DNA from: Gottschalkiaceae bacterium SANA | GTDB taxonomy: Bacteria > Bacillota > Clostridia > Tissierellales > GPF-1 | Assembly: GCA_036323355.1 (NCBI GenBank) | Contig: AP028876.1 | Location: forward strand, 2,170,001 to 2,234,000 | Direction: 5' to 3' | DNA: 64,000 nucleotides | Part shown: positions 1 to 64,000 of the stretch, one piece after another | Layout: every line of letters starts with the position of its first letter | How positions within the stretch are numbered: the first letter of the stretch is position 1 | Program-made: the position numbers and the translations under genes | The notes under the pieces: generated by a model | Seen by the model: only the letters and a program-made list of their open reading frames with translations | What the model was told of the DNA's origin: nothing | Database searches by the model: none

Positions 1-1021
1 AACAGCAATCTTCTGGATAGTTTGCATATCCAATGCTAACCCCTAAAAACGATATTTGATTTTCAAAAGTAGCATGAATTCGTTCTTCAAAATTTTCTAT
101 AAATTCATCAACATTTTTTTCTTTATAAATACAAATAAACTCATCACCGGACATCCGATAAAATTGCCCCGATCCATGAATGGCAGCCATCGTTGCTTTC
201 GAAAAGCTGTTTAGATATCGATCCCCTTCATCATGTCCAAATCGATCATTGATACTTTTAAAATCATCGAGATCCATATAGATCAGGTTGAATGACTCTC
301 CCTGATTAATTAATTTATCCACATCCAGAAAAAGAGAAAGCCGATTGTTAGCTCCTGTCAGATTATCCGAATACGCCAGCTTTCTTAACGAGTTGATACT
401 TTTTGAATCCTGAACAATGAGGTACAAGAGCCAATATAGCAAAACGATAATTGCAATCAATAAAAATACTGACACAAGCCCTAGTCGAGCTGACACGCTC
501 TCGATCAAGCCAAAGCGTATCCACAAGACACAAAAGAATAGAATCCCACTTAATGCGATTAAAAGTCGCCCCAAGCGAACTGGAAGTCCCTGAAGAATGA
601 AAATAAATTGACCCTTGATAAATTTAACAACGAAAAAGGTGCTGATTAAAAAAATGCCGGATTGCACAACGAACACCATGCCATTGTTGCGAACTCCGAG
701 CAAACCCACAACGATGCATACGGCTATAGAATTAACCAACAGAGAATGCATATAGGAAAAAAGCATCACGGAAGCCATTCGATCCCATTTTTCTTCATAC
801 AAAGACAAAAGAGGAATCAAAAACAAAAAGCCTCTAAATACGGCCAAGGTTTCTTGTCCCTTGATCCCCGACATCCAAATCCCAAGAAAGCGAATTCCGA
901 TGACGCAAAGAAACAACCAGAAAATTGTTAAAGCATTTGAATATTTTTTGCGTGCACACAAATGTGTCGTAAATAAATTGATAAAAAGAATTTCAAAAGC
1001 AATTAAATTCACAGCTTCCAT
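1..1021 (-). CDS. Membrane-anchored GGDEF (diguanylate cyclase-like) protein, 3' end outside window
   Basis: The gene runs off the left edge; 340 codons are visible. The N-terminal ~190 residues form about six hydrophobic helices. A GGDEF domain follows, with the substrate-site segment DLDDFKSINDRFGH and the signature FYRMSGDEF, so the canonical GGDEF reads SGDEF at residues 291-295. GGDEF proteins make cyclic di-GMP from two GTP at the membrane. SGDEF variants can be active in some proteins, so activity here is undecided. The ATG at 1021 follows AAAGGAG with 10-nt spacing. No partner gene is visible: the upstream neighbour ends in its own terminator. Confidence 0.85.
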   Translation of the reverse strand, partial: MEAVNLIAFEILFINLFTTHLCARKKYSNALTIFWLFLCVIGIRFLGIWMSGIKGQETLAVFRGFLFLIPLLSLYEEKWDRMASVMLFSYMHSLLVNSIAVCIVVGLLGVRNNGMVFVVQSGIFLISTFFVVKFIKGQFIFILQGLPVRLGRLLIALSGILFFCVLWIRFGLIESVSARLGLVSVFLLIAIIVLLYWLLYLIVQDSKSINSLRKLAYSDNLTGANNRLSLFLDVDKLINQGESFNLIYMDLDDFKSINDRFGHDEGDRYLNSFSKATMAAIHGSGQFYRMSGDEFICIYKEKNVDEFIENFEERIHATFENQISFLGVSIGYANYPEDCC

Positions 1022-1051
1022 CCACCATCCACTCCTTTTTCTGTTAATTTA

Positions 1052-1080
1052 ATTATTCTCCATAATTAAACAACTGTCAA
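1052..1080 (-). promoter_or_regulatory. Promoter of the GGDEF gene
   Basis: On the minus strand TTGACA (1080-1075), a 17-nt spacer and AATAAT (1057-1052) lie about 30 bases upstream of the start codon. The -35 box is perfect and the -10 has one mismatch. Confidence 0.6.
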
Positions 1081-1175
1081 AACATTTTTGCTATTTTACT
1101 TGCTTGACCAGTGATTTGTTTATATTTTTATAACAAATCGTACTTTCCTATCATTTTAGTTTTAAATAAACGGTC

Positions 1176-1209
1176 AAAAAAAAAGGGCCTCATATAGAAC
1201 CCTTTTTTT
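1176..1209 (-). terminator. Terminator of the aminotransferase gene
   Basis: A run of A, GGG, a 12-nt loop, CCC and a run of T form an A/T-extended hairpin just downstream of the aminotransferase stop. The tracts on both sides would let it work in either direction. Confidence 0.65.
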
Positions 1210-1231
1210 CCTACTCATTTTTTCTATTCAT

Positions 1232-2416
1232 TTATTGATATTCCTCATATAGTTTTCTAAATGAAGGCAATGATCTTTCTATTTGCTCTGGTTTTACACA
1301 ATAGGAGATCCGAATATGTCCTGGACAGCCAAAGTCATCCCCGGGAACCAATAACAAATCATATTTTTTTGCCTTCTCGCAGAATGCGTAAGCATCCGCT
1401 TCCAAGGATCGTGGGAATAAATAAAATGCACCTTCCGGTTTCACACACTGATAGCCAATCTCTTTTAAGGCCTTGTACAAGACATTGCGATTGTTTTCAT
1501 AAATGGAAATATCGGCAGTTTCCTCCACGCATTTAGCAACAACCTTTTGAAAAAAGCTTGGGGCACAAACGTAACTAAGTGCTCTTGCAGAACCAGCTAT
1601 AGCCGCAAAAATCTTTGGAAACTCAATCATTTCATTTGGTACAACAATATAACCAATGCGATCGCCCGGAAGAGAGAGGGACTTACTGTAAGAGTAGCAA
1701 ACAAAGGTATTGTTATAGTATTTCGGTAAATACGGCACCTTAATATCATCATAGACAATTTCTCGATAAGGTTCATCAGAAATCAAGAAAATCGGATGTC
1801 CGTATTCCGCAGATTTTTCTTCTAATCGTGCAACCAATTTTTGAATCGTCACTTCTGAATATACGGCTCCCGATGGATTATTGGGAGAATTCACAATAAT
1901 CGCCTTGGTCTTTTCATTAATCAACTTGTCAAACTCATCAAAGTTAATTTGAAAATTTTCAATGTTCGCAGGAACAACAATCAACTTTCCGCCAGCTGCT
2001 TCTACAAAACAAGTATACTCTGGAAAGAATGGCGCAAAGGTAATAAATTCATCCCCTTCATTTGCCAAGGCTTTGAAGCAGATGCTGATTGAGGCTGCTG
2101 CTCCGGTCGTCATATAAATATTCTTGCCTTCAATATTCATATCGAAGCGACGATTGATGGATTCAGCAATGGTGCTTCTCACCTCTGGATTCCCAGGTGC
2201 ACTCGTATAGCTATGTAAGGCCGTTGGTGCTTCCTCTTCTAGAAGAGCAATCATTGCATCTTTCACGGCTTCCGGCGCAGGTACATTGGGATTTCCCAGG
2301 CTGAAGTCATATACGTTTTCAACACCAATTTCCGCTTTTCTCTTGCGTCCGTATTCGAAAATTTCACGAATAATGGAACTTCTACTGCCCAACTCGTACA
2401 TCTTCTCTGATATCAT
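1232..2416 (-). CDS. PLP-dependent class I/II aminotransferase
   Basis: 394 residues, the normal size for fold-type I aminotransferases. Visible motifs are the PLP-phosphate segment TTGAAASIS (103-111), NSPNNPSG (176-183), SDEPYR with the cofactor-binding Asp214, SYSKSLSLPGDR with the Schiff-base Lys245, and a C-terminal HIRISYC that supplies the carboxylate-binding Arg. These enzymes move an amino group between an amino acid and a 2-oxo acid in the cytoplasm. The sequence resembles clostridial aspartate/aromatic aminotransferases, but the substrate cannot be fixed from sequence. The start has a strong AAGGAGGAGC upstream. It lies downstream of the M20 hydrolase, with 130 bases between. Confidence 0.88.
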   Translation of the reverse strand: MISEKMYELGSRSSIIREIFEYGRKRKAEIGVENVYDFSLGNPNVPAPEAVKDAMIALLEEEAPTALHSYTSAPGNPEVRSTIAESINRRFDMNIEGKNIYMTTGAAASISICFKALANEGDEFITFAPFFPEYTCFVEAAGGKLIVVPANIENFQINFDEFDKLINEKTKAIIVNSPNNPSGAVYSEVTIQKLVARLEEKSAEYGHPIFLISDEPYREIVYDDIKVPYLPKYYNNTFVCYSYSKSLSLPGDRIGYIVVPNEMIEFPKIFAAIAGSARALSYVCAPSFFQKVVAKCVEETADISIYENNRNVLYKALKEIGYQCVKPEGAFYLFPRSLEADAYAFCEKAKKYDLLLVPGDDFGCPGHIRISYCVKPEQIERSLPSFRKLYEEYQ

Positions 2417-2546
2417 TATGCTCCTCCTTATAAAGCTTACTCATTCCTTTACCCTACCATATTTTCACAATATTCTCAATGCAGTTCAAGTAGATCACAA
2501 GCTTATATGACCCTTTACCTTTAGGCAAATTCCCTTCATTGATAAC

Positions 2547-3767
2547 TTACCAAGCTTTCGAAAACAAGATTTGTTTTAGAAGCCGAATACCTACCTTCAT
2601 GCTAGTCTCTGTCATTTCCTCCTCGGGTGTATGGCTTCGACCGCCTATACATGGCACAAACACCAAGGCAGATGGAATATATGGCGCAAATACCTGTGTA
2701 TCATGACCAGCTCCGCTAGTCATCAAACAATAGGAATGCCCATTTTCTTTACAAATTCTTTCATTCTCTCTAAGAAGAATCTGATCCAAGCAAACAGGAG
2801 CTTCATCTGTAAGTACATCAATTTTCACTTCAAGCCCAGCGACTTTTATTCGTTCTGCCATTAGAGTAATCTCAAAAACAATGTTACTGATCGCTTCTGC
2901 GGAACTAGATCGAATATCCACCGTAAATTGCACAAAATCAGCCACCACATTGGATGAACCCGGTTTCAATAAAAGTTCCCCCACAGTTGCTGTTGAAGCT
3001 ACTTTTGTGCTTTTCGTCCACTTATCCATTCTTGATATGATTTTACTGGCATGCAGAAGCGCATCTTTCCTCATATGCATAGGCGTTGTTCCCGCATGAT
3101 CTTGTCTACCAAGCACGGTGATTCGTAAAATACGCAAACCGTTGATCGATTCAACCAAACCGATGAGCTTACCCTCTTGCTCTAAAACTGGTCCCTGCTC
3201 AATATGTAGCTCATAAAATGCCTTGATGTCTGTTCGTTTGGCAGATACATATTCCAAAGGATTCCCTCCCGCCAATTTTACAGCCTCATTTAAAGTCATT
3301 CCTGATTGATCGACTTCCTCAAAATCAGAGTTTTTCAGCGCTCCAACGATTGCCCTGCTTCCAATATAACCGCTTGTAAAGCGACTTCCTTCCTCTTCCA
3401 TCAAGCCTACCACCGCAAGATTATACTTAGGCTTTCCATGTTCCTTAACCAATTCTTCAACCGCATAGATCCCGGCAAGGAAGCCGTATAGCCCGTCAAA
3501 CTCACCCCCATTTTTTACCGTATCCAAATGAGAACCGACGAGAATGGTTTCCTCTGATTGACTCCCTTTGATTTGGCCAAATAAATTTCCCATTACATCT
3601 TGTCTAACGACAAAGCCTTTTTCTCTCATTAATGCAGATAGATATTTTTTTGTTTTTTGATCTTCCTGCGTATAACTAGCTCTCCACAATTGGCCATCAA
3701 TCAAAGAGTCTTTCTTGATCTTTGAAAAATCTTGAAGCAATTCAGTTAAGATTTCCACCTCTCTCAT
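2547..3767 (-). CDS. M20-family Zn hydrolase (N-carbamoyl-L-amino-acid hydrolase / allantoate amidohydrolase type)
   Basis: 406 residues, typical of the hydantoinase/carbamoylase branch of M20. The metal ligands are visible in order: GSHLDTV with His80, EFDG with Asp91, MEEEGSRF with Glu125/126, LHIEQGP with His188, and His379 near the C-terminus. The dimerisation/lid insert lies at about 205-320. The family cleaves the ureido bond of N-carbamoyl amino acids or allantoate, releasing CO2 and ammonia. The HIEQGP and GAGHD motifs separate it from M20 peptidases. No other hydantoin or purine-degradation gene is nearby, so the substrate is open. Confidence 0.85.
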   Translation of the reverse strand: MREVEILTELLQDFSKIKKDSLIDGQLWRASYTQEDQKTKKYLSALMREKGFVVRQDVMGNLFGQIKGSQSEETILVGSHLDTVKNGGEFDGLYGFLAGIYAVEELVKEHGKPKYNLAVVGLMEEEGSRFTSGYIGSRAIVGALKNSDFEEVDQSGMTLNEAVKLAGGNPLEYVSAKRTDIKAFYELHIEQGPVLEQEGKLIGLVESINGLRILRITVLGRQDHAGTTPMHMRKDALLHASKIISRMDKWTKSTKVASTATVGELLLKPGSSNVVADFVQFTVDIRSSSAEAISNIVFEITLMAERIKVAGLEVKIDVLTDEAPVCLDQILLRENERICKENGHSYCLMTSGAGHDTQVFAPYIPSALVFVPCIGGRSHTPEEEMTETSMKVGIRLLKQILFSKAW

Positions 3768-3874
3768 GAGTCATTCATCCCTTCTCGCTATTTGTATCCC
3801 ATTATATCCGATTTTCTGACTCATACAGAGAAGGACTCGTGAATTCATACGAAAAAATTTCTATTTATTCCCTC

Positions 3875-3911
3875 AAAAAAAAATCAATCCCCGGAGAAGG
3901 AATCGATTTTT
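3875..3911 (-). terminator. Terminator after the anti-sigma-like gene
   Basis: AAAAATC pairs with GATTTTT across an imperfect inner stem. On the minus strand the hairpin ends in a T run a few bases past the stop at 3920. Confidence 0.7.
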
Positions 3912-3919
3912 GATCAAAT

Positions 3920-4546
3920 TTATTGAATTGAACGAATCATGTCCGCTATTTCAACGATCGATATTGGCAGTTCAGAAGAAATTGCATATGAATATTCCCC
4001 GTCATTCCAAACGGCAAGTCGATACCCATCTTGATCACCACGACATTCAACAGACCATTCGTCAATCGGTATTTCAGAGATTTCAGTATACACATTGTAA
4101 TCACCACTAATATCCATAACCCCCTTATCCATTCGATAATTAATTGTATTTTGATCACTGATGTAAGTGATTTCTACGAAAGTCTGATTAAATAGACGAT
4201 ATGATGTTTCACTATTTTCCGTCGAAAATATGCTTGGTGCCTTCACTTCGTACTCAACCGATTCAGACAATTCTTCATAGCTATCAAATACCTGCTGATT
4301 GTTCACCGTTGCTACCGGTGGAGAAATCGGTAATTCAGTTATTCGATGAATATAGCTTCCCCCAATGACCAAGACCAAAAAGCAAGCTGCGATCGCTAAC
4401 TTTCTTGTATAGGCAACAATATTCCTCTTTCTTAAAACAGGAGCATCCATCGCAGCTGTTGAGAGTTTTCTCAGAATCCTAGTTTCCATCTCAGATGTGA
4501 CAACAATATGATCCATCGCTTGATTATACTTATTCTTCAAAATCAT
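3920..4546 (-). CDS. Membrane-anchored DUF4367-like protein, probable anti-sigma factor
   Basis: 208 residues. A cytoplasmic N-terminus of about 45 residues precedes one transmembrane helix (about 50-66, AIAACFLVLVIGGSYI), followed by a ~140-residue extracytoplasmic domain. That domain is clearly related to the neighbouring lipoprotein at 5200-5700: both carry an ITY..NY/MYR..KG..DISGDYN..Y pattern. The reading frame overlaps the end of the ECF sigma gene by 17 nt, a translationally coupled layout typical of sigma/anti-sigma pairs. I infer that it holds the sigma factor at the membrane until the outer domain senses a signal. No zinc-finger anti-sigma motif is visible. Confidence 0.7.
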   Translation of the reverse strand: MILKNKYNQAMDHIVVTSEMETRILRKLSTAAMDAPVLRKRNIVAYTRKLAIAACFLVLVIGGSYIHRITELPISPPVATVNNQQVFDSYEELSESVEYEVKAPSIFSTENSETSYRLFNQTFVEITYISDQNTINYRMDKGVMDISGDYNVYTEISEIPIDEWSVECRGDQDGYRLAVWNDGEYSYAISSELPISIVEIADMIRSIQ

Positions 4547-5042
4547 ACGCCTCCCCTAAGATCCCTTTTAAAATCTTCCTTGCCCGATGAAGCAAAGATC
4601 GTACCGTCGCTTCTTTCTTATCCAATAACTCTCCAATTTGAGCGGTGGAATACCCTTCATGATAAAACAGATGAACCACTTCACGATATTTCACTGAAAG
4701 ATCATTAACCGCATCCCACACAAACAAGAGCTCATTATTTTCTTCAGCAATTAACCCTTCATCCAATTCCATAGACATTCTTCTTTTATTGTACTTTAGC
4801 TGATTCTTGCAAGTGTTGATCGCCACACGCAGTAACCACGCTTTTTCATGATCTTCGTTTTCAAATACCGGTGCTTTACGTAAATATCGAATCAAAGTAT
4901 CCTGAAGGATATCTTCCGCATCGCTCATGTTTTTGAAATACGAGTATCCAATTCTTACTATCGAATTCCCATACAACTTCAATGCATTTTCAGTTCTCAT
5001 TTGCCGATCATATAGTTGAGATGCATCACGGAAATCGATCAC
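4530..5042 (-). CDS. ECF-type RNA polymerase sigma factor
   Basis: About 170 residues from a GTG start at 5042, which has AAGGG 5 nt upstream. A longer frame to 5174 exists, but its extra 44 residues do not look like sigma sequence. Region 2 is seen in YSYFKNMSDAEDILQDTLIR and region 4 in the helix-turn-helix around YREVVHLFYHEGYSTAQIG and ATVRSLLHRARK. It directs RNA polymerase to a small regulon. The two DUF4367-like genes on either side are the likely anti-sigma factor and a regulated or co-sensing lipoprotein. Confidence 0.85.
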   Translation of the reverse strand: MIDFRDASQLYDRQMRTENALKLYGNSIVRIGYSYFKNMSDAEDILQDTLIRYLRKAPVFENEDHEKAWLLRVAINTCKNQLKYNKRRMSMELDEGLIAEENNELLFVWDAVNDLSVKYREVVHLFYHEGYSTAQIGELLDKKEATVRSLLHRARKILKGILGEAYDFEE

Positions 5043-5199
5043 ATTCCCTTCATTTTTGACGGTAAAAAAATGAACCCATTTCAATGAAACATACTTGACT
5101 TGCTCAATAAAACTCCGCAGACTATAATTTGCATTTCCCCAAAACCGATCATTTATTACCCTACAAGTCATCACGCCACCATTTCCCCTTACTGAATTT

Positions 5200-5700
5200 C
5201 TAGACTACTACTTTTTCAAGCATACCACAGAGTGTATCTTGATCAAGACCTTCAGATGATGAAATCGCATAGCTCAAGTTATTTTCTGTCCATGTTGCCA
5301 CAAAGATCTTTCCATCATTTCCTCGTGTATTGATTTGATTACCAGCAAGCTCGGTTATTTCATTCTCAGCATATTCATTGTAATCTCCACTGATATCGGC
5401 TTCACCTTTGCCAATGCGATACATGATTTCACTGTCACCTGCCATATATGTGATTTGAATCAGTTCCTCTGGGATAACATGTGCAGAGGTGAATGTGTAA
5501 CCCTCTGGAAGAATGCTTAGTTCTTTTCCTTCAAAACCAGCTGCTTCTTTTGCTTGATCAAGATCTGTGTATGTAACAAATGGATTAGGAACTTCCACCT
5601 CAGTGGCTTGTTCCTCTTGACCTGCCGTGTTGCTACATCCCATCATCGAAAATGTCATCAATACGCACACCATCATTGCAATCATTCTTTTAATTTTCAT
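5200..5700 (-). CDS. DUF4367-like lipoprotein
   Basis: 166 residues with a lipoprotein signal peptide: MKIKR, a hydrophobic core, and a lipobox ending at Cys22 (SMMGC). The mature part matches the extracytoplasmic domain of the anti-sigma-like protein at 3920-4546, including DISGDYN and a C-terminal W..N..SYAISS block. It lies immediately upstream of the sigma gene on the same strand. It may be a soluble or lipid-anchored version of the same sensor domain, competing for or sharing a ligand. No enzymatic motif is visible. Confidence 0.75.
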   Translation of the reverse strand: MKIKRMIAMMVCVLMTFSMMGCSNTAGQEEQATEVEVPNPFVTYTDLDQAKEAAGFEGKELSILPEGYTFTSAHVIPEELIQITYMAGDSEIMYRIGKGEADISGDYNEYAENEITELAGNQINTRGNDGKIFVATWTENNLSYAISSSEGLDQDTLCGMLEKVVV

Positions 5701-5944
5701 TTTTTTCCCTTCTCTTTCTGTTTTTTGAACTACACCCTATATACAACTCAACTCTTGCTAATGTTGCATACAATCCAAAATATCTTTTACTATTTTCTAT
5801 TCCTATCAAGGCATGACTTTAAGCCCCTTTGAACAAGAATGATACATCTTTCGAATAGTGTTACCTAAGTCACGCTTTATCTCTATTCTTCATGCTAAAG
5901 TGAATGTAGAAGATCGCCATAAAAAATAGAAAGAAGGAAACTCT

Positions 5945-6163
5945 ATGATTAACAAGATCGGAAAAACCTTGCGAAAAGCGCATCGTTACTTAACTCCTGT
6001 ATTTATTGTCGTTACCATTCTCTACATGTTCGTTTTCAAAGTACCCCTACTTGCCAGAATTCAAAAAGTACTTATGCTCACCATGGCTGTATCTGGTGCC
6101 TTCTTATTCTTCCAAATCTACTATAATAAAAACAAAGCGAAAAAAAGAAAAGCACAAAAATAA
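5945..6163 (+). CDS. Small two-helix membrane protein of unknown function
   Basis: 72 residues. A basic N-terminus (KIGKTLRKAHR) is followed by a hydrophobic helix at about 17-33, a second at about 40-58, and a very basic tail (NKAKKRKAQK). AGAAGGAAA precedes the start and a strong terminator follows. It is one of few plus-strand genes here. I recognise no family. Confidence 0.6.
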   Translation: MINKIGKTLRKAHRYLTPVFIVVTILYMFVFKVPLLARIQKVLMLTMAVSGAFLFFQIYYNKNKAKKRKAQK

Positions 6164-6188
6164 TCCAAGCAATCATCACACGTATAAA

Positions 6189-6234
6189 AGAGGTGTGGCA
6201 CCTGATTTTCAGATGCCACACCTCTAGCTTTTTT
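6189..6234. terminator. Bidirectional terminator between the small membrane protein and the Uup-like gene
   Basis: A perfect 12-bp stem AGAGGTGTGGCA/TGCCACACCTCT with a 13-nt loop is followed by CTTTTTT on the plus strand and a shorter T tract on the minus strand. It serves two convergent genes. Confidence 0.85.
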
Positions 6235-6254
6235 CTTCGATTAGAATCCAATCA

Positions 6255-8171
6255 TTATCCTTTTCTATTCTTATTGATTTCTTCATTTAACTCATTCAAA
6301 TAGACCCATCGATCAGTAGCCTGGTCCAACCTCGCTTCAAGTTGATCTTTCTCCTCTGACAATTGCTGCAAGTAGGCATAATCGCTGAATGCTTCAGCCA
6401 TTTTTTGTTCTGCCTGCTCGATCTTCTCTTCAAGCTCTGCAATTACATCATCGATGGTCTCGAACTCCCTTTGTTCCTTATAGGTGAATTTCAGCGTTCG
6501 CGCTTGCTTCCGTTCTTCTTTTTTCTCTACTATAATATCTTTTTTCTCAAGCCCCTTCTGTTCAAGTAGGGTTTCTTGCCCCAGCATGAATTGACTGTAA
6601 TCAGAATAATTTCCTGCATATTCCTTAATCAATCCGCTTCCCTCAAATGAAAATATACTGTCCACCACTCGATCAAGAAAATACCTGTCATGGGATACAA
6701 CAACAACCGCACCAGGAAATTCATCCAAATACCCTTCAAGAATCGTCAGGGTTTGAATATCGAGATCATTAGTCGGCTCATCAAGCATCAATACATTCGG
6801 AGCCCCCATTAGAATACGAAGAAGGTAAAGCCTTCGCTTTTCCCCACCAGATAACTTGGAAATCAACGACCACTGCATGGCTGGCGGAAATAGGAACCGC
6901 TCCAACATTTGTGCAGCCGTAATGGTTCCATTTTTGGTATTGACGACCTCTGCTTGCTCCTTAATATACTCAATCACTCTTAAATCATGATTCATCTCAT
7001 CATTTTCCTGGGCAAAATAACCGATCTTGACCGTCTCACCAATGGCAACACTTCCCGTATCCGGTTCCAGTCTGCCAGAAGCAATTTTCATCAAAGTCGA
7101 CTTGCCTGCACCATTCGGTCCGATAATTCCAATCCGGTCATTTCGCAACAATACATAGCTAAAATCCTTGATGATTTCTCCACAGCTAAAACTCTTGCTT
7201 ATGTTTTCGATCTCGATAATCTTTCTACCAAGCCTAGAAAAAGCCCCTTGCATTTCAATGGAACCATCAGTCTGACGCTTTTTCTCGCTTGTTAAGTCGT
7301 CAAAGCGGTCTAGCCGTGCCTTCTGCTTGGTTGTACGCGCTCTAGCACCACGTCTGATCCATTCCAACTCTCTTCGGATTAAGCCCTGACGTTTTCGTTC
7401 AGACGCCTCTTCCAGGTTCTCTCTTTCAATCTTCATTTCCAAATATTTTGTATAGTTTGCTTGATAGCTGTATAGTTTTCCGCCATCCAGTTCAATGATT
7501 CTCGTTGCCACACGATCCAGAAGGTACCGATCATGGGTCACCATTAAAAGAGCACCCTTGCGATTTCCAATATACTTCTCCAACCAGTCGACCGTTTCAT
7601 TATCGATATGGTTGGTTGGCTCATCGAGGATTAAAAGGTCTACAGGACTAATTAATGCGCTTGCCATGGCCACCCGTTTCCTTTGCCCGCCGGACAACTT
7701 GCCAACATCCACGCTAAACTCGGTGATGCCTAGCTTTGTAAGTACTTTTTTCGCTTCCGCCTCTATTGACCAAGCATCCATTTGATCCATCTGATGAATT
7801 AAACTAATCATTTCTGTTTCATACTTTGCTTGTCCCGGATGTTCCTCAATCATTTGAAGTACTTCTTCATATCTCCTGATTAACTGCATCTCTGGCATAT
7901 CGCCTTTAAACACCTGTTCAAGCACCGTAATTCCGGGTTGAAAATCAGGAATTTGCGCCAAATACCCGATCTTCATATCATTCCCACAGATAATCTTTCC
8001 AGCGTCAAGTGGCTCAAGACCTGCAATCACTTTAAGAAAGGTTGATTTACCAGTCCCATTGATGCCAATCAGGCCAATTTTCTCCCCTTGATTGATGCCG
8101 ATTGATATTTCATCAAACAATACTTTTTCACTATATTTTTTTGAAATTTTTTCTGCCACTAAAATACTCAT
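6255..8171 (-). CDS. uup: ABC-F ATPase, Uup-like
   Basis: 638 residues with two ABC cassettes and no membrane domain. Cassette 1 has GINGTGKST (about 36-44), LSGGQRKRVAMA and ILDEPTNHID. Cassette 2 has GPNGAGKST and LSGGEKRRLY with MLDEPTNDLD. A basic linker (RRGARARTTKQKARLDRF) joins them. The last ~90 residues form a charged coiled coil of the Uup C-terminal DNA/RNA-binding type. ABC-F proteins act on the ribosome; Uup is also linked to DNA repair and ribosome assembly. The symbol is given by domain layout. A 15-bp palindrome lies between the probable promoter region and the start codon. Confidence 0.85.
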   Translation of the reverse strand: MSILVAEKISKKYSEKVLFDEISIGINQGEKIGLIGINGTGKSTFLKVIAGLEPLDAGKIICGNDMKIGYLAQIPDFQPGITVLEQVFKGDMPEMQLIRRYEEVLQMIEEHPGQAKYETEMISLIHQMDQMDAWSIEAEAKKVLTKLGITEFSVDVGKLSGGQRKRVAMASALISPVDLLILDEPTNHIDNETVDWLEKYIGNRKGALLMVTHDRYLLDRVATRIIELDGGKLYSYQANYTKYLEMKIERENLEEASERKRQGLIRRELEWIRRGARARTTKQKARLDRFDDLTSEKKRQTDGSIEMQGAFSRLGRKIIEIENISKSFSCGEIIKDFSYVLLRNDRIGIIGPNGAGKSTLMKIASGRLEPDTGSVAIGETVKIGYFAQENDEMNHDLRVIEYIKEQAEVVNTKNGTITAAQMLERFLFPPAMQWSLISKLSGGEKRRLYLLRILMGAPNVLMLDEPTNDLDIQTLTILEGYLDEFPGAVVVVSHDRYFLDRVVDSIFSFEGSGLIKEYAGNYSDYSQFMLGQETLLEQKGLEKKDIIVEKKEERKQARTLKFTYKEQREFETIDDVIAELEEKIEQAEQKMAEAFSDYAYLQQLSEEKDQLEARLDQATDRWVYLNELNEEINKNRKG

Positions 8172-8201
8172 AAACGACTCCTATTTACTCACTATTTGAA
8201 T

Positions 8202-8216
8202 CGACTGAATCAGTCG
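8202..8216. promoter_or_regulatory. Palindrome upstream of the Uup-like gene, possible operator
   Basis: CGACTGA-A-TCAGTCG is a perfect 7-bp inverted repeat about 30 bases upstream of the ATG at 8171. No T tract follows, so it is not a terminator. It resembles the symmetrical sites bound by TetR-type repressors, but no such gene is in the window. Confidence 0.4.
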
Positions 8217-8273
8217 GTATTATCATTCTATCGTTTACTATATCACGTTGCTTCAGTTTGATAAAGGTCACCG

Positions 8274-8295
8274 AAAAAGCTCCCCATTGGGGAGC
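8274..8295 (-). terminator. Terminator of the two-component operon
   Basis: GCTCCCC-ATT-GGGGAGC, followed on the minus strand by TTTTTC, lies just past the kinase stop. Confidence 0.85.
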
Positions 8296-8301
8296 CCTTG
8301 A

Positions 8302-9639
8302 TCAAATCTCTTGCGGTATGCAGATCATCATCATAAATCCATTTTTTGGCGTACTTTTAATGGCCATTTGTCCATCGAATTGGGTAACACGTTCACGAAT
8401 TCCCTTCAAGCCATACCCCTCTACAATGTGGCCACAACCAAGTCCATTGTCCTCCATCACCAACCGAATCGAATTTTGCTTTTGACGAATATCAATTCGA
8501 ATGATGGATGCCTCACCATGACGCAAGCTATTGGTGATGCCTTCTTGTGCCATCCGATAAAGTGCAATTTTACACCCGTCTTCTAGAACAAGCGCCTCGT
8601 CGATCTCTAAATTAACTTCAACCCCACACTCGGTCTGCACACGATCAACCAAGCCGGTTAGGGCATCTTGCAGATTGCTCTCCTCAATCATCATCGGTCT
8701 TAAGGCATGAATGGCCCGTTTGACATCAGCAAAGCCCTCGCGGGTCGTTTCCTGCGTCCGTTCAATAATTACAATCGCTTGTTCAGGATCAACTGGCACC
8801 ATCTTTTTTGCCGCCTCCAATTGAATAATGGCACCGGTCAAGGTATGGCCCAAAGTGTCATGAATTTCTCGCGCAATCCGGTTCCGTTCACGCATCAGTT
8901 GCACCTCTTCCATGCGCTGGTTCTTCTCCCGCAGTTCCAATGTGGTTCGTTTCAACTCCTCAACAAGCATCAGTTGTTTTTTCCCAATATAAAACATAAA
9001 AACGATCAACCCATATGTAATGGTGTTTCTCATGGCTAGAATTGCAATCACCTTATATTCGGCACCTTCGTTTACCCTCATTGCAATTGAAGACAAGCCC
9101 ACAAAAAGAACGAGTGGCACAAAAGCAAAATGCTTAACAACAGAAAGCGGATACTCATGAAGGACAAGCAATGTTACCACGATAATACTGATTTTATATT
9201 CATTGGTTCCCGACCATTGATTGACAAAAATGATCATCAAAACGGTTATCAGAGATAAAAGAAATCGCCAATTTTGATTAATCGATTTTCTATAGTGTTG
9301 CAGAAGCATCAACATCAAAATAACCAGCAGCAAAATTTTTACCCCAATTCCATGTAGGCCACCCGCTGCCAAAAGAAATGCTAACACTTCATAAATAAAG
9401 ATCAAAACAATAAAGACAAGCTCTGCGTCCACAGAACGTCGAAGGCTCCTAGAAGAATATCGAGATGTCTTGCGCTCAAACAACCAGAAGAAAAAAGCAC
9501 CTGCAATATTCGCTATTCCCATACCCAGCCAGACTAGGCTTCGAGATGCTTTCAAATGATTTTTACCTTTCCAAACAGAAACGATCGGAATCAAAATACA
9601 AAGGTTCATGCAGAACAATCCCAATCCAAATCCAATCAT
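8302..9639 (-). CDS. NarL-family sensor histidine kinase (HisKA_3 type)
   Basis: 445 residues from the ATG at 9639, which follows GGAAGGAATAAG one base after the response-regulator stop. A longer frame to 9696 would overlap that gene. The N-terminal ~215 residues are 6-7 hydrophobic helices with no large extracellular loop. A short coiled coil leads to the phosphoacceptor block RNRIAREIHDTLGHTL. The HATPase domain has YRMAQEGITNSLRHG (N box) and DNGLGCG / GYGLKGIRERV (G boxes). This is a DesK/LiaS-like layout that usually senses the membrane or cell envelope. The ligand is unknown. Confidence 0.9.
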   Translation of the reverse strand: MIGFGLGLFCMNLCILIPIVSVWKGKNHLKASRSLVWLGMGIANIAGAFFFWLFERKTSRYSSRSLRRSVDAELVFIVLIFIYEVLAFLLAAGGLHGIGVKILLLVILMLMLLQHYRKSINQNWRFLLSLITVLMIIFVNQWSGTNEYKISIIVVTLLVLHEYPLSVVKHFAFVPLVLFVGLSSIAMRVNEGAEYKVIAILAMRNTITYGLIVFMFYIGKKQLMLVEELKRTTLELREKNQRMEEVQLMRERNRIAREIHDTLGHTLTGAIIQLEAAKKMVPVDPEQAIVIIERTQETTREGFADVKRAIHALRPMMIEESNLQDALTGLVDRVQTECGVEVNLEIDEALVLEDGCKIALYRMAQEGITNSLRHGEASIIRIDIRQKQNSIRLVMEDNGLGCGHIVEGYGLKGIRERVTQFDGQMAIKSTPKNGFMMMICIPQEI

Positions 9640-9640
9640 C

Positions 9641-10342
9641 TTATTCCTTCCTTTCCGACGCATTCTCCGATTCCAATATGCCTTGCTCAATCGCAAACCT
9701 CATAAGCTTCGTACGCCCCTTTATGCCGATTTTTTCGTAGAGTGTTGATATATAATTCTTCACCGTTCCTTCAGACAAAAATAATTCCTCCGCAATTTCG
9801 CTATTGCTATAGCCCTTTGCCAATAATCGCAATACCTGCTCCTCACGCTCATGAAGCAAAGACCCCTGCATATCTTTAATCCGTCCAAGCCTCTGGCCCA
9901 CCGCGTGCGACGGAGATTCTTGAAAATGTTTGGCGATTCGCCCGCTCACAATCTGATCCATGACCGAATTCCCCACAAAAACGCTTCGTATCGCTGAAGT
10001 CAGTTTTTCCGCTGATAAATCTTTCAGCAGATATCCATCCGCCCCGTTGGAAAGAGCCTCCGAAATATACTGATCATCGTCAAAGGTCGTTAGAATCAAG
10101 ACGCGAATTCCCGGATATAATCGTCCCACTTGCTTGGTACACTCTACACCATTCATTTCCGGCATTCGAATGTCCATTAAGATAACATCCGGGGCAGAAT
10201 TCTCCTGCAAAAAATTCAGCACTTCAATCCCATTTTTTGCTTGTCCAACGACCTGAATATCGTCTTCCAAATTTAAGAGTGTCGTAATTCCCTCAATTAA
10301 AATTTGCTGATCATCTGCAATCAATACTCGAATCATACCCAT
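9641..10342 (-). CDS. NarL/FixJ-type response regulator
   Basis: 233 residues. The receiver domain has the acidic pair Asp10/Asp11, phosphoacceptor Asp57 in ILMDIRMPEM, and a conserved Lys in YLLKDLS. A LuxR-type helix-turn-helix follows at about 165-225 (EEQVLRLLAKGYSNSEIAEE, then GTVKNYISTLYEKIG). It is phosphorylated by the adjacent kinase and binds DNA. The ATG at 10342 has AAAGGAGCTGC upstream; a second ATG two codons later is possible. No ABC transporter target operon sits beside it, so its regulon is not apparent. Confidence 0.92.
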   Translation of the reverse strand: MGMIRVLIADDQQILIEGITTLLNLEDDIQVVGQAKNGIEVLNFLQENSAPDVILMDIRMPEMNGVECTKQVGRLYPGIRVLILTTFDDDQYISEALSNGADGYLLKDLSAEKLTSAIRSVFVGNSVMDQIVSGRIAKHFQESPSHAVGQRLGRIKDMQGSLLHEREEQVLRLLAKGYSNSEIAEELFLSEGTVKNYISTLYEKIGIKGRTKLMRFAIEQGILESENASERKE

Positions 10343-10415
10343 GCAGCTCCTTTATCCCTTTTCCTACATTGTATGATATAATTCAGAATATTTGCAATAT
10401 TAATATTGGTTTTTA

Positions 10416-10535
10416 TTAATAAACCACGTTATTTTTACTTTTAGCACAACAATGCATAAAATAGTGGGTATTTATTCCTTCTGTTTTGCAGAGAAATTGA
10501 ATCCCACAATAGTCTCTATATCTCTGAATTCTCAT
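10416..10535 (-). CDS. Possible 39-codon ORF after a near-perfect ribosome binding site
   Basis: The end of the upstream gene contains AAGGAGGTGAG followed by overlapping ATGs. The ATG at 10535 opens a 39-codon frame in a different phase, ending in TAA at 10416. The product would be basic, with three Cys. The Shine-Dalgarno match is unusually good for chance, but the frame is short and resembles no family I know. Confidence 0.25.
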   Translation of the reverse strand: MRIQRYRDYCGIQFLCKTEGINTHYFMHCCAKSKNNVVY

Positions 10536-10938
10536 TCATCTCACCTCCTTGTTCCATTGTTCGAATATTCCCAACGGACTCCCAATAAGCCCGCAATACT
10601 CCACGCGACGATTCAAGAGAAAATTTTGTTCGTTTTAGCAGTGCGACCCGAATGAATCCAATTGTTTGGTCGGACCATTTTTTACGATGCACAAAGCAAA
10701 CTGGCAAGTCTCTTGCATAATCACTTTCCTTGCTTACATCCGTCTCTTCGACCGTTTGAACCACAGAACAGAATTCAACTCTTCTCGGCCGCTGTTTGGT
10801 GGCAAGGTATACAAAGTCCTTTTCAAAAACCTGCCAAACCACCTTGATTTTCTCTTCCCTTGAGACGCGCAAATAGATTTCATCTCCAAGTTGCAGACTT
10901 TCAAAATATTTTTGATCCAAGTAGCAAAGATGATCCAT
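10516..10938 (-). CDS. Conserved-looking hypothetical protein, 140 residues
   Basis: The ATG at 10938 follows GGGGAGGAAGT; an upstream ATG adds seven residues without a better site. The predicted protein alternates hydrophobic and charged residues in a beta-rich manner (GDEIYLRVSREEKIKVVWQV, then DFVYLATKQRPRRVEF), and has no signal peptide or membrane helix. I do not recognise the family. It is monocistronic apart from the short ORF at its 3' end, and is divergent from the ABC-F gene at 11216. Confidence 0.55.
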   Translation of the reverse strand: MDHLCYLDQKYFESLQLGDEIYLRVSREEKIKVVWQVFEKDFVYLATKQRPRRVEFCSVVQTVEETDVSKESDYARDLPVCFVHRKKWSDQTIGFIRVALLKRTKFSLESSRGVLRAYWESVGNIRTMEQGGEMNENSEI

Positions 10939-11151
10939 TTTACTTCCTCCCCAATTCATTTATACGATCGCACCTCGACTTTTACAGCTCTTTTTCTTAC
11001 ACCCTTAGTCTACGTCAATCGAATTGATAATCCATCTGTCTACCGTCATAGATATCTCACTAAAAAGTCATGTTACTTATTTCACCATTTGCAAAAGGTG
11101 CGTCACCAATAAAAAACACATGCAACTTTCACCTGAACTTGTGATTTTTCT

Positions 11152-11180
11152 TTGACAGAAACAGCTTTTCTGGATAGGAT
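11152..11180 (+). promoter_or_regulatory. Promoter of the ABC-F gene at 11216
   Basis: TTGACA (11152-11157), 17 nt, TAGGAT (11175-11180), 35 bases upstream of the ATG. The leader is short, so there is no room for a long attenuator. Confidence 0.75.
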
Positions 11181-11215
11181 AAGGAAGACTTAAAAAGTTT
11201 TTAAAGGAGATTTGA

Positions 11216-12772
11216 ATGAGTGTATTAATTGTAGAAAATGTTTCCCACGGCTTTGGCGCCCGAAAAATTCTAGAAGACGCCTCCTTTCGGCTCAATAAGG
11301 GAGAACATGTCGGCCTGATCGGCGCAAACGGAGAAGGAAAATCTACGTTTTTAAATATTATTACCGGACAACTAGAACCCGATGAAGGCAAGGTCGAATG
11401 GTCCAAGCGAGTCACCGTTGGCTACCTTGATCAACATACGGTTCTTACCAAGGGAAAAACCATTAGAGCCGCACTTGAAGAAGCCTTTCAAAGCATGTAT
11501 GACATGGAAGCAGAAATGCTGTCTCTTTATGATCAAATGGGCGATGCTTCACCGAAAGAACTTGAAAACATGATGGAAGACGTTGGCGAAATCCAAAGTT
11601 TTTTAGAGCACAGTGGCTTTTATATGCTGCATACTAAGATTCAAGAAGTCGCAAACGGATTGGGCTTGGGCGATATCGGCTTAGATAAAGATGTATCAGA
11701 ATTAAGTGGTGGTCAACGAACAAAGGTCTTGCTGACAAAACTGCTTCTTCAGAATCCGACGATTTTACTTTTAGATGAACCCACAAACTATTTAGACGTT
11801 AACCATATTGAATGGCTGAAAAGATATTTAAAGGATTATGAAAATAGCTTTATTCTAATCTCACATGATATTCCTTTCGTCAATGAAGTCATTAACGTCA
11901 TCTACCATGTCGAAAACGGTGAGTTAACCCGCTATACTGGCAATTATGATCAGTTTCAAGCTATGCATGCCGTCAAAAAAGAACAACAATTAAAGGCATA
12001 TAAGCGTCAAAAACAAGAAATTGATAAGATGGAAGATTTTATTGCCAGAAACAAGGCACGTGTCGCCACGCGCGGCATGGCCAACAGTCGTCAAAAACGA
12101 CTTGATAAGATTGAAGTGATGGAGAAACCTACAGAAAAATTGAAACCAACTTTTGCCTTCCATGAAGCACGCACACCCAGCAGATTTGTTTTCAAGGCTG
12201 AAAATCTAGTCCTTGGTTATGACGAACCTCTGACTAAGCCTGTGAATGTTACCTTGGAACGCAACCAAAAAATCGCTGTAACCGGTGTTAACGGTCTGGG
12301 TAAATCAACCTTATTGAAAACAATGCTTGGAATGATTCGACCCATATCGGGTGATTTGACCCATGGAGAGTTTCTGGCCCCCGGCTATTTCGAACAGGAG
12401 TCCAGCCGTGACAATACCAATACCGCACTCGAGGAAATATGGAACGCATATCCTTCTCTTGAAAACAAGGAAGTCCGACAAGCACTGGCAGGATGTGGAT
12501 TAACCAATGAACACATCACCAATCAAATGCGTGTCTTAAGCGGTGGTGAAAACGCCAAAGTCCGTCTATGCAAGTTAATGCTGAAAGACATCAATTTTCT
12601 TGTTCTCGATGAGCCCACCAATCATTTGGATGTCGAAGCCAAAGAAGAACTTAAAAAAGCCTTGATTGAATTCAAGGGAACCATTTTATTGGTCTCCCAT
12701 GAGCCCTACTTCTATGAAGACTGGGTAACCGATATCTGGAACGTGGAAGAATGGACCACTAAAATCGTATAA
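11216..12772 (+). CDS. ABC-F family ATPase (YbiT/YkpA-like)
   Basis: 518 residues with two ABC cassettes. Cassette 1 has GANGEGKST (about 37-45), LSGGQRTKVLL and LLDEPTNYLD. The linker at about 245-300 contains RNKARVATRGMANSRQKRLD, the arm that reaches the ribosomal tRNA site. Cassette 2 has GVNGLGKST, LSGGENAKVRL and VLDEPTNHLD. There is no membrane domain and no Uup-type C-terminal coiled coil. It is probably a translation factor acting on stalled or antibiotic-bound ribosomes. Resistance cannot be assigned by eye. AAAGGAGATTTG precedes the ATG. Confidence 0.85.
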   Translation: MSVLIVENVSHGFGARKILEDASFRLNKGEHVGLIGANGEGKSTFLNIITGQLEPDEGKVEWSKRVTVGYLDQHTVLTKGKTIRAALEEAFQSMYDMEAEMLSLYDQMGDASPKELENMMEDVGEIQSFLEHSGFYMLHTKIQEVANGLGLGDIGLDKDVSELSGGQRTKVLLTKLLLQNPTILLLDEPTNYLDVNHIEWLKRYLKDYENSFILISHDIPFVNEVINVIYHVENGELTRYTGNYDQFQAMHAVKKEQQLKAYKRQKQEIDKMEDFIARNKARVATRGMANSRQKRLDKIEVMEKPTEKLKPTFAFHEARTPSRFVFKAENLVLGYDEPLTKPVNVTLERNQKIAVTGVNGLGKSTLLKTMLGMIRPISGDLTHGEFLAPGYFEQESSRDNTNTALEEIWNAYPSLENKEVRQALAGCGLTNEHITNQMRVLSGGENAKVRLCKLMLKDINFLVLDEPTNHLDVEAKEELKKALIEFKGTILLVSHEPYFYEDWVTDIWNVEEWTTKIV

Positions 12773-12783
12773 CTCCATATAAA

Positions 12784-12814
12784 AAAGCCCGCATCTTTAT
12801 CAGATGCGGGCTTT
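12784..12814. terminator. Bidirectional terminator between convergent genes
   Basis: AAAGCCCGCATC pairs with GATGCGGGCTTT across a short loop. A/T tracts on both sides serve the ABC-F gene (plus) and the flavin reductase gene (minus). Confidence 0.88.
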
Positions 12815-12826
12815 CTAACTTACGAC

Positions 12827-13315
12827 TTATAACAGATTGAACTTGGAAGAATCCACTCTGCCATTTTCAGCAATTACGCCTTCTTCAGCATGAACATATT
12901 CAATTTTCCCAATAAACATTTCATGGGATCCCGTCTTAATTGTATCGACAACCGTACATTCGATTGCAACAGGACATGCATCGATGACACCGGCATTAAC
13001 AAACTTGCCATCTGTCATTTTAACACCATACTCTTTTAGTTTATCTCCGTCTTTACCACTCTTTGAGCCGCAGCATTCATAAAGTTCCGTTTGAGATGCA
13101 TCAAGCAAATGAGCAACGAAGCAACCATTCTCTTTGATCATATGATAGGAATGTCTGGATGGTACAATTCCCACCATTAGCATGGGTGGATCAAAGCTGC
13201 AATGTCCGCAATATCCAACGACTAATGCATTATCATTCCCCTCATGATCCCGAACACTGACAACCACATTTGGCATTCCACCCAATGCGTTCACTTTTCC
13301 TGCTTCTACTTTCAT
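12827..13315 (-). CDS. Flavin reductase-like FMN-binding protein
   Basis: 162 residues in the flavin reductase (split-barrel FMN-binding) family. The start follows AGGAGGAAAA. Typical features are the N-terminal MPNVVVSVRD strand, CSFDPPMLMVGIVPSRHSY, which contacts FMN, and the segment FIGKIEYVHAEEG late in the fold. Several Cys (YCGHCS, YECCGS) are a common trait of anaerobe members. It likely reduces flavin or passes electrons to an unknown partner. No oxygenase or flavodoxin gene is adjacent. Confidence 0.8.
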   Translation of the reverse strand: MKVEAGKVNALGGMPNVVVSVRDHEGNDNALVVGYCGHCSFDPPMLMVGIVPSRHSYHMIKENGCFVAHLLDASQTELYECCGSKSGKDGDKLKEYGVKMTDGKFVNAGVIDACPVAIECTVVDTIKTGSHEMFIGKIEYVHAEEGVIAENGRVDSSKFNLL

Positions 13316-13541
13316 TTTTTCCTCCTAAGTTTCCATCCAAATCGTTTCACTATTAAGCAATCCGACTTGCCATCTCGCTTTAATAGCAGAAAGTCCTAGG
13401 CTAGAAAGCCCAACGATTTCCCCTAACAATTTATTAGATAGTATTATTTTAAAGATATCCAAGTCGCAAATCAAGGAATTATCCAGCATTAATGAAAACT
13501 TAGACTAAGGTTTAATGATTGAATGCAGCACCTGTAAAGAA

Positions 13542-14060
13542 CTAGCGATTCACTTTTGAGATAATCTCTTCTGCAAGTTCAGCAACCGTTCTTCCCGCGC
13601 ATTTAATAATCAAATCCGCCGCATGTAAATACAGGTCTTCTCGTTCCTTATACAGCTCTTTGATTTTATCCATATAGTCTTTTTCTTGAAGAAGAGGCCG
13701 ATTTTTTCTCGCTTCATCCCCGCGAATATGATTGATAATATGCTCAATCTCCGCATACAAAAGCACAACGGTTCCAAGCCGTGAAAGCAGTTCTCTATTT
13801 TCCTCTTTTAAAATGACACCCCCGCCTGTTGAAAGAATGACATTGGTATCATCCATTCTTGTTTTCAGGAATGCAGTTTCAAGATTTCTAAAATGGGTTT
13901 CACCGTCCTGGCGAAAAATATCTTTGATCGTTTTCTCTTCTTGTTGTTCTATTTCGTGGTCCATATCAATAAATTCCATGTCCAAAGCCTGAGAAAGGCT
14001 TCTAGCAATTGTCGTTTTCCCACTTCCCATAAAACCGATTAAAACAATATTCTTATCCAT
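13542..14060 (-). CDS. aroK: Shikimate kinase
   Basis: 172 residues, the normal length. The P-loop GFMGSGKTT is at 9-17, the Asp/Arg substrate-binding segment is in FIDMDHEIE and FRNLE, STGGGVI contains the glycine-rich shikimate contact, and ARKNRPLL is the lid with its catalytic Arg. It phosphorylates shikimate on the way to chorismate. No other aro gene is near. The gene starts 37 bases after tctA on the same strand with no terminator between, so it is probably co-transcribed with the transporter. Confidence 0.93.
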   Translation of the reverse strand: MDKNIVLIGFMGSGKTTIARSLSQALDMEFIDMDHEIEQQEEKTIKDIFRQDGETHFRNLETAFLKTRMDDTNVILSTGGGVILKEENRELLSRLGTVVLLYAEIEHIINHIRGDEARKNRPLLQEKDYMDKIKELYKEREDLYLHAADLIIKCAGRTVAELAEEIISKVNR

Positions 14061-14097
14061 TTAATCACCTAGCTTTCACCCTTATTCGACCATGATT

Positions 14098-15618
14098 TTA
14101 GCTGTTCTTTTTGGAAAAGAGATTTCTAAAGAATGTGAAATTAGACAAAACTGAAAAACAAATCAGAAGTGTCAACACCATGCTGATGGGACTGAAGAAT
14201 AAATCTTGAAGTGGAGAACTTGACGATTGTAGCAAGGACATCGTTCTTCTAAAGTTATCATCCATCAAGCCGCCAAGAACCAAGCCCAGCACGAGTGGTG
14301 CAACCGAATACTCTCTTTTTCTCATAATAAAGCCAAGGATTCCGAATCCAACCATTAGCCAAACATCAAAGAAGTTATTGCTCGTTGCAAAGGCGCCCAC
14401 AACACAAAGCGTAGAAACAATCGGAAAAAGATGACGTTCCTTTACTGTCGCTATTTTAGAAAGCAATGGAGCCACGGTATAGCCAAGCACAAGGATCATC
14501 ACACAAGCGATAAAGCCGGCTGCCAGAATTACAGAGAACATTTCTGGGGTCTGTGTAAACAAAAGCGGGCCAGGTCTTAATCCGTGAATATAAAATGCCG
14601 ACAAAATAACTGCAGTAACGGCATCTCCGGGAACGGCTAAGGTCAGCATGGGGATCAAGGCCCCGCCAATGCATCCATTGTTGGCCGCCTCACTTGCAAC
14701 AATCCCTTCTATGGCCCCTTGACCAAATGGCACCTCGGGGTTCTTTGTCATTTTTTTTGCTTGATCATATGCGATCAATGCAGCAACAGGTCCACCAGCT
14801 CCTGGAAGCGCTCCAATCAAAGCACCCAGAACAGAGGAATAGATCCCTAAAACCCAATGCTTCAGGATTTCAGGCGTACTAACCTTTTCATCCTTGATCA
14901 CAACACTTTTTGCATCTGTTTTCTTTTTGGATACTTGAATCAAAATTTCAGAAAGACCAAATAAACCAATCAAGGCAGCTACAATGGGAATCCCTCTTTG
15001 CAGATTGGTAATTCCAAAGGTAAATCGGCCAATTCCAAACATGGAATCCATGCCTATGGTACTTAAAAAAACTCCTAAGGCAGCACTGATCAATCCCTTT
15101 ACATAACTTTTAGATGTAAGCGAGCCAATTGTTGTCAGTCCAAAAAATGCCAACAAAAAATAATCAAATCTTGTAAATTGAAGTGCCAGCTTTGTCACTG
15201 GCCCTGCACTAACCATCAGTACAATCAGTCCAATCACACTACCCATAAAGGAATAGATGGTCGCTGTTCGAAGGGCAAGCAAAGCCCTCCCCTTTTTCGC
15301 CATTGGATATCCGTCCAACGTGGTTGATACGGATGATGGTGCACCTGGAATATTAATAAGGATCGCTGTGATGGCCCCAGAATAGACACCGACCACATAC
15401 ACGCCCATAATCAAACCCATTGCTAAGTTTGTATCCCAAGTATATGTAATGCTCACAAGCAAAGCTGTCGCCATGGTGACCGACAAACCGGGCATAGACC
15501 CAACAAAAAGTCCGGATACGGCACCCAGAAAAATAACACCTAAAAATGGTAAATCAATAACTGATATCATATCTGCTAACATCGACTCTTCGCATGCCAA
15601 ACCCCTAGCTTTCAGCAT
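14098..15618 (-). CDS. tctA: Tripartite tricarboxylate transporter, large permease subunit TctA
   Basis: 506 residues from the ATG at 15618, preceded by GGGAAGGAG. An upstream frame to 15681 has no convincing site. It has about 11-12 hydrophobic helices. The family signature regions are GAVSGLFVGSMPGLSVTMA near the N-terminus and the second glycine-rich repeat GALIGALPGAGGPVAAL near the middle. NIPGAPSSVSTTLDGYPMA is also typical. Together with TctB and the periplasmic-type TctC it imports carboxylates driven by an ion gradient. It is separated from tctB by a hairpin. Confidence 0.92.
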   Translation of the reverse strand: MLKARGLACEESMLADMISVIDLPFLGVIFLGAVSGLFVGSMPGLSVTMATALLVSITYTWDTNLAMGLIMGVYVVGVYSGAITAILINIPGAPSSVSTTLDGYPMAKKGRALLALRTATIYSFMGSVIGLIVLMVSAGPVTKLALQFTRFDYFLLAFFGLTTIGSLTSKSYVKGLISAALGVFLSTIGMDSMFGIGRFTFGITNLQRGIPIVAALIGLFGLSEILIQVSKKKTDAKSVVIKDEKVSTPEILKHWVLGIYSSVLGALIGALPGAGGPVAALIAYDQAKKMTKNPEVPFGQGAIEGIVASEAANNGCIGGALIPMLTLAVPGDAVTAVILSAFYIHGLRPGPLLFTQTPEMFSVILAAGFIACVMILVLGYTVAPLLSKIATVKERHLFPIVSTLCVVGAFATSNNFFDVWLMVGFGILGFIMRKREYSVAPLVLGLVLGGLMDDNFRRTMSLLQSSSSPLQDLFFSPISMVLTLLICFSVLSNFTFFRNLFSKKNS

Positions 15619-15714
15619 GCTCTCCTTCCCTTTATGTTTCTCTTCTATCATTCCGATCTTTGCAATTCTTGATGAATCCATCCCCTACAGGTTCAGAATT
15701 ACACAGATGATAAA

Positions 15715-15746
15715 GCTCCGTGAGGAATGAACTTCCCACACGGAGC
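15715..15746 (-). terminator. Hairpin between tctB and tctA
   Basis: GCTCCGTG pairs with CACGGAGC over a 16-nt loop, followed on the minus strand by TTTATC. The T tract is weak, so it may be a partial terminator or an mRNA-stabilising/processing hairpin that sets the ratio of TctC/TctB to TctA. Confidence 0.5.
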
Positions 15747-15794
15747 ATCTTGATGATATGCGTATAGGCATTGTTACTTTTATAGGGCGAATTT

Positions 15795-16235
15795 CTAAGG
15801 TAATCTCACATGCAATAAAAGATCAAACAGTCCATATAAAAGCAAGGGTATGCCAACTGAAATCATTCCAATCGTCACGGGCTTCCTCTCACCAAGAATC
15901 AACATCATCAGTACAAGATAAGCACACGTTGCCAGCAGAAAATGAATATTTGGCAACAGGATCAAATAAAGCACCGTTAGAACTAAAACCAAAGCTGGAT
16001 TCTTTAGTGCTGCCAAGGTAAATGTGCTTTCTTCCTCATCGTCTGTGATTGTGGATATCATAAGTGCCAAAGCTAAAAAGACGAGGACGCATGAAATTCC
16101 AATTGGAATTAAAGCCGGAGACAATACCCATGTTCCAAACTTATGATAGGTAAAAGATTCTTTAATAATCAACCCTGAAAGGACGATCAAAAATAACCCA
16201 TCTTGAATTTTGCTGTTTTTCAACTTTGAAATCAT
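15795..16235 (-). CDS. tctB: Tripartite tricarboxylate transporter, small permease subunit TctB
   Basis: 146 residues with four hydrophobic helices (about 12-28, 38-60, 78-95 and 100-140), the normal TctB plan: short, poorly conserved and placed between tctC and tctA. The N-terminal IQDGLFLIVLSGLIIKES is typical. Its role is structural, as the small membrane subunit. It starts 16 bases after tctC. Confidence 0.85.
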   Translation of the reverse strand: MISKLKNSKIQDGLFLIVLSGLIIKESFTYHKFGTWVLSPALIPIGISCVLVFLALALMISTITDDEEESTFTLAALKNPALVLVLTVLYLILLPNIHFLLATCAYLVLMMLILGERKPVTIGMISVGIPLLLYGLFDLLLHVRLP

Positions 16236-16251
16236 TTAAACATCGCCTGCC

Positions 16252-17310
16252 TTACTTGGTATATCGTTCGATTTGATAGTCCTCAGGATTATTGATTGCT
16301 GCTTCAGCATCATAAAGCAACCAAGATGTTACGGACGTGTATTTGTCCCAATATGCTTTAATTTCCTCATTAGACATATCATGCAACGTCTGATAATTTC
16401 TGTTTTCTATAAACGTAGTCCAAGTCTCACTGACAATCGCTTTTTCAGCAGCTTCTCTAATCACCATTTTCACTTCATCCGGCGTTCCTTCTTTCACCAT
16501 CAAGCAGTTAGGGAAGTAAAGCGGGAATATGCTATTCAATTCAGGAAGCGCAAGAGTCATAGGCGGTACATCCGGCAAAAATTCTACCTGCCCCTCCGTA
16601 AACGTAGCAAGCGCTCTCAATTCTCCAGATTCAAGATAATCTTTTACCGTGCCGTAATTGCCAAATGTAAAATCGACTTCGCCAGAGAGACAAGCAATCA
16701 TTGCATCGCTTCCACCGCCGTAAGGCGTCATATTTACATCAATATCAGCTAAATTCAGTGTCAATCCTTGAAGATGTCCACTAGCACCAGGGCTTGAATA
16801 AGACAGTTTAATCTGACCTGGCTTCGCTTTCATATCAGCAACCAACTGCTCAAATGTTTCATATGGTGAATCGGTTGGAACAACAACCAATTTCGTGTCT
16901 TGTACCATCATCATGATCGGTTCAAAACTCGAAAAATTAAGCTCGCTCGTTCCCATTACATTAAAGACACCTGGTGTTTCTGCGGAAAACAAGACGGTAT
17001 ATCCATCAGCAGCTTCTGCATATGCACTCTCTGTACCAATGGCACCTGATGCACCAGACATATTAACAACCGTCACCGATTGACCCAATGCTTCTTCAAA
17101 AGCAGTTGAGAATGTTCGCGCAACCGTATCAGTAATACCGCCAGCACCCCAAGGAACAATCATTGTGACTTCTTTTTCTGGATAAGTAGCGCTTGCTTCC
17201 CCCTCGTTAGCAGCTGCTTCTGCATCATTACCTGCATTCGAGCATCCTGCAAACAAGAACACCGCAACCATCAACAAGCTCAAAATCTTAACCCCATTTT
17301 TCTTCATCAT
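16252..17310 (-). CDS. tctC: Tripartite tricarboxylate transporter substrate-binding lipoprotein TctC
   Basis: 352 residues. It has a lipoprotein signal peptide with lipobox LFAGC (Cys at 23) and a linker rich in Ala and Glu. The TctC/BugD fold follows: YPEKEVTMIVPWGAGGITDT, in which the conserved Asp binds the ligand carboxylate through water, then SGASGAIGTE and LSYSSPGASGHLQGL. It is anchored outside the membrane and delivers substrate to TctAB. Two tandem ATGs are possible starts. It is the first gene of the tctCBA-aroK unit. Confidence 0.92.
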   Translation of the reverse strand: MMKKNGVKILSLLMVAVFLFAGCSNAGNDAEAAANEGEASATYPEKEVTMIVPWGAGGITDTVARTFSTAFEEALGQSVTVVNMSGASGAIGTESAYAEAADGYTVLFSAETPGVFNVMGTSELNFSSFEPIMMMVQDTKLVVVPTDSPYETFEQLVADMKAKPGQIKLSYSSPGASGHLQGLTLNLADIDVNMTPYGGGSDAMIACLSGEVDFTFGNYGTVKDYLESGELRALATFTEGQVEFLPDVPPMTLALPELNSIFPLYFPNCLMVKEGTPDEVKMVIREAAEKAIVSETWTTFIENRNYQTLHDMSNEEIKAYWDKYTSVTSWLLYDAEAAINNPEDYQIERYTK

Positions 17311-17413
17311 GCATCTCCCTTTATATGTCTCTAGATTTATGAAACTTTTTACGAAAATACGTTTATTTATACATGCCTCTTACAAAACCGTCACTGCGTT
17401 ATTACAAAATTTT

Positions 17414-17442
17414 ACTATAAATTTATAGCGATTCTATAACAA
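17414..17442 (-). promoter_or_regulatory. Probable promoter of tctCBA-aroK
   Basis: Minus-strand TTGTTA (17442-17437), 17-nt spacer, TATAGT (17419-17414), about 100 bases before the tctC start. Confidence 0.45.
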
Positions 17443-17664
17443 TTAGGAACAGATGTCAATGGAATCTATCATTGACAGGCCCAATTTAATCATTTCTTCC
17501 CAATACGTTGCAATTATTGGCCTTCGCTTTAATCAGAAGATATAATTTCAATCCTCAAGAAACCAAAAAAACCAAAGATTAATCAAGCAAATCCCCTGCT
17601 CTTACTCTAAAAAGTTGGCCAAATAAAAACTTCCACTATAGAATCGCATCAATGAATGAATATG

Positions 17665-17710
17665 AAAAAATAGCTGTATCAAAACAAAGAATAACTCCGT
17701 TTTGATACAG
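17665..17710 (-). terminator. Terminator of the moaE-like gene
   Basis: Perfect 12-bp stem CTGTATCAAAAC/GTTTTGATACAG with a 13-nt loop, followed on the minus strand by CTATTTTTTC. Confidence 0.88.
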
Positions 17711-17771
17711 CCCTTTTGTCTATATTTTATAAAATGGTTTTACATCCGCCTATCGCCAAGCTAAATTCATT

Positions 17772-18179
17772 CTACTTTTGCTCGATTTCTACAACGCATT
17801 CATTTTTGATCTTGCCAACCAAAAACTGCAAGGCGTCAATCACGCGTGGTCGAATATCTCCACCGATTAGTACATACATAATGTCATCCCCTACATTGAG
17901 ATGCCCTTCGTTCAGCCACACTTTCACATAGAAGATGCCCGCCATGTTTCGTGTTTCCTCAACAGCTTGGTCCACTTGCCCCTCGTTATAGGAAAACTCC
18001 ATGCCCGTCACATCAAGGCCATCATCAATGCCTTGTCGTACTTTTGCTTTCGGTGTTTTTCTGACAACTCCGTTGTGAACCAGGAACATCCCATTTTCTA
18101 CTGCCATCGGGTCAGCCTTTGCTTCCTTTAGCCATGCATCAATGGACGGTGACACTTTTTTGCTTTTTTCAACAACCAT
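17772..18179 (-). CDS. MoaE-like protein (molybdopterin synthase large-subunit family)
   Basis: 135 residues. The C-terminal half, VWLNEGHLNVGDDIMYVLIGGDIRP and the Lys-rich segment LVGKIKNECV, matches the MoaE core strand and catalytic-Lys region. The N-terminal part, HNGVVRKTPKAKVRQG, matches its substrate loop. MoaE with MoaD adds sulfur to precursor Z to make molybdopterin. No moaD, moaA or moaC is nearby, so it may be a divergent stand-alone form with another role. It is monocistronic with its own terminator. Family assignment is by motif memory. Confidence 0.65.
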   Translation of the reverse strand: MVVEKSKKVSPSIDAWLKEAKADPMAVENGMFLVHNGVVRKTPKAKVRQGIDDGLDVTGMEFSYNEGQVDQAVEETRNMAGIFYVKVWLNEGHLNVGDDIMYVLIGGDIRPRVIDALQFLVGKIKNECVVEIEQK

Positions 18180-18266
18180 GCCCAGATCCTCCTATACTCG
18201 AATTTATGCTTTTATTATACCGCAGTATCCAGTTATTTGAAACTGTTGGAAATAGACCACCATGCA

Positions 18267-19466
18267 CTAAATCCGCTTCTGGCGGGCTTTCTGCATATTT
18301 TTCATTATTTTATTGTCTTTCACGTTTTTCCTCATATCAAGACGCCATTTTTGTAAATTGTTTTGCCATTGATCTACATTTTTCACTTCTCTAAAACTAT
18401 GCATTCCTTCTGAAAACAAAACGGTCATAATATCAAAAACCGCCTTTTTCGTAAGCTTATCCAAACCATTATAACTTTTTCTCATGGATATGATGCTTTT
18501 AATTCCATCCTTTTGAATCTCTGCAAGGGTTCGGTTACTCGTAGCCGATAGCACCTCAAAAAATACATTGGTAAATTCTTCTCGCTGTTCTCGCGTCATG
18601 GCATTCAGCGTATTCTTTAGGGTCATGTCGATCATCCTGCTCTCATCATCTACATCAAGGAGATGAATAAAAGAAGCACCCATAACTTCCCAACTAAAAC
18701 CATCATGTTGGAAGAGTCCCTTTTGTGTGCTTTTAATCACATCATAGTTACCCTTATGTTCCAAAAGCATGCCCACAACAGATGATTGAGGAATAAGCGA
18801 AACAATCTTGGAATCAACTTCAAGATATTGCTCCGATTCTATTAATTGTTGATTAAACCCAGGACCATCGTTATTATAAACCTTAACAATTTTCTCTTTT
18901 ATAAGTCCACTGGCATGAACAGCTGCATAGACAGCCAAATTCCCACCTTTTGAATGTCCACCGATATAGATTTCCTTATATTCATATTTCTTCATCATGT
19001 TTTCCAAATAGGCTACAGCTTTAATCTGCGCTGGAACAACATCAAGAAAAGTCATTTTGAAATCTTCTTTCCAACCAACTAAGGTGTCATCAGTTCCTCT
19101 AAAAGCAATATAGGCCGTATGCTCATCCAATTCAAATGTCATGGCTGAAAACTGCATTTCTATTTCATCATCAACAATGTCGACAAAGTTTCTGACCACT
19201 AAATGACTAAACCGTTTACTCTTGGCCATGGAATCTAAAAGTTCACTAAAAGGGCCTGTAAGCAAGGCACCAATCTTCTCTTGGCCATTACACACAAGAT
19301 AAATTTCCGCTATCGCCTCAATGCTTTTATTCTCTACCTCTTCTTCCAGTTCACCAAATGCCATATATGATAATTCTGTAAAAATCAAACTATCAACTTC
19401 ATTAAATGGGGAAGCTTTAAAATCTAAATCGCCCCGCCAATTGATATAATCAATCATATTTGCCAT
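18267..19466 (-). CDS. DUF2974-like alpha/beta hydrolase (lipase-like)
   Basis: 399 residues from the ATG at 19466; the longer open frame to 19568 has a Cys-rich N-terminus unlike the family. FRGTDDTLVGWKEDF is the class-3 lipase-type oxyanion segment, and IGGHSKGGNLAVYAA carries the nucleophile Ser in GHSKG. The opening MIDYINWRGDLDF is typical of DUF2974 proteins of Firmicutes. It has no signal peptide, so it is probably cytoplasmic. The substrate is unknown. Confidence 0.78.
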   Translation of the reverse strand: MANMIDYINWRGDLDFKASPFNEVDSLIFTELSYMAFGELEEEVENKSIEAIAEIYLVCNGQEKIGALLTGPFSELLDSMAKSKRFSHLVVRNFVDIVDDEIEMQFSAMTFELDEHTAYIAFRGTDDTLVGWKEDFKMTFLDVVPAQIKAVAYLENMMKKYEYKEIYIGGHSKGGNLAVYAAVHASGLIKEKIVKVYNNDGPGFNQQLIESEQYLEVDSKIVSLIPQSSVVGMLLEHKGNYDVIKSTQKGLFQHDGFSWEVMGASFIHLLDVDDESRMIDMTLKNTLNAMTREQREEFTNVFFEVLSATSNRTLAEIQKDGIKSIISMRKSYNGLDKLTKKAVFDIMTVLFSEGMHSFREVKNVDQWQNNLQKWRLDMRKNVKDNKIMKNMQKARQKRI

Positions 19467-19646
19467 ATCTTTATTCTCACACCTTTTCCTTTCCCCTGTA
19501 GTGCTACTTCCTACTAGATTTACAGATATTGTATCACATAAGAATTTGCACTCAAATGAAAGAAGCAAAATAATTCCCTAGATAAATAGCGATTCAAAGT
19601 CACCAATACCACTACAATCTTCAATTGTACATGTAAACACGATTAA

Positions 19647-19668
19647 GGGACCACTTCTCAGTGATCCC
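19647..19668 (-). terminator. Weak terminator after the nitroreductase gene
   Basis: A 9-bp stem (GGGATCACT/AGTGGTCCC with one G-T pair) and a 4-nt loop lie 20 bases past the stop. The following tract is T-poor (TTAATCG). Confidence 0.4.
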
Positions 19669-19688
19669 CAATAGCTCAATCAATTTGT

Positions 19689-20432
19689 CTATTTATTATT
19701 ATTGAATCCTTGTTTATCCATTACCGGATGTACTTTTGGAAAATACACTTGCTTATAAGTGCTACTCGTACTTTTACTCCAGTTGATTGATTGAGGTCTA
19801 TTGATCTCTTTATAATAATCTTCCATAAGCAAATCATAATTATCGATTTCTTTTTCAAGGTCTTCTGTTTGATACTTTTCGTCGTGTCTAAATGTATTTA
19901 TTGGTAATCTAGGCTTCTTTTTTGATTCGCCATTTGGATAACCAATTGCCAAACCTGCAACTGGAAAAGTCATTTTAGGAAGGTTTAACAGATCAATTAT
20001 TTCCTGAGGACTATTCCTTATGCCGCCAATGGGTACAATACCTAAACCTAATGATTCAGCAGCAATTATAGCAGCGCCCATATTTAATCCAACATCAACT
20101 GCACCCACAACTGTACTTTCTACACTTTCATGAATCAGCTGAGTTAACCCATTCTTTTTTGCTGCAAGATTGGTTTTATAAAAATCGGTTACAAAGAGTA
20201 AAAATAGCGGTGCCTGTTCAATCCAAGTTTGTCCACCAGCGTATTGTGCAATCGCTGCTTTCGTTTCTACATCTTGCACTACAATAATCGATGTTTGTTG
20301 TCCATTGATTGAATTTGGCATTGATTGTGCAGCCACAATAATTTCATTTATCATTGAGTCTTCTATTTTGTCGGACTTATAGTCTCGAATTGAACGGTGA
20401 TCTTTAATAATTTCAATCGTTTTATTCATCAT
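19689..20432 (-). CDS. NfsA/FRP-type nitroreductase
   Basis: 247 residues, close to the 240-250 of the NfsA/Frp group. The N-terminal HRSIRDYKSDKI binds FMN phosphate, and the SMPNSINGQQ segment follows. GGIRNSPQEIIDLL and the Gly-rich AGLAIGYPNG are family landmarks. The basic-aromatic C-terminus probably contacts NADPH. It reduces nitro groups, quinones or flavin in the cytoplasm. It lies 71 bases after the glutathione peroxidase gene on the same strand and probably shares its OhrR-linked promoter. Confidence 0.87.
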   Translation of the reverse strand: MMNKTIEIIKDHRSIRDYKSDKIEDSMINEIIVAAQSMPNSINGQQTSIIVVQDVETKAAIAQYAGGQTWIEQAPLFLLFVTDFYKTNLAAKKNGLTQLIHESVESTVVGAVDVGLNMGAAIIAAESLGLGIVPIGGIRNSPQEIIDLLNLPKMTFPVAGLAIGYPNGESKKKPRLPINTFRHDEKYQTEDLEKEIDNYDLLMEDYYKEINRPQSINWSKSTSSTYKQVYFPKVHPVMDKQGFNNNK

Positions 20433-20503
20433 ATTTTCTCCCTTTTATTTATCGTTTTTTTCTTCCGATTTTATGTTAGTCATTCATGTTTTGTTTTTAT
20501 CCT

Positions 20504-21061
20504 TTATGCAGCATTATTTAAATGCTTTTTAATGCTCTCTTCTAGGACAGTTGAATCTTCAGTTGGTTCAAATCGATTGACAACATTGCCTTCTCGATCA
20601 ATTAAAAACTTGGTAAAATTCCATTTGATATCATCATCTTCTTTGTAATTCGGATTGACTTTTTCAAATAGTTCAACCAATTTTGGCGTTATTGGATGTT
20701 CAGCATGAAAACCTTCAAAACCCTTCTGCGATTTTAAAAAAGCAAATAATGGTTCTTGACTTTCGCCATTCACATCAATTTTTTTGAACATTGGAAACGT
20801 AATATTAAAACGCATACTACAAAATGATTGAATTTCTTCGTGCGTTCCAGGTGCTTGATTTCCAAACTGATTACATGGAAAATCTAAAACTTCAAACCCT
20901 TGATCTCCATATTTTTCATACAGATTTTGAATTTCGTCATATTGAGGGGTAAACCCACATTGAGTTGCAGAATTCATGATTAATAAGACTTTACCTTTGT
21001 ATTCTTCAAGTGAAACATTCTCTCCTGTACCTTTTTGCACACTGTAGTTATATATATTCAT
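20504..21061 (-). CDS. Glutathione peroxidase family (thiol peroxidase)
   Basis: 185 residues from the ATG at 21061, which has GAGGAGAAAGTC upstream; a further in-frame ATG at 21085 is less well placed. The peroxidatic residue is Cys35 in NSATQCGFTPQY (Cys, not selenocysteine). LDFPCNQFGNQAPGT is the second signature, with the likely resolving Cys and catalytic Gln nearby, and IKWNFTKFLID supplies Trp and Asn. Bacterial members usually take electrons from thioredoxin. It is divergent from ohrR across a site-rich intergenic region, so peroxide induction is likely. Confidence 0.93.
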   Translation of the reverse strand: MNIYNYSVQKGTGENVSLEEYKGKVLLIMNSATQCGFTPQYDEIQNLYEKYGDQGFEVLDFPCNQFGNQAPGTHEEIQSFCSMRFNITFPMFKKIDVNGESQEPLFAFLKSQKGFEGFHAEHPITPKLVELFEKVNPNYKEDDDIKWNFTKFLIDREGNVVNRFEPTEDSTVLEESIKKHLNNAA

Positions 21062-21107
21062 GACTTTCTCCTCCGATTTATTCATCTAGGTATTTATATT
21101 GAATCAA

Positions 21108-21124
21108 ATTGAATTGCGTTCAAT
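21108..21124. promoter_or_regulatory. Inverted repeat in the gpx promoter region
   Basis: ATTGAA-N5-TTCAAT overlaps a candidate minus-strand -35 (TTGAAC, 17 nt, AATATA) for the peroxidase gene. It is close in sequence to the OhrR-type box at 21174. Confidence 0.4.
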
Positions 21125-21173
21125 TGATTAATTCAATGCTAACACACCAACATGTAACAGTCAATGATTTTAC

Positions 21174-21201
21174 GCAATTAAATTGCATTTAATTTAATTG
21201 C
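21174..21201. promoter_or_regulatory. OhrR-like operator
   Basis: GCAATT-A-AATTGC is a perfect palindrome whose CAATTAAATTG core matches the published Bacillus OhrR box. A second imperfect copy follows at 21185-21201. It ends just upstream of the ohrR -35 box, which fits autorepression and control of the divergent peroxidase. Confidence 0.7.
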
Positions 21202-21205
21202 TCGA

Positions 21206-21234
21206 TTGACAACGCTCTTTCACTTTTATACAAT
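21206..21234 (+). promoter_or_regulatory. Promoter of ohrR
   Basis: TTGACA (21206-21211), 17-nt spacer, TACAAT (21229-21234), 44 bases upstream of the start codon. Confidence 0.75.
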
Positions 21235-21277
21235 TACATTATATTCAACGAATTAAACATTTAGAAAGGAGCCCTAT

Positions 21278-21742
21278 ATGGAAAATAACAAGTCCAAACT
21301 TAATCAGATATCCGATGACGATATCTTAAAGCTAGATAATCAATTGTGCTTTGCACTTTATGTATCATCAAGAGAAATAATAAAAAAATACAAACCATTA
21401 CTTGATCCATTAGGTCTAACTTATACCGGCTATATTACTCTATTAGCTTTATGGGAGAAGGATAATGTCACGATAAAATCACTTGGTGAAAGATTACACC
21501 TTGATTCAGGTACGCTAACACCCCTTTTAAAAAAATTAGAAGCGAAAGGATTGTTAATAAGAGAACGTAGAAGTGATGATGAAAGAAATGTATATATTAC
21601 TTTAACTGAAAACGGGCATTCATTAAAAAAAGATTCTGCAGATGTACCAAGACAATTAATCAGTTCTTCAAGCTTTGATGATGAATCTACCCTTCAATTG
21701 ATCAATCTACTCCATCGATATATGGCCTCAAATGAAAAGTAA
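21278..21742 (+). CDS. ohrR: OhrR-type MarR-family peroxide-sensing repressor
   Basis: 154 residues. LDNQLCFALYVSSREIIKKY matches the OhrR N-terminus, with the redox sensor Cys24. It is the only Cys, so this is the one-cysteine Bacillus type. LTYTGYITLLALWE supplies the Tyr residues that contact the sulfenate. The winged helix has LHLDSGTLTPLLKKLEAKG and RSDDERNVYITLT. Organic peroxide oxidises the Cys and releases DNA. Its usual target is ohr; here the divergent genes are a glutathione peroxidase and a nitroreductase. AGAAAGGAGCCC precedes the ATG. Confidence 0.93.
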   Translation: MENNKSKLNQISDDDILKLDNQLCFALYVSSREIIKKYKPLLDPLGLTYTGYITLLALWEKDNVTIKSLGERLHLDSGTLTPLLKKLEAKGLLIRERRSDDERNVYITLTENGHSLKKDSADVPRQLISSSSFDDESTLQLINLLHRYMASNEK

Positions 21743-21821
21743 GATGCTAATTAGGAGACTGTTATATTTTTTATGTAAATTCAAAGCAGCCATGAATGAA
21801 TTAAAGTTATCGTTTATTTAG

Positions 21822-21858
21822 ACGAGTTATCCTGTAAAATGGATAACTCGTTTTTTTT
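21822..21858 (+). terminator. Terminator of ohrR
   Basis: CGAGTTATCC/GGATAACTCG stem, 8-nt loop, eight T. Confidence 0.92.
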
Positions 21859-21940
21859 GAATAAATGTTTTTTATGCATACTATTAAACTTTGTAAGTGG
21901 AAATCAAAATTCCACTTGCTACGATTCTTATAATGCTCGT

Positions 21941-22135
21941 TTAAGCTTCACAATAGTCTCCACATGGGGGGTTTACAACATCAGGAAATGCAAATAATTC
22001 AAATGGCTCAACCATGCGGTTTTCATATTCCACAAAACGCCAATTTTTACCATATTCGACAAATGTTCGTATTTGATTTGTCCGGATTTGTCCTTTTTTC
22101 ACTGGAATATAATTTGGACAACTCCTTATAAATAT
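21941..22135 (-). pseudogene. Open fragment without start, C-terminal end of an unknown protein
   Basis: 64 sense codons open directly after a stop at 22136-22138 and end in TAA at 21941. The composition looks protein-like (a CPNYIPVKKGQIRTNQIRTF start, then WRFVEYENR and a PPCGDYCEA end), but there is no start codon with a ribosome site. A second frame with ATG at the same place ends early, which suggests a frameshift or truncation. Family unknown. The rest of 21859-22247 is AT-rich, with no other feature seen. Confidence 0.35.
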
Positions 22136-22247
22136 TCAATTTCATTTTACAATTAAGATAAAATAGTAAACTCTCCTGTAAATTAGAATAAAAAAGCCTG
22201 CTGCAACTGTACAACTGACATTAATGACTGTTTCATTTTATAACCAT

Positions 22248-22979
22248 TTAATCATGACTTATCTTGAGTAGATATTCAGGAATTTCAATATTAAAATGTT
22301 CTAATAAAACATGTTTATCTAGTTCAACTGCATTATTTCCTATATAAATTATTGGTAACTGGAATTCTCCATAACCTTCCTTCATTGCCAACCCACCATT
22401 TATATAATAATGAAATGGTGCATATTCCATCAACCCTTTATAAATGTTAGATAATGATTTGTGTAAATCGAGATGTATTTTAATTCGATGCCTAACTGGT
22501 TCACCCATTTGATAATACTTTCTAGGTACAATTCCAACGAATAACTTTACATTATTCGAGAATATGCAGTTTGGTCTTTTACTAGTAGCTGGTATGGCTA
22601 TTCTCAGATCATAATCACATAAGCATTTTGGATAGTAATGTATCTCATCACCAACTACTATTTCAACTACCTCCTCTAAATCGAGGTCAATAATACCAAC
22701 TTCATTATCATCAATGAATTCAGACAACCCAACTTTTTCAAGATTATCTCGTAAGTAACCGTCAGCAGCTTCAGCCAAAGTACAACTTACACCTTGAGCC
22801 TTCAAATATAAAACAACTTCTTTAATTAACTTAACACTTGATCTTGGATGGTTCTTTACAGGTATTCTCGCAAGGTTTATCTTTATTAACGCCGTACTTG
22901 AGCTGCATGCACTTACATTCAACCCTACATCATCAAATAAGCTACTAATGTTATTAATGTTTTTTGTACTATAGAACAT
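22248..22979 (-). CDS. DUF362-like protein without ferredoxin domain
   Basis: 243 residues. The pattern ALIKINLARIPVKNHPRSS, then VKLIKEVVLYLKAQG and TLAEAADG, follows the start of DUF362 proteins (K.N.....HP......v...L...G.....gd). The C-terminal half has none of the Cys clusters seen in the full-length DUF362-ferredoxin at 43678. The function of the family is unknown. The gene is AT-rich like the island that follows and has no tight neighbour. No terminator is visible. Confidence 0.6.
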   Translation of the reverse strand: MFYSTKNINNISSLFDDVGLNVSACSSSTALIKINLARIPVKNHPRSSVKLIKEVVLYLKAQGVSCTLAEAADGYLRDNLEKVGLSEFIDDNEVGIIDLDLEEVVEIVVGDEIHYYPKCLCDYDLRIAIPATSKRPNCIFSNNVKLFVGIVPRKYYQMGEPVRHRIKIHLDLHKSLSNIYKGLMEYAPFHYYINGGLAMKEGYGEFQLPIIYIGNNAVELDKHVLLEHFNIEIPEYLLKISHD

Positions 22980-23295
22980 CGAAAAGCTCCTATTATTTCT
23001 TAAAGTTTTTTTGATAAAGGGTCTTGATAAACTGAAATTGTAACGCCAAATTATAGTCTGGTATAATCAAATTATTTTTTCCCTTCGATTTTCTTTCACT
23101 CCATCTGACTCACAAGCCCTACAATCGTTGCAATTACAGGCTTATAGACGAATTAACAAAACCCAATTTGACTGACAATATTTTCCAACAACTTATTATA
23201 ATTCGTACTTGGTTGGCAATTCGTAGGCAAAATGATACCCTCGAACGCGCTCCATTTACTGCATTATACAGTACTTCTCGGTTTCTAATCCGATC
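22980..23295. other. Intergenic debris between two AT-rich genes
   Basis: About 316 bases without an intact gene. A 19-codon minus-strand frame (23196-23255) starts with a protein-like stretch (MERVRGYHFAYELPTKYEL) and then stops, so it may be the 5' remnant of a lost gene. Nothing else is recognisable. Confidence 0.35.
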
Positions 23296-23520
23296 TTATT
23301 TTTCTTCTACTTTACAAGATTCCACACCCGAAGTATTCGTTATCTGAAATTGTCCCAGGTCAGTATCTGCAGATTCAAAGTGATATTGACTGGCAACGCC
23401 TTGCTGCAGCAGCTCTTTGTTTTCTTCATAGTAGGGCATCCATATCTTCTTATTATTCTCAATGTCTGTTAGTATATGCACGGCATAACCCAATAGAAAA
23501 TCACGAAAGAGAAACAACAC
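23296..23520 (-). pseudogene. 3' fragment of a metal-dependent hydrolase-like gene
   Basis: 74 codons from a GTG that lacks a ribosome site and sits right after in-frame stops. The text FLLGYAVHILTD recalls the core His/Asp helix of zinc-dependent phospholipase C-like hydrolases of clostridia, whose full proteins are much longer. I read it as the remnant of a truncated gene at the downstream edge of the accessory operon. The family call is tentative. Confidence 0.4.
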
Positions 23521-23596
23521 TTTCCGATCCTATCAATTAGTGCTAGAACCTCGTTTCATCCCGCAAAAATTCTTCTTACGCTGATTAATGATTGTT

Positions 23597-24589
23597 TTAT
23601 TTCCCAAACATAATATGCTTAAAATTTTTTACCTTTGTATATAAATTTGGAAACGGCTTGAGAAGTTTTTTTATAGACTGCTCAAACCAAGACATTGACT
23701 GATTTAGCAGCTTCCTTGTCTTCATTGGTGCTTTCCGACTAATCTTATTGAAATAAAACTGCAACCAATTATTACCTTCCCTATAATCACAATAGAAGTC
23801 ATAATGCTCGAAAACAGAACAATCTGAATTCAAATACTTCTCACGTAACTTAACATGCATTTTATTCTCTTTTGAGTTGAATTTAGTGAACCAAGTAGAA
23901 GGTGGAATTAATTTGTACTTCTTATCATTCAAATCAATTAGTGAAATTTCATAAAATATATTCCAATCACTATAAGGATGATAATCCAAGTTTTCCATTG
24001 AATATTTAAGAATCAAAGTAAAATCAAATGAATTAACTCTTTCGTTTGTTTTTCGAAAAACCTTCATTGGATTATGAAAAATTTCAAGCCCACTCTTTTT
24101 TGATTTGTCCGACATATCAATTTTGAAGTCTATCATATATTCGTTTTTATACTCAATTTCTCGATACTCACCAATCGAACAACACATTCCTGAATAATAA
24201 CGATATTTATATTCAAAGCCCTTCAAATAAATATTTCTAGACGAAACATTATCAACAATAACCTTGAAAACTCTAACCTGATCATCACTTTGTTCATCCT
24301 CAACAATACTCACTGCTTTTATCTCAAATCCATATTCCCCCCTAATCAGCAACAATATATTAATGGACATAGATATCAAAAAAACTACTATTTTCACAGA
24401 ACTAATATTCTTGATTTCAAGTACATATTTTGAAGCATTAACATCAAACTCGAATAAACTCAATCCTATTAAAAAAATGATTGCAGTCAAAAATGTAACG
24501 GTAAGTTTCTTAATCCAATAAAACGCCTTAAATCTTTCCCAAAAGTCCACTTTAGTAAGTAACCCAAAAAACACTTTGAGTTTTTCCAT
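23597..24589 (-). CDS. Two-pass membrane protein with large cytosolic domain, unknown family
   Basis: 330 residues from the ATG at 24589 (TAGGAGGAATT upstream). Two hydrophobic helices (about 30-46 and 66-82) follow a short basic-aromatic N-terminus. About 245 residues then form a Tyr- and Phe-rich, probably beta-rich, domain (VRVFKVIVDNVSSRNIYLKG), with a basic tail. This recalls membrane-anchored accessory proteins in defence operons, but I recognise no family. It lies 65 bases after the Shedu-like gene, with a similar leader, and is the last complete gene of the run. It could be an effector, a membrane anchor or an unrelated passenger. Confidence 0.65.
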   Translation of the reverse strand: MEKLKVFFGLLTKVDFWERFKAFYWIKKLTVTFLTAIIFLIGLSLFEFDVNASKYVLEIKNISSVKIVVFLISMSINILLLIRGEYGFEIKAVSIVEDEQSDDQVRVFKVIVDNVSSRNIYLKGFEYKYRYYSGMCCSIGEYREIEYKNEYMIDFKIDMSDKSKKSGLEIFHNPMKVFRKTNERVNSFDFTLILKYSMENLDYHPYSDWNIFYEISLIDLNDKKYKLIPPSTWFTKFNSKENKMHVKLREKYLNSDCSVFEHYDFYCDYREGNNWLQFYFNKISRKAPMKTRKLLNQSMSWFEQSIKKLLKPFPNLYTKVKNFKHIMFGK

Positions 24590-24654
24590 AATTCCTCCTA
24601 TCACTTGAAATAGTCCAAGTTACAAAGAAGGCTGAAACAACTATTATGACTTCA

Positions 24655-25860
24655 TTACGCCTTTCTAAATCGTTCTATAATTGACTCCAGTCTCCTTATT
24701 AGATCATCATATGTAACGATATCGATAACACTCTTATATTTTCTCTTGATAATTTCCATATCAGTTCTTTGCTTATCAGTGAAGTTCTCATCCATACCTA
24801 AAACTATCAAGCCTTTCGGATTAACAATTTTAATCTTAAATCCATCTGGTAGATTCTTCGAATATGTAGCAGTGAGTTTTTTTTCTCCTGCAACACTCCA
24901 GCGATTCAAATAGTATATGTACTTTTCGAGTTGCATAACTGAGCCTGATAGCTGCTTTAATGGGATATGGTTATTTCGATATTGTTTTACTGATATTACT
25001 CCATAATCACTTGGTCTTTTTATTTCGATAATATCAATATGTCCATTGAAATCAATAAGCATAAAATCTAAATACTTTGTAGTACCTGTATCCACATCCT
25101 TTATTGTTACATTATCAAAGGCATACAAGTATTTTGGATATAAAAGAAGTACAATTTTCATAATCTGTTTCTGCCAATCCGCTTCAAGGTACTTACTTTC
25201 ATTACTAAGCATGTGTTTTAGATAGAATAAGATCTCTTCATATTTATGTAGCTCATACTTATTTAAATAATCTAGTTCGAAAGGATGATTCCTTGCCGAT
25301 ACCTTACGATTCATATAATCGTTATATTGTGCAATATAATCAGAAGATGCATCGACAAACTCCTCTAAAATATGTTCGATTCTCAACCGTGCATACTTTG
25401 TTAATTCAGTAGAGTTTGGAAAATTCTTAATTAATTGATTGAATACTTCACCTGGTATTTCATCCTTATTAGGACCAATAATTATATCACTTGCAATAAC
25501 TTCTGATATTTTACGAAATATAGAAATATCTCTATATGCAATGAAACACTTCGTATTAATTCTACAATTCTTATGTATTTTTACTCTTTGTGATATGCCT
25601 AGAATTTCGGGTTCAATAACATAATAGTCGTTCTCCATCTCACCAATGATAAATTCAAGTGAATCTAACTCACTAATTTGAGTGTAAACATCCTCGTCTT
25701 CATCCTCATCCTCTAAAATAATATTTTTCAATGTAAGGTGGAAACATCGTCTTAGAATTACTTCATCTTCTTCCTTCAGTCTATGTGCCACCCAAGCCAT
25801 CTGATTGTCAGAATAATAATCAAGTATTAATAGATCAGTTCCTTTACTTATTCTAATCAT
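24655..25860 (-). CDS. Shedu-like DUF4263 PD-(D/E)XK nuclease
   Basis: 401 residues from the ATG at 25860, which has TTGGAGGAGTT upstream. The N-terminal ~150 residues are a variable beta-rich region with an acidic run (DEDEDED). The C-terminal domain (about 190-330) has the DUF4263 layout: LEADWQKQI around 225-233, LLYPKYLYAF, then the nuclease core YLDFMLIDFNGHIDIIEIKR with Asp265, Glu279 and Lys281, and a Gln in VMQLEKYIYYL at about 310. Shedu (SduA) proteins are single-gene anti-phage nucleases whose N-terminal domain senses DNA ends. Here the gene starts 23 bases after a UvrD-like gene. Confidence 0.8.
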   Translation of the reverse strand: MIRISKGTDLLILDYYSDNQMAWVAHRLKEEDEVILRRCFHLTLKNIILEDEDEDEDVYTQISELDSLEFIIGEMENDYYVIEPEILGISQRVKIHKNCRINTKCFIAYRDISIFRKISEVIASDIIIGPNKDEIPGEVFNQLIKNFPNSTELTKYARLRIEHILEEFVDASSDYIAQYNDYMNRKVSARNHPFELDYLNKYELHKYEEILFYLKHMLSNESKYLEADWQKQIMKIVLLLYPKYLYAFDNVTIKDVDTGTTKYLDFMLIDFNGHIDIIEIKRPSDYGVISVKQYRNNHIPLKQLSGSVMQLEKYIYYLNRWSVAGEKKLTATYSKNLPDGFKIKIVNPKGLIVLGMDENFTDKQRTDMEIIKRKYKSVIDIVTYDDLIRRLESIIERFRKA

Positions 25861-25883
25861 AACTCCTCCAATCACACTCTGAA

Positions 25884-27419
25884 TTAAGCGATTACAACTC
25901 CTAACTTTGACAATTTTGATTTAGTATAATCACTGATTTCGCTTATACAACCGATGCATAGGAAATACTTTGCCCTGCTAAATGCTACATAACCTAGCCT
26001 ACAAACATCTTCTGCAACTATTCGCTTTTCGTTGTCAGTTTCTAACCATTTTAATAGCTCCTTTTCATTTTTAGAAAGTACTAAAACGGCATCCGCTTGC
26101 AAACCTTTTGCTTTATGAATGGTTAGATACGTCTCTTCACAACTTCCGAGACCATAAACTCTTTCAGTCGTTTGATATCCAGGGAACACCATCGCGTCCT
26201 TAATAAAGGTCTCCAATATACTCCTATATTTTGGCTTCGCATCTTTGTCCAATTTAAAATTATCCAAACTTATATTGAACTCAAACTCTATCCTTTTCAC
26301 AAGATCATCAGCCTTCAATCGTGGTTTGGCTTTTACGTCTTTAAATATTTCTAGACATTTTCGCCTTAACTCTAGATCTTTATAGCATAACGTGTCAGCT
26401 AACTCATACTTATGTCTGTTTAAAATTTGTGAGAGCATATCTAATACAAATTCTATAGCCGATGTATTCTTACCAAGTTTGCCTTTTGTATTCGAACAGT
26501 AACCGCTGTACATTTTGTTTTCATATGCAACGAACATTTTACTTTTAGGTTTTTTTGAACAGTATTTTTCATCAATACACAAATCGTTAAATTTGCTTAT
26601 TAACTGATCTTTCTCTATTTTATTTATAAAAAGAACAGCATTGTCAGTAGTGATTTTTTCATTCGCTTTTTTCTGTTGAATAAATGAATGAAATTGATTT
26701 ATGAAATCTACAATTTTCTGACTTGATCGGTAATTCATTTCTAATTTATCAATTTTATATGTGGTTTTCTTTTGAATCGAAATAATTGGAGCTTTAGATA
26801 TACCATTCTTATTCTTCTTTCTGTTCATAAAGCTCATAATACTTTGTTCCGGATCACCTACCAAAACCACATCAGTTCTTCCAGCAACCCTGAGTGTATC
26901 AAAAATATCAAATTGCGCCTTTATTGCATCTTGAAATTCATCTACAAAAACACTCTCAATTCTTTGTGAAAACCGCTCTTTGACTACTTTATTCTTCAAT
27001 AATTTTTTGGATAAAATTATTATGTAGTCATAATCTAAGACGCCTTTTTTAGATAGAGAATACTTCACTTGATTTTCCCGTATTTTTCTTTGAACTCTAT
27101 CCTTTGGCAAATTCATGATTTCATAATTTACAATTTTAGCTTCGGATTCGATCTCCTCTGTTGCTGTCGCATATGGCATTATTAAGTATTGCATTAAGAA
27201 ACTATGTATTGTGCCAATGAAAATATTATTTGAAATATCCATATGACGTTCTAGTCTGTCTCTAATTTCGTTTGTCGCTGCATTAGTATATGTAATAACT
27301 GCTAGTACTTTATAAGGCGATAAGGTTTTCGATTTTTTACGAACTTGTCGAATAATCTCAGTTGTTTTCCCAGAACCTGCTGCTGCAACAAGTAATGTCC
27401 CTTTGTTCCCTCTCCTCAT
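25884..27419 (-). CDS. UvrD/PcrA-like superfamily 1 helicase (GajB-like)
   Basis: 511 residues, much shorter than UvrD (~720) and close to GajB of Gabija (~490). Helicase motifs: I AAAGSGKT (12-19), Ia TYTNAATNEIRDRL, II FVDEFQD (158-164), III LVGDPEQS, IV MNYRSSQKIV, V TIHKAKGLQADAV, VI YVAFSRAK. The ATG overlaps the upstream stop region: the end of the OLD gene reads AAGGAGTAG, so its last codons are the ribosome site for this gene. Such coupling points to a protein complex. A role in anti-phage defence is inferred from the pair. Confidence 0.88.
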   Translation of the reverse strand: MRRGNKGTLLVAAAGSGKTTEIIRQVRKKSKTLSPYKVLAVITYTNAATNEIRDRLERHMDISNNIFIGTIHSFLMQYLIMPYATATEEIESEAKIVNYEIMNLPKDRVQRKIRENQVKYSLSKKGVLDYDYIIILSKKLLKNKVVKERFSQRIESVFVDEFQDAIKAQFDIFDTLRVAGRTDVVLVGDPEQSIMSFMNRKKNKNGISKAPIISIQKKTTYKIDKLEMNYRSSQKIVDFINQFHSFIQQKKANEKITTDNAVLFINKIEKDQLISKFNDLCIDEKYCSKKPKSKMFVAYENKMYSGYCSNTKGKLGKNTSAIEFVLDMLSQILNRHKYELADTLCYKDLELRRKCLEIFKDVKAKPRLKADDLVKRIEFEFNISLDNFKLDKDAKPKYRSILETFIKDAMVFPGYQTTERVYGLGSCEETYLTIHKAKGLQADAVLVLSKNEKELLKWLETDNEKRIVAEDVCRLGYVAFSRAKYFLCIGCISEISDYTKSKLSKLGVVIA

Positions 27420-27422
27420 AGA

Positions 27423-29297
27423 CTACTCCTTAACGAAATTGAATATACTCTTAATATATTCAGGAATCTTAATACTCTTCCCCTCATTCACTAACTGCTC
27501 TTCTAAATAAAATGCAAAGTCTGACTTATGCTCTTCAATGTCAGCAAAATAATCATCAATTATAATTTCTTTAGTCCATCCTTTTGTCTTTAATTTCGCT
27601 AAATTTGGTCGTACCAACTTATAAGTATCTAAAAGAACAGTTCTCTCTTTCTCAGTCTTATTTGCTTCTAATATTGCCTTTTCAAATGTATTATCGTTGA
27701 ATTCAACTTTAATCACCTTGCAGTCATCATATTCTTCTCTCAATTTCGGTGCTCTGTTCTCGGTTATTTTGCCAGCATCCTTATCAGTAATTACGCCACA
27801 CTTTATGAAATATCCGTTTTTAACAACCTCCAAGAAATGTTTGAAAGCAACCCCATTAACGTTGATTATACTAATCCCCATGCTTTCAAGAGTTTTTCCT
27901 GTGTGCATGTTGAACAGTGCTGGTACGAGAATCTGCTCCGATATCCCTTCAACAAGAATAATTCTTCTAGCATAGAACATGCACGAATTAGTCGCATCCA
28001 GGTATTTCTTCAAGTACATTAAATGTTTCAGGTCTTTCACCTTTTCGCCAAATCCAGTGGTAATATAATGATACTCCAGAGCAGAATTATCCCTATACAG
28101 TATTACGATATCCTCAATATTAACAGAAGTTGCTATATGTGTAGAATGTGAAGTCATAAGCAACTGCGTTTTAACTTCACTCTCGCCATCATCATCTTGT
28201 ATTTTTCCAATTTCCTTTATTGAATTCGACAAATGTTTTTGCAAGTGAGGGTGCAAATGTGCTTCTGGCTCTTCAATTCCAATAACTCTAAAAATCAATT
28301 CATTCTTATCGTCCATCTTCGAAGTCAGATGCGACAAAACAATTGATATATATAATAAATTATTCTTCCCTAATCCATTTCTCTCTATAGAAATAGGATC
28401 ACGCCCATAAACCAAACTCAACTTCTTTAGTACCTCATTCACTTCTGGTGCTGAAAAACTGAAATTAATCACATCATCAGATTCTGGTCCTGATAGTAAA
28501 ACCTTTTTCAAATATTCGGTTATGTCATTACTAATTTTCATTAATTTATCATTTTCCTGGATATTTGAATTAAGTGTTTCTAGTGTGCTTTTAATATCCG
28601 AGAAATCATTTTCGTAATTTTGCGTCAATATCCTGTATAACAACTTATAATCACTATTTGCGACTAGTTGCTTTTTGGCATCGCGTAGCGCATCAAGGAC
28701 TTCGTATTTGAGCATTCTTAAGTAATATTGGTCACATTTGTTACTTTCATTATCTCCACCAAAAATTATGTATTCGTACTGTTCAATTGGAAAATCAACA
28801 TAATCATGTGGCTTATATTCTCCATCTTTGAATTTTTCTTTTAATTTCTCTAATGATCCAATTTGTTCATTAATCCATTTAGCTTTATCAAATCTTGATC
28901 TAGGTCTAAACAAATATGTGATTTTCACTTTTGTTAAAGACTTTTCAAAAAACCAATCACCAACCGCAGCCAGTTGCTCTTCACTCATATTCTCCAATAC
29001 TATTTCAACCTTCACCTCAGGAAAGGCAACGCCACTGAAATCTTCTATTCCTTTTGTCAAAGCACTAATATTCTTTTTGAAATCAAGCTTTGTTTTAAAG
29101 TTAATATCTTCAATATCAAGTGTACGCTTTTTAAACATCGTTATATCTTGACTTATAACCAATCCAATTGCCTCAATCAGATTTGATTTCCCTATATTAT
29201 TTTCTCCAATAATTAAAGTTGCTGGTCTTAAAGGTATTTCAAACTCTTTAGCACCAAAATTCCTATAATTCTTGATTGTTAATTTTGAAATATGCAT
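27423..29297 (-). CDS. OLD-family ATPase-Toprim nuclease (GajA-like)
   Basis: 624 residues; GajA is about 580. The N-terminal ABC/SMC-type ATPase has KNYRNFGAKEFEI and Walker A GENNIGKS (31-38), a coiled-coil middle, an ABC-signature-like segment near 305-312, Walker B VIGIEEPEAHLHP (338-350) and H-loop MTSHSTH (381-387). The C-terminal Toprim domain has ILVEGISEQILVPAL with Glu450 and ITDKDAG with Asp505 and Asp507. Class 2 OLD proteins occur beside UvrD-like helicases, as here. In Gabija the pair senses NTP loss and nicks phage DNA. The call is OLD with certainty and Gabija-like by context. Confidence 0.9.
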   Translation of the reverse strand: MHISKLTIKNYRNFGAKEFEIPLRPATLIIGENNIGKSNLIEAIGLVISQDITMFKKRTLDIEDINFKTKLDFKKNISALTKGIEDFSGVAFPEVKVEIVLENMSEEQLAAVGDWFFEKSLTKVKITYLFRPRSRFDKAKWINEQIGSLEKLKEKFKDGEYKPHDYVDFPIEQYEYIIFGGDNESNKCDQYYLRMLKYEVLDALRDAKKQLVANSDYKLLYRILTQNYENDFSDIKSTLETLNSNIQENDKLMKISNDITEYLKKVLLSGPESDDVINFSFSAPEVNEVLKKLSLVYGRDPISIERNGLGKNNLLYISIVLSHLTSKMDDKNELIFRVIGIEEPEAHLHPHLQKHLSNSIKEIGKIQDDDGESEVKTQLLMTSHSTHIATSVNIEDIVILYRDNSALEYHYITTGFGEKVKDLKHLMYLKKYLDATNSCMFYARRIILVEGISEQILVPALFNMHTGKTLESMGISIINVNGVAFKHFLEVVKNGYFIKCGVITDKDAGKITENRAPKLREEYDDCKVIKVEFNDNTFEKAILEANKTEKERTVLLDTYKLVRPNLAKLKTKGWTKEIIIDDYFADIEEHKSDFAFYLEEQLVNEGKSIKIPEYIKSIFNFVKE

Positions 29298-29353
29298 TAT
29301 TTCGCCTACCCCTCAATTGTCGTTGTTCACTTAAACACTAGATAAATCATGTT

Positions 29354-30100
29354 TCATATTTTTAAAACATCTCCATCAAATACAATTTCTTCAATATACT
29401 CCTTGAATACATCTAGCAACCGATCTGCCGATTGTGGTGTGTATGATGGAGATTGAGAAATAAATACATAATCCGGCTTCGTTTCAAGGCGAAACTCCTT
29501 CTCAGTTAATTCATTCAATTTCACAGCCGTTTCAACTACTTTTGGTTTAATTTTGAATAAGCTCGGATAATCAAGAACTGATTGTTTCTCATACCCCTTT
29601 AATTCGATATACCCCGAAAAATCATTGAAGTCTTTCATGTATATTTGCATATAATCCATTTCCCAATTAGGATGCTGAACAAAACTTATTTCCTTAATCC
29701 ATCTATTAGCAATAGCATATGTAAGGTAATTTCCCTCGTTTAATTTTGACGGGTAGGCTCGATCTCTAACTTCTCTATGCAATAAATCAAATACTACCTC
29801 AGTCCATGAAGAACTTCCCAACCCAAAATCGGAATGTGCATCGACGTGTATCACATCAAACGGAATTTTAAGATCTGCTTTTTGAACAAGTTCTCTCCAT
29901 GCTAAATAACAACCATGATGTTTTTTTACCATACAACCTTTAGCACGACTATTTTTAGATAATTTACACTTCGATTCAAGAAAATCGCAAAATCTGTCTA
30001 TGTCCCAAGAATAAATTTTCCCTTCTGACACTCTGAAATCAGCAGCATTATCAACTATACCTGATACGAAAAAGTCAAGGTCTAGATCAAGTACTATCAT
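29354..30100 (-). CDS. UPF0489-like protein (arginase/deacetylase-fold signature)
   Basis: 248 residues. The N-terminus opens with DLDLDFF (5-11). FDVIHVDAHSDFG follows, with metal-ligand-like His85, Asp87, His89 and Asp91, and SPSYTPQSADRLLD lies near the C-terminus. These are the hallmarks of UPF0489, a poorly studied family with an arginase/ureohydrolase-like fold. If metal-bound it should be a hydrolase of unknown substrate. It is the gene upstream of the OLD nuclease with a 56-base gap, and has a strong TTGGAGGAATAA site. Its inclusion in a defence-like operon is notable. Confidence 0.7.
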   Translation of the reverse strand: MIVLDLDLDFFVSGIVDNAADFRVSEGKIYSWDIDRFCDFLESKCKLSKNSRAKGCMVKKHHGCYLAWRELVQKADLKIPFDVIHVDAHSDFGLGSSSWTEVVFDLLHREVRDRAYPSKLNEGNYLTYAIANRWIKEISFVQHPNWEMDYMQIYMKDFNDFSGYIELKGYEKQSVLDYPSLFKIKPKVVETAVKLNELTEKEFRLETKPDYVFISQSPSYTPQSADRLLDVFKEYIEEIVFDGDVLKI

Positions 30101-30159
30101 TTATTCCTCCAATTAGTTTGATTTCACTTAATTCTTCCAACTATTCTGATAAACCGAAT

Positions 30160-30188
30160 TTATTACGTTTAGTTATTTTCTCAGTCAA
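30160..30188 (-). promoter_or_regulatory. Candidate promoter of the UPF0489-OLD-helicase-Shedu run
   Basis: Minus-strand TTGACT (30188-30183), 17-nt spacer, TAATAA (30165-30160), within the 118-base gap. The -10 is weak, and read-through from upstream is equally possible. Confidence 0.3.
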
Positions 30189-30218
30189 TCCTAACCAATC
30201 TTCTCTAATTGTTTAAAA

Positions 30219-31613
30219 TTAATTATAGCTGCTTGCTGCAGCTTTAGATTTTGAATCAATGATAACAAGCATAGGTACATTATCATCAATTTCTGAACGT
30301 TTTTCGTGCTCAGCAATAATTTTCTTCAGCCGTCCAGAGTTTCCAATATCTACAAACACGAACATTTTTTGTTTCGTTCCTTCTGCAGCCGCATACTGTT
30401 CAAGCTGCACGGTATATCCATGTAAATACCGCCCACTTGAAGACAATTTTATTTCACCAACAGTAATATCACCGCCTCGACTTACCTTGAAATCCGCTGG
30501 GCCTCTTCCGGCATCGGGTTCAAAACTTATATCCAAATTGTTTGATCGAATATAATGCTTTGCACTGAGGTGTAATAAACGCTGGACAACTCTTTCTCGT
30601 TTAGACGATTCTGTCTCAAGAATCGTCTCCCAGCCCTTATTATTTTCAATCCAATCTTTGAAAATAATAAGCACATCCTCTGCTGCTTGAATAGAAGTTT
30701 TAGTCTCTATTTCTTCGACATAAAATGAGATGCCAGTCTTTTTCATTTGCTTAAACAGCATTTCAACAAAATAATCCAAATCATTGCTTAACTTCACAGG
30801 TGGTGCTGTCAGATTGCGATATGCTTCAATAACACGAGTGCACCTCTCTGGGTCTTTAAACACCTGTTCTTTTAAATAGTTTTTCTTCTGACCCGAAGCC
30901 CATTTATGCCACTCTTCGCCAACTGCCGCATTAACTTCTCGACGTATACTCTCGTTTTCACTAATCACTCGACCAATATCTTCCCAACATTTTGCAATCG
31001 GTAATTCTTGAAGTATATCAACTGGCAAAAGTAATATTTCACAATCTTTGTAAGGATTAATAACTATCTCATCTCTAAATTGGAGCTCTGGATATGAGTT
31101 GGGGTCAATATTCAATTCTTGGTTAATTCGTTTAGTAAATTGAACTATGTCTGGAAGAATGATAGTCGCCACCATATCACTTAGTCTATCGGGACCAATA
31201 TTCTCTTCAAACAACCCAATAAGTTGAAATATTTCCGGTTGCTTTGAACCCTTTTTGATAATATCAAACGCATCATTCATAACCTGATTCCTAAGTTTTT
31301 TTCCAAATCCTGATCCATACTTTGATTCTGAGTACCCAAGATTTATACCATTTACTTCCGAAAAATCAAAAAGTCTGAATGCAGCTTTATAAAACTTATC
31401 ACCCTTTTTATCTGAAGTTTCCAATAGAGTTGCAATACTACTAAAAAGGTTATTTATAGACGCATATGAATTTTTGAATTCAGGAACTTGTGTTTCTTTT
31501 AACCTCATTAAATTAATAAAAAAGTTACTGTCCGTATCAATAATTGAATCAAAAACGCCTTTGTCTACAAATTCATCCTCTACACTCAAATATTCAGATG
31601 CAAAAATAGCCAT
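30219..31613 (-). CDS. Uncharacterised protein with C-terminal PD-(D/E)XK-like motif
   Basis: 464 residues from the ATG at 31613 (GAGGAGAGATG upstream). The N-terminal ~330 residues are helical and match no family I know. The last ~110 contain ISFEPDAGRGPADFKVS, then VGEIKLSSSGR, with Asp374, Glu387 and Lys389 in the D-(x)n-E-x-K order of restriction-like nucleases, and an LEQYAAAEG helix. The GRGPADF...GEIK pattern resembles DNA-targeting endonuclease cores in restriction and Shedu proteins. It lies between the shared-motif pair and the OLD operon and may be the nuclease partner of either. Confidence 0.6.
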   Translation of the reverse strand: MAIFASEYLSVEDEFVDKGVFDSIIDTDSNFFINLMRLKETQVPEFKNSYASINNLFSSIATLLETSDKKGDKFYKAAFRLFDFSEVNGINLGYSESKYGSGFGKKLRNQVMNDAFDIIKKGSKQPEIFQLIGLFEENIGPDRLSDMVATIILPDIVQFTKRINQELNIDPNSYPELQFRDEIVINPYKDCEILLLPVDILQELPIAKCWEDIGRVISENESIRREVNAAVGEEWHKWASGQKKNYLKEQVFKDPERCTRVIEAYRNLTAPPVKLSNDLDYFVEMLFKQMKKTGISFYVEEIETKTSIQAAEDVLIIFKDWIENNKGWETILETESSKRERVVQRLLHLSAKHYIRSNNLDISFEPDAGRGPADFKVSRGGDITVGEIKLSSSGRYLHGYTVQLEQYAAAEGTKQKMFVFVDIGNSGRLKKIIAEHEKRSEIDDNVPMLVIIDSKSKAAASSYN

Positions 31614-31627
31614 ATTTTCATCTCTCC

Positions 31628-31729
31628 TCAGACAAGTAAATTCGTGAAATTTCTGTATCTCTCCCACATTTGTTCTAATCCAGTATCAATAATTATGGTA
31701 TTCTTTGCTGCATTAAAGATTTCCACCAT
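31628..31729 (-). CDS. Possible 33-residue small protein coupled to its neighbours
   Basis: The ATG at 31729 is 5 bases after the stop of the upstream gene, with TGAGG before it. The frame ends in TGA at 31628, and that stop is part of the TGAGGAG ribosome site of the next gene. The product, opening MVEIFNAAKNTIIIDTGLEQ, is mixed charged and hydrophobic. The layout fits a short coupled gene, but length alone cannot exclude chance. Confidence 0.35.
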   Translation of the reverse strand: MVEIFNAAKNTIIIDTGLEQMWERYRNFTNLLV

Positions 31730-31733
31730 TGCC

Positions 31734-32843
31734 TCAATCTAAGTCAGGAAGAGTTTCATCATTTCTTTTTGCATTAGCATGCGCTAAAACTTTTCCGACC
31801 GCCGTTATCGTAAATGAACTTGGAATCTTGTTCCACCATTCTCTTACGATATTCAAGTAAGGGCGTTTTACCAACTCATCACAAAATCTTTTCTTAATGT
31901 CAGCCTTTAATGTTCCATTATTCTCATACATTTTATAAATCCGATGCAATTGCTGCTTTTGATTATCTGAAAGCTCAGCTTTTATTGGTATCTTTTTTCC
32001 CTCTAAGTTACAAAAATGAGTCCACGCAAGGCTATCAATGCTTTTTTCACTTGCAACTTCGAGCCTCACATATTCTTCATTCAACTCATGATTGCAAAGA
32101 ATATTCTCTGGCAATGCAACCTCTTTAATCATTTCAATAACTTTCGTATAATCATCCGAATTTTTTTTGATTCCAACTGCACAAAAACCAGACAACTTCT
32201 CACTATAGAAATCTTCATACTTTTTTATAGAAACAAATGTAGATGGCCGAACGGCATCCAATATGTCTAAGTGGTCAAGCCACTCTCTATTTTCCGGCAA
32301 CCTGTCATAGCATATTTTCTTGAATAATCCATCAAGAACATCGAGCCCGTCCGTAATACTTCCAGTAATAGGTTGATAAAATTGTACAGCAAATGCTACA
32401 GTCAATCCTAATAAAGCGTCATCCGAGATCTCGTCCACTATTTCAACTGCCTTACGAATTCCTACACGAGTTTTTCTATTATCCCCCTTCTGTATTCTTC
32501 TTAATAAGAGCTCCGACAATAATGAATAATCTGCCTCCCTATCAGTTGTAGCAGCGGTCTTATGCGCACTTGTTAATAGAAATTGAAAATCAGGATCAGC
32601 AAATGCATTCATTGCGCCATGAACTTTTCCCATTTTTGGAATCAGATCATTTTCAAAGTTCGTTACCCTTTGTGTTGCTAGGCTAAAGGCCTCATTAGTC
32701 AAATCTTTCTTAGCAACAGCGAACATCTCCATGAATATTTCTCGCGCCCGTTTTTCTTCTATACCATTATGGATGATGATGGATTGCGCTTGAATCTGTT
32801 GCGAGTTTTCACCAGCTTTTTGGACTTGCTTTTCACTTGCCAT
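31734..32843 (-). CDS. Soluble protein with N-terminal KQVQ motif, possibly the LPO_1073/Vpar_1526 family
   Basis: 369 residues from the ATG at 32843, preceded by GGGAGGGTTG (a tandem ATG lies one codon earlier). The first 20 residues contain KQVQKAGENSQQIQ (5-18), a motif found twice in the small membrane protein just upstream. The rest is helical, with EEKRAREIFMEMFAVAKKDL, HKTAATTDREADYSLLSELL and EIVDEISDDALLGLTV. From memory it resembles proteins named LPO_1073/Vpar_1526, of unknown function; this needs checking. No nuclease, ATPase or TIR motif is visible. It overlaps the membrane protein gene by 11 bases, so the two are translated together. Confidence 0.65.
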   Translation of the reverse strand: MASEKQVQKAGENSQQIQAQSIIIHNGIEEKRAREIFMEMFAVAKKDLTNEAFSLATQRVTNFENDLIPKMGKVHGAMNAFADPDFQFLLTSAHKTAATTDREADYSLLSELLLRRIQKGDNRKTRVGIRKAVEIVDEISDDALLGLTVAFAVQFYQPITGSITDGLDVLDGLFKKICYDRLPENREWLDHLDILDAVRPSTFVSIKKYEDFYSEKLSGFCAVGIKKNSDDYTKVIEMIKEVALPENILCNHELNEEYVRLEVASEKSIDSLAWTHFCNLEGKKIPIKAELSDNQKQQLHRIYKMYENNGTLKADIKKRFCDELVKRPYLNIVREWWNKIPSSFTITAVGKVLAHANAKRNDETLPDLD

Positions 32844-33108
32844 CATCAACCCTCCCAACTTGCACTTGAGAAGCATGCTCCCCAGCTTTTTGAACTTGCT
32901 TAATACTCGAACTAATTCTTCCTGAGTCAACAACAGCTTTTCCACTTCCAATCTCTATAGTTTGGCTCTGATTAGCATATTTCTCAGCATTTTGTACTTG
33001 TTTCGAACGACTTTTAATACCTATTCTATATCCCATCGTTCCTCCAACTATTGCGCCTATAAAAAGAGTCATTATTGCAGTTCCAATACCGTCAAAAATC
33101 CATTCCAT
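32833..33108 (-). CDS. Small one-pass membrane protein with two KQVQ motifs
   Basis: 91 residues. One glycine-rich transmembrane helix (about 8-30, ending GYRIGIKSRSK) precedes a soluble tail with two motif copies: KQVQNAEKYANQSQ (36-49) followed by TIEIGSG, and KQVQKAGEHASQVQ (70-83) followed by VGRVDDG. The copies are 34 residues apart. The IEIG and VQVG tetrads resemble the core of RHIM-like amyloid signalling motifs. The next gene carries the same motif at its N-terminus and overlaps this gene. I infer that the two proteins bind through the motif. The function is unknown; membrane effector or anchor are both possible. Confidence 0.7.
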   Translation of the reverse strand: MEWIFDGIGTAIMTLFIGAIVGGTMGYRIGIKSRSKQVQNAEKYANQSQTIEIGSGKAVVDSGRISSSIKQVQKAGEHASQVQVGRVDDGK

Positions 33109-33149
33109 AATCCTCTACGTCCTCCTATTTATAGTATCTCGCTATGTCG

Positions 33150-33393
33150 TTAACTATCGGCAATAACACTAGCCAACACTTCTATAGATATTCGAAGATT
33201 TCGATGCATCATCCTATGGCAATTCGCACATAGCAACACTATCTCTTCAACTCTTGTTTTATCCTCTTCTTTTAACTCAGAAATAGGAATCCTATGATGC
33301 CCTTCAATGATATATAACACTATCCCGCGCACGTCCCGAACACGAATCGTATTCACTCCACCGCGAGTTTGGCTTTAATGATGAAATATTCAA
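33150..33393 (-). pseudogene. Frameshifted or truncated HNH endonuclease remnant
   Basis: The 3' part (33150-33356) encodes IIEGHHRIPISELK and, after a spacer, VLLCANCHRMMHR, a clear HNH zinc-finger nuclease end. It lacks the upstream domain. A separate frame starts at a TTG (33393) with a perfect GTAGGAGG site and encodes NISSLKPNSRWSEYDSC before stopping at 33304. The two pieces overlap in different frames, so one frameshift in a short or already truncated HNH gene is likely. It lies 41 bases upstream of the membrane protein gene. Confidence 0.5.
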
Positions 33394-34257
33394 TGTGTCC
33401 TCCTACATAATACTATTGTTCCCTGACCCATTCGCAAAATTCTAAAAATTTCCAAGTTGGATAGAGTTATAGAGACCAAATACTCCTAAGATCTTATAAA
33501 ATCGAATTAATGCTTCCCTTGATAGCTAAACACTTCGATTGTACTTTATAATCGCTGACGCAACTATTCATTCTAATAATACGCTTCTTTCAATATATTG
33601 TCTATTTTTCAATAATAAGTTAAACAAAATAATTTCACTTGTTCTTTTCTTGATAATAGGGCATTTCACTTCTAATCTTTACAACATCCAAAACAGGTAA
33701 GCAATTCTGCAAGACTATGCATATAACCCGCGAGCGAGGCAAGATCGGATCACAAGATCAAAAAACTTCCGCGGGGTAGTTGTTCCAGCTCGTTAATATA
33801 TTGATTCGCTCTTTGACAAAACATTTTTATACCCCCCCTATCGTAATTTGCGGGAGCATGAATGCAGGGCCACCTAACGGTCCCCCTTCGACCGTCTCTA
33901 GAGATTTGCCCCCCCTCCCCCTAATTGCATGTATGTATAAAACAAAGCTCCTTGAAGCCATATATGGCCCGTACACGCGTTCTAGTTGTCAATATGTGGT
34001 TATGTCACAGAAGATACTCAACGGGCTCAAATCGCATCCTGCGTCCACACTGCTGATATACAGCTATTCAGACAACAAAAAAGATCAGCGCATCGCTTAC
34101 CCGGAAGTTATCCGGATCAACATGCTGCTGATCTTTACTCATTATTCCATTCTCAATTAGCCTTTGTGGGACCCTCATTTAACAATCAAAACAAGGAGAT
34201 TTCACTTGGCGATTATCCCTCATAAATACAGATTCCACTCTAATAAATCCTTATATA
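33394..34257. other. Gene-free stretch with an odd, higher-GC structured patch
   Basis: No intact gene is seen. 33394-33715 is AT-rich with nothing recognisable. 33720-34145 is GC-richer and full of inverted repeats: ACGGTC/GACCGT (about 33876-33894), CTCTAGAG, GCCATATATGGC (about 33957-33968), and a long hairpin AAAGATCAGC/GCTGATCTTT (about 34080-34136) enclosing CCGGA/TCCGG. It could be mobile-element debris or a structured RNA. Plus-strand open frames across it are long but mutually overlapping and unlike known proteins. Confidence 0.45.
33672..33824 (-). pseudogene. Possible short gene interrupted by TGA
   Basis: An ATG at 33824 with AGGGGGGG seven bases upstream opens a frame that reads ANQYINELEQLPRGSFLIL, meets a TGA, and continues SDLASLAGYMHSL to a TAG at 33672. 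The LPRGSF..SDLA pattern recalls the start of AbiEi/DUF6088-type winged-helix antitoxins. This is a weak resemblance over a short stretch. Confidence 0.2.
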
Positions 34258-34290
34258 CAAAAAAGATGAAGTGCAACCTTCATCTTTTTT
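34258..34290 (-). terminator. Terminator of rlmD-like gene
   Basis: AAAAAGATGAAG/CTTCATCTTTTT stem with 6-nt loop and T tract on the minus strand, about 90 bases past the stop. The A tract makes it bidirectional. Confidence 0.8.
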
Positions 34291-34377
34291 CAATGCATAC
34301 TATTTTATTGCTATTTATTTTTAAGTCTATCCATAAAAAAATCCGGAAAATGACTATTTACAATTGCTAAATCATTT

Positions 34378-35742
34378 TTAATTCTTAGATAAACTAACGA
34401 TCGTTTCGACGTGCGGGGTTGCAGCAAACATATCAACTGCGGTTGTCTTCTCAATCACATAACCCGCTGCCTGTAACTGCTTCAGGTTTTCAACAAGAGA
34501 GCTTGCCTTACAAGAAACATAGACAATTCTGGGGGAATTGAAAGCAATAATCTTTTCCAATGTTTTTTCCAAGACACCCATGCGCGGCGGGTCAAGAATA
34601 ATGACATCTGGTGTAATTCCCTGGTCCGACAATTCGTCGACTTTTTCAAATACATCACCGGCAACAAAATGACAATTCGTCAGGCTATTCTTCTCTGCGT
34701 TGATCTTGGCTGCTTCTACCGCTTCCTCCACCAACTCAATTCCATAGACTTCCTTGGCCGTGCTGGCCATCAATTGACCAATGGTACCTGTTCCAGAAAA
34801 AAGATCAAATACGATTTGATCGTCAACATCACCTACATACTCGCGAACCGTGTTATAGAGAACCTCGGCTCCTGCTGAATTCGTTTGAAAGAATGAAAAC
34901 GCCCCGATTTGAAAGGTTAAACCCAGAAGCTTCTCCACCAAGTAGTCTCTTCCATAAAGCAGATTCACCTTCTCCGGTATAACTACATCACCCAGCGTGT
35001 CATTCTCCGTGTGAAGGACTCCTACAAGGGTCTGTTCAAGCGGAAGGCTCTTCATTAACTCAAGGTACCCTTCTGTGTCAACTTCGCCCTGTGTGCTTGT
35101 AACGAGGTTTACCAAGATCTCCTTTGTAAACTCCGCTCGGCGTACCACCAAATACCTAAGAATTCCTTGATGACTTCTTCTGTGATAAAACGGTGTCCCA
35201 TTCTTTCTGAAAAAATCCTGGGTAGCAGAAAGAATCATGCGGTAATCTTCATCAACGATCTGGCAATCTGTAACCGGCACAATTTCATAAAACCGTCCCC
35301 GCTCATGCATCCCAATAGTGAGGGGACCATCCTTCTCTTGATCGCCGAAGGTAAATTCCATTTTATTCCGATAAGCCGTTTGTTTTGGACTCGGATGCAC
35401 ACCTTCGAAGGTATCGTCTTCAACGCCTGCCGCTTTCAAAATTTTCAGCAGTTGCTTTTCTTTTAGTTGCAGCTGCTTGTCGTAAGGATAGTGCTGATAT
35501 GCGCAGCCTCCGCAATCTGGGAAGTGCACGCACTGCGATGGAATTTGATCCGGTGCTTCCTCCAAAGTCTCAAGGACACGTCCCACAATCTTACTGCCCT
35601 TCTTCTTTACAATTCGAACATGAACCTTTTGTCCAGGTAAGGTGTTCTTCACAATAATCTTTTTATCTTCTGCATAGGCAATTCCCTTATTGGGAAAATC
35701 CACATTTTCTATGGTTAAGGCAAATTCTTGTCCTTTTTTCAT
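34378..35742 (-). CDS. rlmD: 23S rRNA (uracil-5-)-methyltransferase, RumA/TrmA family
   Basis: 454 residues from the ATG at 35742. The N-terminal TRAM domain is at about 4-60. The four-Cys iron-sulfur cluster site starts CVHFPDCGGCAYQHY, with the fourth Cys later (TDCQIVDEDY). The SAM-binding methyltransferase domain has VFDLFSGTGTIGQ, LDPPRMGV and the nucleophile Cys in IVYVSCKASSL. It methylates uridine C5 in 23S rRNA; Firmicutes often carry several paralogues (RlmCD), so the exact base is uncertain. GGAGTGGTGATAAG lies upstream. It is the first core gene beyond the accessory island. Confidence 0.88.
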   Translation of the reverse strand: MKKGQEFALTIENVDFPNKGIAYAEDKKIIVKNTLPGQKVHVRIVKKKGSKIVGRVLETLEEAPDQIPSQCVHFPDCGGCAYQHYPYDKQLQLKEKQLLKILKAAGVEDDTFEGVHPSPKQTAYRNKMEFTFGDQEKDGPLTIGMHERGRFYEIVPVTDCQIVDEDYRMILSATQDFFRKNGTPFYHRRSHQGILRYLVVRRAEFTKEILVNLVTSTQGEVDTEGYLELMKSLPLEQTLVGVLHTENDTLGDVVIPEKVNLLYGRDYLVEKLLGLTFQIGAFSFFQTNSAGAEVLYNTVREYVGDVDDQIVFDLFSGTGTIGQLMASTAKEVYGIELVEEAVEAAKINAEKNSLTNCHFVAGDVFEKVDELSDQGITPDVIILDPPRMGVLEKTLEKIIAFNSPRIVYVSCKASSLVENLKQLQAAGYVIEKTTAVDMFAATPHVETIVSLSKN

Positions 35743-35800
35743 TCTTATCACCACTCCTTTATTCTTCCCTATTGTATGAGGTGAAGCGATTTCCGTCAAT

Positions 35801-35823
35801 AAAAAAAAGCCCATAAGGGCTTT
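35801..35823 (-). terminator. Terminator of the RsbW-like gene
   Basis: AAAGCCC-ATA-AGGGCTTT overlaps the stop codon and is followed on the minus strand by eight T. Confidence 0.85.
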
Positions 35824-36208
35824 AGAATCTTAAAACTGCTCGCACATGATTTTGTTGAATGCTCAATTCGTCAGCTAAGGCATTAACAATCATTAGCCCT
35901 CGACCGAATTCATCCATACTAGCAAAAGCTTGATTCGGCATTGATACATTCGAAAGGCCATTTCCTTCATCGGCCACTTGAATAACAAGAGATTGATTAT
36001 GGATCTCGACATTCAAATGCACCCTTCGATGCAGTTCATTTTTATTCCCATGTTTGATCGCATTACTCATCAATTCATCCAAAACGAGCTTTGTATTAAA
36101 CAAAATCGATGTGTCGTTAATATCCCCAGCAATAACATCTAAGATCTCATCACGGGTTTCTAACATAAGTTTAAAATCGCTTTGAATGTAATTACTATAG
36201 ATCATCAT
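35822..36208 (-). CDS. RsbW-like serine-kinase/anti-sigma ATP-binding protein
   Basis: About 128 residues, a single HATPase_c_2 domain. The N box is KLVLDELMSNAIKHGN, and G boxes are in VADEGNGL and FGRGLMIVNALAD. Family members are small kinases that bind anti-sigma antagonists or act as the switch of stress responses. No rsbV, sigB or PP2C gene is adjacent, so its partner lies elsewhere. Tandem ATGs at 36208/36205 are preferred to a GTG at 36217. Confidence 0.85.
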   Translation of the reverse strand: MMIYSNYIQSDFKLMLETRDEILDVIAGDINDTSILFNTKLVLDELMSNAIKHGNKNELHRRVHLNVEIHNQSLVIQVADEGNGLSNVSMPNQAFASMDEFGRGLMIVNALADELSIQQNHVRAVLRF

Positions 36209-36425
36209 CGATACCACCCAACATATAGTATGTTCCTTAGTCTTATGATACCCATTTTTTGCAGTTTAATCAAGAAATCTCTAAAGTTCCAATTATTTAC
36301 ACTTCCATTGTTTAGAATTTTCTGACTATTATTTTTTGAAAGTTTTTCCACTTTTGTATGATTAAGAACATAAAACCGGGGGTAGTATTGTATTGATAAA
36401 CTAGTTCATAAAGGAGGAAGTTAAC

Positions 36426-36587
36426 ATGAAATGGGAATGTACAGTATGTGGCTGGATCTATGATCCTGCAGAGGGAGATCCAGACGGAGGCATTGCGCCT
36501 GGCACAAAATTCGAAGATATTCCAGATGAGTGGGTTTGCCCAGTCTGCGGTGTAGGAAAAGATGATTTCGAAAAAATTGAAGAGTAA
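36426..36587 (+). CDS. Rubredoxin
   Basis: 53 residues, the classic size. Two knuckles bind one iron through four Cys: [17 protein letters not shown] and [13 protein letters not shown]. It carries single electrons in the cytoplasm of anaerobes, often to rubrerythrin or superoxide reductase for oxygen detoxification. A strong AAAGGAGGAAG site lies eight bases before the ATG. The gene stands alone between divergent and convergent neighbours. A longer antisense frame over it (36312-36593) is a shadow. Confidence 0.97.
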
Positions 36588-36591
36588 AAGC

Positions 36592-36619
36592 AAAGCCAGG
36601 AGAATTTACTCCTGGCTTT
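36592..36619. terminator. Bidirectional terminator between rubredoxin and engB
   Basis: AAAGCCAGGAG/CTCCTGGCTTT, 11-bp perfect stem. It serves rubredoxin (plus) and overlaps the last codons of engB (minus). Confidence 0.85.
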
Positions 36620-37235
36620 CTGTTTCTTCCTCTTCTTCTACATAAACCTCATCAAGTTTTTGTTGAATTACCTGCAGCAACTCTTCTCGACCCTGTCTCG
36701 ATTCTGACGAAAATGGAATCAGCAATTCCTTTTCTGCCGGCATCATTAAGGTTTTACGGATGACCGCCATTTGCTTATTCTGCGCAGATCTTGACAACTT
36801 GTCCGCTTTATTCGCAACTACAATCCCGCGAAATCCCATCTCCAAAACCATTTTGTACATGGCCTGATCCTCCGGCGAAGGCTTGTGGCGGATATCAACA
36901 ATCACAACAATTTCTTCCAAACAAACGCGCTGAGTGAAATAGGTATCCATCATTTTCTGCCACGTCTTGCGGGATGATTTCGATACCCGAGCAAATCCAT
37001 ATCCCGGCAAATCGACAATACGAAATTCCTCGTTGATTTTGTAAAAATTCAATGTTTGGGTTTTCCCTGGCTGTCCAGAAGTCCGTGCCAGATTCTTTCG
37101 GTTAGTCAAACAATTAATTGTTGAAGATTTCCCCACGTTAGATCGGCCTGCAAAGGCAATCTCGGGGAGCAACTCTTGGGGATAATGCTCTGCCCAAGCT
37201 GCTAGTGTTTCAATGTCAGCTGATTTTATAATCAT
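36606..37235 (-). CDS. engB: Ribosome-biogenesis GTPase EngB/YsxC
   Basis: 209 residues from the ATG at 37235 (AAAGGAGCTAGC upstream). GTPase motifs: G1 [10 protein letters not shown]2 Thr in the PGKTQT segment, G3 DLPGYG, G4 NKADK, G5 FSSES. It is needed for 50S subunit assembly. The acidic C-terminal tail [10 protein letters not shown] is normal for the family. It follows lon, as in many Firmicutes (lon-ysxC), but a strong hairpin sits between the two genes. Confidence 0.96.
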
Positions 37236-37248
37236 GCTAGCTCCTTTC

Positions 37249-37277
37249 AAAAAACACGGCAGGCTTTCGCCTGCCGG
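37249..37277 (-). terminator. Terminator between lon and engB
   Basis: GGCAGGC-GAAA-GCCTGCC followed by GTGTTTTTT, ending just before the engB ribosome site. It should reduce, or condition, read-through into engB. Confidence 0.8.
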
Positions 37278-37280
37278 TCT

Positions 37281-39626
37281 TTATACCAATGCGTGCTTCA
37301 ATACCTCATCCATAGTCTTGGCAAAAATAAACTTCATTTGCTCACGAACCTTTTCTGGTATCTTTTCCACATCTTTTTTATTATCAAATGGAATAATCAA
37401 GGTACGAATACCCGCTCGATGTGCGGCCAATGTTTTCTCTTTCAAGCCGCCAATCGGCAAGACGCGTCCTCGAAGTGTAACCTCGCCTGTCATGGCAATA
37501 TCGCCTCGAACCGGTCTTTTGCACAATGCTGAGGTGACTGCTGTTACCATGGTGATTCCTGCAGAAGGACCATCCTTAGGCGTTGCCCCCTCAGGAATAT
37601 GAATATGCACATCATACTTCTCATGGAAGTCAGGCTCCAAGCAAATGGTATCCGCTATGGTTCGAATATAACTCATCCCCGTCAATGCAGATTCCTTCAT
37701 CACATCGCCAAGCTTACCTGTTAATTGGATTTTCCCCTTGCCTGGCATAACAGAAACCTCGATAAACAAGGTTACTCCACCTACAGAAGTCCATGCCAAA
37801 CCTGTCGCTAAACCGATCTGATCTTCCTTTTCAACCTTGTCATACATAAACCGCTGTGGTCCCAGGAATCTGGTCAAATTTGATTTATTAACATGCATGT
37901 CAGTAAACCCTTTTGGATCCTCTTGCAGAATCGTTACAACTTTTCTGCAAATGTTGGCAATTTGACGTTCCAAGTTACGCACTCCAGCTTCACGCGTATA
38001 ACCTGAAATTACTTCTTTTAATGCCGCAGGTGAGAATTTCAATTGGCTGTCTTTCAAACCATGTTGACCCAACTGTTTCGGCACCAAATAACGCTTGGCA
38101 ATCTCATATTTCTCATTTTCCGTATATGAGCTAATCTCAATAATCTCCATACGATCGCGAAGAGGTCCTGGAATTGTAGAAACTGTATTTGCGGTAGTAA
38201 TAAACATAACATTCGACAAATCATAAGGAAGCTCCATAAAATGATCGGTAAATGTATTGTTTTGTTCCGGATCCAACACCTCTAGCAAAGCAGATGCAGG
38301 ATCGCCGCGAAAATCACTGGCTAATTTATCAATTTCATCAAATAAGAATACTGGATTGGTAACGCCAACCTTCTTCATATTTGTGATGATATTACCCGGC
38401 AATGCGCCAACATAGGTTCTACGATGACCGCGAATTTCCGCTTCATCGCGCACCCCACCAAGGCTCATACGCACAAATTTTCGATTCAAGCTTCGTGCAA
38501 CCGATTTGGCAATGGACGTTTTCCCGACACCTGGAGGTCCAACCAAACAAATAATTGGTGCCTTCATTGTCTTAGACGCCATCTTTCGAACAGCTAAGAA
38601 TTCAATAATGCGTTCTTTCACATCTTCTAATCCGTAATGATCCTCATCTAGCACTTGTCGGGCATAGGAAAGATCTTTGCGGTCTCGGCTTTTCTTTGAC
38701 CAAGGCAAATCAAGAATCCATTCGATATAGTTGCGAATCACGCCAGTCTCTGCTGAAGACGGATGCAAGGTCCGCAATCGCTTCATTTCCTTCATGGCTT
38801 TGTCGCGCGCTTCTTGAGGCATTTTCTTGTTCTGAAGACGCACCTCATACTCCATCAAATCAGATGTAGGATCATCTTCCTGTCCCAATTCTTCTTGAAT
38901 CGCACGTAATTGTTCTTTCAGATAGTACTCTTTTTGCACTTGATTGATTTGGCTCTTCACTTTTTCAGAGAGTTCCTCTTCAATCTCTAATAGTTCAATT
39001 TCTTCCTTGATCATTGCATCCAAACGAATCAATCGTTCAATCGGTTGGAAAAGTTCCAAGATCTCTTGTTTTCTTTCCTGACTCAAACGAATATATGATG
39101 CAATGGTATCCGCCAAGCGTCCGGGTTCAAGAATTTCACTTACAGACAACAAGGCTTCCGATGAAATTCGATCACTGACTTTAACATACTGCTCAAAGTT
39201 CTTATGCACCATGCGTACAGCAGCAACAATTTCTTTATTCTCATCAAGCTGGCCTTCGTACTCGTATAAAAACTCTTCTACTTCAACTTCAAAATAAGGT
39301 TCTGTTGAAGTGATTTCTCTAATTTGCGCACGATTGATTCCCTCAACCAGAACGCGAATCACATCGCCTGGTAGCTTCAGCATCTGTTTCACCTTACAGA
39401 TCGTGCCTACTTTAAAATAATCGTCCGGTGTGGGATCCTCAATTTTCAAATCCTTCTGAGAGGTCAAAAATATATGAGAATCTTTCACCATTGCCTCTTC
39501 TAAGGCTGCAACGCTCTTATCTCTTCCTACATCAAAATGCATGACCATGTACGGAAAGACCGTGAGTCCTCGAAGCGGAATAAGCGGTAAAATCTGTTGC
39601 GTTTGTTCAATCGTATACTTTGTCAT
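37281..39626 (-). CDS. lon: ATP-dependent protease Lon
   Basis: 781 residues, full length. The N-terminal substrate-recognition domain ([20 protein letters not shown]) runs to about 200, a coiled coil follows, and the AAA+ module has GPPGVGKTS at about 356 and FLFDEIDK. The C-terminal serine-lysine protease has DGPSAGIT with the catalytic Ser and the later GLKEK segment with the catalytic Lys. It degrades misfolded and regulatory proteins in the cytoplasm. It has its own promoter behind the clpX terminator, with a 19-bp palindrome upstream. Confidence 0.98.
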
Positions 39627-39659
39627 TCTTATCCCCTCCTATCAATTGGTTCATTATAA

Positions 39660-39689
39660 ATACTACCCTAAAACAGTAAACTTCGTCAA
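39660..39689 (-). promoter_or_regulatory. Promoter of lon
   Basis: Minus-strand TTGACG (39689-39684), 18-nt spacer, TAGTAT (39665-39660), 33 bases before the ATG. It is close to sigma-A consensus. Confidence 0.65.
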
Positions 39690-39716
39690 TATTTCTGACT
39701 TTCTTTTTTAAAATTA

Positions 39717-39735
39717 CCGAATAAGCCTTATTCGG
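39717..39735. promoter_or_regulatory. 19-base palindrome upstream of lon
   Basis: CCGAATAAG-C-CTTATTCGG, perfect 9-bp arms, lies 28 bases upstream of the lon -35. It does not match the CIRCE element or the CtsR direct repeat. No T tract follows, so a protein-binding site is more likely than a terminator. Confidence 0.5.
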
Positions 39736-39758
39736 AGAAGTTTTTAACAATTTCGAAG

Positions 39759-39785
39759 AAAAAACTCACGCATAGCGTGAGTTTA
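39759..39785 (-). terminator. Terminator of clpX
   Basis: ACTCACGC-ATA-GCGTGAGT overlaps the stop codon and is followed on the minus strand by TTTTTTC. Confidence 0.85.
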
Positions 39786-41051
39786 AGAGGCAAATTCCTG
39801 CTCTTTATCCTTTGTTTCCTTCTTATCGCTGGTTTTCATCTCAATTTTCGGATCTTTTCCATCCTCAATTGTCTCTCTTGTAATGATACATTTACGCGCA
39901 TCCGGTGTTGATGGAATCTCGAACATGGCATTTAGCATCACTTCTTCAATCACTGCACGAAGCCCACGAGCGCCTGTTTTTCTGGCTTTTGCCTTTCGAG
40001 CAATCGCCACCAAAGCGTCTTTGGTAACCTCCAATTCCACATTATCCAATCGGAAAAGCTCTTGATATTGTTTCAGCAAGGCATTCCGTGGTTCTGTCAA
40101 AATCGAGATTAAAGCGTCTTCATCCAGTTCTTCCAAAGCAACAATCATTGGCATCCGACCAACCAACTCAGGAATCAAGCCGTATTTGATCAAATCCTCT
40201 GGTTCTGCTTTTTTCAACAATTGACTCAAATCAACAGACGATTTGCTTTGAATTTCAGCACCGAAGCCCAAGGCTTTCTTGTGATGACGTTTTGCAATCA
40301 CCTTGTCCAATCCATCAAAGGCTCCGCCTAAGATAAATAGGATATTGGTTGTGTCAACTTGAAGGAATTCCTGATGCGGATGCTTTCGTCCCCCTTGAGG
40401 AGGAACATTGGCAGTTGTACCCTCAATAATCTTCAACAAGGCCTGCTGAACACCTTCGCCAGACACATCTCGAGTGATAGACGGATTTTCAGCCTTTCGG
40501 CCTACCTTGTCAATCTCATCAATATAAATAATCCCGCGTTGCGCGCGTTCCAAGTCGTAGTCTGCCGCTTGAACCAATTTCAAAACAACATTCTCAACAT
40601 CTTCGCCAACATAACCTGCTTGAGTTAAAGTCGTCGCATCGGCAATGGCAAAAGGAACGTCTAGAATCTTGGCAAGTGTTTGTGCCAACAAAGTCTTTCC
40701 AGATCCAGTTGGGCCAAGCATAACAATATTACTCTTGCTAATTTCGACTTCACTGTCTGTTGAATTGTTGTACAATCGCTTGTAGTGGTTATATACCGCT
40801 ACCGCTAAAGCCTTTTTCGCAAGACCCTGCTGGATGACATAATCATCTAAGGTATTTTTGATTTCTTTCGGTTTTGGTAAATCATCGAGATCGATGTCTT
40901 CATGAACTGCTTTGCTCTCTTGAATAATTTCATAACCGAGTGTAATACACTCATCACAAATATAAACGCCAGGTCCGGCGATTAATCGCCGAACCTGTGA
41001 GCGTTCTTTTCCGCAAAATGAGCATTTCAATTCGTGTTTTTTATCCGTCAT
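39783..41051 (-). CDS. clpX: ClpX, ATPase subunit of ClpXP
   Basis: 422 residues from the ATG at 41051 (AAAGGAGATTTC upstream). The N-terminal zinc finger has Cys10, Cys13, Cys32 and Cys35. The AAA+ domain has GPTGSGKT and YIDEIDKV, and the IGF-type ClpP-contact loop corresponds to the KALGFGAE segment. It unfolds substrates and feeds them to ClpP. It follows clpP by 27 bases, the usual tig-clpP-clpX order. Confidence 0.98.
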
Positions 41052-41078
41052 TGAAATCTCCTTTCCTCTATACAACTG

Positions 41079-41660
41079 TTAGCGATTGGCGATAATCTCG
41101 TCAATCAAGCCATAAGCTTTCGCTTCATCAGCTGACATAAAGTAATCTTTTTCTGTATCTTCTGCAACCTTCTCAATTGTTTGCCCTGTCATTTCTGCTA
41201 GCAATTCATTCAATTGCTTTTTCGTGCGAAGAATACGATCCGTATAAATTTGCATATCCGTAGCTTTTCCCTGGACGCCACCTGCTGGTTGATGAATCAT
41301 CACCTCAGAATGCGGCAATGCCATTCTCTTGCCTTTGGTTCCAGCTGCTAATAAAAACGCGCCCATGCTTGCACACATGCCAACGCTGATTGTTGCAACA
41401 TCAGGCTTGATGTATTGCATGGTGTCATACATAGCCAAACCCGCTGTGATCGACCCGCCTGGGCTGTTGATATAGATCATAATGTCCTTCTCGGGATCTT
41501 CCATTTCCAAGAATAACAATTGGGCAACCACGACCGATGCCATAGCATCATTTACCTCGCCATTAATGAAGATGATACGATCTTTTAACATCCTTGAATA
41601 GATATCGTAGGATCGTTCGCCTTGTGTGGTTTGTTCAATCACATAAGGAATTACTGACAT
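41079..41660 (-). CDS. clpP: ClpP protease subunit
   Basis: 193 residues. The catalytic triad is Ser98 (GMCASMGAF), His123 (HSEVMIHQP) and Asp172 ([10 protein letters not shown]), all at standard spacing. It forms the tetradecameric proteolytic chamber used by ClpX and other Clp ATPases. It sits 12 bases after tig with which it is probably co-transcribed. Confidence 0.98.
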
Positions 41661-41672
41661 AACCTCGCCTCC

Positions 41673-42950
41673 CTATTTTAATACCGCTTTTTCCATAATT
41701 AAAGCAATTGTTTTTTCACGGATTACATCACCTTTCAACATATCCGTAGTTCCGCCCAATAATTGTTTGAATTGATCTGCCGTTTGATTGTATCGTGCAG
41801 CGATCTCTTCCAATTTCACTTGAACTTCTTCCTCAGTCGCTTCAACTGCTTCTGTTTTGCTGATTGCATTCAATACCAAGTCCGCTTTTACAGATTTCTC
41901 AGCGTTTGGTTGGATTTGTTTGTTTAAGTCTTCTTCTGTTGTTGCAGTGAATGTATAATATTGCTCCAAATTCAAACCTTGAGATGACAATTGATGTTCA
42001 AACTCTTGTCGTTCTTGCTCGATTTGCGCATTGATCATAACTTCAGGAATATCAACTTCCGCATCAACAACCACTTTTTCTATTACGTTTGTTTGGTTTT
42101 CTTGTTTTTCTCGCTCTGCAGCGCTTTTTTCAAGATTCGCACGAACATCCGCTTTCAATTCGTCCAAGGTATCAAATTCAGAAATATCCTTAACAAACTC
42201 GTCATCCATTTCTGGCAATTCTTTTGCCTGAATCTCATGAATGGTTACATGGAATACAGCTTCTTTTCCAGCCAATTCTTCTGCTTGATACTCTTCTGGG
42301 AAAGTCACTTGAATGTCCGATTCAGATCCAACAACTTTGCCAACCAATTGCTCCTCGAATCCTGGAATAAATTGTCCAGAACCAATGGTTAATTTTTGAT
42401 TTTCAGCAGTTCCGCCCTCGAAAGCAACTTCATCTACTGATCCTGCATAATCCATTGTCACGATGTCGCCATCTTCAACGCCACGGTCATCAATGGTAAT
42501 CATGCGTGCATTTTGCTCTTGTTTGGCCTTTAGATCGTCCTCAACTGATTCATCAGTCACTTCATAGACAACTTTCTCAACCTCAACGCCAAAATACTCG
42601 CCTAGTTTCACTTCTGGTTTAACCGTTACCGATACTTCCAAATATGCATTGCCGTCAACATCAAATTTATCCAATGCTGGGCGATCAATTGTATCTAATT
42701 CTAACTCCGCTGTAGCTGCGGTATACGCTTCAGGAAAAACAAAATCTAGAGCATCTTCATAGAATACTTCTTTGCCATAAACCTTCTCGATAAAATGCAT
42801 AGGCACTTTACCTTGACGGAATCCGTCAACGCGGTATTGTTTCTTGTTCTTATTGTAAGCCTTCTTGCATCCCTCACGGAAATCTTTCTCCGCAATTTCA
42901 AAACTCAATTTTACCGTATTATTTTCTTTGCTAATTAATTTAGTATTCAT
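41673..42950 (-). CDS. tig: Trigger factor
   Basis: 425 residues from the ATG at 42950. The N-terminal ribosome-binding domain contains GFRQGKVPMHFIEKVYG, the conserved signature loop. The FKBP-type prolyl isomerase domain has EDGDIVTMDYAGSVD and IPGFEEQLVG. The C-terminal helical arms form the chaperone cradle. It folds nascent chains at the ribosome exit. It is the first gene of tig-clpP-clpX. Confidence 0.97.
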   Translation of the reverse strand: MNTKLISKENNTVKLSFEIAEKDFREGCKKAYNKNKKQYRVDGFRQGKVPMHFIEKVYGKEVFYEDALDFVFPEAYTAATAELELDTIDRPALDKFDVDGNAYLEVSVTVKPEVKLGEYFGVEVEKVVYEVTDESVEDDLKAKQEQNARMITIDDRGVEDGDIVTMDYAGSVDEVAFEGGTAENQKLTIGSGQFIPGFEEQLVGKVVGSESDIQVTFPEEYQAEELAGKEAVFHVTIHEIQAKELPEMDDEFVKDISEFDTLDELKADVRANLEKSAAEREKQENQTNVIEKVVVDAEVDIPEVMINAQIEQERQEFEHQLSSQGLNLEQYYTFTATTEEDLNKQIQPNAEKSVKADLVLNAISKTEAVEATEEEVQVKLEEIAARYNQTADQFKQLLGGTTDMLKGDVIREKTIALIMEKAVLK

Positions 42951-43036
42951 GTGAAATTCATTCCTCCATTTAAGTGATCTCAATATTCGAATCTACAACT
43001 TTCGATTATATCATAATTGTCAACAGGAAGAAACGC

Positions 43037-43660
43037 CTAAATCCAACTGGAAATTTCTTCAATTTTCTTCCGCTTGGGTCGCACCCCTATTTGACTGGCT
43101 ACTCCAAGGGGTGTCATGGCAACCAAATGGAATCCAGGAAGATCAATAGGAAGCGCTTCTTGAATTTCCTTGGCCGCATAATTTGGCGATGTCATCCAAC
43201 AAGTTCCATAGCCAAGATCCGCCGCTGCCAAGCAAAAATGCTCCATTGCCGCACCTACATTTTGTATACCCGGTGCCGTGCGTTCTAACTGAACGGCTTC
43301 TTCTATAAGACCCACGGCCCTCATTTCTTCCAATGCCGTTGACTGATAGTCGCTGGCAAATACCAAAACGGTAACAGGTGCTCGTTTAAAAATTAATGCA
43401 AAATCCAAAAACTTTTCAAATTTTCGTTTTTTATCTGGATCTTCAATCTCTTCAGCCAAGATTTGATTTTTCTTTCGAATCACAGTTTCAATATTTTCAA
43501 TAACACTTCGACTTTCCACAATAACAAAATGCCAATTTTGTCTATTTTTGCCAGAAGGGGCCAATTGAACCGCTTGCAACATCTGCTCAATATCTTCTTT
43601 TTTCACAGGTGCCTCTGTATAATTTCGAACGCTTACACGCTTCTCGAATGCCTCAATCAC
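43037..43660 (-). CDS. Nitroreductase-family FMN protein
   Basis: 207 residues if started at the GTG at 43660, which follows AGGAGG by 10 bases. A longer frame to 43741 would overlap the upstream gene. The N-terminal RVSVRNYTEAPVKKEDIEQ and APSGKNRQNWHFVIV segments bind FMN, and AAADLGYGTCWMTS is the second family motif. It is a stand-alone oxidoreductase with unknown substrate. Position suggests a link to the DUF362-ferredoxin protein 17 bases upstream, which could supply electrons. Confidence 0.82.
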   Translation of the reverse strand: MIEAFEKRVSVRNYTEAPVKKEDIEQMLQAVQLAPSGKNRQNWHFVIVESRSVIENIETVIRKKNQILAEEIEDPDKKRKFEKFLDFALIFKRAPVTVLVFASDYQSTALEEMRAVGLIEEAVQLERTAPGIQNVGAAMEHFCLAAADLGYGTCWMTSPNYAAKEIQEALPIDLPGFHLVAMTPLGVASQIGVRPKRKKIEEISSWI

Positions 43661-43677
43661 TTCTATCGTTCCTCCTA

Positions 43678-44826
43678 CTATAACTTGCTTATCAACTTCA
43701 TCAAAGGCGGGCGATAAACCGAAATCGCCTTTTCTGGACACAATTCAGCGCAACAAAAACATCGAATACAAGCATCCAAATCTGCTACAGGACGTTGATT
43801 GACCATGGTAATCACCTTGGGCGGGCAATTCACTTCACAAATTCGACAACCAATGCACTGATCATGGTGATAGATCGGCTTGGGTTGAAGCAGAGCGAAA
43901 GCTGCCTTTCGGATCCACTTGGGATAATTACGACCTAAACTTGAATTGGTGATCTCTGGTACATCAAATTCCGCTTGCACCACAGATTCCAAGGAATCAC
44001 CTAGCATTTCAATATCCGCCATTTCTTCTGCACATATTTTTCGGTCCACCATTCGCTTTAGCATGGGAACCTCTTTCTCGGTCAAGCCCATAATTCGCGC
44101 TGCCACCATATCTATGTGGTAGGGACTAGACGATGCTAAAATCGCACCAATTTCCTTGGGTGTTCCCGATGAAGGTCCCTCTCCTTCCATGCCGATAATG
44201 GCATCCATAATGGAAAGGGTTGGTTGAACGCCTTGGCAAATATCAATTAAAGCATCGGAAAAATCATAGATATCCGGCATCTTAAAATGATACTCCGCCT
44301 TCAATGCGCCCGGTACACAGCCGAATAGATTTTTTGTTGCCCCTGTCATCTTAGTCATGCCATGGGTTTTCAATTTGCAGACCGACACCACATGATCTGC
44401 CTGGTTCAGCATTTTTGCTAGCGTCAGATTTTTCAAAATACGTCCGTCTGGGTTCTTTTGCTCGATTCTTCCGACTTCTTCATTTAAAGTCGCTCCGGTT
44501 CTTTCTGCTACCCCTTCCATCCCAGTTTCACGATAAACGCGTTTTAAAATAGAAAGATTAAAGGGACCTCCCGGACTATCACCGATTATAACCATACAAC
44601 CATAAGCAATCAATTTCTCTGCTAAAACTTCCACAACCAAAGGATGGGTTGTGGTCACCTCTTCTGGTTTCCTCGCCATCAACAGATTTACCTTTAAAAA
44701 TATGCTTTCTCCTGGTTGAAAAAAACGTTCAAGCCCGCCGAGATCCGACAGGCTTTTATCAATCGCTTCTTTCACAAGATTCTTTTCATAGCTTTTGCAT
44801 GCATGCAAAGATACCCTTGTCTTCAT
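43678..44826 (-). CDS. DUF362 domain protein with C-terminal two-[4Fe-4S] ferredoxin
   Basis: 382 residues from the ATG at 44826 (ATAAGGAGCAAATC upstream). The DUF362 part has FLKVNLLMARKPEEVTTTHP, IGDSPGGPF, and VCKLKTHGMTKMTGATKNLFG. The C-terminus has two cluster motifs, CIGCRICEVNCPPKV and CIRCFCCAELCPEKA. Family function is unknown; a redox role is likely. A DUF362 protein without ferredoxin occurs at 22248. It is followed by a nitroreductase. Confidence 0.9.
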   Translation of the reverse strand: MKTRVSLHACKSYEKNLVKEAIDKSLSDLGGLERFFQPGESIFLKVNLLMARKPEEVTTTHPLVVEVLAEKLIAYGCMVIIGDSPGGPFNLSILKRVYRETGMEGVAERTGATLNEEVGRIEQKNPDGRILKNLTLAKMLNQADHVVSVCKLKTHGMTKMTGATKNLFGCVPGALKAEYHFKMPDIYDFSDALIDICQGVQPTLSIMDAIIGMEGEGPSSGTPKEIGAILASSSPYHIDMVAARIMGLTEKEVPMLKRMVDRKICAEEMADIEMLGDSLESVVQAEFDVPEITNSSLGRNYPKWIRKAAFALLQPKPIYHHDQCIGCRICEVNCPPKVITMVNQRPVADLDACIRCFCCAELCPEKAISVYRPPLMKLISKL

Positions 44827-44836
44827 GATTTGCTCC

Positions 44837-45511
44837 TTATAGTAAGTCTTCTTCCACAAAGGATACATACCGATCTCCCGCAGAGATAATATGATCCACC
44901 ACCGTCACACCGATGGTTCCCAAGGCATCTTTCAGCCGTCCTGTCACTTCAACATCTGCCCGGGACGGTCGAGCCGTTCCACCGGGATGGTTATGCGCCA
45001 AAATTACACTATGGGCACGATTGTGCAAAGCCGCCTCAACGATATTCCGCGTATAGACCGGCGCTTGATCCAAAGTCCCCTTAGCAATCTTTTCTGTCGA
45101 GATTACGCGTTTTTGTGCGTCCAGGCAAATAAGATAAAACACCTCATAGGTTTCCTTCTTGCACAAACTGCGAATATAATCCCCCGCCAAAGATGTCGAG
45201 TTGATTTTCTTCTTTTCCACTTCAAACTTGCTGGATTCGTATCGTTTAAACGCTTCTGGAAGACTGTGAAGAAATACAGCTGTATTCTCTCCAACTCCCT
45301 CCGATTTCATCAATTCCTGAGGATTTGCATCCATTACACCAGCCAGTCCATGATAGTCCGATAAAAGGCGCTTGGCCAATGGCTTGGTATCCTTTCTGGG
45401 AATGGCATAACACAAGAGCAATTCCAGTACTTGATAATCCTCAAAACCCTCTAATCCCTTTTTCAGCGCTTGCTGACGCATGCGTTTCCGATGCTCGGCA
45501 TTTGGATTCAT
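44837..45511 (-). CDS. radC: RadC-family JAB/MPN domain protein
   Basis: 224 residues. A helix-hairpin-helix-like part (KSEGVGENTAVFLHSL) precedes the MPN core with HNHPGGTARPSRAD, in which His173, His175 and Asp186 are the JAMM metal ligands. Despite the name, a role in DNA repair is not established. It is a chromosomal core gene in most Firmicutes. It sits between the DUF362-ferredoxin and cysQ-like genes with short gaps. Confidence 0.93.
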   Translation of the reverse strand: MNPNAEHRKRMRQQALKKGLEGFEDYQVLELLLCYAIPRKDTKPLAKRLLSDYHGLAGVMDANPQELMKSEGVGENTAVFLHSLPEAFKRYESSKFEVEKKKINSTSLAGDYIRSLCKKETYEVFYLICLDAQKRVISTEKIAKGTLDQAPVYTRNIVEAALHNRAHSVILAHNHPGGTARPSRADVEVTGRLKDALGTIGVTVVDHIISAGDRYVSFVEEDLL

Positions 45512-45526
45512 GAGAAGGTCGCCTCC

Positions 45527-46315
45527 TTACACGATTTTCCACTTGTTTGTTCGTTGGTTTAAAATATAAAATCCTTTTTCATTGGTTGAATTCACACGGT
45601 TATAGGAAATATCCGAATCATCCAAATTACGAATCATGCCACCGGCTTCTTCAATAATGCATTGCATTGCTGCCGTGTCCCACTCCATGGTGGGGCCATA
45701 GCGATAATGAATGTCCGCTTTTCCCTCTGCAATCAAACAGCCTTTTAGAGAAGATCCTTTCTCCATAATGCGCGTAACCTGATTCATCTTGGCCATGGTA
45801 CGGACATGCTTCGATTTCGGAGATCGCCCCACCACCAATCTGATATTTTGTTCCCTGTCAGAAACTTGAATGGGTTGCGCCTTTTGATTGTCCCGCACCA
45901 CATAAGCACCTCGTCCCTTTACAGCAAAAAACAGTTCCTGCTGCACCGGAGCATAAACAACACCCAGCACCACACGGTTTTGATAGGCAAGGGCAATATT
46001 AATTGAAAACTCACCGTTCCGTTTTAAATATTCCCGCGTACCATCCAATGGATCAATCAACCAACACCAATCATTATCCAATCGAACTAAATCGTCTTCC
46101 GATTCTTCCGATAAAAATGCATGCTGTGGGAACGCTTTTGTTAATCCCTCAAGTATAATTCGATTCGATGCTAAATCCGCCTCCGTTACAGGAGATTGAT
46201 CTTCTTTATACATGACCTCACATTGGCGTTCATAGATTCTCATAATCTCTACTCCGGCCTCGTATGTTAGGTAAATCGCTGTACTTAACTCTTCTCTTAA
46301 ATTCACAATTATCAC
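45527..46315 (-). CDS. cysQ: 3'(2'),5'-bisphosphate nucleotidase / inositol monophosphatase family (CysQ-like)
   Basis: 262 residues. Metal sites: FLSEESEDD with Glu70, WLIDPLDGTREY with Asp88 and Asp91, and a C-terminal MEWDTAAMQCIIEEAGG with the third Asp. The order and the TREYLKRNGEF segment favour CysQ over inositol monophosphatase. CysQ removes the 3'-phosphate of PAP made in sulfate assimilation. No sulfur gene is adjacent. It has a probable promoter at 46339-46366. Confidence 0.85.
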   Translation of the reverse strand: MIIVNLREELSTAIYLTYEAGVEIMRIYERQCEVMYKEDQSPVTEADLASNRIILEGLTKAFPQHAFLSEESEDDLVRLDNDWCWLIDPLDGTREYLKRNGEFSINIALAYQNRVVLGVVYAPVQQELFFAVKGRGAYVVRDNQKAQPIQVSDREQNIRLVVGRSPKSKHVRTMAKMNQVTRIMEKGSSLKGCLIAEGKADIHYRYGPTMEWDTAAMQCIIEEAGGMIRNLDDSDISYNRVNSTNEKGFYILNQRTNKWKIV

Positions 46316-46338
46316 CTATCCCAATTTATTCTTCCTCT

Positions 46339-46366
46339 ATTCTATCACAACCCATCCATTCTCCAA
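46339..46366 (-). promoter_or_regulatory. Probable promoter of cysQ-like gene
   Basis: Minus-strand TTGGAG (46366-46361), 16-nt spacer, TAGAAT (46344-46339), 24 bases upstream of the start codon. Confidence 0.45.
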
Positions 46367-46505
46367 AGAGAAAACACCATCTGATTCATTTCGCCAACCT
46401 AGACCCACACTGTCTTTTTTTATGACAAAAACTCGTTTCAAGCCTAAATTCTTATTCGCAACAAAAGATAAGGATTCATGGCCAGACATACACAAGAAAT
46501 AGATA

Positions 46506-46544
46506 TAAAAAAATACCCCTCGCACATAATGCGCAAGGGGTATT
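46506..46544 (-). terminator. Terminator of tkt
   Basis: Long stem AATACCCCTTGCGCAT/ATGTGCGAGGGGTATT with one mismatch, then a run of T on the minus strand, ten bases past the stop. Confidence 0.9.
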
Positions 46545-46553
46545 GAAATTTTC

Positions 46554-48545
46554 TTATAAAACTGATTTTGCTTTTTCAATCACATTTTCAACTGTGAATC
46601 CGTATTTCTTCAGCAACAATCCGCCTGGAGCAGACTCGCCAAATTGATCGATTCCGAAAACAAGACCTTCTGATCCAACATATCGGTACCAACCCATTGT
46701 TGAACCAACTTCAAAGATGACTCGTTTCTGTACTCCCGCAGGGATTACAGACTCTTTATAGGCCGCATCTTGCGCTTCGAAAACTTCCAAACAAGGCATG
46801 CTGATCACACGAGCGTCAACGCCTTCCGCTTTCAATGCTTTCTGCGCTTCTACCATCAAATGAACCTCTGAACCCGTTGCCATCAAAAGAAGATCCGGTG
46901 TCTCTTTTTCTTCTTTAACAAGCACGTATGCACCCTTTTCAACGCCTTCATTCACTTGCTCAAGTTGCGGCAAGTTCTGACGGCTCAAGGCGATCACAGA
47001 CGGTTTCTTTGTTTCTTTCAATGCACTCACCCATGCAAATGCTGTTTCCTGTGTTGTTGCAGGACGCCATACATTTACATTCGGAATGCCTCTCAACATC
47101 CAAAGTTGCTCAATCGGCTCATGAGTCGGTCCATCTTCACCAACTGCAATAGAGTCATGAGTAAAGACATGAATGACCGGTGCACCCATCAAAGCTGATA
47201 CACGAAGTGCTGGTTTCACATAATCCGAAAATACCATAAAGGTAGATCCGAAGATACGAAGACCACCATGGGCTTGAACCCCATTCATTACAGCACCCAT
47301 CGCAAATTCGCGAATGCCGTAGTTAATGTTATTTCCCGCATGATTGTCTTTTTGGAACTCGCCCTTGCCTGCCAAGTATGTCTTGGTTGAAGCGTTCAAG
47401 TCAGCAGATCCACCAACAAGGTTTGGCATGTATTCCGCAATTTTGTTCATTACCACGCTACCACTAACACGAGTCGCCACTGGGCTCTTATCGAATTCCC
47501 AAGTCTTATACGACTCAAGAAGGTCTGCCGGCAATTCTTCATTCATCCATGCTGTAAAGGCTGCTGCCTTTTCAGGGTACGCTGCTTCATATGCCGCAAA
47601 CATTTCTGTCCATTCATCATATTTAGCTGCTTTCTCCACTTTCAATGCATCGTAATGCGCCTGCACGTCTTCTGGAATATAGAATGATTTTTCAGGATCC
47701 CATCCCAAGGCTTCTTTCGTTGCTTTCAATTCCTCTTCGCCCAATGGTGAACCATGAACGCCTGATGAATCAGCCTTGTTTGGAGAACCGTATCCAATGG
47801 TTGTTTTAACAACAATCAAGCTAGGCTTTTCAGTTTCTGCCTTTGCAGCTTTCATGGCTTCATCCAATGCGGCAAGATCATTATTTCCATCCGCAACTTC
47901 CAACACTTGCCAGCCATATGCTTCATAACGCTTTTGAATGTCTTCAGTAAAGGTAATATCCGTACGGCCATCAATAGTGATTTGGTTTGAATCATAAAGC
48001 AAGATCATTTTTCCCAAACCTAGGTGACCCGCCAATGAAGATGCCTCTGATGAAATTCCTTCCATCATGCAACCGTCACCAGCAAGGGCATACGTATAAT
48101 GGTCAACGACTTTAAAATCATCTGTATTAAACTCTGCTGCCAATCGAGCTTCCGCAACTGCCATTCCCACTGCATTGGCAATGCCTTGTCCCAAAGGACC
48201 CGTTGTTGTTTCCACACCGTCTGTGTGGCCAAACTCAGGATGTCCTGGTGTTTTTGATCCTTCTTGACGGAAAGATTGTAAATCTTCCATCGATACTTGA
48301 TATCCGTGCAGATGCAATAAGGAATACAACATCATAGATCCATGACCCGCACTGAGTACGAATCGATCTCGATCTGCCCATTTCGGTGCTTTTGCACTTG
48401 TCTTTAAATGATTATTCCATAGTACATACGCCATTGGTGCTGCACCCATTGGAAGTCCCGGATGACCTGAATTTGCTTTCTGAATTCCGTCTGCTGATAA
48501 GAGACGAATTGTATTGATTGCTTTTAGTTCAATCGCCATATTCAT
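46554..48545 (-). CDS. tkt: Transketolase
   Basis: 663 residues, full length. Domain 1 binds thiamine diphosphate: [24 protein letters not shown], and [14 protein letters not shown] for the metal. Domain 2 has GIREFAMG and [22 protein letters not shown]-terminal domain follows. It moves two-carbon units between ketose and aldose phosphates in the non-oxidative pentose phosphate pathway. It is monocistronic, with its own promoter and terminator. Confidence 0.97.
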
Positions 48546-48571
48546 AATACCCCCGTAAATTTATTCGCCTT

Positions 48572-48601
48572 ATTATACCTTTTACTCTTCCTCCGTGACA
48601 A
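48572..48601 (-). promoter_or_regulatory. Promoter of tkt
   Basis: Minus-strand TTGTCA (48601-48596), 18-nt spacer, TATAAT (48577-48572), 26 bases upstream of the start codon. Confidence 0.75.
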
Positions 48602-48801
48602 GGCAAAATCACTGAAAAAATGTTCTCAAAGTGTGGAATTTTCCTTAACACCTTTACCCATTCAAGAAAACCAACTGATTCCCCTTTGCTTTTGTTGCCT
48701 TTCTTCAAGAAAGAGCGTTTTCCCCTTTTGCTTTTCCAGTCCTATTGATTCAAATAGCAAAATGGATTTAATTCAAAAGCACTTGTAAACTATCACAAAA
48801 A

Positions 48802-49236
48802 TTATATTTCTTCAAGGTTCATAATGATCCGTTCCAGGTTAAACATCAATTCTTCCCGTTCATATTGAACAAAACCGCGAAACATCCTTGTTGTCAATCG
48901 ATCAAACATCCGATCCAAGATCGGTTGAACCTTTAATCCCTCTTCTGACACGTCAATCTTATGAAATCTGCGATCCTGCGGATTTGGCTTTTTTTGAACC
49001 CATCCTTTTCGAATTAAAACTTCCACAACTTGCGTCACGGTGGATTTCGAGCGATCGATCTCGTGTGCCAGTTCCTGCATGGTCATGCCACCGCCTTGTC
49101 CATAGAGGGTCATCATCAACATACAATGGGTTCCCTTGACACCTGTCAGTCCTTCCAATGCCAATTCCGATTCAATCACGTGCTGTAACATATAGTGTGC
49201 TCGATTTACTCGAAGCATCGGTTCACTGACCTCCAT
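48802..49236 (-). CDS. MarR-family transcriptional regulator
   Basis: 144 residues from the ATG at 49236 (GGAGGGGAGAAC upstream). The winged helix has MTMQELAHEIDRSKSTVTQV for the recognition helix and KKPNPQDRRFHKIDVSEEG for the wing. It lies 58 bases after the MATE pump on the same strand, so a role in regulating drug efflux is likely. Unlike the OhrR at 21278 it has no N-terminal sensor Cys. Confidence 0.88.
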   Translation of the reverse strand: MEVSEPMLRVNRAHYMLQHVIESELALEGLTGVKGTHCMLMMTLYGQGGGMTMQELAHEIDRSKSTVTQVVEVLIRKGWVQKKPNPQDRRFHKIDVSEEGLKVQPILDRMFDRLTTRMFRGFVQYEREELMFNLERIIMNLEEI

Positions 49237-49294
49237 GTTCTCCCCTCCATTCAAACTTATTATATCGAAAGATTAAGCAAAGTACAATTTGTGC

Positions 49295-50659
49295 CTAAAC
49301 CTTCAATGTTTTCCATTTGCCCTTCATAAATCGACCAAAAAGCAAACTCCCCCGCACAATCAAATCTAAAGTCATCATAACCCAAGCAGCTGCCAATCCA
49401 TAACCCGCTCGTATGACCAAATAGGTACCAAAAACCCGTACACCCCAGATGCCAATCAAAGTAATCCACAAGACCGCGCGGGTATCTCCAGCACCCCTAA
49501 GGCTGCCGGAATAAGCCATAACTGCCGCCAAAAACGGTTGAGCGACTGCCACAATTCGAAGACAGACCTTTGCAACCTGAATAATCTCTTCTTCATCGGT
49601 AAAGATCCGAATCACCAGTTCGGGAAAAAGGAAAAAGATCAATCCCACGCTGCTCATAAAGAGAATGCCCATGGATGCGGCTATATGACCACTTCTTTCC
49701 GCTGTTTTCGAATCGTTCGCACCCAAGTATTGTCCAACTAGGGTCGTTCCTGCCAGTGAAAATCCAAATCCGATATAAAAGGACAAGGACTCTGCCGTAA
49801 TGGTGATTCGATGGGCCGCAAACATGAGGGTACCCAAGCTCACAACCAAACGCGAATACATCAACTGACCCAGTCGCATCAGAAATTGTTCTATGGCGGC
49901 TGGCAAGCCAATATTCAGTATACGTCGAATCAAGGGGATATCAAATCGCATAAGATCGGGCATGCGCACATGTACCAAAAACTTGCCCTGCGCCAGATTA
50001 ATCAGCCAAACCACGCTAGAGGTGGTTCGAGCAATGGTCGTGCCCAAAGCAGCACCCGTCACCCCAAGACCCATACCAGGCATCCAAACCGTAAAACCCA
50101 AAACACTTAGGTCTCGAGAAGGAAAGATCAATAAAAAGTTCAAAATCACATTTAAAATCAAGCCAAAGGCATTAAACTTCATGGGGGTTTTTGTGTCACC
50201 ACTGCCCCTGAGCACCCCGGATAAAACCAAATTGTTTGCCATAAAAGGCAGACTAAAGGCTGTGATTCTCAAGTATGCCAGGCTATAGGGATAAATTTCT
50301 GCATCCGCTCCCATGGCCCGAATAATCCAACTGGCCAGGACCATGATCAATGCAAATGCAATCACGGCAAGGGTCGCGTTCATCAATAAAGATTGCGCAC
50401 AAATCTGATTGGCCTCTTTTGGTTTTTTTGCGCCAATCGCCCTCGCGGAAAGCGCGGTTGCTCCAACGGATATCGCGGCAAAAACCGACATAATTGTCAT
50501 CATGGGCATATCGCTAAGCCCAATTGCTGCAATGGCAAAGGCACCTATGCTTCCAACCATGGCCATATCCACAATACCGAAGAGCATCTGAATAAACATG
50601 TCTGTAATTGCTGGCAAGGCCAGTGAAAATGTCTGTTTTACTAGTTTTTTTCTTTCCAT
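49295..50659 (-). CDS. MATE-family multidrug efflux transporter
   Basis: 454 residues, twelve hydrophobic helices in two related halves. Typical segments are LALPAITDMFIQMLFGIVDM at the start, LRGSGDTKTPMKF in the first half, and its counterpart LRGAGDTRAVLWI in the second. It exports cationic drugs in exchange for Na+ or H+. The start has GGGGAGGC upstream and lies just after the terminator of the tRNA-Arg gene. A MarR regulator follows. Confidence 0.93.
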   Translation of the reverse strand: MERKKLVKQTFSLALPAITDMFIQMLFGIVDMAMVGSIGAFAIAAIGLSDMPMMTIMSVFAAISVGATALSARAIGAKKPKEANQICAQSLLMNATLAVIAFALIMVLASWIIRAMGADAEIYPYSLAYLRITAFSLPFMANNLVLSGVLRGSGDTKTPMKFNAFGLILNVILNFLLIFPSRDLSVLGFTVWMPGMGLGVTGAALGTTIARTTSSVVWLINLAQGKFLVHVRMPDLMRFDIPLIRRILNIGLPAAIEQFLMRLGQLMYSRLVVSLGTLMFAAHRITITAESLSFYIGFGFSLAGTTLVGQYLGANDSKTAERSGHIAASMGILFMSSVGLIFFLFPELVIRIFTDEEEIIQVAKVCLRIVAVAQPFLAAVMAYSGSLRGAGDTRAVLWITLIGIWGVRVFGTYLVIRAGYGLAAAWVMMTLDLIVRGSLLFGRFMKGKWKTLKV

Positions 50660-50683
50660 GATTATGCCTCCCCATATATGTAA

Positions 50684-50715
50684 AAAACACGTTTAACAAA
50701 AGTTAAACGTGTTTT
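50684..50715 (-). terminator. Terminator of tRNA-Arg
   Basis: Perfect 14-bp inverted repeat AAAACACGTTTAAC/GTTAAACGTGTTTT with a 4-nt loop and T tract on the minus strand, between the tRNA and the MATE ribosome site. Confidence 0.9.
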
Positions 50716-50720
50716 GGTTC

Positions 50721-50796
50721 TGGTGAGGCATAGAGGAGTCGAACCCCCGCGCCCGGATCCGAAGTCCGGTGCTCTATCCAACTGAGCTAATGCCCC
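50721..50796 (-). tRNA. tRNA-Arg, anticodon TCG
   Basis: 76 bases including an encoded CCA. Acceptor GGGGCAT/ATGCCTC, D arm GCTC-AGAGC, anticodon stem CCGGA/TCCGG around loop CTTCGGA (anticodon TCG, reads CGA), and a T arm with GTTCGA. All stems pair, with one G-T in the acceptor. Confidence 0.97.
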
Positions 50797-50814
50797 TCAC
50801 TGAGAACATGTTTG

Positions 50815-50843
50815 ATTATACCAACCGGATTTCGTTCTGTCAA
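50815..50843 (-). promoter_or_regulatory. Consensus promoter of tRNA-Arg
   Basis: Minus-strand TTGACA (50843-50838), 17-nt spacer, TATAAT (50820-50815). Both boxes are perfect, as expected for a stable RNA gene. Confidence 0.92.
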
Positions 50844-50846
50844 CTC

Positions 50847-51335
50847 TTATTTCAAGTATTTGTATTCCATGTGAAATCGCCCATCTTCTATCAGAATAGT
50901 CCCAAAACTCTTACGTTTCATTTTCCAATCCCTGGGCAAGCTTAACGAGCCAGGATTAAACATTGTGATGCCTTTTTCCTCCACCATTCTTCGTTGATGA
51001 GTATGGCCGTAGAGGGCAATTTTCGCCCCCGCTTCCTCTGCACGGTAAAACAATCGATCCATGGTATATTTCACACCATACTTGTGGCCGTGGGTCATAA
51101 AAATCGTGACTCCATCAATCGTTATTACTTTCTCGCTGACGCCTTCGCTGGGATAATCGCAATTCCCTGCACAGACATCCAAATGTTCAATTCCCAGCCA
51201 ACTCTTCAATCGGATGGCATCCTCCACCTGATCACCCAAATGAATCATTCGATCGAAAGGACCCTCTTTTCTAATGCCCTCCACAGCATGTTCAATCATG
51301 CCATGGGTATCTGAAACCACTAAGATTTTAATCAT
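50847..51335 (-). CDS. YfcE/MJ0936-type metallophosphodiesterase
   Basis: 162 residues. Calcineurin-type metal motifs in order: VVSDTHG (Asp9, His11), HLGDQVED (Asp34), CAGNCDYP, FMTHGHKYG and LYGHTHQRR. It hydrolyses phosphodiesters; the physiological substrate of the family is unsettled. It overlaps rdgB by 4 bases (ATGA), so they are co-translated, an arrangement common in Firmicutes. Confidence 0.92.
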   Translation of the reverse strand: MIKILVVSDTHGMIEHAVEGIRKEGPFDRMIHLGDQVEDAIRLKSWLGIEHLDVCAGNCDYPSEGVSEKVITIDGVTIFMTHGHKYGVKYTMDRLFYRAEEAGAKIALYGHTHQRRMVEEKGITMFNPGSLSLPRDWKMKRKSFGTILIEDGRFHMEYKYLK

Positions 51336-51928
51336 AATCGTTCTTCAAATACCTCTCGCAACTTCCTGAGTGCATTGGCGCGGTGACTAATTTGGTTTTT
51401 CTCTTCATCCTTCATCTGGGCGAAAGTTCGTTTCGTGCCACTTACAACGAAAAGAGGATCGTAGCCAAAGCCGTTATCGCCCTGCGCCTCAAAGCCAATG
51501 ACTCCATCGCAGCGACCTTTGACAGTCTGTACACTTCCATCTTGCCAGACAATCGCAATAACGGTTTCAAAATGCGCGCCTCGTTTCGCTTCAGGAATGC
51601 CTGTTAGCGCTGACAAAAGCTTTTTGTTGTTATCTGCATAAGAACAGTCTTCACCTGCAAAACGTGCCGAATAAACGCCTGGGGCGCCATCTAGAGCATC
51701 AACAAACAAACCCGTATCATCCGCAAGAATAATTTCTTGACTTCTTTCCGCCATGGCCAGCGCCTTTTTCTTGGCATTCGCCTCCAAGGTATCTCCATCT
51801 TCAATGACTTCTAGATCGCCAAATCCTGCTTCTTTTTTCGAGATCACCTCAATCGGCAATCCCTTTAGAATACTTCTGAGCTCTCCAATCTTATGGGGAT
51901 TGGAAGACGATAAAATTATTTTTTTCAT
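51332..51928 (-). CDS. rdgB: XTP/dITP diphosphatase (RdgB/HAM1)
   Basis: 198 residues. SSNPHKIGELRSIL is the nucleotide-binding start. ILADDTGLFVDAL has the catalytic Asp, and GFGYDPLFV and SHRANALRKL are the C-terminal signatures. It removes deaminated purine nucleotides from the pool. It lies 9 bases after rph. Confidence 0.97.
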   Translation of the reverse strand: MKKIILSSSNPHKIGELRSILKGLPIEVISKKEAGFGDLEVIEDGDTLEANAKKKALAMAERSQEIILADDTGLFVDALDGAPGVYSARFAGEDCSYADNNKKLLSALTGIPEAKRGAHFETVIAIVWQDGSVQTVKGRCDGVIGFEAQGDNGFGYDPLFVVSGTKRTFAQMKDEEKNQISHRANALRKLREVFEERL

Positions 51929-51937
51929 TTTTTTCTC

Positions 51938-52651
51938 CTAAATTTCTAAAACTTCCCGTTGAAGTTTTGCAAGTTCACAGCTTCCCTTCTCCGCTAGATC
52001 CAAAAGATCATTCAGCTCCTTGCGGGTAAAAGGCGCTTCCTCACCGGTTCCCTGTACCTCAATAATCGATCCGTCCCCTGCCATCACAACATTCATATCC
52101 ACCTGAGCATGTGAGTCTTCTCGATAACACAAGTCCAAGCAGGCCTGACCTGCAACAATGCCCACGCTGATGGCAACGACTTGATCTCTAAGCGGCCATG
52201 CCGTCAGTCTGCCTTCTTTCTGCAACTTCTTCATGGCCAAAGCCAGGGCAACATATCCCCCAGTAATGGAAGCGGTACGGGTTCCCCCATCTGCCTGAAT
52301 CACATCGCAATCGATGGTGACTGTTCGCTCACCAAGGGCTTTAAAATCAACGATAGAACGCAAACTGCGGCCAATTAACCGTTGAATTTCACTGCTTCGA
52401 CCGTCAATCTTACCAATGCTTCTTCGCTTTCTTGTCAAAGTGGAGCCGGGCAGCATATTATACTCCGCCGTCACCCAGCCCTCTCCCGAGTCCTTCTTAA
52501 AAGATGGCACGCCCTCTTCCACAAATGCCGTACAAATCACCCGGGTTTCGCCCATAGCAATTTCTACGGAACCGTCGGGGTAGGCCAACACGTTTGGCTT
52601 AATTCCACATGGTCTTTTTTCATCTAATTTTCTGCCGTCTATTCTGCTCAC
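51938..52651 (-). CDS. rph: Ribonuclease PH
   Basis: 237 residues. [20 protein letters not shown] and [17 protein letters not shown] are the phosphate-binding and catalytic segments. It trims tRNA 3' ends phosphorolytically. It overlaps the AIR-synthase-like gene by 4 bases. The unit 53661-50847 is a tight four-gene operon. Confidence 0.97.
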
Positions 52652-53661
52652 TTAATTTCCTCCTTCTGTCGCGCCAAAGCCGTATACAAGGCATCCGCCT
52701 CTGGAGAAGCAATCACACAGACACTTCCATCCACTTCAACCAGCGTCGGCTGCTCTCCCTGTACTTGACCAATTTTGGTCACACGAAGGCCCCGTCTTTC
52801 TCCCTCCGCAATCCACTTTTCTCCTTGCGCAGGCGTTACAATGGCCAACATGCTGCCGCTTGAAATCAAACTATAGGGATCGATTTTAAAGAGGGCTGCA
52901 ATTTCTTGGGTCACCGACAAAATGGGAATGGCCTCCCGTTCAATCTTCACACCCCGCCCCGTCGCATGGCTCGCTTCCCAACAGGCACCCAAAACACCGC
53001 CTTCTGTAATATCATGCATATATTTAAATCCGGTTTTCGCTCCGATTCGCCCCTCTTCCAAGACAGATAAACGATCCATCTGTGCTTTGGCAAGGACCAA
53101 GGCTGCCGTATCGATTTTACCTGCCACCCATTCTTCTCGGTCATGGGCAAGAATGGCAGTTCCCTCTAATCCAATTTCCTTAGAGATCACCACCCAATCA
53201 CCGGTGGAAACCGGTTGACTATTCGACTCAAATTGACTTTTTCTTTCCTTTCCAATCACAGTCATCACAAGAACCATGCGGTTCACCGCATCCGTCACCT
53301 CGGTATGACCACCTAAAATTTCTATCTTCAGCCTTGCGGCTTCATCAGTTGCTTCCCGCATGACTTGAGCAAGCTCTTCTTTCGTCGTTGACGGAGGAGC
53401 CAGCATCACCATCATCACACCCAAAGCCTCTGCGCCCGTACTTGCGATGTCATTGCAGGCTACATCGATAGCCAGTTTTCCAATTTGGTGGCTAGCACCG
53501 GTAATCGGGTCGCTGGAAACCACGCAAACTTCGTCTCCATAGTCGATTACGGAACAGTCTTCTCCCACGCCGGAATGGATCAATACATCCGGATGTTGAT
53601 ATTGAATTTTTCGAATCACCAATTGCTCTAGCTCTTCATTTGACAACTTCCCTATTCGCAT
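52648..53661 (-). CDS. AIR synthase-related (PurM/HypE-like) protein
   Basis: 337 residues. [26 protein letters not shown] and [20 protein letters not shown] are the N-terminal ATP-binding half of the PurM superfamily, and [11 protein letters not shown] is the second-half signature. It lacks a HypE C-terminal Cys motif. Relatives are annotated as hydrogenase maturation factors, but no hyp gene is present and the role is unknown. It leads the rph-rdgB operon. Confidence 0.85.
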
Positions 53662-53707
53662 CGAACTTCCCCCTTACCATCCGTATTTTATCATAGAGGA
53701 TGACAAG

Positions 53708-53732
53708 AAAAAAGAGGTCAAAGGACCTCTTT
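53708..53732 (-). terminator. Terminator of carB
   Basis: AAAGAGGTC pairs with GACCTCTTT over a short loop; the carB stop codon lies inside the stem, and TTTTTTC follows on the minus strand. Confidence 0.85.
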
Positions 53733-56700
53733 CCTATAATTCTGTACAATATCCACTTGAATGGGTCCACTTGTCTGCCAATATTCCAGCGCTTCCAAAT
53801 AGGCTTCCACCGTATCCGGACTAGAAAAGCAGGGCAAGTCATAGACCAAGGCTTGCTTTCGAACGTTTCCAATCAAATCTTCTTTTTCAGAATGACCCAG
53901 CGTGGTGTCCAAAATCCACTGTAAGTCTCCAGCTTGAATTGATGATTCAACCATGCTGCCATCCAATTCATCAATCAAGTCATAACCAACGGCTTGCAAT
54001 TTTTCCTTTACCGCTTCATCTTGGCCAGCCACCCAAATTTTCCCCGGAGTTTGAAATTGAATGCCCGCACCCAAAAAACCTTTGTACAAAGCTTCTTGAT
54101 AAGTCTTCCCCAGACCCAAAACCTCGCCCGTCGATTTCATTTCAGGTGACAAAAGCGGCAATACACCCACCAGCTTTTGATTAGAGAAAACCGGTACCTT
54201 CACCGCAACTAGAGGACGTTCGTCCATCAAACCGGTTCCAAAACCCAGATCGACCAGTTTTTTCCCCAACATTGTTGAGATGGCAAGGTCCACCATGGGG
54301 ACTCCCGTCACCTTCGATAAAATGGGTACCGTTCTTGAAGCCCTTGGGTTGACCTCTATCACATATAATTTTCCCTTTGCTAACACATACTGAATATTCA
54401 TCAAACCCCTTACATGCAAGGCCTTCCCCAAAACACGAGTCGTTTCCAGAATCTCCGCCTGCATGGCTTGAGAAAGATTGCGAGGGGGATAAACACTGAT
54501 GCTGTCGCCAGAATGGACACCCGTACGCTCCACATGGGTCATGATTCCAGGAATCAGGATTTCCTCTCCGTCGCAGATTGCATCAACCTCCAATTCCAAT
54601 CCTTCGATATACTCATCGACTAAAATCGACTGGCCCTGATTCTCAATAATGGCATTTTGTACATAATCGATCAAGTTCTTCTCGGTTTTAACAACCTGCA
54701 TGCCCCGTCCGCCAATCACATAGGAAGGGCGTACCAAGACCGGATATCCAATCTCATTCGCTTTTTCAATGGCCTCTTTCACCTCATGAACCGCTCCACC
54801 AATGGGACGTCGAACACCAAGGGCTTCCAATAGCCATTCAAAGCGATTTCGATCCTCTGCCGCATCCATGGACTCCACACTAGTACCCAAGATTGAGACA
54901 CCGCGTGCCCGCAATTTCGGCCCAAGATTAACCGCCGTTTGCCCGCCAAATTGCACAATCACTCCTTTAGGCTTTTCCGCACGAATCACATTCATCACAT
55001 CATCCACAAACAAGGGTTCAAAATACAATTTATCTGCAATATCAAAATCCGTGCTGACCGTCTCGGGATTGTTGTTAATTAAAACCGCTTCAAAACCCGC
55101 TTTCTGAATCGCTTGCAAGGCATGCACGGAACAATAGTCAAACTCAATCCCCTGACCAATTCGAATGGGTCCCGAACCAATTACCAGAATCTTCTCCTTG
55201 TCGGAGCTAACTCGCTCATCTTCCCAGTCATAACTGGAATAATAATAGGGTGTCGCCGATTCAAACTCCGCCGCACAGGTATCCACCATCTTGTAGATGG
55301 GGTAAATGCCCTTGGCACGGCGCAATGCATCAATTTGCTCTTCAGGTAAATTGGTCAGCGACTTGATTTCCTGATCAACAAATCCCATTCGTTCGGCTTC
55401 AACAAGCAAATCTGTTGTTAAGGCTTCGTGAATCAAACGGTTCTCCATCTCAACCATACGTTGAATTTTTTGCAAAAACCAGGCATCAATCTTCGTACGA
55501 CTGCCAATGGTAGCCACAGAGTAGCCGCGGCGAATCAACTCTGCCAGTTCGAAGATCCGCATATGGGTCGGCCTTTCAATCTTGGCGAAAAGGACATCAT
55601 CGTCAAAGGCCTTGACCTTTGAATTTCCAAGCCCCACTTCATCGCCCTCCAAAGAAACAATCGCCTTAAACAAGGCTGATTCAAAGGAGCGAGCAATGGC
55701 CATCACCTCTCCTGTTGCCTTCATCTGCGTACCCAAGCTATTGTCCATCTCTGCAAACTTGTCAAAGGGCCATTTAGGAATCTTCACCACCACATAATCG
55801 AGACTCGGTTCATAGGATGCCATGGTCTTTTGCGTCACCGCATTTGGAATCTCATCCAACCACAAACCCAGGGCAATCTTTGCCGCCACCTTAGCAATGG
55901 GATAACCCGCTGCCTTTGATGCCAAAGCTGAAGAACGACTCACCCGTGGATTCACCTCGATCACTACATAGTTCTTGCTATCCGGATCCAAGGCAACCTG
56001 CACATTGCATCCACCTTCAATTTTCAAGGCATCAATAATCGTCAAGGCCGATGTTCGAAGCATCTGCGCTTCGTTGTCCGTTAGGGTTTGCGTAGGTGCC
56101 ACCACAATACTGTCTCCTGTATGCACCCCCACCGGATCAAAATTTTCCATATTACAAACGATGATGCTGGTACCATTGGCATCCCGCATCACTTCATACT
56201 CAATTTCCTTCCACCCTGCTACACTCTGTTCCAACAAAACTTGTCCAATTCGACTCAAGGAAATACCCGTATGCAAGATCGTCTTCAATTCCGCTTCCGT
56301 ACTGGCGATTCCGCCTCCTGTTCCACCTAGGGTATAGGCTGGACGGACAATGACGGGATATCCAATCTCTTTGGCAAAGGCAAGCCCAGTTTCAACGTCT
56401 TCGATAATCTTGCTTTTTGCGACAGGTTCTTCTATCTCTTCCATTAACGCCTTAAACAGTTCCCGGTCTTCCGCCTTCTGGATCGCCTGCAGGTTGGTGC
56501 CCAAGAGTTTGACGTCATAGAGATCCAATACGCCCGCCTCACTCAACTCGACTGCCATATTCAAGCCAGTCTGACCGCCCAAGGTCGCCAACAATCCATC
56601 CGGACGTTCTTTCCTGATAATCTCACTTAACACAGAAAGAGTTAAGGGTTCGATGTAGACCGCATCCGCAATGCTTTCATCCGTCATAATCGTCGCCGGG

Positions 56701-56849
56701 TTGCTGTTGACCAAAACAACCCGCACCCCTTCTTCTCTCAAAGCGCGGCAGGCCTGGGTACCGGCATAGTCAAATTCAGCTGCCTGACCGATGACAATGG
56801 GGCCAGAACCAATAACAAGTACCTTTTTAATCGATGGATCTTTAGGCAT
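53718..56849 (-). CDS. carB: Carbamoyl-phosphate synthase large chain
   Basis: 1043 residues, slightly short of the usual ~1060-1070. The two homologous ATP-grasp halves start at VLVIGSGPIVIGQAAEFDYA and ILVIGSGPIRIGQGIEFDY. RPAYTLGGTGGGI and RPSYVIGGRGMQV bind nucleotide. The C-terminal MGS-like allosteric domain (after about 930) is present but compact. It makes carbamoyl phosphate from bicarbonate, ammonia from CarA, and two ATP. It overlaps carA by 8 bases. Confidence 0.98.
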   Translation of the reverse strand: MPKDPSIKKVLVIGSGPIVIGQAAEFDYAGTQACRALREEGVRVVLVNSNPATIMTDESIADAVYIEPLTLSVLSEIIRKERPDGLLATLGGQTGLNMAVELSEAGVLDLYDVKLLGTNLQAIQKAEDRELFKALMEEIEEPVAKSKIIEDVETGLAFAKEIGYPVIVRPAYTLGGTGGGIASTEAELKTILHTGISLSRIGQVLLEQSVAGWKEIEYEVMRDANGTSIIVCNMENFDPVGVHTGDSIVVAPTQTLTDNEAQMLRTSALTIIDALKIEGGCNVQVALDPDSKNYVVIEVNPRVSRSSALASKAAGYPIAKVAAKIALGLWLDEIPNAVTQKTMASYEPSLDYVVVKIPKWPFDKFAEMDNSLGTQMKATGEVMAIARSFESALFKAIVSLEGDEVGLGNSKVKAFDDDVLFAKIERPTHMRIFELAELIRRGYSVATIGSRTKIDAWFLQKIQRMVEMENRLIHEALTTDLLVEAERMGFVDQEIKSLTNLPEEQIDALRRAKGIYPIYKMVDTCAAEFESATPYYYSSYDWEDERVSSDKEKILVIGSGPIRIGQGIEFDYCSVHALQAIQKAGFEAVLINNNPETVSTDFDIADKLYFEPLFVDDVMNVIRAEKPKGVIVQFGGQTAVNLGPKLRARGVSILGTSVESMDAAEDRNRFEWLLEALGVRRPIGGAVHEVKEAIEKANEIGYPVLVRPSYVIGGRGMQVVKTEKNLIDYVQNAIIENQGQSILVDEYIEGLELEVDAICDGEEILIPGIMTHVERTGVHSGDSISVYPPRNLSQAMQAEILETTRVLGKALHVRGLMNIQYVLAKGKLYVIEVNPRASRTVPILSKVTGVPMVDLAISTMLGKKLVDLGFGTGLMDERPLVAVKVPVFSNQKLVGVLPLLSPEMKSTGEVLGLGKTYQEALYKGFLGAGIQFQTPGKIWVAGQDEAVKEKLQAVGYDLIDELDGSMVESSIQAGDLQWILDTTLGHSEKEDLIGNVRKQALVYDLPCFSSPDTVEAYLEALEYWQTSGPIQVDIVQNYRKEVL

Positions 56850-57912
56850 CTGCTTCCCCTCCCTTCAGCCATTGGTCAAATAATTCATGATAATCCCACG
56901 GACCTGGCCCCTCCTCGGGATGAAACTGCACTGCGGCAATTTCATCTTTCGGTATGATAAAGCCCTCTAAAGTTTTATCATTGACATTCTCGTGCGTAAT
57001 TACAATTTCTTCAGGCAAATCATCTCTCGCCACCGCGTATCCATGATTCTGAGCCGACATTTTCACCTTTTTCGTTTGCAAGCATCGGACCGGATGATTC
57101 GCCCCCCGATGGCCAAACTTCAACTTGTATGTTTGGGCACCATAGGCCAAGGCAATCACCTGATAGCCCAGGCAAATTCCCCAAATCGGAAGTTTTCCCC
57201 GCGCATCTTTTACCAATTGAATGGCCGCCTTGGCATCTACCGGGTCCCCAGGTCCATTGGAAAGCAACAAACCATCAACCCCTTTTGCTTTAATTTCATC
57301 CCAGGTCGCATGGGGTGAAAAGCAGGTAATTGTCAGCTCCATGCGCTTTAATTGATTCAGAATTCCATCCTTGAGTCCAAGATCAACAACACCCAAGTGA
57401 TAGGCTCTTTCCCCAGCAAAGTATCGACTCCCCCGCGAAACAGCATCCACACGTCCAAAATTTGTTTTATAGGCTTTCAGCTTTTCCAAGTCTTTGGCTC
57501 TTGGCTGATCCGGCGTCAGAAGACATCGCATCACCCCTTTGGATCGAATCTTTTTCGTTAGGGCCCGGGTATCCAGGCCGGAGATCGCTCCCTTTCCTTG
57601 GCTAGTCAAATAAGTTTCAATCGAAAGCTTACTTTCATAATGAGAGGGTTCGCACTCCATTTCTCTTACAACCAATCCTGCCGCATGCATGGTAGCCGAT
57701 TCAAAATCATTGAAGTTGATTCCTGTATTCCCGATCAAAGGAAAGGTCATGACCACCATTTGCTCGTCATAGGAGGGATCGGTTAAAATTTCCTGGTATC
57801 CCGTCATTCCCGTGTTAAAGACAAGTTCCCCAATAGCTGCTTTCTTGGCTCCATGCCAATTCCCCTTGAGTTCTGTACCATCTTCTAAAAGAAGATATCC
57901 AATTGACTTCAT
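56842..57912 (-). CDS. carA: Carbamoyl-phosphate synthase small chain
   Basis: 356 residues. The N-terminal domain is typical (EGNTGMTGYQEILTDPSY-like segment FNTGMTGYQEILTDPSY). The class I glutamine amidotransferase has the nucleophile Cys in GICLGYQV and His/Glu in FHPEEGPGPWD. The residue after LG in the nucleophile elbow is Tyr, where His is usual. It hydrolyses glutamine and channels ammonia to CarB. It overlaps argD by 4 bases (ATGA), so arginine control of this copy is likely. Confidence 0.97.
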   Translation of the reverse strand: MKSIGYLLLEDGTELKGNWHGAKKAAIGELVFNTGMTGYQEILTDPSYDEQMVVMTFPLIGNTGINFNDFESATMHAAGLVVREMECEPSHYESKLSIETYLTSQGKGAISGLDTRALTKKIRSKGVMRCLLTPDQPRAKDLEKLKAYKTNFGRVDAVSRGSRYFAGERAYHLGVVDLGLKDGILNQLKRMELTITCFSPHATWDEIKAKGVDGLLLSNGPGDPVDAKAAIQLVKDARGKLPIWGICLGYQVIALAYGAQTYKLKFGHRGANHPVRCLQTKKVKMSAQNHGYAVARDDLPEEIVITHENVNDKTLEGFIIPKDEIAAVQFHPEEGPGPWDYHELFDQWLKGGEADA

Positions 57913-59072
57913 GCATCCATCACTTCCTGTAAGATCGCGATCATACGATCAATATCACCTTTAGTAACCACCAATGGCGGCACAAAGCGGATCACATTGG
58001 CACCAGCGCCCACGAGCAAGAGCCCCTTCTCCGCACAAGCCTTGCAAATAGGTCCTGCTGGAATATCAAACTCAGCGCCAAGCATCAAGCCCATTCCACG
58101 CACTTCAAGCAAATGATCCGTCTTCAAATTCAAGAGCTGCTCTTTTAAATAGGCGCCCATTTTTTGTACATTTTCAAGAATGTTCTCTTCTTCCATTACA
58201 GTCAGTACCGTAGCCGCAGCACGGGTTACCATGGGATTGCCGCCAAATGTCGTCGCATGGTCACCCGGCTTGAAATTTGCTGCCGCTTCCTTGGTCGCCA
58301 TCACTGCACCAATTGGCAATCCGCCGCCTAAACCTTTCGCAGTCGCTACAATATCTGGACGCTCGCCGAATTGCTGATAGGCAAAATAGCTACCGGTTCT
58401 ACCATTCCCAGTTTGCACCTCATCAATGATCATCAAGAGTCCCTTGGTCTTGCACCATGCCTGAACCGCTTGGTAGTAGTCACTTGTTACCGGATGGATT
58501 CCACCCTCACCTTGAATGACTTCAAAAAGCACCGCTACCGTTTTATCCGTTGTTGCCGCCTTCACCGCTTCTAGGTCCATAAATGGCACATGAATAATGC
58601 CCGGCACCAAGGGCGCATATCCCTTTTGATACTTAAGCTGTCCCGTTGCAGACATGGCCCCAAAGGTTCGTCCATGAAAGGACTGATTCATGGCAATAAT
58701 CTCATATTTGTCGTCACCGCCACTTTTCCGCGCCAACTTGATGGCACCTTCCACGGCCTCCGCCCCGCTGTTGCAGAAGAACACCTGATCCATCCCGCTC
58801 GCCTTGGCCAGCAACTGGGCCGCTTCTACCGACGGAGCCGTCCAATATAGATTGGAGACATGCAAAAGTTTCGACACTTGATCCTGAAGCGCAGCCACCA
58901 ATTTCGGATGACCGCCACCCAAGCTGTTGACCGCAATACCTGCCACAAAATCTAAATATTCCTTACCCTCTATATCCGTGACCGTGCAGCCCTTGGCCTG
59001 ATCAATCACGATTGGTGCCGGCGCGTAGGTCGGCATCATCACTTCTTTTCCAATTTCTATCCAATTTTTCAT
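57909..59072 (-). CDS. argD: Acetylornithine aminotransferase
   Basis: 387 residues, class III PLP aminotransferase. Motifs: FCNSGAEAVEGAIKLARK for the cofactor phosphate, LMIIDEVQTGNGRTG with the PLP-contact Asp, and TAKGLGGGLPIGA with the Schiff-base Lys. It converts N-acetylglutamate semialdehyde to N-acetylornithine. Its start overlaps the argB stop by one base. Confidence 0.96.
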   Translation of the reverse strand: MKNWIEIGKEVMMPTYAPAPIVIDQAKGCTVTDIEGKEYLDFVAGIAVNSLGGGHPKLVAALQDQVSKLLHVSNLYWTAPSVEAAQLLAKASGMDQVFFCNSGAEAVEGAIKLARKSGGDDKYEIIAMNQSFHGRTFGAMSATGQLKYQKGYAPLVPGIIHVPFMDLEAVKAATTDKTVAVLFEVIQGEGGIHPVTSDYYQAVQAWCKTKGLLMIIDEVQTGNGRTGSYFAYQQFGERPDIVATAKGLGGGLPIGAVMATKEAAANFKPGDHATTFGGNPMVTRAAATVLTVMEEENILENVQKMGAYLKEQLLNLKTDHLLEVRGMGLMLGAEFDIPAGPICKACAEKGLLLVGAGANVIRFVPPLVVTKGDIDRMIAILQEVMDA

Positions 59073-59941
59073 TATTTTTCATCCTCCTTGATCATGCTAC
59101 CAATCCCCTGATCCGTAAATACTTCCAACAATAAGGCATGATCCCAGGTCCCATTCAACATATGCACCTGTTGAACCCCTTGGTCCAAGGCCTGCAAACA
59201 CATCTGAATTTTCGGGATCATTCCGCCCGAAATCCAGCCTGCTTCCATGCCAGCCAAAGCGTCTTTTCGATTCAAAGACGAACAAAGGGTCGATGGATCC
59301 TCGGGATCTTTCATAACACCATCTACATCCGTTAGAAATACCAATTTTTCAGCATTCAAGGCACAGGCAATGGCAGATGCAGCCTCATCTGCATTGAGAT
59401 TTAACGAATTTCCATTTAGATCAAATCCGATTGGTGCGATTACGGGCAAATACCCTTGCTCCAACAGAAGTTGCACATACGCTATATTCACCGTCTTTAC
59501 ACTTCCAACAAAGCCCAGATCGGCACCCTCAACTTGCTTTTTTTCTGCCAACAACAAGCCAGCATCCTTGCCCGAAAGTCCAACGGATTTTGTACCAGCC
59601 TGAACGAATAGACCAACAAGCTCTTTATTTACCTTTCCTGCCAAAACCATTTCCGTCAATTCCATGGCCGGCCCGTCGGTAATGCGAAGCCCATTATGAA
59701 ACTTGGGCTCCATTCCAACCTTTTCCATCCAACTCGAGATCGCTTTTCCGCCGCCATGAACAACAACCGGGAGCATGCCCACTTGTTTCATGAGGGCAAG
59801 ATCACGAATCACTTGGGCCTGCAAATCAGGATTGGTCATTGCACTGCCGCCATATTTTACAACGACGATCTTGCCACTGAATCGTTGAATATAGGGAAGC
59901 GCCTCGGTTAATATCTTTGCTTTTTTTACACTTTCAACCAT
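59072..59941 (-). CDS. argB: Acetylglutamate kinase
   Basis: 289 residues from the ATG at 59941, which follows AAGGAGGCCACC. VVKYGGSAM binds ATP phosphate, VVVHGGGKAISSWM binds acetylglutamate, and NLNADEAASAIACALNAEKL and LTDVDGVM are later landmarks. It is the second step of the acetyl-cycle pathway and often the arginine-inhibited one. The argJ stop codon lies within the ribosome site region of this gene. Confidence 0.97.
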   Translation of the reverse strand: MVESVKKAKILTEALPYIQRFSGKIVVVKYGGSAMTNPDLQAQVIRDLALMKQVGMLPVVVHGGGKAISSWMEKVGMEPKFHNGLRITDGPAMELTEMVLAGKVNKELVGLFVQAGTKSVGLSGKDAGLLLAEKKQVEGADLGFVGSVKTVNIAYVQLLLEQGYLPVIAPIGFDLNGNSLNLNADEAASAIACALNAEKLVFLTDVDGVMKDPEDPSTLCSSLNRKDALAGMEAGWISGGMIPKIQMCLQALDQGVQQVHMLNGTWDHALLLEVFTDQGIGSMIKEDEK

Positions 59942-59951
59942 GGTGGCCTCC

Positions 59952-61160
59952 TTATGTTCGATACTCGCCATTGATCTTCACATACTCATAAGACAGGTCA
60001 CATCCCCATGCGGTCGCACTTTCCTCACCGTCCTGGATGGTAACCAAAACCTGAAGCTTCTCTTCCGACAAGATTTTTGCGGCAACGTCTTCATTAAAGA
60101 CAATAGGAACGCCCCCTTTCATCAAGTCAATCAAGCCTTGCTGGCTCTGAATCTGAATACCAACTTCCTTGGGGTTGAAATCTGCGCCCGAATAACCCAT
60201 CGCACATAAAATTCTCCCCCAGTTGGCGTCTTCACCAAAGAAAGCTGTTTTCACCAGACTAGAAGAGACAATCGAGCGCGCCATTCGTTTTGCCGCCTCT
60301 TTCGTAGCCGCTCCAACCACCTGTGCCTCGATCAGTTTTCCCGCGCCCTCTCCATCGGAAACAATGGCAATCGCCAAAGTCTGATGAATCTTAAAAAACG
60401 CCTCTTTAAAGGCTTGATAGCCTTGGCCGTCTTTACTAATCAATACATTTGACTGCCCATTTGCAAAAACGGCTACCGTATCATTGGTACTGGTATCGCC
60501 ATCCACAGAAATCATATGATAGCTTTCATCCGATGCTTCTTTCAACAATTCCTGTAACAAAGCAGTCTCAATTTTCGCATCTGTTGTAACAAAGGCCAGC
60601 ATGGTTGCCATATTGGGATGAATCATCCCCGATCCCTTTGCCATGCCCCCAAGTGTAACCTCTTTCCCCTGAATTTCGATTGTCATGCTTGCCTGTTTAA
60701 AGAAGGTGTCCGTCGTCATAATCCCCTGACAAGCATCATCATCCGCTTGTTGAGACGAATCCAAGAAATTTGCAACCTGAGGAATTCCAGCTATGATCTT
60801 TTCGATAGGAAGTGGAACACCAATTACACCTGTGGATGCAATTAAAACCGAAGTTTCCGGAACCGAAAGCGTCATCGCCGTTTGTGCAACCATCTTTTGA
60901 AGATCCGCATCCCCCTGGTCTCCAGTACATGCGTTGGCGTTTCCACTATTGATGACAAGGGCCTGAAGGGGCTTGCCCGCTTTCAGCAGGGATTCGCCCC
61001 AAATTACAGGAGCCGCTTTTACCACATTCGTAGTGAAAAGCGCAGCCCAATTCATAGGCGACTTGCTGACCATCATGGATAAATCTTTTCTTTTTCTCTT
61101 TACACCCGTATAAAAGCCTGCGGCTTGAAATCCCTTTGGTGCCGTAATTCCTCTTGACAT
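59952..61160 (-). CDS. argJ: Bifunctional ornithine acetyltransferase / N-acetylglutamate synthase
   Basis: 402 residues. The autocleavage site is at the Ala-Thr of MIHPNMATMLAF, giving alpha and beta chains with Thr as nucleophile. N-terminal NAALFTTN-type text is seen as AALFTTNVVKAAPV, with NSGNANACTG after it. It recycles the acetyl group from N-acetylornithine to glutamate. No argA or argE is needed in this layout. It starts 9 bases after argC. Confidence 0.97.
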   Translation of the reverse strand: MSRGITAPKGFQAAGFYTGVKRKRKDLSMMVSKSPMNWAALFTTNVVKAAPVIWGESLLKAGKPLQALVINSGNANACTGDQGDADLQKMVAQTAMTLSVPETSVLIASTGVIGVPLPIEKIIAGIPQVANFLDSSQQADDDACQGIMTTDTFFKQASMTIEIQGKEVTLGGMAKGSGMIHPNMATMLAFVTTDAKIETALLQELLKEASDESYHMISVDGDTSTNDTVAVFANGQSNVLISKDGQGYQAFKEAFFKIHQTLAIAIVSDGEGAGKLIEAQVVGAATKEAAKRMARSIVSSSLVKTAFFGEDANWGRILCAMGYSGADFNPKEVGIQIQSQQGLIDLMKGGVPIVFNEDVAAKILSEEKLQVLVTIQDGEESATAWGCDLSYEYVKINGEYRT

Positions 61161-61169
61161 AACATCCTC

Positions 61170-62210
61170 CTATCCCGGGAATTGCCCTACGGACAACAAT
61201 CCCAACTCCTCTGACCATCCGGCCATTAAATTCATATTTTGAATGGCTTGACCTGCAGCTCCCTTAATCAAGTTATCAATACAAGAAACAACAATCACGC
61301 GATTCGTACGTTGGTCAACCCGCCATGCGAGATCACAAAAGTTACTTCCTTTCACCCATTTGGTTTCCGGCAAGGTTCCCTCTGGCATGATCCGTACAAA
61401 GGGTTTATTTATGTAAGCCGTTTGAAAGGCCTGATCCACTTGGGTCTTCGAAACTCCATCTTTCAAACTCGCATACATGGTGACCAAAATACCACGGCTC
61501 ATGGGCAATAGATGGGGAGTAAAATTCAATGTAATGGTTTGACCAGCCGCTTGAGACAAGGTCTGCTCAATCTCTGGTGTGTGGCGGTGAGTCGCAAGGC
61601 CATAGGCTTTAAAGTTCTCGTTCACCTCTGCATAATGCACCCCTTGACTCAGGCCTCGACCAGCACCCGATACACCAGATTTTGCATCAAGGATGATTGT
61701 TTCTCCTTGAATCAAACCTTCCTTTAATAAAGGATTCGCTGCCATGGCCGATGCAGTAGGATAGCAGCCAGGATTAGACAATAGCTTTGCTTCCTTGATC
61801 GCTTCTTGATTCCATTCCGTCAACCCATAAACCGCTTCCTTTAATAAATTCTGTGAACCATGTTTGGTTTGATACCACGCTTCATAGGTCGCTAGGTCCT
61901 TGATTCTAAAATCGGCTCCAATATCAATGACTTTGACTTGACTCAATACGTCTTCAGTCACCCAATGGGAAGCAACACCATGAGGTAGAGCCAGGAAAAC
62001 AAAGTCTAAATCTTCAAGATCTTCTTTTTCAATTTTTTCGGAGAAGTAGAGCTCCGTTCGTCCCATAAAATTTCTATATAAGGCTGCTATTTTTTGCCCA
62101 GCCAATTGGCGTGATGTAATCTTTGTTACTTCCACTTTTGGGTGATCCAATAAGATTCTCAATAATTCTTGCCCAACATAACCCGAAGCACCAACTATTC
62201 CTACTTTCAT
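61170..62210 (-). CDS. argC: N-acetyl-gamma-glutamyl-phosphate reductase
   Basis: 346 residues. The NADP-binding N-terminus is VGIVGASGYVGQELLRIL, the nucleophile Cys is in LSNPGCYPTAS, and HRHTPEIEQ and FTPHLLPMSRGI are later signatures. It reduces acetylglutamyl phosphate to the semialdehyde. It is the first gene of argCJBD-carAB, the gene order known from Bacillus subtilis, but argF does not follow carB here. Confidence 0.97.
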   Translation of the reverse strand: MKVGIVGASGYVGQELLRILLDHPKVEVTKITSRQLAGQKIAALYRNFMGRTELYFSEKIEKEDLEDLDFVFLALPHGVASHWVTEDVLSQVKVIDIGADFRIKDLATYEAWYQTKHGSQNLLKEAVYGLTEWNQEAIKEAKLLSNPGCYPTASAMAANPLLKEGLIQGETIILDAKSGVSGAGRGLSQGVHYAEVNENFKAYGLATHRHTPEIEQTLSQAAGQTITLNFTPHLLPMSRGILVTMYASLKDGVSKTQVDQAFQTAYINKPFVRIMPEGTLPETKWVKGSNFCDLAWRVDQRTNRVIVVSCIDNLIKGAAGQAIQNMNLMAGWSEELGLLSVGQFPG

Positions 62211-62252
62211 TTCTTCCTCCTCGATTCATTCTTCTTATGATTATTTTTTATA

Positions 62253-62281
62253 ATTATACATTTTATCGTATTGTTATGCAA
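62253..62281 (-). promoter_or_regulatory. Promoter of argCJBD-carAB
   Basis: Minus-strand TTGCAT (62281-62276), 17-nt spacer, TATAAT (62258-62253), within the left repeat copy, 43 bases before argC. Confidence 0.8.
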
Positions 62282-62382
62282 GTGCTATTTTATATTTATT
62301 CGCTATCCTTATTATATACACCCGTCTTTATCAGGATTCTCTTGCAATAAATTCCAACATAAAAAATATTTATACATTTAGC

Positions 62383-62411
62383 TTGCATTATTATAAGCGT
62401 TTATGTATAAT
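62383..62411 (+). promoter_or_regulatory. Promoter of argGH
   Basis: TTGCAT (62383-62388), 17-nt spacer, TATAAT (62406-62411), within the right repeat copy, 35 bases before argG. It is box-for-box identical to the argC promoter. Confidence 0.8.
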
Positions 62412-62445
62412 TATAAAAAATCAAATGAATTTAAGGAGACTCAAT

Positions 62446-63666
62446 ATGAAGAAAAAAGTCGTACTTGCCTATTCAGGCGGATTGGACACAACAGCTATCA
62501 TCGCATGGTTAAAAGAAACCTATGATTATGAAATTATTGCTGCCTGCATTAATGTAGGACAAGGGAAAGAACTCGTTGGCATGGAAGAAAAAGCACTCGC
62601 CTCAGGGGCCAGTAAGATCTATATCGAAGATCAAACTCAACAATTCCTTGAGGAATGCGCTTGGCCAACCTTAAAAGCCGGTGCCATTTACGAAAGTAAA
62701 TATATGCTGGGCACATCCATAGCACGACCGGTTATTTCTAAGCGATTGGTTGAAATCGCACAAATGGAAGGCGCAGAAGCGATTTGTCACGGCTGCACCG
62801 GAAAAGGCAACGATCAGGTACGTTTCGAACTGACTATCAAGGCCCTTGCACCAGATATGAAAATTATTGCGCCTTGGAGAATTTGGGATATGCAATCCCG
62901 TGAAGATGTAATCGAATATTGCGAGAAGAAGGGCCTAACCCTTCCTTGGAAGAAAGAAGAGAGCTACAGTCGAGACCGAAATATTTGGCACCTAAGCCAC
63001 GAAGGCCTTGAACTTGAGGATCCCTCTTTGGAACCTGACTACAAAAAATTGTTGAAGATGACAACTAGCCTTGAAGAAGCGCCAAACACCCCAGAGTATG
63101 TTACCATCGGCTACAAAAAAGGGATCCCCGTTTCCATCAATGGCGAGATCTTGTCTACCGTTGCTTTAATGGAAAAAGCCAATGAAATCGCAGGCAAACA
63201 CGGCGTCGGACTTGCCGATATCGTAGAAAGCCGAATCGTTGGCATGAAGTCTAGGGGCGTGTATGAAACACCAGGCGGAACTTTGCTTTATACCGGCCAC
63301 CAAGAGTTGGAGCATCTTTGCCTGGACAAACAGACCTATTCTTACAAACAAGTTCTCGGCATCAAGTTCGCAGAACTGGTTTACAGTGGCGAATGGTATA
63401 CCCCACTTCGTCAAGCCTTAAGCGCTTTCGTTGACTCCACTCAAGAAATGGTGACTGGAACCGTTACACTGAAGCTGTACAAGGGAAATGTTATTCCTGC
63501 TGGGGCAGAGTCCATTTACTCGCTTTACAACGAAGATATCGCAAGCTTTGCTACTGGCGACTTATACGATCATAAAGACGCAGCTGGCTTTATCAACCTA
63601 TTTGGCTTGCCAATGAAGGTACGAGCTATGATGTTGGATCAAGTCAACAAAGGAAAGGATGAATAG
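62446..63666 (+). CDS. argG: Argininosuccinate synthase
   Basis: 406 residues from the ATG at 62446 (TTAAGGAGACTCAAT upstream). The PP-loop [14 protein letters not shown] binds [19 protein letters not shown] is the citrulline/aspartate signature, and [17 protein letters not shown] follows. It joins citrulline and aspartate. It is divergent from argC, and argH starts two bases after its stop. Confidence 0.98.
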
Positions 63667-63667
63667 A

Positions 63668-64000
63668 ATGAAATTATGGGGCGGAAGATTTTCACAGGCA
63701 ACACATAAAGAAGTAGATGCTTTTAACGCTTCCATCCCCTTTGACTACCGAATGTACGCGGAAGATATCGAGGGGAGCATGGCGCATAGCAAGATGCTGC
63801 ACAAACAGGGCTTTTTCTCCGACGAAGAACTAAAAGCAGTTGAAACAGAGCTCACTTCCCTGAAGAGTGAGATCGAAGCTGGAAAAATCGATTGGAATAT
63901 CGAATACGAAGACATTCATATGCATATTGAAGCCTTGTTGACCGAAAAATTGGGTGCAACAGCAAAAAAAATCCATACGGCGAGAAGTCGAAACGATCAA
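63668..64000 (+). CDS. argH: Argininosuccinate lyase, cut by window end
   Basis: The first 111 codons are visible. MKLWGGRFSQATHKEVDAFN is the standard argH N-terminus, followed by DYRMYAEDIEGSMAHSKML and IEYEDIHMHIEALL, and HTARSRNDQ at the edge is the substrate-binding loop. It releases fumarate to give arginine. It is translated directly after argG. Confidence 0.97.
   Translation, partial: MKLWGGRFSQATHKEVDAFNASIPFDYRMYAEDIEGSMAHSKMLHKQGFFSDEELKAVETELTSLKSEIEAGKIDWNIEYEDIHMHIEALLTEKLGATAKKIHTARSRNDQ

What the first reader, a model, noticed from the sequence alone, without database searches (positions are those of the whole stretch)
29354..30100. UPF0489/arginase-like protein inside a defence gene run
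Seen: DLDLDFF and HVDAHSDFG metal-ligand-like motifs, with a good ribosome site and a 56-base gap before the OLD gene. Known: UPF0489 has no established biochemical role. Inference: it may make or remove a small molecule that gates the nuclease, or act as an effector.
Basis: partly seen in the sequence, partly recalled or inferred. Interest (0 to 1): 0.58.

Follow-up and report, generated by a model that had tools for sequence, protein, structure and literature searches.

The report
Rearranged arginase-fold enzyme in defence island
A gene among phage-defence genes encodes an arginase-like metal enzyme whose two-aspartate catalytic strand has moved to the front of the protein; it looks like a mobile stand-alone gene, not a part of the neighbouring defence system.

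Summary
In detail: a 248-aa gene (29354-30100, minus strand) with DLDLDFF and HVDAHSDFG, a GGAGG ribosome site, and 56 bases before a Gabija GajA gene. The window protein is a relative of these, not a standard member. All six OspR metal ligands are present and invariant (30 of 30 sequences), but the strand carrying two of them has moved from near the C-terminus to the N-terminus (A-B-C-D became C-A-B-D). Out-of-order HMM matches to OspR, sub-profile positions and an AlphaFold model (pLDDT 94; OspR Z 10.8 over residues 51-245 only) support this. 26 of 27 genome relatives share the order. The residue matching OspR Glu11 is never acidic (0 of 30), so substrate binding probably differs. A link to Gabija or Shedu is not supported: partners vary, 13 relatives form a Clostridia clade with mostly housekeeping neighbours, and the closest GajA relative lacks the gene. 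Most likely a laterally mobile, stand-alone Mn hydrolase of islands and phages.

The parts
29354..30100 (-). rearranged UPF0489 / arginase-fold gene (248 aa)
   Evidence: model; OspR match
30106..30110 (-). ribosome-binding site GGAGG, 5 nt before ATG
30068..30091 (-). segment C motif LDLDLDFF (residues 4-11); metal ligands D7 and D9; C-terminal in OspR, N-terminal here
29897..29926 (-). segment A motif KKHHGCYLAW (residues 59-68); metal ligand H61; K60 replaces OspR Glu11
29828..29851 (-). segment B motif IHVDAHSD (residues 84-91); metal ligands D87, H89, D91
29435..29464 (-). segment D motif FISQSPSYTP (residues 213-222), last conserved strand; stays C-terminal as in OspR
27423..29297 (-). 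GajA (OLD family, Gabija); neighbour, judged not part of the enzyme's system
   Evidence: PDLC00077, 807 bits
25884..27419 (-). GajB (UvrD-type helicase, Gabija); neighbour
   Evidence: PDLC00118, 519 bits
24655..25875 (-). SduA (Shedu); neighbour
   Evidence: 465 bits
23597..24604 (-). 335-aa protein, hydrophobic N-terminus by eye, no family; neighbour
30219..31667 (-). 482-aa protein, PDC-M36A-like N-terminal part, PD-(D/E)XK-like C-terminus by eye; neighbour
   Evidence: 31 bits; motif by eye; plasmid relatives
31734..32843 (-). LPO_1073/Vpar_1526 family protein; neighbour
   Evidence: 98 bits over a 45-bit cut-off; start codon chosen

Best explanation
The gene encodes a two-metal (probably Mn) hydrolase of the ureohydrolase (arginase) fold. 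It belongs to a divergent lineage related to UPF0489 peptide arginases in which the strand carrying two metal-binding aspartates has moved to the N-terminus (C-A-B-D instead of A-B-C-D). Its active-site metal cluster is predicted intact, so metal-hydroxide attack on a guanidino- or formimino-type carbon is the most likely chemistry (inferred). Its substrate probably differs from OspR's, because the guanidinium-stabilising acid is missing. It acts as a stand-alone gene that moves between defence islands, plasmids and prophages, and in the window it sits between other defence genes without being a Gabija or Shedu component. Shown by computation: fold relationship, metal ligands, strand order, scattered distribution. 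Inferred: activity, substrate, and any role in phage conflict.
For: Profile of 30 relatives against PDB: OspR (8brp) E 7.3e-8, matched out of order: query 52-151 to chain 3-97, query 3-14 to chain 162-173. AlphaFold model pLDDT 94.2, pTM 0.92, first strand residues 2-7. Foldseek: only 8brp chains at E<=0.001. VIA: 8brp Z 10.8, rmsd 4.0, 169 residues, model 51-245 only; next are agmatinases, an arginase, proclavaminate amidinohydrolase and hydroxyarginine hydrolase at Z 4.7-5.7. OspR ligands H12, D39, H41, D43, D165, D167 map to H61, D87, H89, D91, D7, D9, each 30 of 30. 26 of 27 genome loci have the N-terminal strand; sub-profiles give the opposite order in 5 of 5 canonical proteins. OspR Glu11 position: T14, H7, N5, Q2, K1, R1, no acid. 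Mobility: 1 of 398 phylum genomes by P0001, absent from both other genomes of its genus, tree places it outside the Clostridia clade, relatives on plasmids and in viral contigs.
Against: No activity data. Segment D is too weakly conserved to be placed by sequence alone (no significant hit), so C-A-B-D rather than a full circular permutation rests on the structural alignment and motif reading. Nuclease-type neighbours recur at some loci, so a conflict-linked partnership in some lineages cannot be excluded. The Glu11-position argument is weak: two of five canonical proteins (L008, L038) also lack an acid there.
Confidence: 0.62

Rival explanations
1. The enzyme is an accessory of the adjacent Gabija (OLD) system: it makes or removes a small molecule, or modifies GajA, to gate the nuclease.
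For: Same strand and 56-nt gap to GajA. GajA, GajB and SduA are genuine by PADLOC.
Against: Closest GajA relative on plasmids (49%) has GajB but no UPF0489 gene. No other UPF0489 locus examined carries GajA: all-against-all comparison put the window GajA in no shared cluster. Partners differ between loci.
Confidence: 0.08
2. It is an ordinary metabolic or housekeeping amidinohydrolase that drifted into the island as a passenger.
For: 13 Clostridia relatives form a clade (100/100); tested neighbours there include trigger factor, YchF, SurE, PrmA, FtsA-like and MiaB-like genes.
Against: Rare and scattered outside that clade, on plasmids and in viral contigs; no constant metabolic partner seen; the position within Clostridia also varies.
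Confidence: 0.22
3. It is a peptide arginase of a RiPP pathway, like OspR.
For: Best structural and profile relative is OspR; NCBIfam peptide arginase FlmR/OhkR matched at 27.6 bits.
Against: 27.6 bits is far below the 350-bit cut-off. No RiPP enzyme family among the window neighbours; gaps of 56 and 118 nt leave no room for a precursor gene next to it. Guanidine-stabilising acid missing.
Confidence: 0.04

Closest known systems
OspR peptide arginase (PDB 8BRP, PF12640)
   Same: Ureohydrolase fold, same six metal ligands, related HxEAF-like, DxHxD and LDIDLDYF motifs
   Different: LDIDLDYF strand moved to the N-terminus; no RiPP context; OspR Glu11 replaced by K60; shorter chain (248 against about 305 residues), so the OspR dimerisation segment (170-234) is probably absent
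Conventional arginases, agmatinases, proclavaminate amidinohydrolase
   Same: Fold at VIA Z 4.7-5.7, two-metal ligand set
   Different: Distant sequence, different motif context, rearranged strand order
Gabija (GajA/GajB) and Shedu (SduA)
   Same: Shares the operon-like run in this window
   Different: No homology; not found side by side with this gene elsewhere in the loci examined (one annotated SduA lies about 7.5 kb away in L004)

Membership tests
UPF0489 / PF12640 peptide arginases | Pfam gathering score of 27 bits | tested here: not met
   17.9 bits, profile 3-85 of 167 only
UPF0489 / PF12640 peptide arginases | Six metal-ligand residues in three motifs | tested here: met
   H61, D87, H89, D91, D7, D9, invariant in 30 of 30; OspR ligands
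UPF0489 / PF12640 peptide arginases | Motif order EEHxEAF - DxHxD - LDIDLDYF | tested here: not met
   LDLDLDFF comes first
UPF0489 / PF12640 peptide arginases | Ureohydrolase alpha-beta-alpha fold | tested here: met
   8brp Z 10.8, Foldseek prob 1.00
UPF0489 / PF12640 peptide arginases | Acidic residue before the first metal His (OspR Glu11) | tested here: not met
   K60; column has no D or E in 30 sequences; two of five canonical proteins also lack it
UPF0489 / PF12640 peptide arginases | Dimerisation segment (OspR 170-234) | tested here: inconclusive
   No insertion of that length after the LDLDLDFF motif by sequence; not checked in three dimensions
UPF0489 / PF12640 peptide arginases | Arg-to-Orn activity on a precursor peptide in a RiPP cluster | not testable with these tools
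   No RiPP genes among window neighbours; activity needs an assay
Gabija | Gene is a constant component with GajA and GajB | tested here: not met
   Cytobacillus GajA-GajB locus lacks it; no GajA among relatives' neighbours

The most novel reading that the evidence does not exclude
A topologically rearranged arginase-fold enzyme that modifies arginine or another guanidino or formimino group on phage or host molecules as a single-gene phage-conflict function, carried by defence islands and as prophage cargo beside the terminase genes.
Probability: 0.13. Interest if true: 0.85.

Novelty: new variant of a known kind. Interest (0 to 1): 0.5.

Why it matters
Moving one catalytic strand of a metalloenzyme to the other end of the chain, keeping all ligands, is unusual and makes a test of how folds tolerate rearrangement. 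It also explains why standard profiles miss this lineage: the Pfam model sees only half of it. The family is carried by islands, plasmids and prophages and has no known substrate.

Tried and rejected
Gabija-partner idea: rejected as above. RiPP idea: no RiPP genes near. Whole-protein circular permutation (C-D-A-B): rejected because SPxYTP stays C-terminal after A and B, and the structural alignment follows OspR from its residue 2 to 304 with model residues 51-245; the placement of D is by structure and reading, since its sub-profile gave no significant hit. PADLOC on neighbours: 84 proteins from 15 scattered loci (25 of 58 matched families shown, mostly protein-kinase models, likely the two kinases of L016 and L019) and 62 from 12 Clostridia loci; no clear enrichment of defence systems. 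Loci left out of these two sets: L003 and L005 (near-duplicates of L004 and L002), L006 and L007, L031 (close to L030), L038 (canonical), L039-L041 (viral, treated apart). PHROGs and PADLOC had no family for the protein itself. The Synechococcus phage S-RSM4 protein C7BUW9, found by fold, was not located: the profile gave nothing, and ORF filters found no candidate. Empty-site comparison: one sister-genome contig stops at the boundary and the other diverges there, so only the right edge of the island was bracketed. A second AlphaFold job was available and not used. The viral-contig scan with P0001 alone found nothing; the 30-row alignment found three loci.

Full report
What is there. The window carries a run of minus-strand genes at 33108-23597: a 91-aa membrane-type ORF, an LPO_1073/Vpar_1526 protein, a 482-aa protein, the UPF0489-like gene, GajA, GajB, SduA and a 335-aa protein. 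The stretch is 34% G+C against about 40-44% in the flanks. In one sister species homology stops at window 34224 and in another the contig ends at about the same place, so this is probably the right edge of an inserted island. The gene of interest starts with GGAGG-AATAA-ATG and is 56 nt from GajA.

What family. Pfam UPF0489 scores 17.9 bits (cut-off 27, residues 57-146) and NCBIfam peptide arginase 27.6 bits (cut-off 350, residues 56-174). UPF0489 is not an uncharacterised family: OspR hydrolyses peptidyl arginine to ornithine (PMC10028609: abstract, introduction, first results sections and the first part of the structure section read, passages), as do FlmR and OhkR (PMC12703449: first part read, passages) and BipC (PMC12707348: passages only).

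The rearrangement. In canonical proteins (L008-L011, L038) the order is HxxEAF-like - DxHxD - LDIDLDYF - S/RSxxYTP-like; in the window protein and 26 of 27 genome-contig relatives LDIDLDFF is N-terminal. In many of them the open frame leaves only a few residues before it, so nothing has been cut off. A profile of 30 relatives hits OspR in two pieces in swapped order (the second piece is short and not significant on its own), and sub-profiles place segment C at residues 165-218 of the five canonical proteins, after A/B in each (the B sub-profile alone is not significant in L008). The AlphaFold model is confident and its OspR alignment starts at residue 51, leaving the N-terminal strand unaligned, as expected if that strand is out of order. 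A more distant set from the same phylum (nine proteins, L043-L051; a tenth, L052, did not pass the filter) shares the N-terminal strand, so the rearranged lineage is broad.

Active site. The six OspR ligands map to six invariant residues (38 of 38 with the outer set). R23 is 30 of 30 in the inner set and 36 of 38 with the outer set. The position of OspR Glu11, proposed to stabilise the guanidinium, is never acidic in the window's subfamily but is Asp in 6 of 9 outer members. This points to a changed substrate; it does not prove one.

Context. Of 26 rearranged genome loci, 13 form a Clostridia clade (a fourteenth Clostridia locus, L037, is a long-branch outlier). Ten of that clade's neighbours were scanned: mostly housekeeping, transport or envelope genes, plus one leucine-rich-repeat protein. 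Of 40 neighbours scanned at other loci (chosen by me), nuclease-type families appear at L014 (PIN), L016 (HNH), L020 (HNH, Mrr, HNH_2) and L006 (GmrSD); L004 has an AlbA/Schlafen gene and an annotated SduA about 7.5 kb away. Housekeeping neighbours also occur there (MnmG at L015, DnaE at L019, spermine synthase at L012). In viral loci L039 and L041 the gene lies about 2.4-4.3 kb upstream of the terminase large subunit, in L017 it is next to the terminase small subunit, and in L040 it sits inverted between a phage HNH gene and the terminase large subunit. L039 and L041 are near-identical around the gene, so this is three independent cases; L017 was recognised as viral by its terminase, and the S. 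suis phage copies are elsewhere. This is suggestive of cargo, not proof.

Partnership with Gabija. Not supported. The gene and GajA are both absent from the two other genomes of its genus. A GajA match at E <= 1e-60 was found in 1 of 398 phylum genomes, the window's own, so co-occurrence could not be measured well by that route.

Literature. Papers mentioning UPF0489: 4; PF12640, pfam12640 or IPR024131: 2; ureohydrolase with circular permut-: 0; arginase with anti-phage defense: 2 and with phage defence: 0; arginase with Gabija: 2, unrelated by their abstracts. None of these listings describes the rearrangement or a defence role; the library holds open-licence papers only.

Verdict. A real, intact-looking member of a strand-rearranged arginase-fold lineage; ordinary chemistry expected, substrate unknown, link to the neighbouring defence genes by location only.

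Noticed in passing
window 32833-33108 and 31734-32843 (-): Two adjacent ORFs share a short repeat: the C-terminus of the 91-aa membrane-type ORF (SSIKQVQKAGEHASQVQVG) and the N-terminus of the LPO_1073-family protein (ASEKQVQKAGENSQQIQ); local score 56, reached by 0 of 1000 shuffles. The layout and VQVG resemble bacterial amyloid-signalling (RHIM-like) pairs, by recall.
   Followed up: partly
L021 8995-11447, L004 9911-12378: In Rhizobiales the enzyme gene overlaps a roughly 550-aa gene (no Pfam match for the L021 copy) whose N-terminus looks membrane-spanning; a possible lineage-specific pair.
   Followed up: partly
L006 6001-6509: The Streptococcus suis phage copy beside a GmrSD-type nuclease is broken into short frames.
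   Followed up: partly
window 33150-33380 (-): Remnant reading frame with CANCHRMMHRN, looks like an HNH fragment by eye.
   Followed up: no
L076 1-1150: Where the island begins in the window, a sister species has an open frame that looks like a tyrosine recombinase by eye, suggesting an integration hotspot beside the gene at 34378-35814.
   Followed up: partly

Follow-up and report, generated by a model that had tools for sequence, protein, structure and literature searches.

Gene content of the locus

The window analysed is a stretch of 64,000 nucleotides of contig AP028876.1 of Gottschalkiaceae bacterium SANA, and its features are collected in Table 1. The region from about 23.5 to 33.2 kb had no match in two genomes of the same genus, both of which also lack the nuclease gene studied here, and its G+C content is 0.30-0.37 against 0.40-0.43 outside. 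This strain-specific island carries family matches to SduA (Shedu), GajB and GajA, in agreement with the defence-like neighbourhood described in the original prediction. The three genes (24655-29297) follow one another in the same orientation, separated by 3 and 8 bases, which suggests a single transcription unit for Gabija and Shedu. The arginase-like gene sits inside this defence island, between GajA and the nuclease gene. On the other side, a small predicted membrane protein precedes and overlaps the LPO_1073-family gene, the two together spanning 31734-33108. Both the arginase-like and the LPO_1073-family genes are on the same strand as the nuclease gene, at distances of 118 and 120 bases. 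In the same-genus genome G775 (L090:3217-11053), an apparent V/A-type ATPase cluster separates an RlmCD-like gene from the gene that adjoins it in the window; a tyrosine recombinase lies on the other side.

Table 1. Coordinates of the island, of the two-domain gene with its parts, and of the alternative nuclease fusions.
Feature	Position	Strand	Basis
Strain-specific island	23506..33179	.	No match in two same-genus genomes; low G+C
SduA	24655-25875		Family match
GajB	25884-27419		Family match
GajA	27423-29297		Family match
Arginase-like gene	29354-30100		Peptide arginase model E 1.8e-6; UPF0489 E 0.004
DUF8370/phrog_30194-type two-domain CDS, 464 aa	30219..31613	-	Open frame; phrog_30194 E 7.9e-77
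Predicted PD-(D/E)XK nuclease domain, residues 336-464	30222..30608	-	AF2, Foldseek, alignment
Conserved C-terminal tail, K457-x-(S/A)459-A/G-S461 (family consensus KxSASK)	30231..30245	-	Alignments
Q403-x3-Y407, RecB/Cas4-type QxxxY	30393..30407	-	Invariant 21/21
E387-x-K389, motif III (ExK)	30447..30455	-	Invariant 21/21
D374 codon, motif II aspartate (GxGPxDF)	30492..30494	-	Invariant 21/21
E365 codon, acid right behind first strand	30519..30521	-	Invariant 21/21
E340 codon, candidate motif I glutamate, first helix	30594..30596	-	Invariant 21/21
Helical connector, residues 206-335; E323 invariant	30609..30998	-	AF2, alignment
N-terminal domain, residues 1-205, common to PADLOC PDC-M36A	30999..31613	-	Alignments, AF2
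Shine-Dalgarno-like AGGAG, 10 bases ahead of ATG	31624..31628	-	Sequence reading
LPO_1073/Vpar_1526-family gene	31734-32951		NF045477, E 5.1e-28
N-domain + Mrr-like ECK nuclease	L136:7121-8572, L138:6036-7484		

The two-domain gene is real. Its frame is open on the minus strand, the plus strand of the same interval being full of stops, and the coordinates and length of 464 residues given in the original prediction stand with the strand corrected to minus. An alternative GTG at 31667, 54 bases upstream, would add 18 residues and give a protein of 482 amino acids; the ATG at 31613 is favoured because the starts of the relatives agree with it and because of the AGGAG in front of it.

Searches of Pfam and NCBIfam with the window protein gave no family match, and PDB sequence searches with the whole protein, the N-profile and the C-profile gave no credible one; a CFA/I sequence matched by the N-profile was discarded as a 36-position overlap with no stretch passing alone. 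In contrast to the earlier description of its N-terminus as unlike known families, the protein is already catalogued: phrog_30194 matches it over residues 3-461 of 464, hence along its full length, and matches all 21 members of our family alignment, and the E. coli relatives carry the recent annotation 'DUF8370 family protein'. The membership of the window protein in DUF8370 rests on homology to proteins annotated in this way. It is therefore not newly seen and belongs to an existing uncharacterised family; the description stood in one respect, the family having no recorded function. Among the papers searched, none mentions DUF8370 or PDC-M36, nor any of the six protein accessions looked for.

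The predicted nuclease domain

The nuclease call was originally drawn from the pattern D374-x12-E387-x-K389, which is indeed present in the protein. D-x12-[DE]-x-K occurs three times in this sequence and at least once in 33% of its shuffles (P about 0.33), and a nuclease claim based on the motif in a single sequence was rejected as not above chance. The family alignment comprises 21 members, of which the 20 others are 21-33% identical to the window protein, and D374, E387 and K389 are identical in all of them; it is this conservation, unlike the single-sequence pattern, that makes the motif convincing. Invariant columns number 23 out of 464, with 14 of them within residues 323-461. E340, E365, Q403 and Y407 are equally invariant, so that the predicted catalytic set is larger than the three residues proposed at first. 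We take Q403-x3-Y407 to be like motif IV of the RecB/Cas4-type nucleases.

The AlphaFold2 (AF2) model of the whole chain (mean pLDDT 79 and mostly near 90 over residues 381-450; pTM 0.71) has C-terminal helices at 336-358, 396-411 and 426-442 and strands at 361-364, 375-379, 382-390, 415-422 and 448-453, an alpha-beta-beta-beta-alpha-beta order as in the PD-(D/E)XK core. D374 opens the second strand and E387 and K389 lie inside the third, which places the three residues on adjacent strands. When the whole chain was compared with the PDB by Foldseek, the leading matches were mostly restriction or PD-(D/E)XK enzymes, none below E 1e-3: Nt.BspD6I, PspGI (prob 0.95), BstEII, Can2, Hjc (prob 0.75), HincII, R.BspD6I2 and EndoMS. 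Sequence profiles gave a weak Cas4_II match (E 0.0014) on residues 305-459 of the relative L010 and weak PDDEXK_9 matches (E 3.9e-4 and 7.8e-4) in the family scan; none of the members scanned matched a Pfam PD-(D/E)XK model strongly. Since the invariant residues of all 21 members and the predicted order of secondary structure agree, the call of a predicted PD-(D/E)XK nuclease domain in the last ~130 residues holds and is well supported by alignment and model.

The N-terminal domain and its other arrangements

The long helical region expected ahead of the nuclease core is seen in the AF2 model, with connector residues 206-242 poorly modelled, and the separate N-terminal domain is upheld: residues 1-205 form a discrete domain that is also found elsewhere, alone or fused. 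Modelled alone, residues 1-214 reach a pLDDT of 86.9 and a pTM of 0.85, and Foldseek found no credible fold match for this model in the PDB (best E 0.85). The invariant residues are D28, F32, E86, G93, G100, G140, D142, D146 and P197, S145 being nearly so. The sequence at residues 33-37 (31503-31517) is FIN(L/I) in the window subfamily and the relatives nearest to it, and FIDP in nearly all other members.

Searching with the N-domain revealed several arrangements, for which the counts are ORFs or loci among those fetched. The fusion of the N-domain with a nuclease of the window type was found in 44 ORFs, some of them near-identical. In L136 and L138 the N-domain is followed by a different nuclease-like C-terminus with HEGRKRID...ECKNY. 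This C-terminus is unlike the DUF8370 nuclease and resembles an Mrr-like protein encoded in L099, with pairwise E values of 1e-3 and 1e-4; L139 holds a shortened copy. In five loci (L092, L093, L094, L134 and L135) an AbiLi-type AAA ATPase is followed within 650 bases, on the same strand, by a stand-alone N-domain, and in four of them a gene of 101-147 amino acids lies between the two (L134:6533-9413, L135:6671-9589, L094:8224-11161, L092:8395-11240); L093 has no called middle gene. ATPase, small protein and N-domain thus form an apparent three-gene candidate defence operon. Stand-alone N-domains without such an ATPase are found in L095, L137, L140, L141 and L142, so that the ATPase is nearby in 5 of 10 intact stand-alone loci as against none of the 44 fused ones. 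The nuclease domain for its part occurs with other N-termini in L031, L032 and L096; that those of L031 and L032 are diverged N-domains received no support from sequence comparison.

Because it is joined to different effectors, the N-domain is most easily read as a regulator or, as reasonably proposed at first, a sensor, a role that its occurrence alone, beside an AbiLi-type ATPase and on another nuclease would fit. Its last place in the AbiLi-type operons means that it may itself be an effector, and the acidic invariants D28, E86, D142 and D146 could mark a second active site and not a sensor. We tentatively propose that the N-domain represents a hitherto undescribed control module that can pass between defence systems, with a fold absent from the PDB, and that it was coupled in separate events to two unrelated PD-(D/E)XK nucleases and also to an AbiLi-type ATPase operon. 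If so, one recognition (or enzymatic) principle would be common to several different defence systems.

Distribution and genomic context of the relatives

A relative in a Clostridia MAG (51%) is split into two frames (L002:5072-6474), either as a broken gene or through an assembly error. The gene is found in a few percent of genomes or fewer: 7 of 391 sampled genomes of the class, the source genome included, and 13 of 5426 complete E. coli genomes (matches to at least 80% of one relative). Plasmid relatives come from Rhodobacter, Nitrosospira, Legionella, Sinorhizobium, Rhizobium, Roseomonas, Paenarthrobacter and Janthinobacterium, with partial matches in others; relatives are present at 23 loci on IMG/VR contigs, and the phage record collection searched yielded none.

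The defence setting of the gene and its relatives is strong. The E. coli relatives, alone or with few other genes, occupy the stretch from int to psu in P4 satellites, a position known as an anti-phage hotspot (PMC9122126). Two E. coli strains, MB06172 and KMi029, have the relative directly behind the ssrA-located integrase, on the satellite's psu side, and in KMi029 it is the only gene at that position. Neighbours of other relatives match models of Dsr1, KwaA/KwaB, AbiEi, type IIG RM, RmrA and NsnA. In L008 (L008:3839-6468) an RmrA-like XRE/ImmA gene ends 9 bases before the relative, which resembles a RosmerTA pair with the nuclease in the toxin place; such a pairing with an upstream RmrA antitoxin was rejected as a general rule, L008 being its only case. 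Among the fetched loci the full-length form has no recurring partner gene, nor does any neighbour of the window gene recur beside the relatives.

Proposed function and alternative explanations

Taken together, these data make it probable that the gene encodes a single-polypeptide anti-phage (or anti-mobile-element) nuclease in which an N-terminal domain controls a PD-(D/E)XK effector. The effector would be a metal-dependent phosphodiesterase acting through D374, E387, K389, E340/E365 and the QxxxY motif, most likely on DNA. The independently inherited N-terminal ~205 residues would hold the nuclease inactive, and would release or direct it upon a phage-linked trigger, which may be (i) a DNA structure or end, (ii) a modification or (iii) a phage protein.

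The protein might instead be a restriction-type enzyme (type IV-like or orphan type II), whose N-domain reads a DNA sequence or modification and whose C-domain cuts there, with no conformational trigger. The nearest fold matches are restriction and nicking endonucleases, the relatives L005, L007 and L009 lie near methyltransferase/helicase systems, and the stand-alone N-domain of L140 adjoins a gene that reads as Dam-like from its sequence. However, the family has no conserved methyltransferase neighbour, an adjacent one being absent from most loci (the window and the P4 satellites among them), and in the Foldseek comparison the N-domain resembles no DNA-recognition fold of the PDB; we consider this explanation unlikely. 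Somewhat less likely again is a two-effector abortive-infection factor with a toxin-like enzyme as N-domain. The five stand-alone genes that come last in AbiLi-type operons hold the effector place of AbiL/PARIS-type systems (PARIS gene layout from PMC9122126), and the domain bears invariant acidic residues, but it matched no known enzyme fold, its fusion to two different nucleases speaks rather for a role in regulation or targeting, and the window subfamily lacks the otherwise near-invariant D34-P35 (FIDP to FINL).

A dependence on a partner in trans, such as the arginase-like or the LPO_1073-family gene, appears improbable. Their common strand and short distances would agree with it, as would the placing of the N-domain by PADLOC under the candidate system PDC-M36, where "M" denotes multi-gene; yet neither neighbour adjoins any fetched relative, for which reason both were rejected as operon partners, and the gene is the lone cargo of the P4 satellite of KMi029, the closely preceded relative in L008 being the exception. 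We consider it very improbable that the protein is no defence factor at all and serves DNA repair or the maintenance of mobile elements: its motif set is RecB/Cas4-like and it is often carried by plasmids and satellites, whereas its rarity, its strain-specific occurrence and its repeated location in defence hotspots argue against such a role.

With a control domain and a nuclease in one chain as the preferred explanation, an unnamed DUF becomes a testable single-gene defence nuclease candidate with named catalytic residues, and its N-domain points to a front module common to three kinds of defence loci. In E. coli the gene stands alone in the P4 hotspot, so that it can be cloned and the question of sensing by the N-domain can be addressed directly in laboratory strains.

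Comparison with known systems

The N-domain is homologous to that of PDC-M36A, from the PADLOC candidate multi-gene system, in all members tested (E 2.4e-8 for the window protein, 1.1e-34 for the best). The match is confined to profile positions ~8-261 of 457, the window protein matching only 47-170 and all members stopping by about 261, and the nuclease domain is not shared; full-length membership was rejected on this ground. Two N-domain proteins of about that length, in L136 and L138, have the different, Mrr-like ECK nuclease at their end. The likeness to the AbiL/AbiLi and PARIS-type systems is limited to the stand-alone N-domain loci, the fused form having no such ATPase nearby. With the RecB/Cas4-like nucleases the family has the order E...D...ExK...QxxxY in common and only a weak similarity, and no four-cysteine cluster of the Cas4 kind is conserved among the 21 aligned members.

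Shedu (SduA, PF14082) is similar in design, a one-protein defence nuclease in which a variable N-terminal part precedes a C-terminal PD-(D/E)XK domain, and the D...EIK hairpin of the window family aligns in register with that of SduA. The N-terminal clamp of Shedu senses DNA ends (review PMC12904381), whereas the N-domain of the window protein is unrelated. Membership in Shedu was rejected: the window protein had no match to PF14082 (SduA_C), the best family member reached E 0.1, and the hhalign profile comparison covered 25 columns only, with a probability of 5%. A one-protein design with an N-terminal control domain and a PD-(D/E)XK effector is already known from Shedu. What our analysis adds is the assignment of a predicted nuclease and a probable defence function to the DUF8370/phrog_30194 family, whose N-domain it identifies as a mobile module without solved counterpart.
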